In this document: one piece after another, positions 1 to 32,900 of the stretch
Position numbering within the stretch: position 1 is the stretch's first letter
How the letters are laid out: each line of letters starts with the position of its first letter
NCBI GenBank assembly: GCA_017478965.1
Contig: JAFVCV010000034.1
Coordinates: forward strand, 1-32,900
Source: Ruminococcus sp.
Lineage (GTDB): Bacteria; Bacillota; Clostridia; Oscillospirales; Ruminococcaceae
Direction: 5' to 3'
Length of the DNA stretch: 32,900 nucleotides
The notes under the pieces: generated by a model
Database searches by the model: none
The model's input: only the letters and a program-made list of their open reading frames with translations
What the model was told of the DNA's origin: nothing
Made by a program: the position numbers and the translations under genes

Positions 1-1220
1 ATCGGCACTCCGCCGATGCTTATCTCGCCGCCCTGAATGTCCCAGAACCGTGCCAGCAGCCTTGCTACAGTTGTTTTGCCCGAGCCCGAAGCCCCCACCA
101 GCGCTACGAATTTCCGCTCGGGGATATCAAAGCTTAGACCCCTGATGACTTCCTCCTTGCCGTCATAGGCAAAGTGAACGTTCCTGAAAGAGATGTCACT
201 GTGCTCGGTGGTCTGTGCAGGCTCGGTGACGTCCAGCGCCTTTTCTTCCTTGAGCGCCGACAGCTTATCGACGCACTGATTTATCCTCGCCATGCTGATC
301 ACGAACACGAACAGCTGCATTATCGGCTCATAGACCTGCAAAGCCGCCAGCAGGCACATGATGTAGAAAAACGGACTTATCCCGCCCACTGAGAGCAGCT
401 GTGCGCCAACGCCCATGACTATGCTTATGCCCAGAAAAAGTATCGCTCTGCCGTACATCGAGACTGCCCCGCCTGCCTTTTCCTGCCGTTTGGAATCGTC
501 CCGCAGCTTAGCAAAGCTGTTTTTCAGTCCCTCGAAAGCGCTGCCGGTCCTGTCGTAGGCTTGCAGGGTGGTTATGCCGCCTGCATACTCGATGACGTTA
601 GCTGCCGTCTGCTGCTGGATAGCTATAAGCTCGGCGCTTGTGTGGGCGACACGCCTGTAGCTTATGACAGCAAATGGAACGGCAAGGGGTATCACGATGA
701 ACATAGCCAGCGTCATCTTCACATTGAAAATACTCAGCACCACCAGCGCAATGATGAGCCTTATGAATATGACCGCACCGTTCGCCACAACGCTTGATGA
801 CAGGTTTTCTATCTCCTCATAGTTTCGCATCATCAGTGTCGAAAGCTCGCCTGCATCGTGGGTCGCAAAGTAACCCATCGGCAGGGTCTTCAGCTTGTCG
901 CCAAGACGCAGCTTTTCCTCCTGCTGCGCCGAAACGTGCCCCACACAGATATCAAGGTATGACTTTCGCCGAACGATAGCATATGCGATCGTCTGCACGG
1001 CCAGTATCCCCACCAGCACCCAGAAAGGCTTCTGCTCATAAGCTTTGGAGCTGTCAAGTATGGGCGCTAAAAGGTAGTATACCGCCACCATCAGCACGCT
1101 TGAAGGTATTGACGCCACAAAGCTGTCAAGAAACAGCCACGCAATGAATTTGGTGTATTTTCCGCTGTCCCCGTAGGTGATTATGTCCCACCATTTTGCA
1201 AATCTCTCACGCTTAGTCAT
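1..1220 (-). CDS. ABC transporter, fused permease/ATP-binding half-transporter (partial, C-terminus off window)
   Basis: This is the second half-transporter of a TetR-ABC-ABC operon. The reading frame opens at ATG 1220 and runs off the left edge, so about 406 residues are visible. The first ~310 residues hold hydrophobic segments typical of a six-helix type I exporter membrane domain. The ATP-binding domain begins near residue 330 and its Walker A motif GASGSGKTT is present. The signature and Walker B motifs lie beyond the edge. A GGAGGAG ribosome site precedes the start. The ATG overlaps the end of the upstream ABC gene by 8 bp (ATGACTAA), so the two are probably translationally coupled and form a heterodimer. 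The substrate cannot be read from the sequence. The pair recalls YbtPQ/IrtAB-type siderophore transporters, but that is an inference from general family resemblance. Confidence 0.9.
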   Translation of the reverse strand, partial: MTKRERFAKWWDIITYGDSGKYTKFIAWLFLDSFVASIPSSVLMVAVYYLLAPILDSSKAYEQKPFWVLVGILAVQTIAYAIVRRKSYLDICVGHVSAQQEEKLRLGDKLKTLPMGYFATHDAGELSTLMMRNYEEIENLSSSVVANGAVIFIRLIIALVVLSIFNVKMTLAMFIVIPLAVPFAVISYRRVAHTSAELIAIQQQTAANVIEYAGGITTLQAYDRTGSAFEGLKNSFAKLRDDSKRQEKAGGAVSMYGRAILFLGISIVMGVGAQLLSVGGISPFFYIMCLLAALQVYEPIMQLFVFVISMARINQCVDKLSALKEEKALDVTEPAQTTEHSDISFRNVHFAYDGKEEVIRGLSFDIPERKFVALVGASGSGKTTVARLLARFWDIQGGEISIGGVP

Positions 1221-3015
1221 GCCGCTCCTCCTTTCGCATCGTCCAGCTGTCCCGGCGCTCGTTAGCGCTCACCATGCTGCGGTATAGCGCACACTTCTCC
1301 ATAAGCTCTTCATGCCTGCCCATCGCTTCGAGCCTGCCCTCGTTCATCACAAGGATGTTGTCGGCGTTCTGAATGGTCTTCAGCCTGTGGGCGATCATTA
1401 TGACTGTTTTGCCCTTTGAGAGCCTTGAAAATGCCTCCTGTATCCTGGCCTCGTTTTCAGCGTCAGCATAGGCGGTGGCTTCGTCAAGGACGACTATCGG
1501 CGCATTTTTCAGTATCGCTCTTGCTATGGCGATACGCTGCTTTTCACCGCCTGAAAGTCCGATGCTGTCCGCTACGACCGTCTTGTAGCCCTCGGGAAGA
1601 GCCTCTATAGTCTCATTTATATTTGCAGCCTCTGCGGCGGCTTTGACCTCCTCAAAGGACGCAGTGTCGTTGCCCATTCTGATGTTGTTCTCAATGGTGT
1701 CGTCAAAGATGAAGGAGTCCTGAAAAACGTAGGCGATGTTTTTCACAAGCTCCGAATGAGTCACCTCTCTGATATCCACCCCGCCTATTTTTATCGCACC
1801 CTCGTCCACCTCATAGAAATGGAGCAGCAGCTGGGCGACGGTGGATTTTCCTCCGCCCGACGGACCTACAAGAGCATTGCAGCTGCCTTGCGGTAAGCTA
1901 AGACTAACTCTGTCGCAGGCTTTAATGCCGCTGCCGGGATAGGCAAACGATACCCCATCGAACTCAATATCAAATTTTGTCAGCGGCTTGCCTTCTCCGA
2001 TAAGGGTTATCTCCGGCTCTTCGAGGAGAGCGTCGATTCGTTTCAGCCCCACGTTTATCTTGGTGCTGTCGATGGAAACGTTCATCATGTTCTCCAGCGG
2101 CTCTTTAAGACCTGCGCATATCACCAGAAAGAAAAGTATCTTAGGCAGCACTTCGGCATAGCTTTCACAGTGGTTAAGCATGACTATCGCCGCCGGCAGC
2201 AGAAACAGCACCTGCGCCCCGAAGAATGCGTAATACAGCCCCATGCCGTTGGCGTTGTAGTATGCCGTGTCGTGGACGGCTTGGGTGAAGTTGCTGAGGT
2301 CGGTCTGATACCGTCTGAAAGCGTTCTTGGTCCCGCCGAAGATCTTGATGACCGACATACCGTGAATATACTCGATTATGGTGCCCTCCATCTTCGTCTT
2401 GCTGTCCGCCATATTCTGCTGATGCTTGGCACCGTCAGGCTTTTTCAGCGCCATGGCGAGTATAACGAATGAGCATATTATGGGCAGCAGCGAGACCAGC
2501 GTCAGCCGCCAGTCCACGATGAACAGCACAATGATAGTCAGCAGGGGAGTGGCGATGGCGGCAGCCACCTCGCACATAGAATGAGCTATGAATATCTCGA
2601 TCTGCTCCACGTCCTCGATGAGCAGCTTTTTGATGGAGCCCTGTGTGTTTGAGGTGTAATACCCCGAGGATATCCGCCCCATTTTCTCCATCAGTTTCAT
2701 GCGCAGCTCGTAGAGGATATCGAACGCCGCCCCGTGGGACAGCATGGCAGAAGCATAGGCGCACACCCCGTAAAGCACAGCGCTGACGGCTGTAAGTATC
2801 ACAAGTGTTCTTACCTCCGAAAAGGCAAAGCTGCTCCCCGAAGAATAGCTTTTTATCAGCCTTTTTAATATCTCATAAATGGTGAAATAGGGCACTGTCT
2901 TGAACACGCTTGAAAGTACCGACAGGGTGCAGGCTGCGGTCAGCCCGGACTTCTTAGTCCCGGCTAACTCCATCAGACGGGCGGCGCCCTCTTTTTTCTT
3001 CGTTTCCTTACTCAT
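1213..3015 (-). CDS. ABC transporter, fused permease/ATP-binding half-transporter
   Basis: A 600-residue exporter-fold half-transporter. The start is ATG 3015, preceded by AAGGAGG; an upstream in-frame extension to 3102 lies inside the tetR gene and lacks a ribosome site. The membrane domain covers roughly residues 20-310. The nucleotide-binding domain carries Walker A GPSGGGKST (about residues 384-392), a canonical GLSGGEKQR signature and Walker B IVVLDEATA with the catalytic glutamate, then the H-loop IAHRL. The ATP site is therefore intact. The start overlaps the tetR stop by 8 bp (ATGAGTAA), and its own end overlaps the next ABC gene in the same way. The membrane-domain segment around DVEQIEIFIAHS resembles YbtP/IrtA-like proteins. 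Iron-related transport would fit the neighbouring feo operon, but this is inference; drug or peptide export is equally possible. Confidence 0.93.
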   Translation of the reverse strand: MSKETKKKEGAARLMELAGTKKSGLTAACTLSVLSSVFKTVPYFTIYEILKRLIKSYSSGSSFAFSEVRTLVILTAVSAVLYGVCAYASAMLSHGAAFDILYELRMKLMEKMGRISSGYYTSNTQGSIKKLLIEDVEQIEIFIAHSMCEVAAAIATPLLTIIVLFIVDWRLTLVSLLPIICSFVILAMALKKPDGAKHQQNMADSKTKMEGTIIEYIHGMSVIKIFGGTKNAFRRYQTDLSNFTQAVHDTAYYNANGMGLYYAFFGAQVLFLLPAAIVMLNHCESYAEVLPKILFFLVICAGLKEPLENMMNVSIDSTKINVGLKRIDALLEEPEITLIGEGKPLTKFDIEFDGVSFAYPGSGIKACDRVSLSLPQGSCNALVGPSGGGKSTVAQLLLHFYEVDEGAIKIGGVDIREVTHSELVKNIAYVFQDSFIFDDTIENNIRMGNDTASFEEVKAAAEAANINETIEALPEGYKTVVADSIGLSGGEKQRIAIARAILKNAPIVVLDEATAYADAENEARIQEAFSRLSKGKTVIMIAHRLKTIQNADNILVMNEGRLEAMGRHEELMEKCALYRSMVSANERRDSWTMRKEERHD

Positions 3016-3607
3016 TATCTTCCTCCTTAAAAATGCAGCCGAACAGCAGCTCAAACAGCTTATCCTGTGTGCGCTGATAACCGCTTTCGTGCAGCATGGC
3101 ATGGTTCTCGGCCGTCAGAGCCAGTATTTTCAGCAGATTTGATATGACTGCATAGTCTGCGTCCTCACGAACGCCCTCGAACATTTCAAACAGACGTTTG
3201 AGCACCTCTGTCTCCTCGCCGATATCCGCCGCAGCCTTCTCGGGGATCGCATCAGCCAGCTTTTTTTCGTCCTCAGGGGTCAGGTACTGATACACGCTGT
3301 CGTTATTGTTGATTATCTCCCTGAGCACCTGCTTGCTCTCGGCCACTGTCAGCTTTGCCCTTTCGCCCAGCATATCAGTCACCGCCTTCCAGAAACGGCT
3401 GCGGTTGAACTCGATGAGCTGTATAACGAAATCCTCCTTCGACATGAAGAAATTGTAGAAAGTGCTTTTGCCTATGCCTGCGGCGGCGGTGATCTTCTCC
3501 ACGGACATATGAGTCATGCCATGCTCCTTCAGAAGCTCCAGCCCCGAGTAGAACATTTTCTCTTTCAGCAGTTCTTTTTCGGCGATAGAAAATAACTTTG
3601 GTGACAT
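3008..3607 (-). CDS. TetR/AcrR family transcriptional regulator
   Basis: A 199-residue regulator. The N-terminal helix-turn-helix (about residues 10-60) has the TetR pattern, with MSVEKITAAAGIGKSTFYNFF as recognition region followed by KEDF. The C-terminal ~140 residues form the variable ligand-binding domain. The start ATG 3607 follows AAAGGAGG at good spacing. It is the first gene of the operon with the two ABC half-transporters, overlapping the next start by 8 bp. Repeated GCGACTA half-sites lie between its promoter and its start codon, which suggests autoregulation and control of the transporters by an unknown ligand. Confidence 0.92.
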   Translation of the reverse strand: MSPKLFSIAEKELLKEKMFYSGLELLKEHGMTHMSVEKITAAAGIGKSTFYNFFMSKEDFVIQLIEFNRSRFWKAVTDMLGERAKLTVAESKQVLREIINNNDSVYQYLTPEDEKKLADAIPEKAAADIGEETEVLKRLFEMFEGVREDADYAVISNLLKILALTAENHAMLHESGYQRTQDKLFELLFGCIFKEEDNE

Positions 3608-3620
3608 TTTATCCTCCTTT

Positions 3621-3669
3621 GCGACTACTTTTAAAAATATAGCGACTAAATTTATAATAATGGTCGCTA
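3621..3669. promoter_or_regulatory. Probable TetR operator: inverted and direct GCGACTA repeats
   Basis: TAGCGACTA at 3640-3648 and TGGTCGCTA at 3661-3669 form an inverted repeat with 8 of 9 positions matching. A third copy, GCGACTA, sits at 3621-3627 next to the tetR ribosome site. All lie just downstream of the tetR promoter, where a bound repressor would block transcription. Binding by the adjacent TetR protein is inferred. Confidence 0.65.
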
Positions 3670-3675
3670 AAGTGT

Positions 3676-3704
3676 ATTATAGCATATTGTTCAGAGTATG
3701 TCAA
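3676..3704 (-). promoter_or_regulatory. Sigma-A type promoter of the tetR-ABC-ABC operon
   Basis: Read on the minus strand, TTGACA (3704-3699) and TATAAT (3681-3676) are both perfect hexamers separated by 17 bp. Transcription would start near 3669, at the edge of the repeated operator and about 60 nt upstream of the tetR start. Confidence 0.85.
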
Positions 3705-3786
3705 GGGGGAATGCAAAAAAACTCCGGCATGGCTCAATAAAGGATATCTTTCCGTGTCAGACGGATAAAAAAAGCCTTGCGGGATA

Positions 3787-3815
3787 TTGAAATGTCTGAG
3801 CTTTTGTGCTATAAT
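3787..3815 (+). promoter_or_regulatory. Promoter of the araC-feo operon
   Basis: TTGAAA (3787-3792) and TATAAT (3810-3815) are separated by 17 bp, with an expected start near 3822. No other strong promoter is seen between here and feoB, so the AraC gene and the feo genes are probably one transcript. Confidence 0.75.
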
Positions 3816-3817
3816 AG

Positions 3818-3831
3818 TTAGGCAATACTAA
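3818..3831. promoter_or_regulatory. Candidate iron-responsive (DtxR/IdeR-like) operator
   Basis: TTAGGCAATACTAA is an imperfect palindrome (TTAG/CTAA arms, extended outward to GTTAG/CTAAC). It overlaps the predicted transcription start of the feo operon. DtxR/IdeR-type sites have TTAGG...CCTAA arms, and this copy differs in one inner base. The resemblance is visible; metal-dependent repression is inferred from position and from the genes controlled. Confidence 0.45.
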
Positions 3832-3847
3832 CCAAGGAGGCGGTCGT

Positions 3848-4822
3848 ATGTCCTATCCCGACAAGCTGTGGAAAGCGTTCACAGCGAATGCTGTCACAAA
3901 TTCCAGCGATATGGCAGTCTGCATACCTGTGGGGATAGAGGGAACAAAAAGCAGGAACTACGTTTGCAGGCTCTGGGACGGTGTTTATCTCTGGGGCAAT
4001 GAGATCTATGAGCATTTTATCCCAGAGAGCCTGTGCAGGATATGGCACCTGAACATTGCAGCGGTAAACCTCTGTATTGACGGCAGATGCGAGACTGCCC
4101 TTGAAAACGACACCTTCGTGTATATGTCGCCGGGACTGCTGAATATCAACACCAATGCTCCGAAGGAAGGATATTCATACCCCGGCAATCACTATGTGGG
4201 GCTGGAGATAGCCTTCGATCTCGATGTACTTAAACAGAGCGAACCTGCTTGTCTGAAGGATCTGGGGCTGGGTCTGGACTTCCTTGCCGGTACGATAAAA
4301 AAGGGCAGAGGTTCTCTTATGGCTGAAGTGGGCGAGAGCGCCATGGCGCAGGCGGAGCATATGTATAACTCTCTGAAGTCTGACTGCCTTTCGCTGGAAG
4401 AGCACCGCTTTGAGACTGTTTCACTCCTTTATGCGCTCACTCACGGCGGGGCAGAAGAGGTGAAGGGCATACAGTATGCCACAAAGGGACAGCGGCATAT
4501 CGCCAATGAGGTCGAGCGGAGGATAACGTCGGACCTGTCGAAAAAGATCACCGTTGAGGAGCTGGCGGGGGACTATGGCATAAGTCCGTCGGCGCTGAAA
4601 AAATACTTCGATATGATCTACGGTATGCCGATCTCCCACTATCTTAAAGTAAAACGCATGGACAGGGCAAAGCAGCTTTTAAGCGAGACCAGGCTGACTG
4701 TAAAGGATATAGCAAGCATCTGCGGCTACGAAAACCAGGGCAAGTTCGGCACGGCATTCAAGGCGTATATCGGAATGCTCCCGCTTGAATACCGCAGGCA
4801 GAATTACACGGGCGGGGTCTAG
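3848..4822 (+). CDS. AraC family transcriptional regulator
   Basis: A 324-residue protein whose last ~100 residues form a double helix-turn-helix of the AraC type. The first helix pair is around KKITVEELAGDYGISPSALKKYF, and the second around LTVKDIASICGYENQGKFGTAFKAYIG. The N-terminal ~200 residues are a divergent sensor region with no recognised ligand pocket. The start ATG 3848 follows AAGGAGG at 3834-3840. The gene stops one base before the start of the Cys-rich membrane gene and is first in the feo operon. It may therefore sense iron, haem or a siderophore and control this operon. AraC-type regulators of siderophore uptake (YbtA, PchR) are known, but the link here rests on gene order. Confidence 0.9.
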   Translation: MSYPDKLWKAFTANAVTNSSDMAVCIPVGIEGTKSRNYVCRLWDGVYLWGNEIYEHFIPESLCRIWHLNIAAVNLCIDGRCETALENDTFVYMSPGLLNINTNAPKEGYSYPGNHYVGLEIAFDLDVLKQSEPACLKDLGLGLDFLAGTIKKGRGSLMAEVGESAMAQAEHMYNSLKSDCLSLEEHRFETVSLLYALTHGGAEEVKGIQYATKGQRHIANEVERRITSDLSKKITVEELAGDYGISPSALKKYFDMIYGMPISHYLKVKRMDRAKQLLSETRLTVKDIASICGYENQGKFGTAFKAYIGMLPLEYRRQNYTGGV

Positions 4823-4823
4823 C

Positions 4824-5198
4824 ATGGGAACTGTATATTTTATCATAGCCGTCCTTTCCGTGGGCCTGCTGGTATGGTATGTGGTCAATAAGCTCGGCCA
4901 CGGCGGCAGCTGCTGTTCGGGCCATGAGGCGGCGCCGAAACGGATAAAGCCAAAGGACAGAGATCTGTCGAATTACGCCTATCGCTACGCCGTCGGGGTT
5001 GAGGGCATGGTCTGCACGAACTGTCTGCGCAGAGTCGAGAACGCTTTTAACAGCAATGAGGGCATTTACGCAAAGGGAAGTCTTGAAAATAAAACAGTGC
5101 GTCTGTATTCAAAAAGAGAACTTACACGCAGAGAAGCTGTCGGTATGCTTGACGGCTCATCATATACGATAACAGGATTTATGGAGGAAGAAAAATGA
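4824..5198 (+). CDS. FeoB-associated Cys-rich membrane protein fused to an HMA-like metal-binding domain
   Basis: A 124-residue protein. The start ATG 4824 is chosen because it begins directly at the membrane segment and follows the AraC stop; a longer frame from 4785 lies inside araC. Residues 3-21 form one transmembrane helix. The segment after it, GGSCCSGHE (Cys30, Cys31), matches the short FeoB-associated Cys-rich membrane proteins. Unusually, residues 52-120 continue as a heavy-metal-associated-like domain with VEGMVCTNCLRRVENAF (Cys64, Cys67), the CxxC loop of copper or zinc chaperone domains. Its stop overlaps the feoA start (ATGA). A role in passing metal to or from FeoB is inferred. 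Confidence 0.85.
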   Translation: MGTVYFIIAVLSVGLLVWYVVNKLGHGGSCCSGHEAAPKRIKPKDRDLSNYAYRYAVGVEGMVCTNCLRRVENAFNSNEGIYAKGSLENKTVRLYSKRELTRREAVGMLDGSSYTITGFMEEEK

Positions 5199-5422
5199 AA
5201 TTAAGCGAGATCAAAGAAAACACCAAAGCCGTGGTGAACAGCCTTGACGGTGACGCACGTTTCATCAGCCGCATCACCTCGATAGGATTGACGCCGGGAA
5301 GCAGGGTGGAGGTCATCAAGAATGACAGGCGCCGGCCGGTGCTGCTCTATGCACGTGATACGATGATAGCAGTGGATCGGAAAGAGTGCGAGGGCATACA
5401 GGTGACGGAGGTGAGAGCATGA
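5195..5422 (+). CDS. feoA: Ferrous iron transport protein A
   Basis: A 75-residue SH3-like FeoA. The pattern RFISRITSIGLTPGSRVEVI, then DTMIAVDRKECEGIQV, is that of FeoA/DtxR C-terminal domains, and the length is typical. It is a cytoplasmic partner that supports FeoB activity. Both ends overlap their neighbours by ATGA, with the Cys-rich membrane gene upstream and feoB downstream, which indicates tight translational coupling. Confidence 0.93.
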   Translation: MKLSEIKENTKAVVNSLDGDARFISRITSIGLTPGSRVEVIKNDRRRPVLLYARDTMIAVDRKECEGIQVTEVRA

Positions 5423-7428
5423 GTACGACCATAGCACTTCTGGGTCAGCCCAATTCAGGAAAGTCCACCCTTTTCAATGCGCTCACCGGACTTCGTCAGC
5501 ACGTAGGCAACTGGCCCGGCAAAACGGTGGAGAAGAAAGAGGGCACATTTACCCTTGGCGGCGTTACATATAAGGTGGCGGACCTGCCCGGCTCCTACAG
5601 TATGTCGGCCAACTCCGACGAAGAGGTGGTGACCCGTGACTTTATCGCATCAGGTCAGGCGGACGTGGTGTGTATACTCGCAGACAGCTCTCAGCTTGAA
5701 CGAAGTCTTTTCATGCTGGCGGACTATGCGGGCATTTCCGCTCCCTGCTTTCTGGTGCTGAACATGGAGGACGTTGCTAAGGAGCAGGGCAAGAAGATAG
5801 ATCCTGACGCCATAGAGAAAAAGCTTGGCATACCTGTGATGATGTTCTCTGCAACTGATACCAAGGCTTATGAAAAATTCTACGCTGTCCTGGAAAGGGC
5901 GCTGAAAAACAAGTCACAGCTGAATGTATCAGCGCTGGAGAATGAGTATGAAAAGGTCGAGGGCTACAGCAAAATAAAGTCGCAGCTCGATGACGGTGTG
6001 ATAAGCGGCTACACTCCCATGTGGCTGACCGTCAAGTTCATGGAGAACGACAAGGTGGTATCGGCAAAGCTGAAAAACGCCCTGCCTGATGAAAAGCTGA
6101 AAAAGATAGAAGAAACTGCCGGCGGCCAGAACGGAGCTATCGCTATGGGCGAGTGCAAGTTCAAATGGATAGACGGGATACTCTCCGGGGCCGTGAGCAG
6201 CAGCAGTCCGGGCGTTCAGCTGGGAAAGCTGGACCGTATCTTCACCCACAGGATATGGGGCAAGCCCGCAGTAGTGCTCACGGTAATTTTAGGGCTTATC
6301 GCATCGTTTATCCCCGCCCTGCCGTTCATGGGCATAGGCAGTGCGATACCGATGCTGAAAGGACCTGTAACTGCTTCGCTTTCAGGCGCAGGCTGTCCTG
6401 AGATCGTCATTTCGGTGCTCTGCGATGTGGTAATACAGTCCCTGGGCTATATAGTTCAGATGCTGGGCTTTGTATTCGGTGTGACCTTTGTTTTCGGACT
6501 GCTTGAAGAGGCGGGCGTTATGGCAAGGATATCCTACGTGTTCGACAATACCATGGGCAAGCTTGGCCTTCAGGGCAAGTCGGTCATGCCGTTCCTTGTG
6601 AGCTTTGGCTGCACTATGGGCGGAGCAGGCGGTGCTAGGGTCATCGACAACTGGGGACAGAAGGTTCTGACCATCGCCCTTGCATGGGCCGTGCCCTGCG
6701 GGGCTGCGTGGTCGATAGTGCCTATGCTTGCAGCGACATTTTTCGGCGCATGGTCAGTGGCCGTGATCGTAGCCATACTGCTTACGATGCTCCTTCATAT
6801 GTGGCTGACTGCAAAGATCTTCGGCAGAAGGCTGGTAAAGGAGGAAGAACGCTGCGGAATGATAATGGAGCTGCCGCCTTACCACAAGCCGAAGTGGGGC
6901 GCACTGCTGCGATATGTCCTCGGCAGGACCAAGGACACATTTTTCCGTGTGACCAAGGTGGTGATGCTGGTCTGCGCAATTTTCTGGCTGCTGAGCTACG
7001 CACCTGAGGGTTCAAACAGCATACTCTACAATATCGGTATCGCCATCGAGCCAGTGACAAAGGTATTCGGTCTGCCATGGCAGCTGTTCCTGGCATTTGT
7101 TGCCTCTATGGTGGGCAAGGAGGGCTCTGTCGGCGTAATCAGCGCACTGTACACAGGCGGCTCTTACGGCGCAGCCTTCAATGCTGCGATGAGCGGAGCC
7201 GGTGCAGCGCCCGACCTCACCGAGATACTTCTGGCAAATGTGGCCCGTCCCGAAGCGCTGGCGTTCATCTTCGCCATAACCTTCAATCTGCCCTGCGTAG
7301 TGGCGCTGGCTGCTACCTACCAGGAGATCCATTCGGCTAAATGGACCGCAAAGATCGCACTTTACTACACCGCAGTCTCATTGGTGCTTGCATTTATCGC
7401 CTACCGTGTGGGAATGCTGATCTGGTGA
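5419..7428 (+). CDS. feoB: Ferrous iron transport protein B (GTPase-coupled Fe2+ permease)
   Basis: A 669-residue inner-membrane Fe2+ transporter. The start ATG 5419 overlaps the feoA stop; an in-frame start at 5386 lies inside feoA. The N-terminal G domain shows G1 GQPNSGKST (residues 9-17), G3 DLPG (55-58) and G4 NMED (115-118). A helical spacer follows to about residue 250. The rest is polytopic membrane sequence with the two gate regions, including GFVFGVTFVFGLLEEAGVMARISY and the conserved SFGCTMGG and NLPCVV segments, which hold the conserved pore-region cysteines. Length and order match clostridial FeoB. It ends 4 bp before the feoC-like gene. Confidence 0.97.
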   Translation: MSTTIALLGQPNSGKSTLFNALTGLRQHVGNWPGKTVEKKEGTFTLGGVTYKVADLPGSYSMSANSDEEVVTRDFIASGQADVVCILADSSQLERSLFMLADYAGISAPCFLVLNMEDVAKEQGKKIDPDAIEKKLGIPVMMFSATDTKAYEKFYAVLERALKNKSQLNVSALENEYEKVEGYSKIKSQLDDGVISGYTPMWLTVKFMENDKVVSAKLKNALPDEKLKKIEETAGGQNGAIAMGECKFKWIDGILSGAVSSSSPGVQLGKLDRIFTHRIWGKPAVVLTVILGLIASFIPALPFMGIGSAIPMLKGPVTASLSGAGCPEIVISVLCDVVIQSLGYIVQMLGFVFGVTFVFGLLEEAGVMARISYVFDNTMGKLGLQGKSVMPFLVSFGCTMGGAGGARVIDNWGQKVLTIALAWAVPCGAAWSIVPMLAATFFGAWSVAVIVAILLTMLLHMWLTAKIFGRRLVKEEERCGMIMELPPYHKPKWGALLRYVLGRTKDTFFRVTKVVMLVCAIFWLLSYAPEGSNSILYNIGIAIEPVTKVFGLPWQLFLAFVASMVGKEGSVGVISALYTGGSYGAAFNAAMSGAGAAPDLTEILLANVARPEALAFIFAITFNLPCVVALAATYQEIHSAKWTAKIALYYTAVSLVLAFIAYRVGMLIW

Positions 7429-7432
7429 TGAT

Positions 7433-7684
7433 ATGAACGAACTGCTTGAACTTTTGAAGGACGGTCATGCAAGGTCGCTGGAAATGCTCGCTATCGAGCT
7501 GGATACGACAGTCGAGGATATAAAGCGCCGGATAGAATATCTTGAACGCATGAACATTATCCGCAGAGTGTCGCTGGGTGTACCGGGCTGCGGCACCTGC
7601 TCAGGCTGCGAGGGCAGCAGGTGCGAAGGCTGTATGCCGCAGGGCGGTTTTCGCAACATGGGCGAGATGTGGGAGATCGTCTGA
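7433..7684 (+). CDS. FeoC-like winged-helix protein with Cys cluster
   Basis: An 83-residue protein directly after feoB. Residues 1-48 form a small winged-helix-like domain (LLKDGHARSLEMLAIELD, then a recognition helix and IIRRVSLG). A cysteine cluster follows at C53-x2-C56-x2-C59-x4-C64-x2-C67, which could hold an iron-sulphur cluster or metal ion. FeoC proteins of enterobacteria are of similar size, combine a winged helix with several cysteines, and are proposed to regulate FeoB stability or activity. Position and architecture support the call; the sequence match to enterobacterial FeoC is not strong enough to name it feoC outright. Confidence 0.8.
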   Translation: MNELLELLKDGHARSLEMLAIELDTTVEDIKRRIEYLERMNIIRRVSLGVPGCGTCSGCEGSRCEGCMPQGGFRNMGEMWEIV

Positions 7685-7696
7685 GAGGATAAGAAA

Positions 7697-7771
7697 CGGC
7701 GTATACTGTGACGCCGCATATAGAGCTGTCGTATATGAAAAAACTCTGCGGCTGTCAGGTAGAGTGCCGCA
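7697..7771 (+). repeat. Two short inverted repeats after the feo operon
   Basis: CGGCGT (7697-7702) pairs with ACGCCG (7711-7716). TGCGGC (7747-7752) pairs with GCCGCA (7766-7771), followed by six T at 7778-7783. The second could be a weak terminator ahead of the strong one at 7808. No convincing gene is seen between 7685 and 7807. Confidence 0.4.
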
Positions 7772-7807
7772 CTGAAGTTTTTTCGGCCGATCAGCAGCTT
7801 AACGGAA

Positions 7808-7845
7808 GAAACACCATAATGTCCGATAAGGCATTATGGTGTTTC
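7808..7845 (+). terminator. Rho-independent terminator of the feo operon
   Basis: GAAACACCATAATG (7808-7821) and CATTATGGTGTTTC (7832-7845) are perfect 14-bp arms with a 10-nt loop, followed by TTTTG. It lies between the convergent feo operon and the XRE gene and may act in both directions, though the T tract is on the plus strand. Confidence 0.85.
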
Positions 7846-7850
7846 TTTTG

Positions 7851-8165
7851 TTATTCTATAGATTCTATGAACACTCTGATAAGTTTTGCAGCCTGACGCT
7901 GTTTGCTGTTGGGTATAGATTTGCATAAGTCGATCAGCGTATTCTCATCATTGATCGTACCATTGACTATATAGTCGGTTGTGACCATTAGTGCAGAGGA
8001 CAACTTGCGCAAGGTAGTAACTGTCATGTTTTTTCGACCCTTTTCAATATCCGCAAGAAATTGAACTGAAATATCCGCCATTTCTGCGAGTTTCTCCCTT
8101 GTCAATCCTCGTTCTTTTCGCAGTTTCCAAATACGGCTGCCTGTTTCACTGTACGGATATACCAT
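7851..8165 (-). CDS. XRE family helix-turn-helix regulator
   Basis: A 104-residue Cro/C1-type DNA-binding protein. The start ATG 8165 is chosen because GAGGTGATAGAA precedes it; the longer frame to 8219 would run into the promoter region. The helix-turn-helix covers about residues 9-63 (GSRIWKLRKERGLTREKLAEMADISVQF, then LADIEKGRKNMTV). The tail ending in KLIRVFIES matches that of the second XRE gene at 13369, so the two are paralogues. It is divergent from the zinc-ribbon membrane gene at 8310 and may control it. A TATACT box at 8192-8187 on the minus strand could be its -10 element, but no clear -35 was found. Confidence 0.9.
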   Translation of the reverse strand: MVYPYSETGSRIWKLRKERGLTREKLAEMADISVQFLADIEKGRKNMTVTTLRKLSSALMVTTDYIVNGTINDENTLIDLCKSIPNSKQRQAAKLIRVFIESIE

Positions 8166-8228
8166 TTCTATCACCTCGTTAGTAATAGTATAACCTAAAC
8201 TAAAGACTTTAAAAATCATCTATTGATA

Positions 8229-8257
8229 TTGACAAACCATTACTATTGTTGTATAAT
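8229..8257 (+). promoter_or_regulatory. Promoter of the zinc-ribbon/lipocalin-like gene pair
   Basis: TTGACA (8229-8234) and TATAAT (8252-8257) are perfect hexamers with a 17-bp spacer. The expected start is near 8264, about 46 nt before the first ATG. The flanks are very AT-rich. Confidence 0.85.
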
Positions 8258-8309
8258 TATTATAGATTGATATAATTTTTGTTTAATATTACTACTTTTT
8301 GGAGGCGCT

Positions 8310-9023
8310 ATGATGTTTTGCAGTAATTGCGGTAAAGAAGTCGTAGGATCGGGTAAGTTTTGTGTCGTTTGCGGCACACCGGTCGTAGAGTTTAAAGATG
8401 ATAAAGATTTTTCTAATGATACAGTATCGCCAAATGACTCAATTATAAATGAAACAATAAAAGAAGAAACTCCGATCAATGATGTTATAGATACGAAAAT
8501 CAATGTTGGCAAGGGAATTATTTTGAAATCTGCTGAAGATATAGAGGGCAGTGTAAACTTAGACATATTTTTCAGTACCATAGGTATTGTGTTTTTAATG
8601 ATAGTTATTAGCAAAGCTTCGGGTGTTGCAGCTGTTGGTCTGCTTACGATTTCTTTTTGGCTGGTTTATATTGCTGTATTGCTTTTTAAAGCACTTTTTT
8701 ATAATCAAGCTCTTGATAAAAAACAATTTTCTTTTGTTAACGGTATGAACTGTGAAACAATTATACAGGAAGTTTCTGATAAGCTTATTTCCGAGCATGG
8801 TTATAGCTTAGCTTTGGAAAATGAGCAGATCATTATAAAAAAGGACAGTACTACATATACAGTTATAGTAAATGATAACGGAACATTCAGTATTGTGTGG
8901 AATAATTTATTAAAGAATTTTAAAATGCGTGCGCCGTTTGTTTTTACAAACCAGCATAATCTTATTAAAAACTACGGTATCATTGCTTATGCTATTCAAG
9001 AAAAATTTAATGTAACAGAATAA
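8310..9023 (+). CDS. Zinc-ribbon membrane protein of unknown function
   Basis: A 237-residue protein beginning with a double zinc knuckle, FCSNCGKEV...FCVVCGTPV, that binds one zinc ion. About 60 acidic, low-complexity residues follow. Two adjacent hydrophobic segments (about residues 86-103 and 106-128) form a membrane hairpin. The C-terminal ~100 residues are a soluble alpha/beta-looking region without a recognised family. GGAGG at 8301-8305 lies 4 nt before ATG 8310 and 7 nt before ATG 8313, so the second ATG may be the true start. It is followed after 22 bp by the large membrane protein, probably in one operon. Codon use is AT-rich compared with the feo genes. Confidence 0.8.
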   Translation: MMFCSNCGKEVVGSGKFCVVCGTPVVEFKDDKDFSNDTVSPNDSIINETIKEETPINDVIDTKINVGKGIILKSAEDIEGSVNLDIFFSTIGIVFLMIVISKASGVAAVGLLTISFWLVYIAVLLFKALFYNQALDKKQFSFVNGMNCETIIQEVSDKLISEHGYSLALENEQIIIKKDSTTYTVIVNDNGTFSIVWNNLLKNFKMRAPFVFTNQHNLIKNYGIIAYAIQEKFNVTE

Positions 9024-9045
9024 AACTATATGAGGTCTGACAGAT

Positions 9046-10677
9046 ATGGATATACTAAACAGAGTGAAGGATTACACTGGCGAACTTGGCGCACTTGGAA
9101 TAACTGCTTTTATTGTTATTCCTGCTATATTAGTTGTTATGCTTATAATAAGGATCATATTTATATGCATAGCAAAGAAAAAGAACGGCAGCTTTAGGCT
9201 ACCTAAAGCCCTCAATATAATAATTGATATTTTTGAGGGTGTAATTGTAGTTGCAGCAATAGTTAGTATAGCCAGTTTTGTGAAACAAGAAGATTTAGCT
9301 TTGGGAATAAGAAGATCATGTCCTGAAATGTATGAGGGCAGTGGGATCACCTATGACGATGCCCTTGCGTACATTGCTAAAGACATAAAGTGGGACGCTT
9401 ATACTTCTACAGAGAATACTAAGGTAGTAAATGTATATGGAAAATTCAAGTATTCTAAGAATAATACAAAGTTTTCATTACAGTTTGAATACGATGAAGC
9501 AGTCGAAACATTCAGACCCAGATCTATGAAGATCAATAATGAACAGGTAAATGATTTTGTTATCTATGGCTTCATCGTTGCTATATTTGATAGTTGTAAG
9601 AACGATACTAAAAAATTCTACGATACCCCTCAGATGCTCTATGATCATGTAGGCGACAATGATCATTCGCTGGACACAGTTACTGATAGTGCAATGGTCG
9701 TTGGCGAATGGGTAACGACATCTGAAAGTTATTCTACTCTATATTCCATATCAGATGACGGTATAATATCGACATATGACGATCTCGGAGATGGTTGGGA
9801 GCCTTCTGTTGAAATGACTTATACCTATGACGGAGATATAATATCCATTGAAGATGAAAACGGTACTGCTGCCAATTATAGAGTCAGCTTTGATAACAGC
9901 AAAAGTATGAAATGGACATCGGTCGATCTTGATGGTATTGAATTTGAGTTTGAAAAAGTAAGTAGTACAGAAAAGCCGAATAACGACAATAGTAACACCA
10001 AAGAAGATACTTCAATCAAAGATGATGACAGCATAGAAGCTTCATCACAAGATGGATTAGAAGCAAAGATATTGGGAGTTTGGTATGATTCGGAATTTGA
10101 TATAATATATTATTTTAAGCCTGATTGTATACTCGAGAGTTACTCCATCAATTACAGAGGCGGAAGTGACTTCGGTATTGTTGGTACATACTTATATTCC
10201 ATAGTAAATGGCAAAGTATATATTGACAGAGACATTGGTATTCACATAGAGTATGAGGCTACATTCAAAAATGACAATGAAATGATTTTTACTAATATTA
10301 CCGAAGCATCAATTACAACACCATTCCATTTTAAAAAGATTGAAAACTATACTTTGAACGACAACGATATAACAATTAATGAATTAGCAAGCAATAATAA
10401 TTCTTCTGATGATCACGAAGTAATGCTCTTGGGCACATGGTTATCAACCGATGACGAAAGTTGGTATCTTACATTCTACGGAGATATGTTAGTTGATATG
10501 GCTGGTTTTATGCTTGGTCATTATGAATTATATGACGAAGACAAGATAATAATATCTTCTGATTATGGTGATGAAAGGTATTCTGTCTATTTTATTGATG
10601 AATACACTCTAAGATTAAGCTCATTAGATGATGGTCAGGATAGTAACTACACAATATATAATAAAAGCGGAAATTAA
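9046..10677 (+). CDS. Membrane-anchored protein with three lipocalin-like modules, function unknown
   Basis: A 543-residue protein. Two N-terminal hydrophobic stretches (about residues 17-42 and 57-78) flank a basic loop KKKNG, and the rest is acidic and probably extracellular. Three segments begin with a similar W-centred strand: VVGEWVT (about residue 219), ILGVWYD (about 342) and LLGTWLS (about 461). Each is followed by beta-rich sequence with D/Y/W-rich strands, a pattern seen in lipocalin-like and DUF5640-like modules. The region between modules 1 and 2 (about residues 306-335) is a low-complexity Ser/Asp/Asn linker. No catalytic motif was found. It is probably cotranscribed with the zinc-ribbon gene. 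AT-rich codon use suggests horizontal origin. Confidence 0.75.
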   Translation: MDILNRVKDYTGELGALGITAFIVIPAILVVMLIIRIIFICIAKKKNGSFRLPKALNIIIDIFEGVIVVAAIVSIASFVKQEDLALGIRRSCPEMYEGSGITYDDALAYIAKDIKWDAYTSTENTKVVNVYGKFKYSKNNTKFSLQFEYDEAVETFRPRSMKINNEQVNDFVIYGFIVAIFDSCKNDTKKFYDTPQMLYDHVGDNDHSLDTVTDSAMVVGEWVTTSESYSTLYSISDDGIISTYDDLGDGWEPSVEMTYTYDGDIISIEDENGTAANYRVSFDNSKSMKWTSVDLDGIEFEFEKVSSTEKPNNDNSNTKEDTSIKDDDSIEASSQDGLEAKILGVWYDSEFDIIYYFKPDCILESYSINYRGGSDFGIVGTYLYSIVNGKVYIDRDIGIHIEYEATFKNDNEMIFTNITEASITTPFHFKKIENYTLNDNDITINELASNNNSSDDHEVMLLGTWLSTDDESWYLTFYGDMLVDMAGFMLGHYELYDEDKIIISSDYGDERYSVYFIDEYTLRLSSLDDGQDSNYTIYNKSGN

Positions 10678-10698
10678 GTTTCGTTGATGAATATTAGA

Positions 10699-10734
10699 AG
10701 GGTCATTACATTATTCTAGTAGTGTAATGGCTCT
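10699..10734 (+). terminator. Terminator after the lipocalin-like gene
   Basis: AGGGTCATTACA (10699-10710) pairs with TGTAATGGCTCT (10723-10734) over 12 bp with two G-U pairs. A T-rich stretch (TTGTGTTTATT) follows. It sits 22 nt after the stop codon. Confidence 0.7.
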
Positions 10735-10780
10735 TTGTGTTTATTATGCGAAATGTGAACTTCAAAGTGTTCGCACGCTC

Positions 10781-10826
10781 AAAGAGGGCAGTCGCAGCGT
10801 TCCATAACGCAGATAATGCTCTCTTT
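10781..10826 (+). terminator. Second terminator-like hairpin with nested stem
   Basis: AAAGAGGGCA (10781-10790) pairs with TGCTCTCTTT (10817-10826), 10 bp with one G-U. An inner hairpin GCGTT-CCAT-AACGC sits in the loop. The 3' arm continues into TTGTGTTG. It lies between the accessory block and the promoter of the EAL gene. Confidence 0.5.
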
Positions 10827-10853
10827 TGTGTTGTAATGCTCTCTTTTGTGTTG
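10814..10853 (+). repeat. Perfect 20-bp tandem duplication of a terminator arm
   Basis: TAATGCTCTCTTTTGTGTTG occurs twice without interruption, at 10814-10833 and 10834-10853. Each copy contains a 3' arm able to pair with the single 5' arm at 10781-10790. Confidence 0.9.
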
Positions 10854-10861
10854 TAACATCA

Positions 10862-10890
10862 TTGACTTAATTGGCGGAATGTGTTATAAT
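10862..10890 (+). promoter_or_regulatory. Promoter of the EAL-domain gene
   Basis: TTGACT (10862-10867) and TATAAT (10885-10890) with a 17-bp spacer. Transcription would begin near 10897 and leave a leader of about 58 nt. Confidence 0.8.
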
Positions 10891-10954
10891 CATATAAGGT
10901 TAGAACAGGCTAATTATGATGCCCTTGGGCCGGGAATGCCTGGACTGATGTGGG

Positions 10955-12466
10955 GTGAAAGATTTGAAAACATGGCTGATGGAGCTGAATAGCAGCAAGA
11001 AAAGTAAGAGTCATTTGGGCAAGGAAATGCTAATGAGCGAGGTGATCTCAGACGTAGGCATTGCGGTCACTATTGCGGTATTTATCATATTGTATCAGCT
11101 GGTCAAAAATGTGATAAGATCAGAGCTTGCTATGTTGACAGCGTTCCTCTTATCAGGAATGATATGCTTTGCATCGCTGGCTGTGACAAGTATGATATTT
11201 TACAGATATGATATGCTGACAGGAGTCCTTAAAAGGGAGGGCTTTCGCAATAATACGCTGGATATCTTCGTGCTTCGCAGACAAAGCAATTACAGCATAC
11301 TTTTCTTGAATATAAAAAATTTCGGCATGATAAATCAAAGGTACAACTACGACATGGGAGACAGGGTACTGGCTCTGTATGCCGCATATCTCAAAAAGCA
11401 GGTCAAAGGAAAGGAATTTATCGCAAAGTATGATAACGACAACTTTGTGATGCTTGTGCGCAGAGGACGTGAGCAAGAGATCGTTGATGCCGTCAGGAAC
11501 GTCAGCGTGACCTTGCCGTCAGAGGAGCAGATCACACTTGAGGCATATGTCGGTGTTTATCAGCTGAAAGCAGATGACGGATTTCTGGATATGGAGCAGA
11601 AAGGACAGATGGCGCTGACAGCCGCAAGGGAGGACGCATCTGCGGATATAGTGTGGTTCGGGGAGGAAATGGCTGAAAAAGCGGCCAGGGAAAAGGCGCT
11701 GCTGGATGCGTTTCGTTCCGGGATCGAAAAGCGTGGGTTTATCGTCTATTATCAGCCGAAGGTAGATCTGAAGACCAGGCGGCTGTGCGGAGCAGAGGCG
11801 CTGGTCCGCTGGGAGAAAGACGGCAGGCTCATCTCTCCCGGAGAGTTCATACCGGTGTTTGAGAAACACGGAAGGATAACCGAGCTGGATATGTATGTTT
11901 TCAGGCAGGTCTGCGCCGACATTGTCCGCTGGACAGAAATGGGGATCACGCCCGTGAGGATATCCTCAAATTTTTCCCGTCTTCACCTGAAAAACAGATC
12001 TTTTGCCGATGAGGTCGTCAGAGCTATAAAAGAAAGCGGTATCTCCACTGAGTATGTTGAAATGGAGCTTACTGAATCCTCAGATTATGCAGACTTCGAT
12101 CTGATGAAAGACCTGGTGAGAAATATGGAGAAGATCGGCGTTCACACTTCGATCGACGATTTCGGCACAGGTTATTCTTCTCTTTCCATGCTGAAAGAGC
12201 TGAACGTTGATGTGGTAAAGCTGGACAAGACATTTGCAGATGCACTGACCGGCGGACAGGAGCGTGAAAAGGTATTTATCCTTGACATTATAAGCATGGT
12301 ACACAAGCTGGGCATGACAGTGCTGTGCGAGGGCGTTGAGGATCAGGCGCAGATCGAACTTTTATCAAAAACAGACTGCGGCATCATCCAGGGCTATTAC
12401 TTTGACAAGCCTCTGACCTGTGAGGAATTTGAGCGCAGGTTAAGAATGCCGGAGTATACTGAGTAA
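10955..12466 (+). CDS. Membrane-bound cyclic-di-GMP phosphodiesterase with degenerate GGDEF domain
   Basis: A 503-residue protein with two transmembrane helices (about residues 33-51 and 60-83), a GGDEF domain (about 86-236) and an EAL domain (about 250-500). The GGDEF signature has decayed to DNDNF (160-164), so cyclase activity is unlikely. The EAL domain keeps its catalytic set: E281 of EALVRW, N339, E371 of ELTES, D401/D402 of DDFGTGYSS, K422, E459 of CEGVE and Q479. It should hydrolyse c-di-GMP to pGpG at the membrane. The start is GTG 10955; TTG 10964 is an alternative with GGGGTG at better spacing. The gene is monocistronic between a promoter and a terminator. The dead GGDEF domain may bind GTP as a regulator, as known for similar tandem proteins. 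Confidence 0.93.
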   Translation: MKDLKTWLMELNSSKKSKSHLGKEMLMSEVISDVGIAVTIAVFIILYQLVKNVIRSELAMLTAFLLSGMICFASLAVTSMIFYRYDMLTGVLKREGFRNNTLDIFVLRRQSNYSILFLNIKNFGMINQRYNYDMGDRVLALYAAYLKKQVKGKEFIAKYDNDNFVMLVRRGREQEIVDAVRNVSVTLPSEEQITLEAYVGVYQLKADDGFLDMEQKGQMALTAAREDASADIVWFGEEMAEKAAREKALLDAFRSGIEKRGFIVYYQPKVDLKTRRLCGAEALVRWEKDGRLISPGEFIPVFEKHGRITELDMYVFRQVCADIVRWTEMGITPVRISSNFSRLHLKNRSFADEVVRAIKESGISTEYVEMELTESSDYADFDLMKDLVRNMEKIGVHTSIDDFGTGYSSLSMLKELNVDVVKLDKTFADALTGGQEREKVFILDIISMVHKLGMTVLCEGVEDQAQIELLSKTDCGIIQGYYFDKPLTCEEFERRLRMPEYTE

Positions 12467-12496
12467 GATCTGAGACTGGATAATAGGCATAGAAAT

Positions 12497-12528
12497 AAGG
12501 CTTGCATGGTATGGTCCATACAAGCCTT
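12497..12528 (+). terminator. Terminator of the EAL gene
   Basis: AAGGCTTG (12497-12504) pairs with CAAGCCTT (12521-12528). The stem extends inward through ATGG/CCAT after one mismatch and is followed by TTTTTATT. Confidence 0.85.
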
Positions 12529-12542
12529 TTTATTATTTGCGC

Positions 12543-13253
12543 TCACATTTTTGAAAGCAGTTCATTTTTCTTTTGTTCAAAATCTTCCTGTGAGATTATG
12601 CCGCTGTCCAGAAGTTCTTTTAGTTCTTTGAGCTTTGATGAGGCGGATGTATTCTCTGACCCTGCCGATTTTTGTGCCACAGCGTCGATGAGGCTCTTGC
12701 TGTCGGCTTTGTTTTTCTCCGTGTGTTCCTCTATCTTTGCAAGCGTCTCACTTACGAATTCGTCAGCGTTCTGTACCCAGGGGAACTTTACAAGCCCCGA
12801 CGCTGAACGCACAGCAACAGTTTTTCCGCTCCATATCTTATCGCTCAGACCTTCACTCAGCATGATACTGTCTACTTTATCTATGGGAAGCTTGAGAGTT
12901 TTCATAGAGAAAGCCTTTTTCCTGTTGCCTTCCAGTTTGTCACTGTAAAGCACGAGCGAGCATTTTTCTGATGATGACTTTGTTATTACCGTCAGTGCTA
13001 TCGTGATGATAAGTATGGCAGCAAACACATATATGCCAATGAAGTATTCCCCCAGCAGATCTGTTGACGGCGATGAAAAGCCAAACAGATTAGTCAGATA
13101 TAAGTAGTCATCTCCATAGTAAGAAGAATACCTATGTTCAGATCTCTTAGGGAACGACCATAATAAAGTGAGCAGTACCTCTGCTGCTAAAAGTATCTTC
13201 ATAAATAAAGATGTCCTTGCTTTGATCTGCGCTTTGCAAATTATTTTTTCCAT
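12543..13253 (-). CDS. Membrane protein with C-terminal SHOCT domain
   Basis: A 236-residue protein. Two hydrophobic segments (about residues 17-34 and 69-90) flank a Tyr/Ser-rich loop. A soluble region from about 95 to 160 has the beta-strand pattern of PH-like or bacterial PH domains (CSLVLYSDKLEG, LPIDKVDSI, KTVAVRS, VKFPWVQNADEF). The last ~30 residues, LKELKELLDSGIISQEDFEQ onward, are a clear SHOCT domain, a small helical module at the C-terminus of many bacterial proteins. The start ATG 13253 follows GGAGGGCTGATA. It is divergent from the second XRE regulator across a shared palindromic operator. Its function is unknown. Confidence 0.85.
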   Translation of the reverse strand: MEKIICKAQIKARTSLFMKILLAAEVLLTLLWSFPKRSEHRYSSYYGDDYLYLTNLFGFSSPSTDLLGEYFIGIYVFAAILIITIALTVITKSSSEKCSLVLYSDKLEGNRKKAFSMKTLKLPIDKVDSIMLSEGLSDKIWSGKTVAVRSASGLVKFPWVQNADEFVSETLAKIEEHTEKNKADSKSLIDAVAQKSAGSENTSASSKLKELKELLDSGIISQEDFEQKKNELLSKM

Positions 13254-13279
13254 TATCAGCCCTCCATAGCTTTTTTTAT

Positions 13280-13308
13280 ATTATACCCCAAAAGTTCTGA
13301 AAAGTCAA
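13280..13308 (-). promoter_or_regulatory. Promoter of the SHOCT membrane protein gene
   Basis: On the minus strand TTGACT (13308-13303) and TATAAT (13285-13280) have a 17-bp spacer. The -35 box abuts the inverted repeat at 13309-13342. Confidence 0.8.
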
Positions 13309-13342
13309 CCCTGAAAGTTACTTTTTTTAAGAACTTTCAGGG
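13309..13342. promoter_or_regulatory. Shared operator: perfect 11-bp inverted repeat between divergent genes
   Basis: CCCTGAAAGTT (13309-13319) and AACTTTCAGGG (13332-13342) are perfect arms 12 bp apart. The left arm touches the -35 box of the SHOCT gene; the right arm precedes a TATATT-like -10 box of the XRE gene (13343-13348). Control of both genes by the XRE protein is inferred. Confidence 0.7.
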
Positions 13343-13368
13343 TATATTATATTGTTGAGGTGGTAAAC

Positions 13369-13692
13369 GTGAAAGAACTCAACTATATAGAAATAGGCGC
13401 ACGCATACGCAAGAGCCGTGAATCACAGCTGCTCACACAGGAAAAGCTTGCGGAAATGATGGATGTATCAGTAAAATTTGTCAGCGATATCGAGCTTGGC
13501 GCAAAGGGTATGTCGCTCAAAACTCTGAATAAGCTCTCGCAGATACTGCTTGTTTCCACAGACCATATCCTCTATGGCAGCAGCAGCGAGAATGACCCTG
13601 CCGAGCTGGTCAGGCTGTTGCAGAAGTGTCCGCCGGAAAAAAGTCAGTATCTGGAAGACATCATAAAATTATTTATCCGTTCGTCGCAATAA
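13369..13692 (+). CDS. XRE family helix-turn-helix regulator
   Basis: A 107-residue protein starting at GTG 13369, preceded by GAGGTGG at 13357-13363; an upstream in-frame GTG at 13360 falls inside that ribosome site. The Cro/C1-type helix-turn-helix covers about residues 8-62 (GARIRKSRESQLLTQEKLAE, then MMDVSVKFVSDIELGAKGMS). The tail resembles that of the XRE gene at 7851, including the closing KLFIRSS. It is divergent from the SHOCT gene and is followed closely by spoVT, which seems to have its own promoter. Confidence 0.92.
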   Translation: MKELNYIEIGARIRKSRESQLLTQEKLAEMMDVSVKFVSDIELGAKGMSLKTLNKLSQILLVSTDHILYGSSSENDPAELVRLLQKCPPEKSQYLEDIIKLFIRSSQ

Positions 13693-13722
13693 TGAATATT
13701 TTGTCAGCCCGAGCGCAAACTA
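13693..13722 (+). promoter_or_regulatory. Candidate sigma-G (forespore) promoter of spoVT
   Basis: TGAATA (13693-13698) and CAAACTA (13716-13722) are separated by 17 bp. The B. subtilis sigma-G consensus is TGAATR-N17/18-CATACTA, so there is one mismatch. The -35 box begins right after the xre stop codon. B. subtilis spoVT is transcribed by sigma-G, which supports the reading. Confidence 0.55.
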
Positions 13723-13756
13723 TTCCCACAAGAAATTTTTTATCGGAGGTACTAAA

Positions 13757-14296
13757 ATGAAAGCAACTGGAATAGTGCGCCGTATCGACGACCTTGGGCG
13801 GGTGGTGATACCCAAGGAGATAAGGCGGACCATGAGGATACGTGAGGGCGACCCGCTGGAGATCTTCACTAACACCGACGGGGAGGTCATTTTCAAGAAA
13901 TTTTCGCCCATAGGGGAGATATCAGACGGGGCTTTACAGGCTGCCGAGGTCATTGCAAAGCTTGGAGGGGCGCCGGCGGTCATTTTTGATATGGACCATG
14001 TTGTGGCTGTATCCGGTCTGCCCAGAAAGGAATACTCGCAGCGGCGTTTGTCTCCGGCTCTGGAGGAGATGCTTGAGAGCAGGAAGAGTTATGAATACGG
14101 CCGGGGCGGCGAGGTGTTCAGGCCGGTGGAAGGTATTTCGGCCAATGCTTTAGCGGTCTCGCCCATTATCTCAAACGGAGACATCACCGGGGCGGTGGCC
14201 TTCATGTCCTCTAAGGAAGGCGAATATGCCACCGAGAAGCAGACCATGCTTTGCAGGGCAGCCGCAATGTTTTTAGGGAAGCAGATAGAGTCATAA
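13757..14296 (+). CDS. spoVT: Stage V sporulation protein T, AbrB-family regulator
   Basis: A 179-residue protein, nearly the same length as B. subtilis SpoVT (178). Residues 1-50 form the AbrB swapped-hairpin DNA-binding domain (MKATGIVRRIDDLGRVVIPK, then EIRRTMRIREGDPLEIF). The rest is a GAF-like domain (for example SPIISNGDITGAVAFMS). SpoVT adjusts sigma-G-dependent gene expression in the forespore. The start ATG 13757 follows CGGAGG. Its presence suggests sporulation capacity or ancestry, although spoVT homologues also persist in lineages not known to sporulate. Confidence 0.93.
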   Translation: MKATGIVRRIDDLGRVVIPKEIRRTMRIREGDPLEIFTNTDGEVIFKKFSPIGEISDGALQAAEVIAKLGGAPAVIFDMDHVVAVSGLPRKEYSQRRLSPALEEMLESRKSYEYGRGGEVFRPVEGISANALAVSPIISNGDITGAVAFMSSKEGEYATEKQTMLCRAAAMFLGKQIES

Positions 14297-14337
14297 AAAA
14301 GCAAAACGCAGCCGGGTCATGGCTGCGTTTCGCTTTT
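14297..14337. terminator. Bidirectional terminator between spoVT and the GGDEF gene
   Basis: The 17-nt arms 14297-14313 and 14321-14337 pair with one mismatch around AAACGCAGCC/GGCTGCGTTT and a 7-nt loop. Runs of A on the left and T on the right make it work on both strands for these convergent genes. Confidence 0.85.
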
Positions 14338-14379
14338 CGATCTTAACAAGGGGTCGTGTAAATATGTATAAAAGCTTTA

Positions 14380-15963
14380 TCAGAGTTCCACATAATCTAT
14401 CATTCCGTAGGTAGCTTCGCCGGTCTTGTTGGTCAGGTCCTTCAGGATAGATACGACAGAGGTATCAGCTTCGTCGGTCTTCCTGGCGATAGAGACCTTA
14501 TACTTAGGATAAACTGTACCTATCTCATCACCGATATCTGCGGGGATAAGCAGATTTCTCAGAGTAGTGTTGACCTTATCCTTGACCTCCTCCTCGCCGG
14601 GTCTGCCGTCGTTTGCGGAGAGCATCACTACGAACTCATCGGAGCCGGTGCGGTAGATCTCGCTGTCGGGGAACTGTTCTTTAAGGATATCCACCGTGCG
14701 CACGAGCAGAGTATCGCCGGCGTCGTTGCCGTACTGGACGTTGATGTCGCTGAAATTAGCGATATTGAACATCATGAAGTAGCAGGGGTTTTTCTTGCTG
14801 ATATCGACCTTATCTATCTCCATGGCAAAGCAGATACGGTTCTTTGCGTTGGTGAGAACGTCGTTGAACATTGCGGCGTTCAGAGACTTCTTGGTCTGGT
14901 TGTTCTTTGCTATGGTGGATATCAGTTTCTGATTGATCCTTTCCTGTTTCTTGCTTATGAAGTAGAACACGATAGTTACGCCGACGATGATGGCACCGAA
15001 GATACCCAGATAGATCCTCATGGTCCTTGTCAGGGCGAATACCTCGCTCTTCAGATCGTCTATCATAACTATCCACCCATGGCTGGGCATATAGGTATAG
15101 CTGGAAACGTACTTCTTCCCGCCGTCCTTATACTCGAACTCACCGGTGACTGCCTTATCTGTGCCTTTGAACTTCTTGCAGAGATCCAGGATCTCGGGGT
15201 TGGTGGCCTCGATGTCGATATTGTCTGCATTCTTGTTGAATATGTACTTATTGTTGCTTACGTTTACCATGCTGTAGAAGCTGTTCTCGATACCACGGAC
15301 AGGGATATTGTCCAGGGTCTGCACCAGGCCGCTGGTGAATATGCCAAGGCCTGCAAGCCCCACAGGTTCGCCCTTGCTGTCATAGATGGCGATATACATG
15401 GAGATACACTGTTTCTGAGATGCAGGCGAGATTATGATGCCTGCGTCGTAAAGACCTCTGTCGCCGCCTACCATAGCATTTTGCAGCTCCTTTAGTCTGT
15501 CAGGGTCAGACCTGGTGGTGATGCCCACAACATCAGGATTGGAGTGGGTCAGAACGAAGGTCTTCCAGGTACCTACCCACAGGCCCTCCAGGTTATCTAT
15601 CTCCTTGCTGAACTGCTCGGTATACTCCTGAGCGACCTGCTGGAGCTGTACTGCTTTCTGGTCAGGACTGGCGGAGGTCAGTGTCTCCTGTAGGTCCATG
15701 GTGTTCTCATACTCCAGAAGGTCCTTTATCTGGGCGGCCTTGCTGAAAGCCCTCAGCGTCTTCTCAGCGTCCTCGATATAGCTGTCTATTATGTGGGCTC
15801 TTTCGTCTGTGATAGCGCCCATATGGTCTACAGCATTGTCTCTGGTCTTTGAGCTGACCGTCTTGGTAATGAACAGGGACAGCCCAAGCATTATTATAAG
15901 CTGGATTATGATGACCCGGTTAAGGGTCGAAAAACTTCTTTTTGATTCTTTCTTCTTACTCAT
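14380..15963 (-). CDS. Membrane-bound diguanylate cyclase with extracellular Cache sensor
   Basis: A 527-residue protein. Transmembrane helices at about residues 17-36 and 314-336 enclose a ~275-residue extracytoplasmic domain. That domain has dCache features, such as the long first helix, YDAGIIISPASQKQCISMY and GEPVGLAGLGI. The cytoplasmic end is a GGDEF domain with the active-site loop GSDEF (440-444) after RT; the second Gly is Ser, while the catalytic D-E pair remains, so activity is plausible. It would make c-di-GMP in response to an external small molecule. The start ATG 15963 follows AGAGGG. The deaminase-fold gene lies 62 bp upstream on the same strand, so they may be cotranscribed. 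Confidence 0.9.
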   Translation of the reverse strand: MSKKKESKRSFSTLNRVIIIQLIIMLGLSLFITKTVSSKTRDNAVDHMGAITDERAHIIDSYIEDAEKTLRAFSKAAQIKDLLEYENTMDLQETLTSASPDQKAVQLQQVAQEYTEQFSKEIDNLEGLWVGTWKTFVLTHSNPDVVGITTRSDPDRLKELQNAMVGGDRGLYDAGIIISPASQKQCISMYIAIYDSKGEPVGLAGLGIFTSGLVQTLDNIPVRGIENSFYSMVNVSNNKYIFNKNADNIDIEATNPEILDLCKKFKGTDKAVTGEFEYKDGGKKYVSSYTYMPSHGWIVMIDDLKSEVFALTRTMRIYLGIFGAIIVGVTIVFYFISKKQERINQKLISTIAKNNQTKKSLNAAMFNDVLTNAKNRICFAMEIDKVDISKKNPCYFMMFNIANFSDINVQYGNDAGDTLLVRTVDILKEQFPDSEIYRTGSDEFVVMLSANDGRPGEEEVKDKVNTTLRNLLIPADIGDEIGTVYPKYKVSIARKTDEADTSVVSILKDLTNKTGEATYGMIDYVEL

Positions 15964-16025
15964 AGATATTTCCCTCTTTATTTCCGGTCCTTCGCTGCCT
16001 GCCGCAGTGAAGGCCGATTATTTTG

Positions 16026-16715
16026 TCAGAACAGGCCGAATCTTTTTTTCTTCTTGGGGGCGCTCAGCTCCTCCAGGAATTCTTCGTCGTCATCGTCATC
16101 TTCGATAGCCACGTTCATTATATCGCTCACCCTGTCCTTCAGCAGATCTCCTTTGGCTTTATTGCCCGTATACTGCGATTTGGTATACTCACTGGTCCTT
16201 ACTGAGGTCTGTTTGGTGAACTGGGCCGGAAGGCCCTGTCCCATATTCCCAACGGGTGCGCCCTGCTGTATGTTGCCCTGCTGTATGTTTCCCACCGGTA
16301 TGCCCTGCATGGGTGCGCCGGGATATCCGCCCTGTCCGTATCTAGCAGCCTCTGTTATCCTGAGCATCCGGTCCGGCATTGCTACCGTGGCATTGGAATT
16401 CTCCGGGGCACATGAGGTGATAAAGCTTACGCATCCGCTGCAAGGGAGCACTGCCAAGCGGGTAACAGCGTTTATGACTATGAGGGTATCCACCAGGACC
16501 TCTCCCATATTTCGCATATTCCGCATAGCGTCTACCTCTGCATGGACATTAACGGGAGCGCCGCCGGCCATCTCCATATGGCTGACGCCGTTATACAGCC
16601 TTCCGCCCCGGGACACTATCACACAGACTGTGGTGTCCGATGTGGGCTGAACGCCGCTGAGGGTCATTCTATTTGCCACATCTACTGCGGCATTGTAAAT
16701 TACCTCAAATGTCAT
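16026..16715 (-). CDS. Cytidine-deaminase-fold protein with low-complexity C-terminal tail
   Basis: A 229-residue protein. Residues 1-125 carry the zinc motifs of the cytidine deaminase superfamily: HAEVDA (His58, Glu60 as proton shuttle) and PCSGC (Cys92, Cys95). The nucleoside deaminase (CDD) form is usually PCGxCRQ, so the substrate pocket may differ. Residues 126-165 are Gly/Gln/Pro-rich with a repeated GNIQQ unit. The C-terminal ~45 residues run from a basic helix to an acidic stretch (EDDDDDEEF) and a basic end KKKKRFGLF. Such a tail is not part of ordinary cytidine deaminases and suggests a scaffold or interaction role. The start ATG 16715 is preceded by AAAGGTGG at slightly long spacing. 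Confidence 0.75.
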   Translation of the reverse strand: MTFEVIYNAAVDVANRMTLSGVQPTSDTTVCVIVSRGGRLYNGVSHMEMAGGAPVNVHAEVDAMRNMRNMGEVLVDTLIVINAVTRLAVLPCSGCVSFITSCAPENSNATVAMPDRMLRITEAARYGQGGYPGAPMQGIPVGNIQQGNIQQGAPVGNMGQGLPAQFTKQTSVRTSEYTKSQYTGNKAKGDLLKDRVSDIMNVAIEDDDDDEEFLEELSAPKKKKRFGLF

Positions 16716-16784
16716 GTATCAAAAACCACCTTTCATAAGTATCCTCAGACACATCAGAAAAATGCGCCCGAGCTACCGTTGTTT

Positions 16785-16813
16785 ATTGTATACCTATCTC
16801 CATCAAAAGTCAA
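16785..16813 (-). promoter_or_regulatory. Promoter of the deaminase-fold/GGDEF transcript
   Basis: On the minus strand TTGACT (16813-16808) and TACAAT (16790-16785) have a 17-bp spacer. The leader would be about 63 nt. Confidence 0.65.
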
Positions 16814-17134
16814 TAATTTTTCTCAAAAAAACAGTTTATACAATTAGATTTTCGGTAGTTCATATAGATTTAATATTTTTATCTTGTGCATTTTTAACAA
16901 AATACAATATTAATTTTATGATATTTATACTAAATTTGTGATATTACGAATGAACTAGGCAAATATAATTGTTAAAAATATATATTAACGGCCGGTTAAT
17001 CAAAAATAAAACTAGCACTATATACTAGTCGATATGTTTAGTTAAATCTGAAAAATAATCTTTTCCTGATTAATAATAAAACGATTACAATATGTAATTA
17101 ATTATATCTTATTAATCATCAATTCATAAAGAAA
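16814..17134. other. Very AT-rich intergenic stretch without a gene
   Basis: No credible coding frame is seen. It contains short palindromes, TTAAC-GGCCG-GTTAA at 16985-16999 and ACTAG/CTAGT at 17011-17015 and 17025-17029, and several ATTAAT-type motifs. It may be a regulatory or curved-DNA region upstream of the deaminase-fold gene. No repeat family or origin-like box cluster was recognised. Confidence 0.5.
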
Positions 17135-17166
17135 GGGCCAGCGCCTTTGTTTTCAAGGGCTGGCCC
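17135..17166 (-). terminator. Terminator of the rnr-ABC operon
   Basis: GGGCCAGC (17135-17142) pairs with GCTGGCCC (17159-17166), with further CCTT/AAGG pairing inside after one bulged base. On the minus strand it is followed by TTTCTTTAT. It is about 120 nt downstream of the last ABC stop codon. Confidence 0.75.
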
Positions 17167-17191
17167 GGGTGCGTATTTAATATTATTATAT

Positions 17192-17267
17192 AAAAGCTGA
17201 ACTTCTGAACTCAGCTGCATGACCGATAGTGCGGGCATTTCTGGGACAGGTCATGCCGACAGCTTTT
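17192..17267 (-). repeat. Nested inverted repeats in the 3' untranslated region of the ABC operon
   Basis: The outer arms AAAAGCTG (17192-17199) and CAGCTTTT (17260-17267) enclose the inner arms GCATGACC (17217-17224) and GGTCATGC (17249-17256). All are perfect. The element lies between the last stop codon (17288) and the GC-rich terminator. On the minus strand the outer stem ends in CAGCTTTTATAT and could itself stop transcription. Confidence 0.6.
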
Positions 17268-17287
17268 CTTGTCTGTTTAAAATATTT

Positions 17288-19120
17288 TTACGTTGCGCTG
17301 CCTGCGAACTGGGTGCGGTAAAGCTCGTAATACCTGCCTTTTTTTGCCAGAAGGCTCTCATGGCTGCCGCTCTCGGCTACCTTTCCTCCGTCGATGACCA
17401 CTATGACGTCAGCATCCCTGATAGTGGAAAGACGGTGGGCTATGATAAGGGAGGTCCTGTTCTTCATCAGGCTCACCATTGCGGACTGAATGTGCATCTC
17501 TGTCCTGGTATCTACGCTGGAGGTCGCCTCGTCGAGGATAAGTATTTTCGGGTCTGCAAGGACCGCTCTTGCTATGCTCAGCAGCTGGCGCTGGCCCTGT
17601 GAAAGATTAGAGCCGCCCTCACTGAGCACGGTCTGATAGCCCTCAGGCAGGCGCTCGATGAACTCGTCGGCATTGGCAAGCGCTGCGGCTTTTTTTATGT
17701 CCTCCGGTGCGGCGTCTGCACGGCCGTATCGGATATTGTTCTCGATGGTGTCCTTGAACAGGACAGTGTCCTGCAAAACTATGGCTATGGAGCTTCTCAG
17801 CTTATCCATGGGGATATCGCAGATATCTGTCCCGTCAATAGTTATCCTGCCGCTGTCGATGGGGTAGAACCTGGTCAGCAGGTTGACCACGGTGGTCTTG
17901 CCGGAACCGGTGGCGCCCACTATGGCTATCTTCTGCCCAGCCTTAACGCTCAGCTCAAGACCCCTCAGGACAGGTTTCTGAGGGACGTAGGAGAAATCTA
18001 TATCCTCAAATAGGATATCCCCCCGGACCTTTTCCACCGCAAAGTCCGCAGTGCCCTTATCCTCCTCCCTGTCGGCCTCCATAACGTCAAAGATACGCTC
18101 TGCACCGGCGATGGCGGTCTGGATATTGGCATACTGATTGGCTATCTCGTTGATAGGACGTGAGAACTGCTTTGAGTAGAGTATGAAGGCCTGGATAGTG
18201 CCTATGGTGATAACGTTCCTTATGGCCAGCCAGCCTCCGAAAGCGGCTATGAGGATAAAGCCGATATTGGAGATGATGTTCATGCAGGGACCCATGACGC
18301 CGCCGAAGATCTGTGCCTTGATGCCGGTCTTTTTCAGGTCGTCAGACATTTTCCTGAAATCCTCCACCGCATCATGCTCCTTGCCGTAAGCCACCACGGT
18401 CCTGTAGCCCGTGACCATTTCCTCAACGTGGCCGTTGAGCCGGCCTAAGAGTATCTGCTGTTCAACGAAATACTTTTTCATATACTTGGTCAGAAAACCG
18501 GAGACGAACACTGTCAGGAAGATAGTGGAAAGCGAGATGAGAGTCAGCAGGGGAGAGTAGACCAGCATTATGACCAGGGAGCCGATGACGGTCAGCACCC
18601 CTGAGATCAGCGAACCTATGGACTGTGAGATGGTGGTGGAGATATTTTCCACATCATTTGTCATACGGCTCATGATATCGCCGTGGTTATGGTTATCCAG
18701 ATACTTTATCGGCAGCCTTACCAGGCTCTCGAAAAGGTCCTGTCGCATTATCCTTACGGTGCTCTGAGAGAGCTTTGCCGATAAAATGGCCTGCATATAT
18801 GTGAAAACTGAGGACAGCACATAGACAACAGCTAAAACTATCAGTGCCTTTCCCATGCCGCCGAAGTCCACATTCACGCCGTTTTCGTCGATCCGGATAA
18901 AGTCTATGGCTTTCTGCTGGACCAGAGGGGCTGCAAGGCCAAGGAGGGTTATGGTTATCATAATGCCTAAAAGTCCGAAGAACAGGTATTTGCTGCGTCC
19001 TATGTAAATGATGAGCTTTTTCAGGGTATTCCTAGCGTCCTTAGGGCGCTCGGCATTTATCCTGCCGGCGTTGGGGCCGCCGGGGCCACGCTTTTCGTTA
19101 GGGTTGAAAGATGGGGGCAT
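17288..19120 (-). CDS. Heterodimeric ABC exporter, subunit with consensus catalytic site
   Basis: A 610-residue half-transporter. A Gly/Pro/Arg/Asn-rich N-terminal extension (about 30 residues) precedes six predicted transmembrane helices (about residues 45-335). The ATPase domain has Walker A GATGSGKTT, Walker B ILILDEATS with the catalytic Glu, H-loop IAHRL, and a non-canonical signature LSQGQ instead of LSGGQ. This matches the consensus-Walker partner of heterodimeric exporters such as BmrCD, LmrCD and TM287/288, whose signature contributes to the degenerate site. ATG 19120 overlaps the upstream ABC stop (TAATG) and follows CAGGAGG. It probably exports lipids, drugs or peptides; the substrate is unknown. 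Confidence 0.93.
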   Translation of the reverse strand: MPPSFNPNEKRGPGGPNAGRINAERPKDARNTLKKLIIYIGRSKYLFFGLLGIMITITLLGLAAPLVQQKAIDFIRIDENGVNVDFGGMGKALIVLAVVYVLSSVFTYMQAILSAKLSQSTVRIMRQDLFESLVRLPIKYLDNHNHGDIMSRMTNDVENISTTISQSIGSLISGVLTVIGSLVIMLVYSPLLTLISLSTIFLTVFVSGFLTKYMKKYFVEQQILLGRLNGHVEEMVTGYRTVVAYGKEHDAVEDFRKMSDDLKKTGIKAQIFGGVMGPCMNIISNIGFILIAAFGGWLAIRNVITIGTIQAFILYSKQFSRPINEIANQYANIQTAIAGAERIFDVMEADREEDKGTADFAVEKVRGDILFEDIDFSYVPQKPVLRGLELSVKAGQKIAIVGATGSGKTTVVNLLTRFYPIDSGRITIDGTDICDIPMDKLRSSIAIVLQDTVLFKDTIENNIRYGRADAAPEDIKKAAALANADEFIERLPEGYQTVLSEGGSNLSQGQRQLLSIARAVLADPKILILDEATSSVDTRTEMHIQSAMVSLMKNRTSLIIAHRLSTIRDADVIVVIDGGKVAESGSHESLLAKKGRYYELYRTQFAGSAT

Positions 19121-20859
19121 TACAGTTCACCTCCTGCGCTGTCGGTGCTCCTGACCTGAGAATCGTAGATATCCTTATAGACCTCACAGGTCTTTAAAAG
19201 GTTTTCGTGTGTATCGCAGCCAACCAGACGGCCGTGGTCAAGAACGGCGATACGGTCGCAGTCCTTCACGCTGGCGATACGCTGGGCGATGGTGATGAGA
19301 GTGGTGCCGGAAAGCTTTTCACGCAGGCCCTTTCTGAGCCTGGCCTCTGTACCCAGATCGAGGGCTGAGGTAGAGTCGTCGAAGATGATGATCTCGGGCT
19401 TTTTCAGCACTGCACGGGAAATGGAAAGGCGCTGTTTCTGTCCGCCGGAAAGAGATGCGCCCTTTTCAGCGATAATGCTTTTATAGCCGTCAGGCATACG
19501 TGAAACGAACTCGTCAGCCTGGGCAGTAACTGCGGCGCTGACCACTTCTTCATGGGCGGCGTCCTTGTCGCCCCATTTTATATTGTCTTCCACCGTACCG
19601 GAGAAAAGCTCGCTTTTTTGCAGCACTATACCTATGCGCTCCCTCAGCTCCTCAGTGCTCAGATCCCGCACGTTGACTCCGTCCACCAGGACCTCGCCCT
19701 CCGTAGGGTCATAGAACCTCGGTATAAGGTTCACTAACGAGGACTTGCCGGAGCCGGTGGCCCCGAGAACGGCAATGTTCTCGCCCTTTCCGATGTCGAG
19801 AGAAAGTCCGCTGATGACTGGCCTGCCGGCAGAATCGGGATAGCTGAAAGAAACGTTCCTGAAGCTGACGGTGCCCTGCTGCTTTCCGTCAAAGCCGGCC
19901 GTTCCGCTTACCACTGCCGGCTCGGTCCCAAGGACCTCGTTTATCCTTTCCACCGACGCCATGGCCCTGGATACGGTCTGGAACATCATGGACATCATCA
20001 TTACCCCGAAGAATATCCTTGTCAGGTAGGTAATGGCGGCCATTATCTCGCCTATCTGTATTTCCGCCGCCTGAGCCTGAAGTCCGCCGATGAAGATGAC
20101 GGCCACCACCGAGAAGTTCATGACGATGCTCAGCACCGGCTGGAGGGACGCCATCAGGTTGGCTACCTTTAAATTGGACTCCATCAGGCTGACATTAGCC
20201 TTTGTGAAACGCTCGGTCTCATGGTCTTCCCTTACATAGGCCTTAACGACCCTTGCACCTGTGACGTTCTCCTGGACCACGGAATTCACATCGTCCAGCC
20301 TTTTTGCCACCTGCGCAAAGTACGGTCCGGCCTTTCTCAGCACGGATACCATGACGATGATCTCGATGGGCAGCGCCGCCACCAGTACCAGGCCGAAATG
20401 CAGATCCATGGTCAGCATCATCAGTATGCCGCCTATGAACATGAGACTGTCTCTGATGAGCATTCTCATGCAGAAGTCGACCACCTGCTGGATAGCGGTG
20501 ATGTCGGTAGTCAGTCTGGTGACCAGGGAGCCGGTGGTGAATTTGTCGGTCTGCTGGAAGGAAAGTCCCATGACTTTCTCGAAAACGTCCACCCTCAGGT
20601 CCCTGGCAAAGCTCTGTGAAGCCACGCCGCTGAATCCTGAGGCCGCTATGCCGCAGGCACCGCCGGCGATGAGCAGCAAAAGCATTTTTATGCCTGTGCT
20701 GATTATCAGGTCCATGTCCTGCCCTAAAACGCCGTCGTCTACTATGATGCTCATGAGCTTAGGCTGGAAAAGGTCCATCATGACCTCTCCGACCATACAC
20801 AGCGGCGCCAGCAGTGCGAACAGCATATACGGTTTGAGATATCTGAATATTTTTAACAA
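19120..20859 (-). CDS. Heterodimeric ABC exporter, subunit with degenerate catalytic site
   Basis: A 579-residue half-transporter with six membrane helices (about residues 13-300). The ATPase domain has Walker A GATGSGKSS and a canonical signature LSGGQKQR. Walker B reads IIIFDDSTS, so Asp replaces the catalytic Glu, and the H-loop region is IAQRI, with Gln in place of the switch His. Both changes mark the degenerate half of a heterodimeric exporter. The start is TTG 20859, placed 7 nt after AGGAGG; no better start is present. The 21-bp gap after rnr suggests transcription from the same operon. Confidence 0.93.
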   Translation of the reverse strand: MLKIFRYLKPYMLFALLAPLCMVGEVMMDLFQPKLMSIIVDDGVLGQDMDLIISTGIKMLLLLIAGGACGIAASGFSGVASQSFARDLRVDVFEKVMGLSFQQTDKFTTGSLVTRLTTDITAIQQVVDFCMRMLIRDSLMFIGGILMMLTMDLHFGLVLVAALPIEIIVMVSVLRKAGPYFAQVAKRLDDVNSVVQENVTGARVVKAYVREDHETERFTKANVSLMESNLKVANLMASLQPVLSIVMNFSVVAVIFIGGLQAQAAEIQIGEIMAAITYLTRIFFGVMMMSMMFQTVSRAMASVERINEVLGTEPAVVSGTAGFDGKQQGTVSFRNVSFSYPDSAGRPVISGLSLDIGKGENIAVLGATGSGKSSLVNLIPRFYDPTEGEVLVDGVNVRDLSTEELRERIGIVLQKSELFSGTVEDNIKWGDKDAAHEEVVSAAVTAQADEFVSRMPDGYKSIIAEKGASLSGGQKQRLSISRAVLKKPEIIIFDDSTSALDLGTEARLRKGLREKLSGTTLITIAQRIASVKDCDRIAVLDHGRLVGCDTHENLLKTCEVYKDIYDSQVRSTDSAGGEL

Positions 20860-20880
20860 CCTTATACCTCCTTGTCTATC

Positions 20881-23004
20881 TCACAGTCCGTCGTAAAGCC
20901 CTTTTTCAGCCGGGGCAAGGTCTATCTTTCCGGAATTGACATTGGCGTTGACGATCTTCGCCTTTATCTTCTGACCCACTCGGTACTCTGCACCGGTAGA
21001 GAAGTTTTTCAGCTTCATCAGCCCGTCGCATTCATAGTAGCCTTCCCCGAGCTCATCGACGTGCATAAGTCCCTCACAGGTATTGTCAAGCTCCACGAAG
21101 ATGCCGAAATCCGTCACCGAAGTTATGACTCCCTCGTAGACCTCGCCTACCTTGCCAAGCATATATTCCGCTTTATAGCAGTCCTCACAGCTGCGCTCGG
21201 TCTGCATTGCCTTCAGTTCGCAGGCAGTGGACTGGTCGGCGGAGGCGTAGACGAATTTATTGAACCTGCTGCGGCACTCCTCGGCGCTCAGGCCCTCTAA
21301 GAATGCGGACATTATCCGGTGTATGGAAAGGTCAGGATAGCGCCTGATAGGGGAGGTGAAATGGGCGTAGTCCTCAAGGACCAGACCGTAATGTCCCACA
21401 GGCTCCGTGTCGTACTTGGCCTTGGACATACTTCTGAGCACCGCATAGTTTATGACCTTCTCGGCGTCTGTACCTTTGGAAAGTTCGATTATCTCAGCCA
21501 GGGCCTTGGGCTTAGGCTCGTCTCCCAGTACATAGGTGATGTTAAGCCCTGTCAGCAGCTCTTTAAGTCCCTGGATCTTTTCCGCAGAGGGCGGCTCGTG
21601 GACCCTGTAGACAAAGGGCAGTCCGTTCTCGGTCCCGAAACGTGCGGCGCACTCGTTGGCAGTCAGCATGAAGTCCTCTATCATCTCCTGGGCAAAGCCC
21701 CTGGTCCGCTGGACTACCCCTACGCACACATCGTTCTCATCAATGAGCAGAGCGCTCTCGGAAGTCTCTATCTGGGGAGCGCCCCTTTGCAGGCGCTTTG
21801 TTTTCAGTATCTCAGCCAGCTCCTTCATGATGGGCAGCTGATCTGCCACGTCCTTATACTTCTCTGCGTTCTCCCTGGAATTATAGCCCTCCAGCAGGTC
21901 GTTTATCTCGCTGTAAACGCCCTTGACTCTGGAGCGGATAACAGACTTGGCAAATCTGTATCCCAGGATATCACCGTTTTTATCCAGCTCGCACAGACAG
22001 CTGAACGCCAGTCTGTCCACCCCGGGATTAAGGGAACATATGCCGTTTGAAAGCTCCTTCGGCAGCATCGGTATGACCCTGTTTGCGTAGTAGACACTGG
22101 TGCCACGCCTGAAGGCCTCGTTGTCGAGGGCGGACTTTGGCTTCACATAGTGGGATACGTCTGCGATATGCACTCCCAGCCGATAGCCCTTTTCGGTCTT
22201 CTCAACACTTACCGCATCATCAATATCCTTGGTGTCGGCGCCGTCGATGGTAAATATAGGCATATCCCTCAGGTCCAGCCGCCCGACTGTGTCCTGCCTG
22301 TCTATCTCGGTACCCAGCATTCTGGCCTCATAGACGGCCTCGGCGGGGAACACCGGCGTCAAACCGTTGACCTCCACGATGCTCAGAGCGCAGACCGCCG
22401 CTTTCAGGGAACTTCCCAGACAGGAGACTATCTCGCACCTGTGCTCGCTGTGGCGTTCTCCTCTCTCCGTCAGCACCGCTATGGCCTTGTCTCCTTCGTG
22501 AAGCTCCAGCATAGCAGGGTTGTCAAATTCCAGGGCGTATTTCGAGATAACGTCCGGCACTATTTTCAGCCTGCCGAACTCGCATACTATCTCCCCGGTG
22601 AACTTTGAAAAATTCTCTTCGGCTATCTTTATGACCTCGCCCTCCGGCAGGTCCCCTCTGCTCTCGCAGAGCTTTACCAGCACTATATCCCCCGGCATGG
22701 CCCCCATGAGTCTTTTGCCGGGTATGAATATCTCTTCCCCTGTGTCAACGTTCTTCACAAAGCCGAAGCTCTTGTGTATCCGGCTGACCTCGCACCTCTT
22801 CAGCTTTGCCAGCTCCACCAGGGTAAAGCCGTATTTCCCCTCGACTATCTCTCCCTTGGCCTTCATCTTGTCCACGGTCCTGGCGAATTTCCTGAAATCG
22901 AAATTTCCCTTGCGGAAGGCCTTTACAAGCTCGTCAAAGCTCACAGGCTTTTTGCCGGAGGCTTTTAGCTTGTTATATATCATCTTTCGGTAATCTGTCT
23001 TCAT
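20881..23004 (-). CDS. rnr: Ribonuclease R (3'-5' exoribonuclease)
   Basis: A 707-residue RNase II/R family enzyme, which degrades structured RNA in the 3'-5' direction with Mg2+. Order: N-terminal winged-helix-like segment (about 1-65), two cold-shock/OB domains (about 70-210), RNB catalytic domain (about 240-570) and C-terminal S1 domain (about 622-700, GEVYEGVITSVTDFGIFVEL). The RNB metal site is visible in TIDGADTKDIDDA with Asp254, Asp260, Asp262 and Asp263. The start ATG 23004 follows AGGAGG. Upstream lie a small membrane protein gene and a GNAT gene, then secG; a secG-rnr neighbourhood is common in Firmicutes. Confidence 0.96.
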   Translation of the reverse strand: MKTDYRKMIYNKLKASGKKPVSFDELVKAFRKGNFDFRKFARTVDKMKAKGEIVEGKYGFTLVELAKLKRCEVSRIHKSFGFVKNVDTGEEIFIPGKRLMGAMPGDIVLVKLCESRGDLPEGEVIKIAEENFSKFTGEIVCEFGRLKIVPDVISKYALEFDNPAMLELHEGDKAIAVLTERGERHSEHRCEIVSCLGSSLKAAVCALSIVEVNGLTPVFPAEAVYEARMLGTEIDRQDTVGRLDLRDMPIFTIDGADTKDIDDAVSVEKTEKGYRLGVHIADVSHYVKPKSALDNEAFRRGTSVYYANRVIPMLPKELSNGICSLNPGVDRLAFSCLCELDKNGDILGYRFAKSVIRSRVKGVYSEINDLLEGYNSRENAEKYKDVADQLPIMKELAEILKTKRLQRGAPQIETSESALLIDENDVCVGVVQRTRGFAQEMIEDFMLTANECAARFGTENGLPFVYRVHEPPSAEKIQGLKELLTGLNITYVLGDEPKPKALAEIIELSKGTDAEKVINYAVLRSMSKAKYDTEPVGHYGLVLEDYAHFTSPIRRYPDLSIHRIMSAFLEGLSAEECRSRFNKFVYASADQSTACELKAMQTERSCEDCYKAEYMLGKVGEVYEGVITSVTDFGIFVELDNTCEGLMHVDELGEGYYECDGLMKLKNFSTGAEYRVGQKIKAKIVNANVNSGKIDLAPAEKGLYDGL

Positions 23005-23277
23005 TTATTCCTCCTTATCAGGACCGAAGCTGCGGCGGTCCTTCTCCCGCTGTCTTTTCACCAGCCTGTGCAGCAGCACTCTTGCTGCGACAAGAATGAT
23101 TATCATAACGGCACAAATGGCTCCCTCCAGCACCAGCGAGGTATACCAGGGGGTGGCGTTTATCTTCATTATCCAGGCGTAGAACCTGTGCTCATGGACG
23201 GCCCCGATGAAAAGTCCCGCAAACAGTCCGGCCATAAGACCTATGAGTATATCTATAAAATGCGCCAGTTTTATCAT
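23005..23277 (-). CDS. Small two-helix membrane protein, function unknown
   Basis: A 90-residue protein with two hydrophobic helices (about residues 6-26 and 46-67) and a basic, charged C-terminus. ATG 23277 is chosen because GAGGAG lies 8 nt upstream; an in-frame GTG at 23286 overlaps that site. It starts one base after the GNAT stop and its stop codon abuts the rnr start, so it is firmly inside the operon. No family was recognised. Confidence 0.8.
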   Translation of the reverse strand: MIKLAHFIDILIGLMAGLFAGLFIGAVHEHRFYAWIMKINATPWYTSLVLEGAICAVMIIILVAARVLLHRLVKRQREKDRRSFGPDKEE

Positions 23278-23278
23278 T

Positions 23279-24049
23279 TTAAACACTCCTCATAAACTTT
23301 GTCCGCTCTTCACGAACGGCACTGAGGTATTCCTCCTTCAGCTCAAATCCAAGGCGCTGCGCTATCTTCAGTGAGATCATATTCCCGGCGTCCCAGTGAG
23401 GCCGCAGTCCCCGGCGGAGACATTCAAGTATAAAGGCCGCCCCAACAGCGGTGGCAAGGCCCCGGCGCCTGTGGTCCTCCCGGCAGGCTATCTCCACCTC
23501 TGCCCCCTTACTGTAAAGGGTATAGGAGGACGCCCCGCAGACAAGCTCGCCGTCCTTAATGGCGGCCACACCGAACCCCCTGTCCATAAAGTCCTGCGGT
23601 CCTGCGAAGTTCTCTAAAAACGGCTCAGACCAGCTCTGCGCCACGGCCTGTCTGAGCAGGTCACGGTCAAAGCTTTTTATCTCATACTCCGCTCCGATAA
23701 TGTCCCTGAGACTTTTCAGGGACTTTATATCCAAGTTCCCGCAGCCTGTCCGGAACCTGGGTGAAACGGCAAGACTGCTGTCTCTTTCAATAAGGGCACT
23801 GAGCCAGCCTTCGCCGCAGGGCATGAACACGGCCTTGCTGTCTCCGCCGGCCAGTTCAAGGACCTCGCCGGCAGCACAAACGTCTCCGGCGGCAAAATAA
23901 AAGCTCCCGCAGACCACTGCCCCGGCAGTGCGTTCCTCATTGCAAAAGCCACGGCCGAACCGGCCCTCGAAATAGCTGTAGAGCACTGAATCCTCAAAGC
24001 CAGCGAACAGCGGCGATATGTCGCTGCGGGAACTGTCACAGTTTTTCAT
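23279..24049 (-). CDS. GNAT family N-acetyltransferase
   Basis: A 256-residue protein. The C-terminal half carries the GNAT acetyl-CoA fold: strand VEIACREDHRRRGLATAVGA contains the R/Q-x-x-G-x-A loop for acetyl-CoA, and SLKIAQRLGFELKEEY is the closing motif. The N-terminal half is divergent, as in the GNAT_acetyltran (PF12746-like) group. The substrate is unknown. ATG 24049 has a GTG codon directly before it, which could also be used; GGAGG lies 17-21 bp upstream, so the ribosome site is weak. The gene begins about 30 bp after the secG terminator hairpin. Confidence 0.83.
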   Translation of the reverse strand: MKNCDSSRSDISPLFAGFEDSVLYSYFEGRFGRGFCNEERTAGAVVCGSFYFAAGDVCAAGEVLELAGGDSKAVFMPCGEGWLSALIERDSSLAVSPRFRTGCGNLDIKSLKSLRDIIGAEYEIKSFDRDLLRQAVAQSWSEPFLENFAGPQDFMDRGFGVAAIKDGELVCGASSYTLYSKGAEVEIACREDHRRRGLATAVGAAFILECLRRGLRPHWDAGNMISLKIAQRLGFELKEEYLSAVREERTKFMRSV

Positions 24050-24084
24050 CACAGATCTTCACGGCCTCCGTCCTCCAGACAAAA

Positions 24085-24103
24085 AGCCCTGCATAGCAGG
24101 GCT
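24085..24103 (-). terminator. Terminator or attenuator after secG
   Basis: AGCCCTGC (24085-24092) and GCAGGGCT (24096-24103) are perfect 8-bp arms with a 3-nt loop. On the minus strand TTTTTGT follows. It lies between secG and the GNAT gene. Confidence 0.8.
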
Positions 24104-24137
24104 GAAAATGCGTTACATATGACCCAGAACTCAGGAC

Positions 24138-24392
24138 CTACTTCATCACCTGATGGATAACGCCCACCGCCAGCGTGATGACGAACAGAAGTATTGCGCA
24201 GTTGCGGGTGAGCCTGTTGAGCTTGGCATCACGGGTGTTCCCGGTATTCTTACCATAGAACGAATCGTTGTAGCCGCCGCCGATAGCAGAGGTCAGCCCG
24301 TCGTCCTTAGAGTCCTGCATCAAAACCACAAGAATGATAACGATGCTGCAAAGAGCAAGCAGCACGCCTGCCACGATCTCGATAACTGTCAT
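24138..24392 (-). CDS. secG: Preprotein translocase subunit SecG
   Basis: An 84-residue two-helix membrane protein of the SecYEG channel. Helix 1 (about residues 4-24, IVAGVLLALCSIVIILVVLMQ) ends in the MQDSKDDGL turn, followed by a Gly-rich loop and helix 2 (about 61-79). This is the SecG pattern. ATG 24392 is chosen, 8 nt after GGAGG; a TTG-initiated frame at 24407 would include the ribosome site. It is transcribed from its own promoter and followed by a terminator-like hairpin. Confidence 0.93.
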   Translation of the reverse strand: MTVIEIVAGVLLALCSIVIILVVLMQDSKDDGLTSAIGGGYNDSFYGKNTGNTRDAKLNRLTRNCAILLFVITLAVGVIHQVMK

Positions 24393-24457
24393 TTTTCTTT
24401 CCTCCAATTATGGGGCAGTCTGGACGCCCCGCATTATTCCAAAATACAATTTACAAT

Positions 24458-24486
24458 ATTATAGCACACTTTTTTCCAAATTGCAA
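24458..24486 (-). promoter_or_regulatory. Promoter of secG
   Basis: On the minus strand TTGCAA (24486-24481) and TATAAT (24463-24458) have a 17-bp spacer. The leader contains a small hairpin GGGGC/GCCCC around 24411-24429. Confidence 0.75.
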
Positions 24487-24529
24487 GAGTGATAGAAAAA
24501 AATTCACAATTATTTTTTTATAAAAGCCC

Positions 24530-24558
24530 TTGACAAAAGGCGAATGATATGGTAAAAT
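24530..24558 (+). promoter_or_regulatory. Promoter of the tRNA-Ser pair
   Basis: TTGACA (24530-24535) and TAAAAT (24553-24558) with a 17-bp spacer lie 28 bp before the first tRNA. The -35 region reads TTGACAAAAGG, the same as in the T-box promoter at 24863. Confidence 0.8.
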
Positions 24559-24586
24559 AATATAGTCGTCAAAGGGCGGCGCTGAT

Positions 24587-24672
24587 GGACAGGTGTCCGA
24601 GTGGTTTAAGGAGCCGGTCTTGAAAACCGGTGATACGGCAACGTACCGTGGGTTCGAATCCCACCCTGTCCG
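24587..24672 (+). tRNA. tRNA-Ser (anticodon TGA)
   Basis: The acceptor stem GGACAGG (24587-24593) pairs with CCTGTCC (24665-24671), followed by discriminator G. The anticodon loop in GCCGGTCTTGAAAACCGG reads TGA. A long class II variable arm (TACGGCAACGTACCGT region) and the GGTTCGAATCC T-arm are present. CCA is not encoded. Confidence 0.97.
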
Positions 24673-24716
24673 TTCATTGGTTTAAATATTTCGGCCGGGC
24701 CGATATACCAGCATTT

Positions 24717-24803
24717 GCGGATTTACCCAAGTGGTGAAGGGGCTCCCCTGCTAAGGGAGTAGGTCTCGAAAGGGGCGCGAGAGTTCAAATCTCTCAATCC
24801 GCG
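24717..24803 (+). tRNA. tRNA-Ser (anticodon GCT)
   Basis: The acceptor stem GCGGATT (24717-24723) pairs with AATCCGC (24796-24802), followed by G. The anticodon arm CTCCCCTGCTAAGGGAG reads GCT. A long variable arm and the GAGTTCAAATCTC T-arm are present. CCA is not encoded. It lies 44 bp after the first tRNA-Ser and is probably cotranscribed with it. Confidence 0.97.
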
Positions 24804-24811
24804 TACAGTAT

Positions 24812-24839
24812 GACCTCCGTACTTTCCGGTACGGGGGTC
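24812..24839 (+). terminator. Terminator of the tRNA-Ser operon
   Basis: GACCTCCGTAC (24812-24822) pairs with GTACGGGGGTC (24829-24839) with one T-G pair, followed by TTTTGTTTT. Confidence 0.85.
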
Positions 24840-24862
24840 TTTTGTTTTAGGCGAAAAAGTGC

Positions 24863-24891
24863 TTGACAAAAGGTCAGGGGTGTGGTATAAT
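24863..24891 (+). promoter_or_regulatory. Promoter of the T-box leader
   Basis: TTGACA (24863-24868) and TATAAT (24886-24891) are perfect hexamers with a 17-bp spacer. The expected start is near 24898. Confidence 0.9.
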
Positions 24892-24897
24892 ATCTAC

Positions 24898-25182
24898 ACA
24901 TATTCTAAAGACTGTGACGGAGACAGTAGGCAGTACAGTGAAGCTCCCAGCGAGCCGCAGACAGTGAAAGTGCGGTATCAGTAGCTTTCTGCTGAACATC
25001 ACTCCCGAGTTGCGCCCGGAAAGGCTGAGGCTTAGTATGCGGCGACGCTTTGCAGCGTTAAAGGCAGCACGTATGAAATGAGAGGCGCTGGCTTTTCACA
25101 GTACGGTGTAAAACAGGTGGTATAACGAAGGCATATGCTTATTTTGCTTTCGTCCTATTTTACGTAGGACGGGGGCTTTTTT
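24898..25182 (+). promoter_or_regulatory. T-box riboswitch, probable isoleucine specifier
   Basis: Stem I has AGTA motifs (24925-24928, 24932-24935) and the distal CAGCGAGCC / AGTGAAAGTGCGG elements. The specifier loop reads GAAC-ATC-A, with ATC (Ile) at 24998-25000 followed by the conserved purine; the overlapping CAT (His) would be followed by C. The T-box core ACAGGTGGTATAACGAAG is at 25113-25130. The terminator arms are 25146-25157 and 25165-25176, followed by six T (25177-25182). The antiterminator can form by pairing AGG (25116-25118) with CCT (25154-25156) and ACGAAG (25125-25130) with CTTTCGT (25147-25153), which excludes the terminator. Uncharged tRNA-Ile would therefore switch on downstream genes. 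The obvious target, ileS, is 1.5 kb away. Confidence 0.9.
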
Positions 25183-25242
25183 GTTTGTTCCTTTTTACTT
25201 TTGTGTTGTTGATAAGATAGATCAGGATTTAGAGGTGCAGAT

Positions 25243-25749
25243 ATGTTTATCCCCGAAATACCAGATAACAGTTTGAAAGATGAAATAACTCAGATCGTCG
25301 AATTAAGTAAAAAGCTCGAAAACGACTATGATTTTGAGTATGATCCACCTGCTACCGAGGAAGAATTATCTTCATGGGAAAAAGAGCATAATATAAAAAT
25401 ACCTGAATCAATCAAAGATTGGCTTAGGTTTTCATGCTATTCACATATTCGCAACGAACTTGCTGTAATCAGGAATGTTAACGACTTTGAAGTCAATTGT
25501 GAAATAGTTCCTGAAGACATGGTTATAATTGGCGAGGTAATAGGCGATGGTGAATTTATAGGTTTTTCCAAGAAAAATGGCACAATCTTATGGGAAGATC
25601 ACGGCAATTTAGAATGCTATAATAACTTTAAAGAGCTACTAAAAGAAATTATTGATATGATGCATGGCCATACAGGATTATCCGAAACATCCATTAACAT
25701 TTTACAAGCAATGGCAAAAAAAGCTAAAGAAGGAAATAACAATGACTGA
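25243..25749 (+). CDS. SMI1/KNR4 (SUKH) family protein, possible immunity protein
   Basis: A 168-residue acidic, AT-rich gene. PPATEEELSSWEKEHNIKIPESIKDWLRF is the hallmark N-terminal region of SMI1/KNR4 proteins. It is followed by beta-rich segments (VIIGEVIGDGEFIGFSKKNG, TILWEDHGN) and a C-terminal helix, which together complete the fold. SUKH proteins are often immunity proteins against secreted polymorphic toxins, but no toxin gene is visible here. The start ATG 25243 follows AGAGGTG. It is the first gene after the T-box terminator, 60 bp away, so it sits under isoleucine control. Codon use is more AT-rich than in the flanking ileS, suggesting insertion. Confidence 0.87.
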   Translation: MFIPEIPDNSLKDEITQIVELSKKLENDYDFEYDPPATEEELSSWEKEHNIKIPESIKDWLRFSCYSHIRNELAVIRNVNDFEVNCEIVPEDMVIIGEVIGDGEFIGFSKKNGTILWEDHGNLECYNNFKELLKEIIDMMHGHTGLSETSINILQAMAKKAKEGNNND

Positions 25750-25903
25750 AGCACAAAGAATAATAAATGATTTTAATGCACTAGACATATCTGATAGAAA
25801 AGCGTATCTTGTGCAGATCAACGTTAACGTAAAGGGTAAGGCGCTTGCGCCGAATCGTGACTGCGCCGCCGCTTGCTCAGCGGCAAATTTTGATTTATCT
25901 TAG
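25742..25903 (+). pseudogene. Truncated small ORF, probable remnant
   Basis: A 53-codon frame overlapping the SMI1-like gene by 8 bp (ATGACTGA). The first ~27 residues (MTEAQRIINDFNALDISDRK onward) look like a genuine N-terminus and share the AT-rich composition of the upstream gene. From about 25830 the frame enters a GC-rich hairpin region and becomes Ala/Cys-rich before the stop. It is best read as a gene cut by a rearrangement; a short real protein is possible. Confidence 0.45.
25840..25884. repeat. GC-rich double hairpin at a composition break
   Basis: GGCGC-TT-GCGCC (25840-25851) and GCCGCT-TGCTC-AGCGGC (25868-25884) are two perfect stem-loops 16 bp apart. They lie at the point where AT-rich sequence from the SMI1 block ends. 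They resemble short extragenic palindromic repeats or the scar of an element; no second copy exists in this window. Confidence 0.55.
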
Positions 25904-25961
25904 GAACACATTTGTAAAAAGGGAGTTTTGTTTTCAGCAAAGCCAAAAAGGAGGGAAAGTG

Positions 25962-26657
25962 ATGATAACAGACAGCTTTGACCCGATATCCAAGGCAATT
26001 ATCGACCCCTATGAACTGAGGGGGAAGGACCTGCCAAAGGTGGATATCTGCATCATTACTTTCTCCTGTATCATAGAAAGGTCTGTCAGGGAGAACTACC
26101 CTTGTAAGCAGATAGCAGTTCTCAGAAATGCGGCGGGGGCCATCGAGGACTGCATAATGTCGCTGGACTGCGGGAAGTTCCTGGCTTTCGGAGGTGCGGG
26201 GTGTCTTGATAAGGAGATCGCTCACGGAAAGGTGATGGTGCCCACGGAGGCTTACCGTGACGAGGGGACTTCTTACCACTATGCGGCGCCTGCGGACTAT
26301 ATCAGAGTGTAGAATTCTGATAAGGTCGCAGCTTTTATGGAAGAGAACGGTCTGCCCTATGTTATGGGGAAGACCTGGACCACCGACGCATTTTTCAGAG
26401 AGACGAAAAACAATTTTGAGAAACGCAGGGCTGAGGGCTGTATCTCCGTGGAGATGGAATGTTCAGGCTTTCAGGCGGTGTGCGATCTGCGTGGGCTGGA
26501 ATTCTACACGTTCTTCACCAGCGGGGACCTGCTGGATGCGCCGGAGTGGGACGACAGAAGAAAGTGCAGTCAGGAAAAATGCACCCAGCACGACGCCGGG
26601 CATTTTGACATCGCTCTGGAGCTGGCGTTGTATATGACGGATAAGACACGATCATAG
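25962..26657 (+). pseudogene. Nucleoside phosphorylase family gene interrupted by an in-frame TAG
   Basis: The frame starts at ATG 25962 after AAGGAGGG and would encode 231 residues. The first part (to codon 116) includes KFLAFGGAGCLDKEIAHGKV and PTEAYRDEGTSYHYAAPADY, typical of purine/uridine phosphorylases. Codon 117 is TAG (26310-26312). The same frame then continues without shift into VAAFMEENGLPYVMGKTWTT, DAFFRE and the conserved CISVEMECSGFQA to a normal stop at 26657. One base change in a sense codon such as CAG or AAG would explain it. Sequencing error or suppression cannot be excluded. Without the stop it would act in purine or pyrimidine salvage. It precedes ileS by 35 bp. Confidence 0.85.
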
Positions 26658-26692
26658 TACAGATCAATTTTTTATGAAAGGATAGATGTAAA

Positions 26693-29600
26693 GTGTACAA
26701 AAAAGTAGACACTAACCTGAACTTTGTTCAGCGTGAGAAGGAAGTACTGAAATTCTGGCAGGAGAACGGTATTTTTGAAAAGAGCATCGACACCCGTGCA
26801 AAGGGCGACAGCTATGTTTTCTACGACGGTCCTCCTACCGCCAACGGCAAGCCCCATATCGGCCACGTGCTGACCAGAGCTATAAAGGACATGATACCGA
26901 GATACCGGACCATGAAGGGCTATAAGGTACCGAGAAAGGCCGGCTGGGATACTCACGGACTGCCTGTTGAGCTGGAGGTCGAAAAGCTGCTGGGTCTTGA
27001 CGGCAAGGAGCAGATCGAGGAATACGGCGTTGAGCCGTTCATCGAGAAGTGCAAGGAGAGCGTCTGGAAATACAAGGGTATGTGGGAGGATTTCTCCGGC
27101 ACGGTAGGTTTCTGGGCCGATATGGACCACCCTTACGTTACCTACCACAATGAGTTCATCGAGTCTGAATGGTGGGCGCTGAAACAGATCTATGAAAAGG
27201 GACTGCTGTATAAGGGATTCAAGATAGTACCGTACTGCCCCAGGTGCGGAACTCCTCTTTCCTCTCACGAGGTAGCTCAGGGCTATAAGCTGGTAAAGGA
27301 AAGGTCCGCTGTGGTACGTTTCAAGATAAAGGATAAGGACGAGTACTTCCTTGCCTGGACCACCACCCCATGGACACTGCCCTCGAACGTGGCGCTCTGC
27401 GTTAACCCTGAGGAGGAATACGCTAAGGTCAAGGCTGCTGACGGGTATACCTACATAATGGCTTCAGCACTGCTGGACGCTGTTTTAGGCAAGCTTTCAG
27501 AGAGTGGAGACGCTTATGAGGTAGTGGAGAGATATAAGGGCACCGACCTTGAATATATGGAATATGAGCCGCTGTTCGCCTGCGCAGGAGAATGTGCCGC
27601 AAAGCAGGGCAAAAAGGGCTTTTTCGTCACCTGCGACAGCTATGTCACCATGTCTGACGGTACCGGTATCGTTCATATCGCACCGGCCTTCGGTGAGGAC
27701 GACTCAAAGGTAGGAAAGAAGTACGATCTGCCCTTCGTTCAGTTCGTTGACGGCAAGGGCAACATGACTGAGGAGACTCCCTACGCCGGGACCTTTGTCA
27801 AGAATGCAGACCCCATGGTGCTCAAGGACCTGGAGGCTGAAGGCAAGCTTTTCGATGCGCCTAAGTTCGAGCACGATTACCCCCACTGCTGGAGGTGCAA
27901 TTCGCCGCTCATCTACTACGCAAGAGAGTCATGGTTCATCAAGATGACCGAGGTCAAGGACAGGCTTGTGGCAAATAACAAGACCATCAACTGGATACCC
28001 GAGAATATCGGCTCCGGACGTTTCGGCGACTGGCTGAACAATGTTCAGGACTGGGGCATCTCCAGAAACAGATACTGGGGCACTCCGCTGAACATCTGGG
28101 AGTGTAAGTGCGGGAAAAGGCATTCGGTAGGCTCCATCGAGGAGCTGAAGAAGATGTCTCCCAACTGCCCGGAGGATATCGAGCTTCACAGGCCTTTCAT
28201 AGACAATGTGACCCTTACCTGTCCCGACTGCGGCGAGCAGATGAGGAGGGTGCCGGAGGTAATAGACTGCTGGTTCGACTCAGGCTCCATGCCTTTTGCA
28301 CAGCACCACTATCCCTTTGAGAACAAGGAGCTGTTCGAGGAGCAGTTCCCGGCGGACTTCATCTCGGAGGCTGTTGACCAGACCAGAGGCTGGTTCTATT
28401 CGCTGCTGGCTATCTCCACTCTTATCTTCGACAAGGCGCCTTTCAAGAACGTGGTAGTTCTGGGCCTTGTACAGGATAAGGACGGTCAGAAGATGTCCAA
28501 ATCCAAGGGCAACGCCGTTGACCCGTTCCAGGCTCTGGAGGACTTCGGCGCTGACGCTATAAGATGGTATTTCTACACCAATTCACAGCCCTGGCTGCCG
28601 AACAAGTTCCACGACAAGGTAGTCACCGAGGGACAGAGAAAGTTCATGGGCACTCTCTGGAACACCTACGCATTCTATGTGCTATATGCTGATATAGACA
28701 GCTTTGACCCCACAAAGCACAAGCTGGAATACGATAAGCTCAGCGTTATGGATAAGTGGCTGCTGTCAAAGATGAACAATATGATAAAGGAAGTAGACTC
28801 CAGTCTGGAGAACTACAAGATACCTGAGGCCGCAAAAGCTATGCAGGATTTCGTGGACGAGATGTCCAACTGGTATGTGCGCAGGGGCAGAGAGCGTTAC
28901 TGGGTACAGGGCATGAACGAGGACAAGGTCAATGCCTACATGACCCTTTATACCGCTCTGGTAAATGTCTGCAAGTGTGCTGCGCCCATGGTGCCGTTCA
29001 TCACGGAGGCTATCTATCAGAACATGGTCAAGAGCGTGGACGCTGCGGCTCCGGAAAGCATACATCTGTGCAGTTTCCCCGTAGCTGAGGAGACACAGAT
29101 CGACGCCAAGCTCGAGGCCGATATGGACGAGGTAAGGGATATCGTCGTTCTGGGCAGAAGTGCAAGAAACGGCTCAAACCTGAAAAACAGGCAGCCTCTG
29201 AGCGTTATGTACGTAAAGGCGGACCACGAGGTCGGCAGCTACTATGTGGATATAATCAGGGACGAGCTGAACATGAAGGAAGTGAAGTTCGTAAGCGATA
29301 CTTCTTCCTTTGTGGACTATAAGTTCAAGCCGCAGCTGAAGACCCTGGGACCCAAGTTCGGACGCTATCTTAACGAGATAAGGACCGCCCTGGACGGGCT
29401 GGACGGACACAAGGCCATGGCGGAGCTTGACAGCACCGAGGAGCTGAAGCTGACCATCTCCACCGGAGAGATAGCTCTCAGCAGAGAGGACGTGCTCATC
29501 GAAACTGAGCAGCTGGAGGGATTCTTTACCCTGACCGAGGGCGGAGTCACTGTGGCTATCAGCACTGTGCTCACGCCGGAGCTTATCGAAGAGGGTTATG

Positions 29601-29836
29601 TCCGTGAGATCATCAGCAAGGTACAGACCATGAGGAAGGATTCCGGCTTTGAGGTCATGGACCACATCGTGCTGACGCTCAGCGGAAATGACAAGCTCTT
29701 TGAGATAGTCAGCAAGAACCGTGAGGAGATATGCACCGATGTCCTGGCCGACGAGATAAAGCAGGGCAGCGCTACCAATTCAAAGGAATGGGATATAAAC
29801 GGCGAGAAGGTCACTATCGGCGTGACCAGGGTCTGA
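26693..29836 (+). CDS. ileS: Isoleucyl-tRNA synthetase, long eukaryote-like type
   Basis: A 1047-residue class I synthetase that charges tRNA-Ile. The HIGH motif is at residues 55-58 (PPTANGKPHIGHVL) and KMSKS at 600-604. The CP1 editing domain lies between them, with TTPWTLPSN. Zinc-ligand cysteine pairs occur in YCPRCG, CWRCNS, CKCG and CPDCG. Length and wording (KAGWDTHGLPVELEVEK, NVQDWGISRNRYWGTPL) match the IleRS2 type, about 1040 residues, rather than the ~920-residue bacterial type 1. IleRS2 enzymes are often naturally insensitive to mupirocin. The start is GTG 26693 with a weak AAAGGAT site. No strong promoter is seen just upstream, so expression may depend on readthrough from the T-box transcript. 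Confidence 0.97.
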   Translation: MYKKVDTNLNFVQREKEVLKFWQENGIFEKSIDTRAKGDSYVFYDGPPTANGKPHIGHVLTRAIKDMIPRYRTMKGYKVPRKAGWDTHGLPVELEVEKLLGLDGKEQIEEYGVEPFIEKCKESVWKYKGMWEDFSGTVGFWADMDHPYVTYHNEFIESEWWALKQIYEKGLLYKGFKIVPYCPRCGTPLSSHEVAQGYKLVKERSAVVRFKIKDKDEYFLAWTTTPWTLPSNVALCVNPEEEYAKVKAADGYTYIMASALLDAVLGKLSESGDAYEVVERYKGTDLEYMEYEPLFACAGECAAKQGKKGFFVTCDSYVTMSDGTGIVHIAPAFGEDDSKVGKKYDLPFVQFVDGKGNMTEETPYAGTFVKNADPMVLKDLEAEGKLFDAPKFEHDYPHCWRCNSPLIYYARESWFIKMTEVKDRLVANNKTINWIPENIGSGRFGDWLNNVQDWGISRNRYWGTPLNIWECKCGKRHSVGSIEELKKMSPNCPEDIELHRPFIDNVTLTCPDCGEQMRRVPEVIDCWFDSGSMPFAQHHYPFENKELFEEQFPADFISEAVDQTRGWFYSLLAISTLIFDKAPFKNVVVLGLVQDKDGQKMSKSKGNAVDPFQALEDFGADAIRWYFYTNSQPWLPNKFHDKVVTEGQRKFMGTLWNTYAFYVLYADIDSFDPTKHKLEYDKLSVMDKWLLSKMNNMIKEVDSSLENYKIPEAAKAMQDFVDEMSNWYVRRGRERYWVQGMNEDKVNAYMTLYTALVNVCKCAAPMVPFITEAIYQNMVKSVDAAAPESIHLCSFPVAEETQIDAKLEADMDEVRDIVVLGRSARNGSNLKNRQPLSVMYVKADHEVGSYYVDIIRDELNMKEVKFVSDTSSFVDYKFKPQLKTLGPKFGRYLNEIRTALDGLDGHKAMAELDSTEELKLTISTGEIALSREDVLIETEQLEGFFTLTEGGVTVAISTVLTPELIEEGYVREIISKVQTMRKDSGFEVMDHIVLTLSGNDKLFEIVSKNREEICTDVLADEIKQGSATNSKEWDINGEKVTIGVTRV

Positions 29837-29904
29837 GGACCGGCCGATAAGGACCTTGTACGGAACAATGACGGGAAACGCTTTATGAGTCAGGAGGAAT
29901 CTCC

Positions 29905-30897
29905 ATGAGCAAAAAGCTTGCTATACTGGCGGCTGCGGCTATGCTTTTGACAGGCTGCGGAGGGCTGGGCGGAGAGAACACGGAGACAGCAGGATCTGAG
30001 GACAGCAGCACCGCTGCCCCTGAGACTGCGCAAAGCTCTTCGGTGGATTCTTCGCAGGAAACTGCAAAAACGCAGCAGACAGACGGGACTGAAAAGGTCA
30101 CGGAGACAGTCACAGAGACTGAGAGAGACACTGCCACTGTTACTAAGGAGCAGTCCTCTGATCCCTGGGACATAAGGATAACTCAGTTCGACACCAGATC
30201 CATGGAGGACCTGGACTTCGATCTCAAAGAGCCGGAGAAGGACCAGAGTGCCGTTACCACCACCGCAGCAGCGGGGGATAACGATTTCTGGTTCGACACC
30301 TCCGATGCGGTGAAGAGAAAGATCGAATGGAACTCCACGGACAATAAGTATACTTTCTGGGTCAGTGTGAACATACCTGTGCATATCTATGACTATTACA
30401 CAGAGCTGCCCAGGTACTATCTGCCGGGAGAGTATATCAATTACATCGACGATGAATACAACCGTGGTACGGTGAGGAACATCGCCGATGCCCTTCAGGG
30501 CGTGGCGGACGAATACGGCTACAGCTTTAACGAGACGGTCTATGAGGTCATAAGGTTCGTACAGAGCATTCCCTACATGACGGACATGGACTCCAAGGGT
30601 GTGGAGGAATATCCGAAATACCCTATAGAGACACTTTATGACAACTGCGGCGACTGTGAGGACCTCAGCATACTTTTAGCGTCCATATTAAGAGAGATGG
30701 GCATAGGCGTATGCTTCATCGACTATCCTACTCACATCGCAGTGGCTGTTCAGGCGGCGGACGATTCGGAGAACTATAATTTTGACATCTTCGACAAGCA
30801 CTGGTTCTATGTAGAGACTACCGACTTAGGCTGGAAACTGGGACAGATGCCTGAGAACCGCATTGGACAGAGCGCCACGCTTTACAGGATAAACTGA
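29905..30897 (+). CDS. Lipoprotein with transglutaminase-like catalytic domain
   Basis: A 330-residue secreted protein. The signal peptide ends in the lipobox LLTGC (Cys18). A long Ser/Thr/Glu-rich linker runs to about residue 120. The C-terminal domain has a transglutaminase-like triad: Cys251 in YDNCGDCEDLSILLASIL, His277 in PTHIAVAV and Asp307 in YVETTDLGWKLG. Bacterial members are usually cysteine proteases or peptide-modifying enzymes at the cell surface. It follows ileS by 68 bp with an AGGAGGA site and no visible promoter, and ends in a strong terminator, so it is probably the last gene of the ileS transcript. The substrate is unknown. Confidence 0.85.
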   Translation: MSKKLAILAAAAMLLTGCGGLGGENTETAGSEDSSTAAPETAQSSSVDSSQETAKTQQTDGTEKVTETVTETERDTATVTKEQSSDPWDIRITQFDTRSMEDLDFDLKEPEKDQSAVTTTAAAGDNDFWFDTSDAVKRKIEWNSTDNKYTFWVSVNIPVHIYDYYTELPRYYLPGEYINYIDDEYNRGTVRNIADALQGVADEYGYSFNETVYEVIRFVQSIPYMTDMDSKGVEEYPKYPIETLYDNCGDCEDLSILLASILREMGIGVCFIDYPTHIAVAVQAADDSENYNFDIFDKHWFYVETTDLGWKLGQMPENRIGQSATLYRIN

Positions 30898-30912
30898 AAA
30901 AAAGACAATGAT

Positions 30913-30964
30913 AAAGGCGCCGCCACGGGGACGATAGTGATACTGTCTCCGTGGCGGCGCCTTT
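30913..30964. terminator. Strong bidirectional terminator
   Basis: The arms 30913-30928 (AAAGGCGCCGCCACGG) and 30949-30964 are perfectly complementary over 16 bp and are followed by TATT on the plus strand. It separates the convergent lipoprotein and oxidoreductase genes and can serve both. Confidence 0.9.
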
Positions 30965-30975
30965 TATTCTGTTTT

Positions 30976-32457
30976 TCAGATATCTATGGACCTTTTCTCC
31001 TTTTTCAGTATCCTTTGTATCGCAAATTTACCCGAAATAGCAGCGATAGGCAGCCCGCCCGGGCTCATTATCCACTGGCCGGCCATATAGAAGTTATCAA
31101 TACCTTTGAGAACGCCCTTTATCCTGAGCTGCTTTGCACCGATGGTAGTTACAAACGCCATGTACGCTCCGTGGTAGGCATTGCAGTATCTTTCGTAGGT
31201 CATGGGTGTCCAGCAGTCGAGAAGTTCAAGCCTGCCCTCAAGCTCAGGGAATTCTCTGACTATGCGGTCGGTGACTTCTCTTATAAGCTCCTGTTTTTTT
31301 GCCTTGTAAGCCTCCTTTGAAAGGCCTTTCCAATAGGCAAAATCCTCGTCGGTCTGGGGGATATTCGTCTGCAATACCGCCTTGCCCTCGGGAGCGAAGG
31401 TATTGTCATAGCCGTAGTTCTTTATGTAGATGCGTTCAAAGCTCCTGTTGCCGATACTGATAGGCTCACAGCCGAAAAAGATAGTGTCCTCACCGCTGAA
31501 ATCGCCGTCGATCTTGTATGCTATCTGAAATCCGCTGGTAGTGGGGTAGCTTTTGCTGCTCTCGTAGGCCTTTTCAAATTCCTTTGGCATATACTTTCTG
31601 TCAAGTAGCCTGCCGAACAGAAAGCTGGGATCCACAGCCGAGATGACCTCATCTGCCGTGATTTTCTCTCCGTTTTCAAGCTCTATGCCCTTTGCTGTGC
31701 CGTTTTCGATGATGATACTTTTAACAGGCGTATCAGTATAAAGCTCGCCGCCCATAGACTTGTATCTTTCGATTATCCTGTTTGTCATAGCAAGTGAACC
31801 GCCAATGGGTATATTGCCGTTTCCGCTGGTCATCGTGGCATAGGAAACGAGGAATGAATAAGCCGTGTAGTTTGCAGGGAGATAGTCGGTCATCAGCTTT
31901 TTCAGCAAAGGCGAACGGAATCTTTCAGCCAGTCCGTTAAGGTCTATCTTGCCGTACTCCTTCATGACCTTCGGCATATTCGCCATGCTCTTGCCCATTT
32001 TAATGTAGTCGCCTATCTTCATCATATCCATTGGCTTTTCGCCGGGGATAGTGCAGCTTTCGGCATATCTGACGTGCTCTATAAATTTTTTTATCTCAGT
32101 CTCGTCCTCCGGAGAAATGGCGATAAGCTCTCTCTCGGTCCTGTCAAGGTCTTTCCACAGTGTAGCCTCCTGTCCGTTCAGACGGCTGGAATAGAACTTG
32201 TCCGTATCGGCATAGGGCGTATCCTCGTCTATGGCACCCATTGTGTTCCATACTTTCCACACAGAGGTGCTGCTGTCTGTTCCCGTTAGCCAGTGTATGC
32301 AGTTGTCGATATGGCAGCCCTTTCTGTTCCAGCCCATACATTCTCCGCCTGCCACATGATTCTTTTCGTATATGGCTGCCTTATAGCCTGCTTTGAGAGC
32401 ATATATCCCTGCCGAAAGCCCTCCGATACCGCCGCCGATTATTACTATCTTTTTCAT
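30976..32457 (-). CDS. FAD-dependent oxidoreductase, phytoene desaturase (CrtI)-like
   Basis: A 493-residue flavoprotein. The N-terminal dinucleotide-binding motif IVIIGGGIGGLSAGIYALKAG (GxGxxG at about residues 8-13) is followed by YEKNHVAGGECMGW, which contacts FAD. The C-terminal FAD motif is YMAGQWIMSPGGLPIAAISG. This layout is that of the CrtI/retinol saturase group of amine-oxidase-like enzymes. No other carotenoid gene is present, so the substrate could be a lipid or other isoprenoid. The start ATG 32457 follows AAAGGTCGGAGA and lies 19 bp after the TetR gene, so both are probably in one operon. Confidence 0.88.
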   Translation of the reverse strand: MKKIVIIGGGIGGLSAGIYALKAGYKAAIYEKNHVAGGECMGWNRKGCHIDNCIHWLTGTDSSTSVWKVWNTMGAIDEDTPYADTDKFYSSRLNGQEATLWKDLDRTERELIAISPEDETEIKKFIEHVRYAESCTIPGEKPMDMMKIGDYIKMGKSMANMPKVMKEYGKIDLNGLAERFRSPLLKKLMTDYLPANYTAYSFLVSYATMTSGNGNIPIGGSLAMTNRIIERYKSMGGELYTDTPVKSIIIENGTAKGIELENGEKITADEVISAVDPSFLFGRLLDRKYMPKEFEKAYESSKSYPTTSGFQIAYKIDGDFSGEDTIFFGCEPISIGNRSFERIYIKNYGYDNTFAPEGKAVLQTNIPQTDEDFAYWKGLSKEAYKAKKQELIREVTDRIVREFPELEGRLELLDCWTPMTYERYCNAYHGAYMAFVTTIGAKQLRIKGVLKGIDNFYMAGQWIMSPGGLPIAAISGKFAIQRILKKEKRSIDI

Positions 32458-32476
32458 TGTGTCTCCGACCTTTCTG

Positions 32477-32900
32477 TTATTTTTTCAATATCGCTGTTAT
32501 CCATTCCGTCTCAGGAAGAGGGTATTCGGGAGTGATAAGATGCTGCTCCATGATTCCCTGAACACTGCACCAGAACGCAAAGGCAAGCGACCTTGCGTCG
32601 CCTTCTCTGATATCGCCCTGCACCTGACCCTGCTTTATGATCTCCGCCGAAAAGCCCACCTGATCGACGGAAAGAGCAAGCTGCCTGATATCATCTGGGA
32701 TACCGGGTCTTCTTGCCTGCGACATCAGCACGAACATCTGAAACACCCACGGCTGTTCTTTTGCCGCACCGAACAGCCCCTCTATGGTCTTGGTGAAGTA
32801 TTCGAGAGGAGTACTGAATTCTATCTTCTCGGGACGTTTTGCAGCCTCCAAGCCCATCTCAACAAGCGACTTGTAGAGAGCCTCCTTAGATTCATAATAG
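32477..32900 (-). CDS. TetR family regulator (partial, N-terminus off window)
   Basis: The frame is open to the right edge, giving about 141 visible residues. The first visible residues, YYESKEALYKSLVEMG, are the end of a TetR helix-turn-helix (compare YxHFxSKExL). The rest is a helical ligand domain with CSVQGIMEQHL near the end. An internal ATG at 32857 is not the start. It lies directly upstream of the CrtI-like gene and probably regulates it. Confidence 0.85.
   Translation of the reverse strand, partial: YYESKEALYKSLVEMGLEAAKRPEKIEFSTPLEYFTKTIEGLFGAAKEQPWVFQMFVLMSQARRPGIPDDIRQLALSVDQVGFSAEIIKQGQVQGDIREGDARSLAFAFWCSVQGIMEQHLITPEYPLPETEWITAILKK

Follow-up and report, generated by a model that had tools for sequence, protein, structure and literature searches.

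Introduction

Mobile insertion cassettes (MICs), as described in parts of PMC6542083 and PMC5444012, are a known kind of mobile DNA, and the former source has them depend on an active transposase. They combine inverted-repeat ends and a passenger gene with the lack of a transposase and are presumed to be mobilised in trans, traits that they share with the cassette family reported here. MIC231 of Bacillus cereus is said to be of this build, with inverted-repeat ends, a passenger gene and no transposase. The member that we describe from a 32,900-nucleotide stretch of a Ruminococcus sp. genome (contig JAFVCV010000034.1 of assembly GCA_017478965.1; this whole stretch is called the window) has terminal inverted repeats, a target duplication of fixed length and a passenger gene without a transposase. 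The Ruminococcus family nevertheless departs from MICs in that (i) no autonomous partner IS was seen when 8 genomes were searched for two transposase families, (ii) one pair of ends carries many different single genes, in several genera, and (iii) the cargo appears to have been exchanged within fixed insertions.

Integron gene cassettes also hold one small gene each, and NUDIX, acetyltransferase, glyoxalase and phosphotransferase genes are carried by integron cassettes and Ruminococcus cassettes alike. Unlike integron cassettes, the elements described here have two inverted ends, variable 8-bp duplications and scattered sites, with no attC-like fold. The single imperfect palindrome folding as a strand that characterises attC was not found in the window cassette, whose ends fold as DNA at -0.3 to -1.1 kcal/mol, and on neither strand more stably than shuffles. 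Members of about 200-300 bp that possess both ends and a target duplication, but no notable ORF (L116, L088 and L129), are reminiscent of MITEs, from which the family differs in that many of its members carry full-length genes. A word search of a MITE review (PMC10969869) returned neither Clostridia, Ruminococcus, passenger nor cargo in the text that it covered, and no description of such cassettes, in Ruminococcus or generally, was found in the open-licence PubMed Central literature. The MIC kind being already known, what is new here is the ends, the breadth of the single-gene cargo and its apparent exchange in place.

The window cassette lies between an isoleucine T-box and ileS. Such a leader usually stands directly before the synthetase gene, but tRNA ligases may be distal, rather than first, genes of T-box operons, as a passage of PMC2494555 indicates. 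We propose, with a probability of about 0.88 for the account as a whole, that the T-box and ileS were parted first, that a cassette then inserted between them and left the switch intact, that read-through would now join the cassette to ileS, and that the cassette belongs to a family moved in trans, the cargo of which may be replaced.

The isoleucine T-box and its distance from ileS

The leader had been read in a preliminary description as an isoleucine T-box with an ATC specifier and with mutually exclusive antiterminator and terminator, and our comparisons uphold each of these points. At lowered thresholds the leader fits RF00230 over the full length of the model, and its score (Table 1) is below the Rfam gathering score of 93 bits; a default Rfam scan thus misses it and returns two tRNA-Ser genes as its only matches in the window. 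None of the orthologous leaders of relatives reaches 93 bits either (53.5-74.6 bits, n = 16), and that of the nearest relative, G023, scores 74.7 bits. GAA-N-ATCAC and GGTGGT are invariant in all 17 aligned leaders (the window, G023 and 15 relatives), so that the isoleucine specifier is backed by comparison, beyond the reading of one sequence. The specifier loop, the T-box core and the two exclusive structures are all found in the window, with the 5' arm of the terminator doubling as the 3' arm of the antiterminator. There are eight other T-box matches in the same genome, at 53-119 bits. The tRNA-Ser genes (TGA and GCT anticodons; 24586-24673 and 24716-24804) lie directly 5' of the T-box and are followed by a terminator-like hairpin of their own.

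Table 1. Coordinates of the features in and around the cassette (strand +, or. where none applies)
Feature	Position	Strand	Support
Promoter-like site of the T-box transcript, TTGACA-17-TATAAT	24863..24891	+	12/12 consensus match
Isoleucine T-box leader	24905..25160	+	RF00230, 80.4 bits, E 2.6e-17; kept across 17 aligned leaders
Specifier codon ATC	24998..25000	+	GAA-N-ATCAC in 17/17 leaders
T-box terminator hairpin	25146..25176	+	-18.7 kcal/mol, z -6.4; T-tract thereafter up to 25186
Target duplication, left copy, 8 bp, TTTTGTTT	25179..25186	.	Window comparison; tested over 21 elements
Putative mobile gene cassette, whole, 739 bp	25187..25925	+	Ends, target duplication, homology to dispersed relatives
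Cassette left end (LE)	25187..25232	+	54.9 bits in the R1 search; nhmmer
Cargo gene, SMI1/KNR4 (SUKH-1), 168 aa	25243..25749	+	PF09346, 33.7 bits (cut-off 25.4)
Second, truncated cargo ORF	25742..25903	+	Runs into RE; Pfam matches of the frame all below cut-off
Cassette right end (RE), inverted relative of LE	25880..25925	+	nhmmer 48.4 bits (the window copy was itself among the four model seeds); LE/RE alignment better than 5000/5000 shuffles
Target duplication, right copy, 8 bp, TTTTGTTT	25926..25933	.	Window comparison
Phosphorylase pseudogene, 5' part	25962..26312	+	PF01048, 26.1 bits; ends at TAG; 84 bp missing vs G023
Phosphorylase pseudogene, 3' part	26337..26657	+	PF01048, 38.7 bits
ileS, isoleucyl-tRNA synthetase, 1047 aa	26693..29836	+	PF00133, 434 bits

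In its core parts the leader is the same as the usual ileS T-box leaders (RF00230); it differs by the 1,532 nt, mobile cassette included, between its end and the GTG start of ileS. An ileS gene is present in 27 of the 29 genomes of the genus. Eighteen loci were scanned for a T-box (IleS identity of at least 83%, plus G023 at 94%), eight loci with a divergent IleS (44-45% identity; L028-L035) being left out. The T-box adjoins ileS in 16 of the 18, at 49-82 nt in the 15 relatives where the gap is measurable (at L026 the protein match begins within the gene, and L027 is cut by a contig end). The preliminary description had held a spacing of about 1.5 kb to be unusual, which is correct for the genus, with one qualification: in G023 (L010) the T-box is likewise removed from ileS, by 2,685 nt, and the phosphorylase gene between them is intact. 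Since 15 relatives show the short gap and only the window and G023 the long one, adjacency is the usual state, and the derived one is shared by the window and G023.

The interval in G023 consists of a tandem repeat array, the intact 256-aa phosphorylase gene and two more genes, then ileS. The array (L057:5280-5912) has a 96-bp unit in 6.7 copies with 86% matches; it contains a conserved core rich in GC, CCCGGGCTAGG, and gave no Rfam match at E 0.01. The window phosphorylase, which aligns with that of G023 at 77% of nucleotides, falls into two PF01048 pieces: a TAG (26310-26312) interrupts it, and 84 bp are missing in frame; it had rightly been described as carrying a nonsense codon. Because the nearest relative has an intact phosphorylase gene in this same interval, the separation predates the cassette and is not a consequence of the SUKH insertion. 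As a first step, then, the T-box would have been parted from ileS in the common lineage of the window species and G023, by the phosphorylase among other genes. Decay of the phosphorylase belongs to the window's lineage, whether before or after the insertion. We also considered the phosphorylase as cargo of the cassette, which is ruled out by its position outside the element ends and its intact state in G023.

A 739-bp cassette in the T-box terminator

The cassette came to light in a DNA search with positions 24898-25240, which gave unexpected matches, in many genomes, to the stretch just past the terminator. These matches proved to be a motif of about 45 bp with differing genes behind it, and an inverted, diverged copy of this motif closes the window segment. 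The window cassette thus has imperfect terminal inverted repeats of about 45 bp each; LE aligned to the inverse of RE scores 17, against 11.5 for the best of 5000 dinucleotide shuffles. The insertion point is in the T-tract of the T-box terminator and is flanked by the perfect 8-bp duplication. Relatives generally keep an unbroken terminator tail, the leader of G011 showing the uninterrupted form GCTTTTTTGTTTTC, and the uninterrupted target at the window locus is predicted to have been CTTTTTTGTTTTC.

The segment between T-box and ileS had been described as a series of inserted and broken genes, comprising a SMI1/KNR4-like gene, a truncated ORF, a GC-rich double hairpin and the phosphorylase. 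An immunity-type gene was indeed inserted and the phosphorylase is indeed broken; PF09346 recognises the former well above its cut-off, and the ORF is truncated, with its stop inside RE. The double hairpin did not hold up as a structure, its stability being no better than that of shuffles (z -0.6). Neither are these separate items: the SUKH gene, the truncated ORF and the hairpin region together make up, as far as sequence comparison can tell, a single mobile cassette, bounded by inverted repeats and flanked by a target duplication of 8 bp. As a second step, this non-autonomous, transposon-like element would have been inserted, in the window's lineage only, by an event of cut-and-paste type that duplicated 8 bp inside the T-tract.

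The SUKH superfamily has been described as immunity proteins (in part of PMC3482391). The cassette protein matches PF09346 as these do, and an immunity role here is putative; it differs in that no toxin gene is seen next to SUKH in the cassette. The gene is single copy in the window's genome. A search of PDB sequences gave no relative (best E 0.5, unrelated), and no plasmid relatives of SUKH were found.

A dispersed family with common ends

A sequence-only model of LE (R1), built from 17 copies, gave 40 matches of at least 30 bits in 16 of the 29 genus genomes, the seeds being counted among them. Three of the 40 are in the window's genome (G000), and two of these three (contigs C26 and C31), which show an overlap of exactly 141 bp, possibly represent a single element. 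The overlap (G000:C26:1-146 and G000:C31:8649-8789) is inside LE, the cargo being a 188-aa protein without known family, and marks an assembly branch, perhaps owing to further copies or to strain variation. More widely, LE was found in 15 of 247 genomes of the family, representing 8 of 126 genera (E 1e-4 or better), and in 16 of 394 genomes of the order (at 0.001), with only one match above 25 bits outside the family. An exact pattern occurred in 11 stretches among 84,980 species genomes, all in records of Ruminococcus, uncultured Clostridiales or uncultured Clostridia. The fetched loci yielded 97 non-redundant LEs at a permissive threshold, of which 39 have a same-orientation RE within 6 kb; many of the unpaired ones run into the end of a contig, and some of the weak ones could be chance matches. 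At an earlier stage of the count 35 of 81 were paired, with element lengths of 199-1,016 bp. No match was obtained among plasmid relatives of LE, viral contigs or defence families.

Target duplications were tested in the 21 elements with an RE of at least 30 bits, taking the best 8-mer at the predicted tips and allowing one-base shifts. Seven or 8 of the 8 bases match in 12 elements, against an average of 0.84, and 3.5 at most, when left and right flanks were re-paired 300 times; the other 9 show no duplication of 7/8 or better. A further perfect duplication, outside this test, is seen at L094. The same glyoxalase-type cassette is found in G003 (L059) and in another Ruminococcus (L131), with 93% identity over 475 bp, tip to tip, and no match between the flanks (600 bp compared, with only 156 bp available left of L131). 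In the same way, L178, from another genus, is homologous to L148 from the tip through the cargo. Where cassettes at different sites are homologous, the homology stops at the tips.

The 8-nt targets are 83% AT, as opposed to 58% further out. Of 65 left tips, 6 have a terminator within 20 nt (two of these being one and the same site), where shuffles give a mean of 0.2 and a maximum of 2, and 5 of 21 right tips are near one. We rejected terminator targeting as a general rule, as this is an enrichment only and probably a result of the AT-rich target. Three short cassettes of G015 without notable ORF (L060, L063 and L064) contain GTGAATAGTGAAGAG-type repeats, and their end-proximal GC hairpins resemble the one before the right end in the window.

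Cargo and its apparent exchange at fixed sites

A Pfam scan of 25 cargo proteins gave 12 that attain the cut-off of a family: SUKH-1, glyoxalase, GNAT, beta-lactamase family, APH family, DUF6054, NUDIX, PRK/uridine kinase, SF0329, AAA_33, a reductase with a P5CR dimerisation domain and cytidine deaminase (RE was not reached or recognised for GNAT, the beta-lactamase family, AAA_33 and the deaminase). The start codon is 43-63 nt from the left tip in 10 of these 12 (57 nt for the window SUKH gene), so that LE would also serve as most of the 5' leader of the cargo. All 12 share the same orientation, but cargo was looked for on that strand alone.

Ten genomes yielded 11 copies of one intergenic site, of which 7 are empty and 4 occupied. 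The empty paralogous copy in G013 reads TTTTTTATTTAAATAAGG, and occupied copies read TTTACAAA, the cassette, then TTTAAAAATAAGG or TTTTCAAATAAGG, the left copy TTTACAAA being common to all four. Contig C40 of G013 holds the site twice (3224 and 53149; 94-97% identity to the query), one occupied and one empty. Three cargos occur there: a 111-aa protein (G003 and G005), a 106-aa protein (G002) and a phosphotransferase-family protein (G013a). The 111-aa cargo is stopped at 62 aa in G005 (L168; G005:C55:30193 onward) and intact in G003 at the same site. Compared pairwise, G002, G013a and G003 have in common the left flank and outer LE, and the right flank and RE, with no homology between, and BLASTP shows no relationship among their cargo proteins at any meaningful E-value. 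One old insertion, the cargo of which was later replaced, would be a simpler explanation than separate insertions that each hit an identical base. A second candidate is provided by G230 and G534 (genus g16), with left flanks 97% identical and 42 nt of LE at 97.6%, followed by differing sequence; this case is weaker, as the G534 contig ends 112 nt into the element. Unrelated cargos between shared flanks and shared ends at one site suggest that cargo can be exchanged inside a fixed insertion, and resident cassettes may have their cargo replaced by recombination between the ends. One might speculate, with some doubt, that the Ruminococcaceae possess a gene-capture system of this kind, the paired transposon-like ends acting as docking ends at which the gene of a cassette already fixed in place is swapped for unrelated genes through recombination between shared ends.

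Rival readings of the ends and of the regulation

The cassettes are presumably moved in trans by a transposase making 8-bp staggered cuts in an AT-rich target. No transposase gene was found in any element or with cassette tips (25 cargo proteins scanned with Pfam, the longest two-ended element being 1,016 bp). As mobilisers, the IS256 family (PF00872), present in only 2 of 8 genomes searched and absent from the window's genome, and the IS1595 family (PF12762), present in only 1 of the 8, were set aside; no LE or RE was reported at the loci of these two transposase families in the 8 genomes. A search of 29 genomes with the outer-tip pattern, aimed at a long element with its own transposase, led at 20 of the places fetched to nothing but further ends, cassettes or remnants, with no transposase noticed among the ORFs listed there; a backwards control pattern also matched in most genomes, and 3-mismatch matches were not trusted. 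It might be argued that the ends are instead sites of a tyrosine recombinase, making these site-specific recombination cassettes, integron-like or other. The single-gene cargo is of integron type and is apparently exchanged at fixed sites, and in the window's genome a lone RE lies downstream of a tyrosine recombinase gene, at a distance of about 190 bp (L240). We nevertheless consider this quite improbable, as the duplications vary by site (TTTTGTTT, ATTAGTAA, TTTTAGAA), as in transposition and unlike a fixed core site, the ends are inverted pairs of which neither folds alone like attC, the copies are scattered rather than in arrays, and that recombinase is the only such neighbour seen, at a locus where no LE was found. 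The recombinase at L240 (G000:C11, RE near 54628) has 374 aa and is XerA-like by NCBIfam, below cut-off. Still harder to credit is that the genes between T-box and ileS came there by ordinary horizontal transfer or by local shuffling, and that the repeats are coincidental, or regulatory motifs standing before genes. There are precedents for a T-box synthetase lying behind other genes of its operon (in part of PMC2494555), and LE stands at a near-fixed distance before genes, as a regulatory 5' region might; but RE is downstream and inverted, homology stops at both tips, target duplications are present, cassettes without ORF exist, and tip-to-tip homology and empty sites contradict this explanation. 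Transposition in trans, followed by occasional cargo exchange through recombination between the ends, is the course of events that seems most likely.

The other matter to be weighed is what the insertion did to expression. The promoter, specifier, antiterminator and terminator hairpin were left intact, and as the hairpin and most of the T-tract stay to the left of the insertion, termination should still occur with charged tRNA-Ile. With uncharged tRNA-Ile, and since these parts are intact, read-through transcripts should carry SUKH first, and may then extend through the phosphorylase pseudogene to ileS. The capture of an immunity gene into a tRNA-Ile starvation regulon, one of two outcomes offered in the preliminary description, stands as far as the insertion is concerned, which is real and fits the intact promoter, switch and terminator; the capture of expression is a prediction. 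The other outcome was that control had been lost: ileS would be freed from the T-box and driven by a promoter that escaped notice, somewhere downstream of the cassette, and the T-box would serve SUKH alone or nothing. The 1.5 kb of inserted and pseudogenised sequence before ileS, and the yet larger gap of 2,685 nt kept by G023, speak for such a loss. Against it, a consensus scan (promoter-like sites rather than mapped starts) gave no + strand site of at least 9/12 starting between 25783 and 26693, in keeping with the earlier claim that no strong promoter precedes ileS, and the sole terminator-like hairpin en route (25868-25884) has a weak T-run in a region that folds no better than shuffles. 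We regard loss of control as unlikely, and starvation-induced read-through into SUKH and ileS as plausible.

Significance for the family and its hosts

The odd operon of the window is accounted for by a concrete event, and the family exposed here would appear in conventional annotation only as scattered single genes. The locus may be a natural case of a mobile cassette acquiring starvation control by landing in a riboswitch terminator. Should the exchange of cargo be confirmed, it would offer a way of shuffling adaptive genes for which neither an integron nor a transposase of the element's own is required. If the ends do act as docking ends, single adaptive genes could be shuffled much as in integrons, with no integrase involved, and new genes could be placed behind resident regulators such as the isoleucine T-box.

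What the first reader, a model, noticed from the sequence alone, without database searches (positions are those of the whole stretch)
24898..26692. An isoleucine T-box is separated from ileS by inserted and broken genes
The T-box leader has an ATC specifier followed by A, a clear T-box core and mutually exclusive antiterminator and terminator. T-box leaders normally abut the synthetase they control. Here about 1.5 kb intervenes: a SMI1/KNR4-like gene, a probably truncated ORF, a GC-rich double hairpin and a nucleoside phosphorylase with a nonsense codon. No strong promoter is seen just before ileS. Either an immunity-type gene has been captured into a tRNA-Ile starvation regulon, or ileS has lost tight control.
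Basis: partly seen in the sequence, partly recalled or inferred. Interest (0 to 1): 0.8.

Follow-up and report, generated by a model that had tools for sequence, protein, structure and literature searches.

The report
Extra genes behind tRNA-sensing switches
In this gut Ruminococcus the RNA switch that senses uncharged isoleucine tRNA is separated from the enzyme gene it normally controls by a mobile immunity-type gene and a dead gene, and many such switches across the genus have unrelated genes slipped in at the same place, which probably wires those genes to amino-acid shortage.

Summary
Rfam RF00230 matches 24905-25160 (80.4 bits, E 2.5e-17; under the 93-bit cut-off, like the 16 ileS T-boxes found in genus relatives). 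The specifier is ATC followed by A, with a perfect promoter upstream. ileS starts 1532 nt after the model's end. In 15 of 16 relatives with this leader the gap is 49-82 nt; the exception is the sister species G023 (2685 nt, intact phosphorylase plus two membrane-like genes). The SMI1/SUKH gene lies in a ~736-nt element with inverted terminal repeats, 25190-25925, one of a small family of such elements in the genus. The phosphorylase carries a TAG and has lost 28 codons.

The premise that T-boxes abut their target fails in this genus. Of 122 other T-boxes with an identified target, 45 are 500 nt or more away: tyrS 22 of 23, leuA 8 of 20, asnS 7 of 18, hisS-aspS 5 of 13, alaS 3 of 9, but trpE 0 of 21 and ilvA 0 of 10. 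ORFs in the gaps are mostly co-directional, and displaced leuA, asnS and most tyrS leaders keep the matching specifier. Best reading: ileS is still T-box-controlled in an operon that gained a mobile gene. Transcription was not tested.

The parts
24863..24891 (+). Promoter of the T-box transcript (TTGACA-17-TATAAT with TG)
   Evidence: 12 of 12 consensus match; G023 has the same 12 of 12 site before its T-box
24905..25160 (+). T-box leader (RF00230), specifier ATC at 24998-25000, T-box bulge UGGU at 25118-25121
   Evidence: cmscan 80.4 bits, E 2.5e-17; alignment with 16 relatives
25146..25182 (+). Intrinsic terminator of the T-box (stem 25146-25176, then U-run)
   Evidence: 13 pairs, loop 5, T tail; -17.5 kcal/mol
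25190..25925 (+). TIR-bounded mobile element carrying the SMI1 gene; arms about 42 nt at 25190-25231 and the inverted copy ending at 25925
   Evidence: inverted repeat; arm alignment; local score 16 against shuffle mean 8.2, max 14 of 300; eight other distinct stretches with the same two ends
25243..25749 (+). SMI1/KNR4 (SUKH-1) family gene, 168 aa, GC 0.34
   Evidence: Pfam PF09346; 48 homologues, best 95% identical; GC
25742..25903 (+). Short ORF (53 aa) overlapping the end of SMI1 and running into the right end of the element; status unknown
   Evidence: no Pfam match, no relative in the loci held
25820..25900 (+). GC-rich double hairpin just before the element's right end
   Evidence: -24.6 kcal/mol; weak terminator-like stem 25868-25884
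25962..26657 (+). Nucleoside phosphorylase pseudogene (PNP_UDP_1): 28 codons missing between 26135 and 26136, and TAG at 26310-26312
   Evidence: Pfam PF01048 in both pieces; comparison with intact G023 gene
26693..29836 (+). ileS, isoleucyl-tRNA synthetase, presumed main target of the T-box
   Evidence: Pfam tRNA-synt_1 434 bits, Anticodon_1

Best explanation
This is an ordinary tRNA-Ile T-box whose operon has been lengthened from inside. In the ancestor shared with the sister species G023 a nucleoside phosphorylase gene probably already stood between leader and ileS. In the window's lineage that gene decayed and a small TIR-bounded element carrying an SMI1/SUKH gene without a recognisable promoter inserted just past the terminator, in the same direction. 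When uncharged tRNA-Ile binds, transcription reads past the terminator through SMI1, the dead phosphorylase and ileS; when tRNA-Ile is charged, it stops before all three. Shown: leader, specifier, promoter, element ends, lesions, sister arrangement, genus-wide pattern. Inferred: the ancestral state, read-through to ileS, co-regulation of SMI1, and that the element itself moved.
For: Leader complete with cognate specifier. The only strong promoter is before the leader; no promoter-like site in the last 880 nt before ileS and no strong terminator between. Sister G023, grouped with the window at 100/100 support, has T-box and three co-directional genes with gaps of 62, 12 and 35 nt down to ileS, so the T-box was kept after displacement; 37 of 45 comparable pairs are standard there, two with both sides changed. 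Another Ruminococcus lineage (L063) has T-box, DUF3592 gene, YjbR gene, ileS. Genus survey: 45 of 122 other T-boxes are 500 nt or more from their target, 42 of them with a co-directional ORF of at least 80 aa between; of the ORFs of 70 aa or more picked in gaps of 300 nt or more, 85 are co-directional and 6 not. A specifier-like codon fits the target in 8 of 8 displaced leuA, 7 of 7 displaced asnS, 15 of 22 displaced tyrS and, as Asp codon, 5 of 5 displaced hisS-aspS. One 380-aa membrane-like family has six copies in 29 genomes, and all six lie between a T-box and its target (three leuA, three tyrS).
Against: No transcript data. Four weak 9-of-12 promoter-like sites lie in or just after SMI1, and a promoter of another type would be missed. 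In G023 a 10-of-12 promoter-like site lies inside the 222-aa gene, about 0.8 kb before ileS, and about 0.7 kb of tandem repeats separates the T-box from the first gene. The AT-rich element could hold a promoter or, at its hairpins, a terminator that cuts ileS off. The specifier pattern is crude (several candidate codons per leader) and failed for alaS (fits in 1 of 9) and for 7 of 23 tyrS leaders. In G023 8 of 45 comparable pairs are non-standard, within the range of relatives whose leader abuts ileS. The genome is an unnamed draft in 55 contigs.
Confidence: 0.72

Rival explanations
1. ileS has escaped: an unrecognised promoter in the element or pseudogene now drives ileS, and the T-box governs only SMI1 or nothing.
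For: ileS is essential and 1.5 kb away; four 9-of-12 promoter-like sites lie in or just after SMI1 and a 10-of-12 site before ileS in G023; the gene next to ileS is already dead, so its sequence is free to change.
Against: No + strand promoter-like site between 25811 and ileS; leader and its promoter stay intact in both sister species; most displaced targets elsewhere in the genus whose specifier could be read keep a fitting one, which relics would not.
Confidence: 0.17
2. The interval is a neutral landing site: insertions after a T-box terminator are tolerated because the operon is read through anyway, and the cargo has no functional tie to tRNA charging.
For: Cargo is very mixed: 86 proteins in 38 clusters, 21 of them singletons; the window's own cargo is half dead; 5 of 9 gaps over 200 nt before ileS in named genomes show no clear gene; 3 of the 45 long gaps in the survey lack a co-directional ORF of 80 aa.
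Against: trpE (0 of 21) and ilvA (0 of 10, though one has a 477-nt gap with a 107-aa ORF) stay close while tyrS is displaced in 22 of 23; one protein family is found only behind T-boxes, of two specificities; S66 peptidases of the MccF type occur in Leu or Asp T-box operons in 7 or 8 of the 12 genomes with a copy at E below 1e-50, before or after the target. None of this is corrected for kinship. This rival concerns benefit, not regulation, and is compatible with the best explanation.
Confidence: 0.45
3. Assembly artefact: the draft contig joins unrelated pieces between T-box and ileS.
For: Unnamed draft of 55 contigs, 92.8% complete; several copies of the right-end repeat sit near contig ends in other genomes.
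Against: The same three anchors, T-box, phosphorylase, ileS, in the same order on one contig of an independent genome; element ends recur; genomes in few contigs (G001 in 2, G002 in 5) show the same type of displacement at hisS (887 nt) and tyrS (2067 nt).
Confidence: 0.04

Closest known systems
T-box leaders of ileS (RF00230; the S. aureus ileS case is known to me from the reference list of PMC2494555)
   Same: Specifier ATC, T-box bulge, antiterminator against terminator, own promoter, ileS in the same direction
   Different: 1.5 kb with a mobile gene and a pseudogene between leader and ileS; in 15 of 17 genus members examined the gap is 49-82 nt
T-box operons whose first gene is a 'tRNA-ligase related hypothetical' (Wels et al. 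2008, PMC2494555, Table 2; section 15 read)
   Same: A non-synthetase gene stands first behind a synthetase-type T-box (for example Val, Ala, Gly, Thr in Streptococcus)
   Different: There listed as single hypotheticals to be annotated from the T-box; here cargo differs between sister species, fills most tyrS T-box operons of a genus, and in the window lies in a TIR-bounded element
SUKH / SMI1-KNR4 immunity-type proteins (function recalled)
   Same: Pfam PF09346 above cut-off
   Different: No toxin domain in the neighbouring proteins scanned; no other copy in this genome
MITE-like non-autonomous elements with terminal inverted repeats (recalled)
   Same: Short, TIR-bounded, several copies in the genus, no transposase gene seen
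   Different: Six of nine copies carry one whole gene, always in the same orientation; target-site duplication not established

Membership tests
T-box leader RF00230 | Covariance-model match over the full model | tested here: met
   Positions 1-219 of 219, 80.4 bits, E 2.5e-17; below the curated 93 bits, as are the 16 ileS leaders found in relatives
T-box leader RF00230 | Specifier codon cognate to the regulated gene | tested here: met
   ATC in 17 of 17 aligned ileS leaders
T-box leader RF00230 | UGGN bulge whose N fits the tRNA discriminator base | tested here: inconclusive
   UGGU read at 25118-25121; A73 of tRNA-Ile is recalled, the tRNA-Ile gene was not examined
T-box leader RF00230 | Mutually exclusive antiterminator and terminator | tested here: met
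   Shared strand 25149-25157; folding energies
T-box leader RF00230 | Response to uncharged tRNA-Ile | not testable with these tools
   needs transcription assay
SUKH (SMI1/KNR4) family | Profile match above cut-off | tested here: met
   33.7 bits against 25.4
SUKH (SMI1/KNR4) family | Immunity against a partner toxin | not testable with these tools
   no toxin domain among the other seven window proteins scanned; a related SUKH protein in G023 also matches Tox-GHH
TIR-bounded (MITE-like) element | Terminal inverted repeats | tested here: met
TIR-bounded (MITE-like) element | Multiple copies at unrelated sites | tested here: met
   nine distinct paired stretches among 409 sequences held, some of them fetched because they hold the right-end repeat; similar cargo at two different sites in L185/L180 and L188
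TIR-bounded (MITE-like) element | Target-site duplication | tested here: inconclusive
   TTTTGTTT on both sides in the window, low complexity; no constant length in other copies
MccF-type S66 peptidase (cargo of other T-boxes, not of this window) | Closer to MccF/MccC-family chains than to LD-carboxypeptidases of peptidoglycan recycling | tested here: met
   two proteins tested: 464 and 443 bits to chains named MccC family; 82 and 131 to the best chains named MccF; 38 and 60 to a muramoyltetrapeptide carboxypeptidase
MccF-type S66 peptidase (cargo of other T-boxes, not of this window) | Hydrolysis of aminoacyl or peptidyl nucleotides | not testable with these tools
   biochemical assay needed

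The most novel reading that the evidence does not exclude
In Ruminococcus, T-box leaders act as alarm-controlled expression slots: genes are repeatedly recruited between leader and synthetase because uncharged tRNA is a good signal that something is blocking tRNA charging. Part of the cargo would be protective, such as MccF-type peptidases behind Asp and Leu T-boxes, GNAT acetyltransferases behind Tyr T-boxes and an SMI1/SUKH gene behind the Ile T-box, so that synthetase and protection rise together.
Probability: 0.2. Interest if true: 0.85.

Novelty: new variant of a known kind. Interest (0 to 1): 0.6.

Why it matters
If T-box targets are read off the first downstream gene, an unrelated gene would be named in about a third of the T-boxes sampled in this genus, and tyrS would be missed almost always. 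If cargo is really co-regulated, these operons show which accessory genes a gut bacterium links to tRNA charging, and sister species make the gain and loss of such genes visible at single loci. The TIR-bounded elements are a plausible delivery route for one of them.

Tried and rejected
Rejected: (1) that displacement is peculiar to this locus: the own genome has two more (tyrS 1542 nt, leuA 1234 nt). (2) That the same element family delivers the other cargo: no paired element in the 128 other T-box loci (L254-L381). (3) That G023's 94-96-nt tandem repeats (seven units) are the same element: they give 20 matches in G023, the query included, and one in G016, none in the window's genome. (4) That this SMI1 gene is common: 4 of 29 genus genomes and 29 of 396 family genomes, the own one counted in both, hold any relative; the best of the others is 42% and 45% identical. 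(5) Plasmid or viral carriage: no plasmid match for SMI1, no exact 21-base left-end match in viral contigs; the phage collection was not searched. (6) No link of the phosphorylase to tRNA charging could be argued beyond guesswork.

Mended on checking: my hisS reference was translated in a wrong frame. It still found the 13 loci, because the DNA is similar, but placed hisS 35 nt too early. One search repeats the count with the right reference: hisS 5 of 13 instead of 4, in all 45 of 122 instead of 44, 27 of 29 genomes instead of 26.

Led nowhere: papers joining T-box with SUKH, with LD-carboxypeptidase, with MccF or with synthetase-inhibitor immunity: none relevant (listings only). Searches gave listings; I then saw passages of PMC2494555 and its section 15, and passages of PMC7778990, PMC9239234 and PMC3817062. 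Structure prediction was not used.

Full report
WHAT WAS CHECKED. The T-box is real. cmscan with permissive filters places RF00230 over its full length at 24905-25160 (80.4 bits, E 2.5e-17). It is under the curated cut-off, which is why the default scan lists only the two tRNA-Ser genes upstream. The genome has nine T-box matches at E 0.001. The specifier ATC at 24998-25000 is followed by A; 17 of 17 aligned ileS leaders of the genus share it. A 12 of 12 promoter precedes the leader, a terminator of 13 pairs ends at 25176, and its 5' strand contains the 3' strand of the antiterminator.

SPACING OF ileS IN RELATIVES. ileS with upstream sequence and a T-box was found in 16 of the 28 genus relatives. 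In 15 of 16 the leader ends 49-82 nt before ileS; in G023 the gap is 2685 nt, in the window 1532 nt. Not counted: eight genomes with a 44-45% identical IleRS type (three scanned over about 6 kb: no T-box; five only looked at over at most 1.5 kb), G019 and G027 with ileS cut by a contig end, and G007 and G026 without a full hit. Window and G023 are sisters with 100/100 support. G023 has T-box, seven units of a 94-96-nt tandem repeat, an intact 256-aa phosphorylase, a 222-aa protein without Pfam match (membrane-like by eye), a DUF3592 protein, then ileS. So displacement probably predates the split of the two species, and the content changed since.

NAMED GENOMES. Of 80 named ileS loci, a profile built from 53 leaders, many from these same loci, found a T-box in 69: 60 within 200 nt of ileS, nine farther; 11 had no hit, some with little upstream sequence. 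Of the nine, four have ORFs in the gap: L063 (DUF3592 and YjbR families), L065, L066 and L135 (not scanned); five show no clear gene by eye. L061 and L062 are genomes of the G set again (identical ileS). L063 groups apart from the window pair, yet its DUF3592 protein is 46% identical to that of G023; shared origin and repeated recruitment cannot be told apart.

THE SMI1 BLOCK IS AN ELEMENT. An inverted repeat brackets SMI1 and the short ORF. The arms align over about 42 nt and score 16 against a mean of 8.2 and a maximum of 14 in 300 shuffles; the two stretches were chosen after seeing the repeat. The right arm is a repeat found in 18 of 29 genus genomes, the own one included. Among 409 sequences held, part of them fetched for this repeat, nine distinct stretches of 246-1013 nt have both ends paired. 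Six hold one main ORF running from left to right end: SMI1 (window), three similar proteins of which the one scanned is DUF6054 (at two different sites), a 221-aa protein (DUF4064, below its cut-off) and a kinase-like protein of the APH family; the other three have no clear gene. A target-site duplication is not established. SMI1 is AT-rich (GC 0.34; ileS 0.53), is the only match in its genome, and has relatives of up to 95% identity in the protein collection, the few named ones from Ruminococcus.

THE PHOSPHORYLASE IS DEAD. Two lesions against G023: 28 codons missing in frame and a TAG. Both parts still match PF01048.

GENUS-WIDE SURVEY. RF00230 gave 276 matches in 29 genomes (sum of the per-genome column); only the best-scoring ones are listed with places. 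I fetched 120 of the listed ones and the other eight of the own genome. The target was identified in 122 of 128; six showed none in the stretch held. The sample leans to high-scoring leaders. Target 500 nt or more away: tyrS 22 of 23, leuA 8 of 20, asnS 7 of 18, hisS 5 of 13, alaS 3 of 9, trpE 0 of 21, ilvA 0 of 10, trpS 0 of 3, cysE 0 of 3, thrS 0 of 1, pheS 0 of 1; in all 45 of 122, 42 of them with a co-directional ORF of at least 80 aa, in 27 of 29 genomes. Another 14 lie at 200-499 nt (asnS 6, alaS 4, ilvA 2, hisS 1, thrS 1). tyrS, asnS, alaS and hisS together 37 of 63 against trpE and ilvA 0 of 31, Fisher p 2e-9, without correction for kinship and with groups chosen after seeing the counts. 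leuA, not a synthetase, is also displaced, so the divide is not simply synthetase against biosynthesis.

DO THE DISPLACED TARGETS STILL BELONG TO THEIR T-BOXES? A simple pattern for the specifier finds a codon fitting the target in 20 of 20 leuA leaders, 18 of 18 asnS, 16 of 23 tyrS, 21 of 21 trpE, 9 of 10 ilvA, 3 of 3 trpS, 1 of 1 thrS; for the hisS group a His codon in 0 of 13 but GAC (Asp) in 13 of 13, with aspS further down in 11 of 13 of these loci. It fails for alaS (1 of 9), cysE (1 of 3) and pheS (0 of 1). Among displaced ones: leuA 8 of 8, asnS 7 of 7, tyrS 15 of 22, hisS group 5 of 5. Several candidate codons per leader are common, so this is supporting, not decisive.

WHAT THE CARGO IS. 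86 proteins of at least 80 aa (82 from survey gaps of 300 nt or more, four from the window and G023) form 38 clusters, 21 of them singletons. Eighty were scanned by Pfam: 75 of those 82, the same four, and one of L063; among the 25 families shown the most frequent are radical SAM (9), GNAT (8), pyridoxamine-phosphate-oxidase-like (7), S66 peptidase (5), sodium:dicarboxylate symporter (3, probably the three-member cluster behind asnS) and methyltransferases (3). A 380-aa membrane-like family has six copies in 29 genomes and all six lie between a T-box and its target, leuA in three and tyrS in three. The two S66 peptidases compared with solved structures are of the MccF type by sequence. Of 12 genomes with a copy at E below 1e-50, five have it between T-box and target (four leuA, one Asp T-box with hisS), two after leuA behind a T-box, one after leuA at a contig start, three without a T-box in the 4.7-5.6 kb fetched, and one at a contig edge. 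MccF and the GNAT MccE2 are described as self-immunity enzymes against microcin C, an AspRS inhibitor (passages of PMC9239234); MccF is reported to cleave effectively only aspartyl and glutamyl adenylates (passage of PMC3817062), which fits the Asp case better than the Leu cases. This is the basis of the bold reading; it does not bear directly on SMI1.

MECHANISM. Inferred: transcription starts near 24898, stops after 25176 when tRNA-Ile is charged, and reads through SMI1, pseudogene and ileS when it is not. Weak internal promoters may add a basal level. The novelty lies in the turnover of cargo and in an element as its carrier, not in the T-box. Genes other than synthetases first behind such T-boxes are in print (PMC2494555, Table 2); my searches listed no paper on such cargo in Ruminococcus, in a library that lacks most subscription journals.

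Noticed in passing
L041 (G023:C56), oriented 3195-3845: Seven units of a 94-96-nt tandem repeat between T-box and phosphorylase; 20 matches in G023 (this one included), one in G016, none in the other 27 genomes.
   Followed up: partly
G002-G005, G009, G013, G018, G025 (L029-L036): Eight genomes of the same genus carry an IleRS only 44-45% identical to the window's; a TTGACA/TATAAT-like promoter and a short hairpin lie right before it, and no T-box was found in the three scanned.
   Followed up: partly
G004, G018, G025 and G023, L063 upstream of ileS: DUF3592-like genes recur upstream of ileS in lineages with quite different IleRS types.
   Followed up: no
L201:442-1947 (-), G023: A 501-aa protein with two SMI1/KNR4 stretches and a match to the Tox-GHH nuclease domain.
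   Followed up: no
L183:1559-2470 (-): A TIR-bounded stretch with the same ends as the window's carries a kinase-like gene of the APH family.
   Followed up: partly
L255:6633-7772 (-) and five relatives: A rare 380-aa membrane-like protein family seen only between T-boxes and their targets (6 of 6 copies in 29 genomes); the protein collection gave only one further relative, from a short contig.
   Followed up: partly
L382, L383, L385: MccF-type S66 gene directly after leuA in three genomes, before leuA in four others: same operon, swapped order.
   Followed up: partly
window 24586-24804: Two tRNA-Ser genes (TGA, GCT) with an 11-of-12 promoter before them and a terminator after them, immediately upstream of the T-box promoter.
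   Followed up: no
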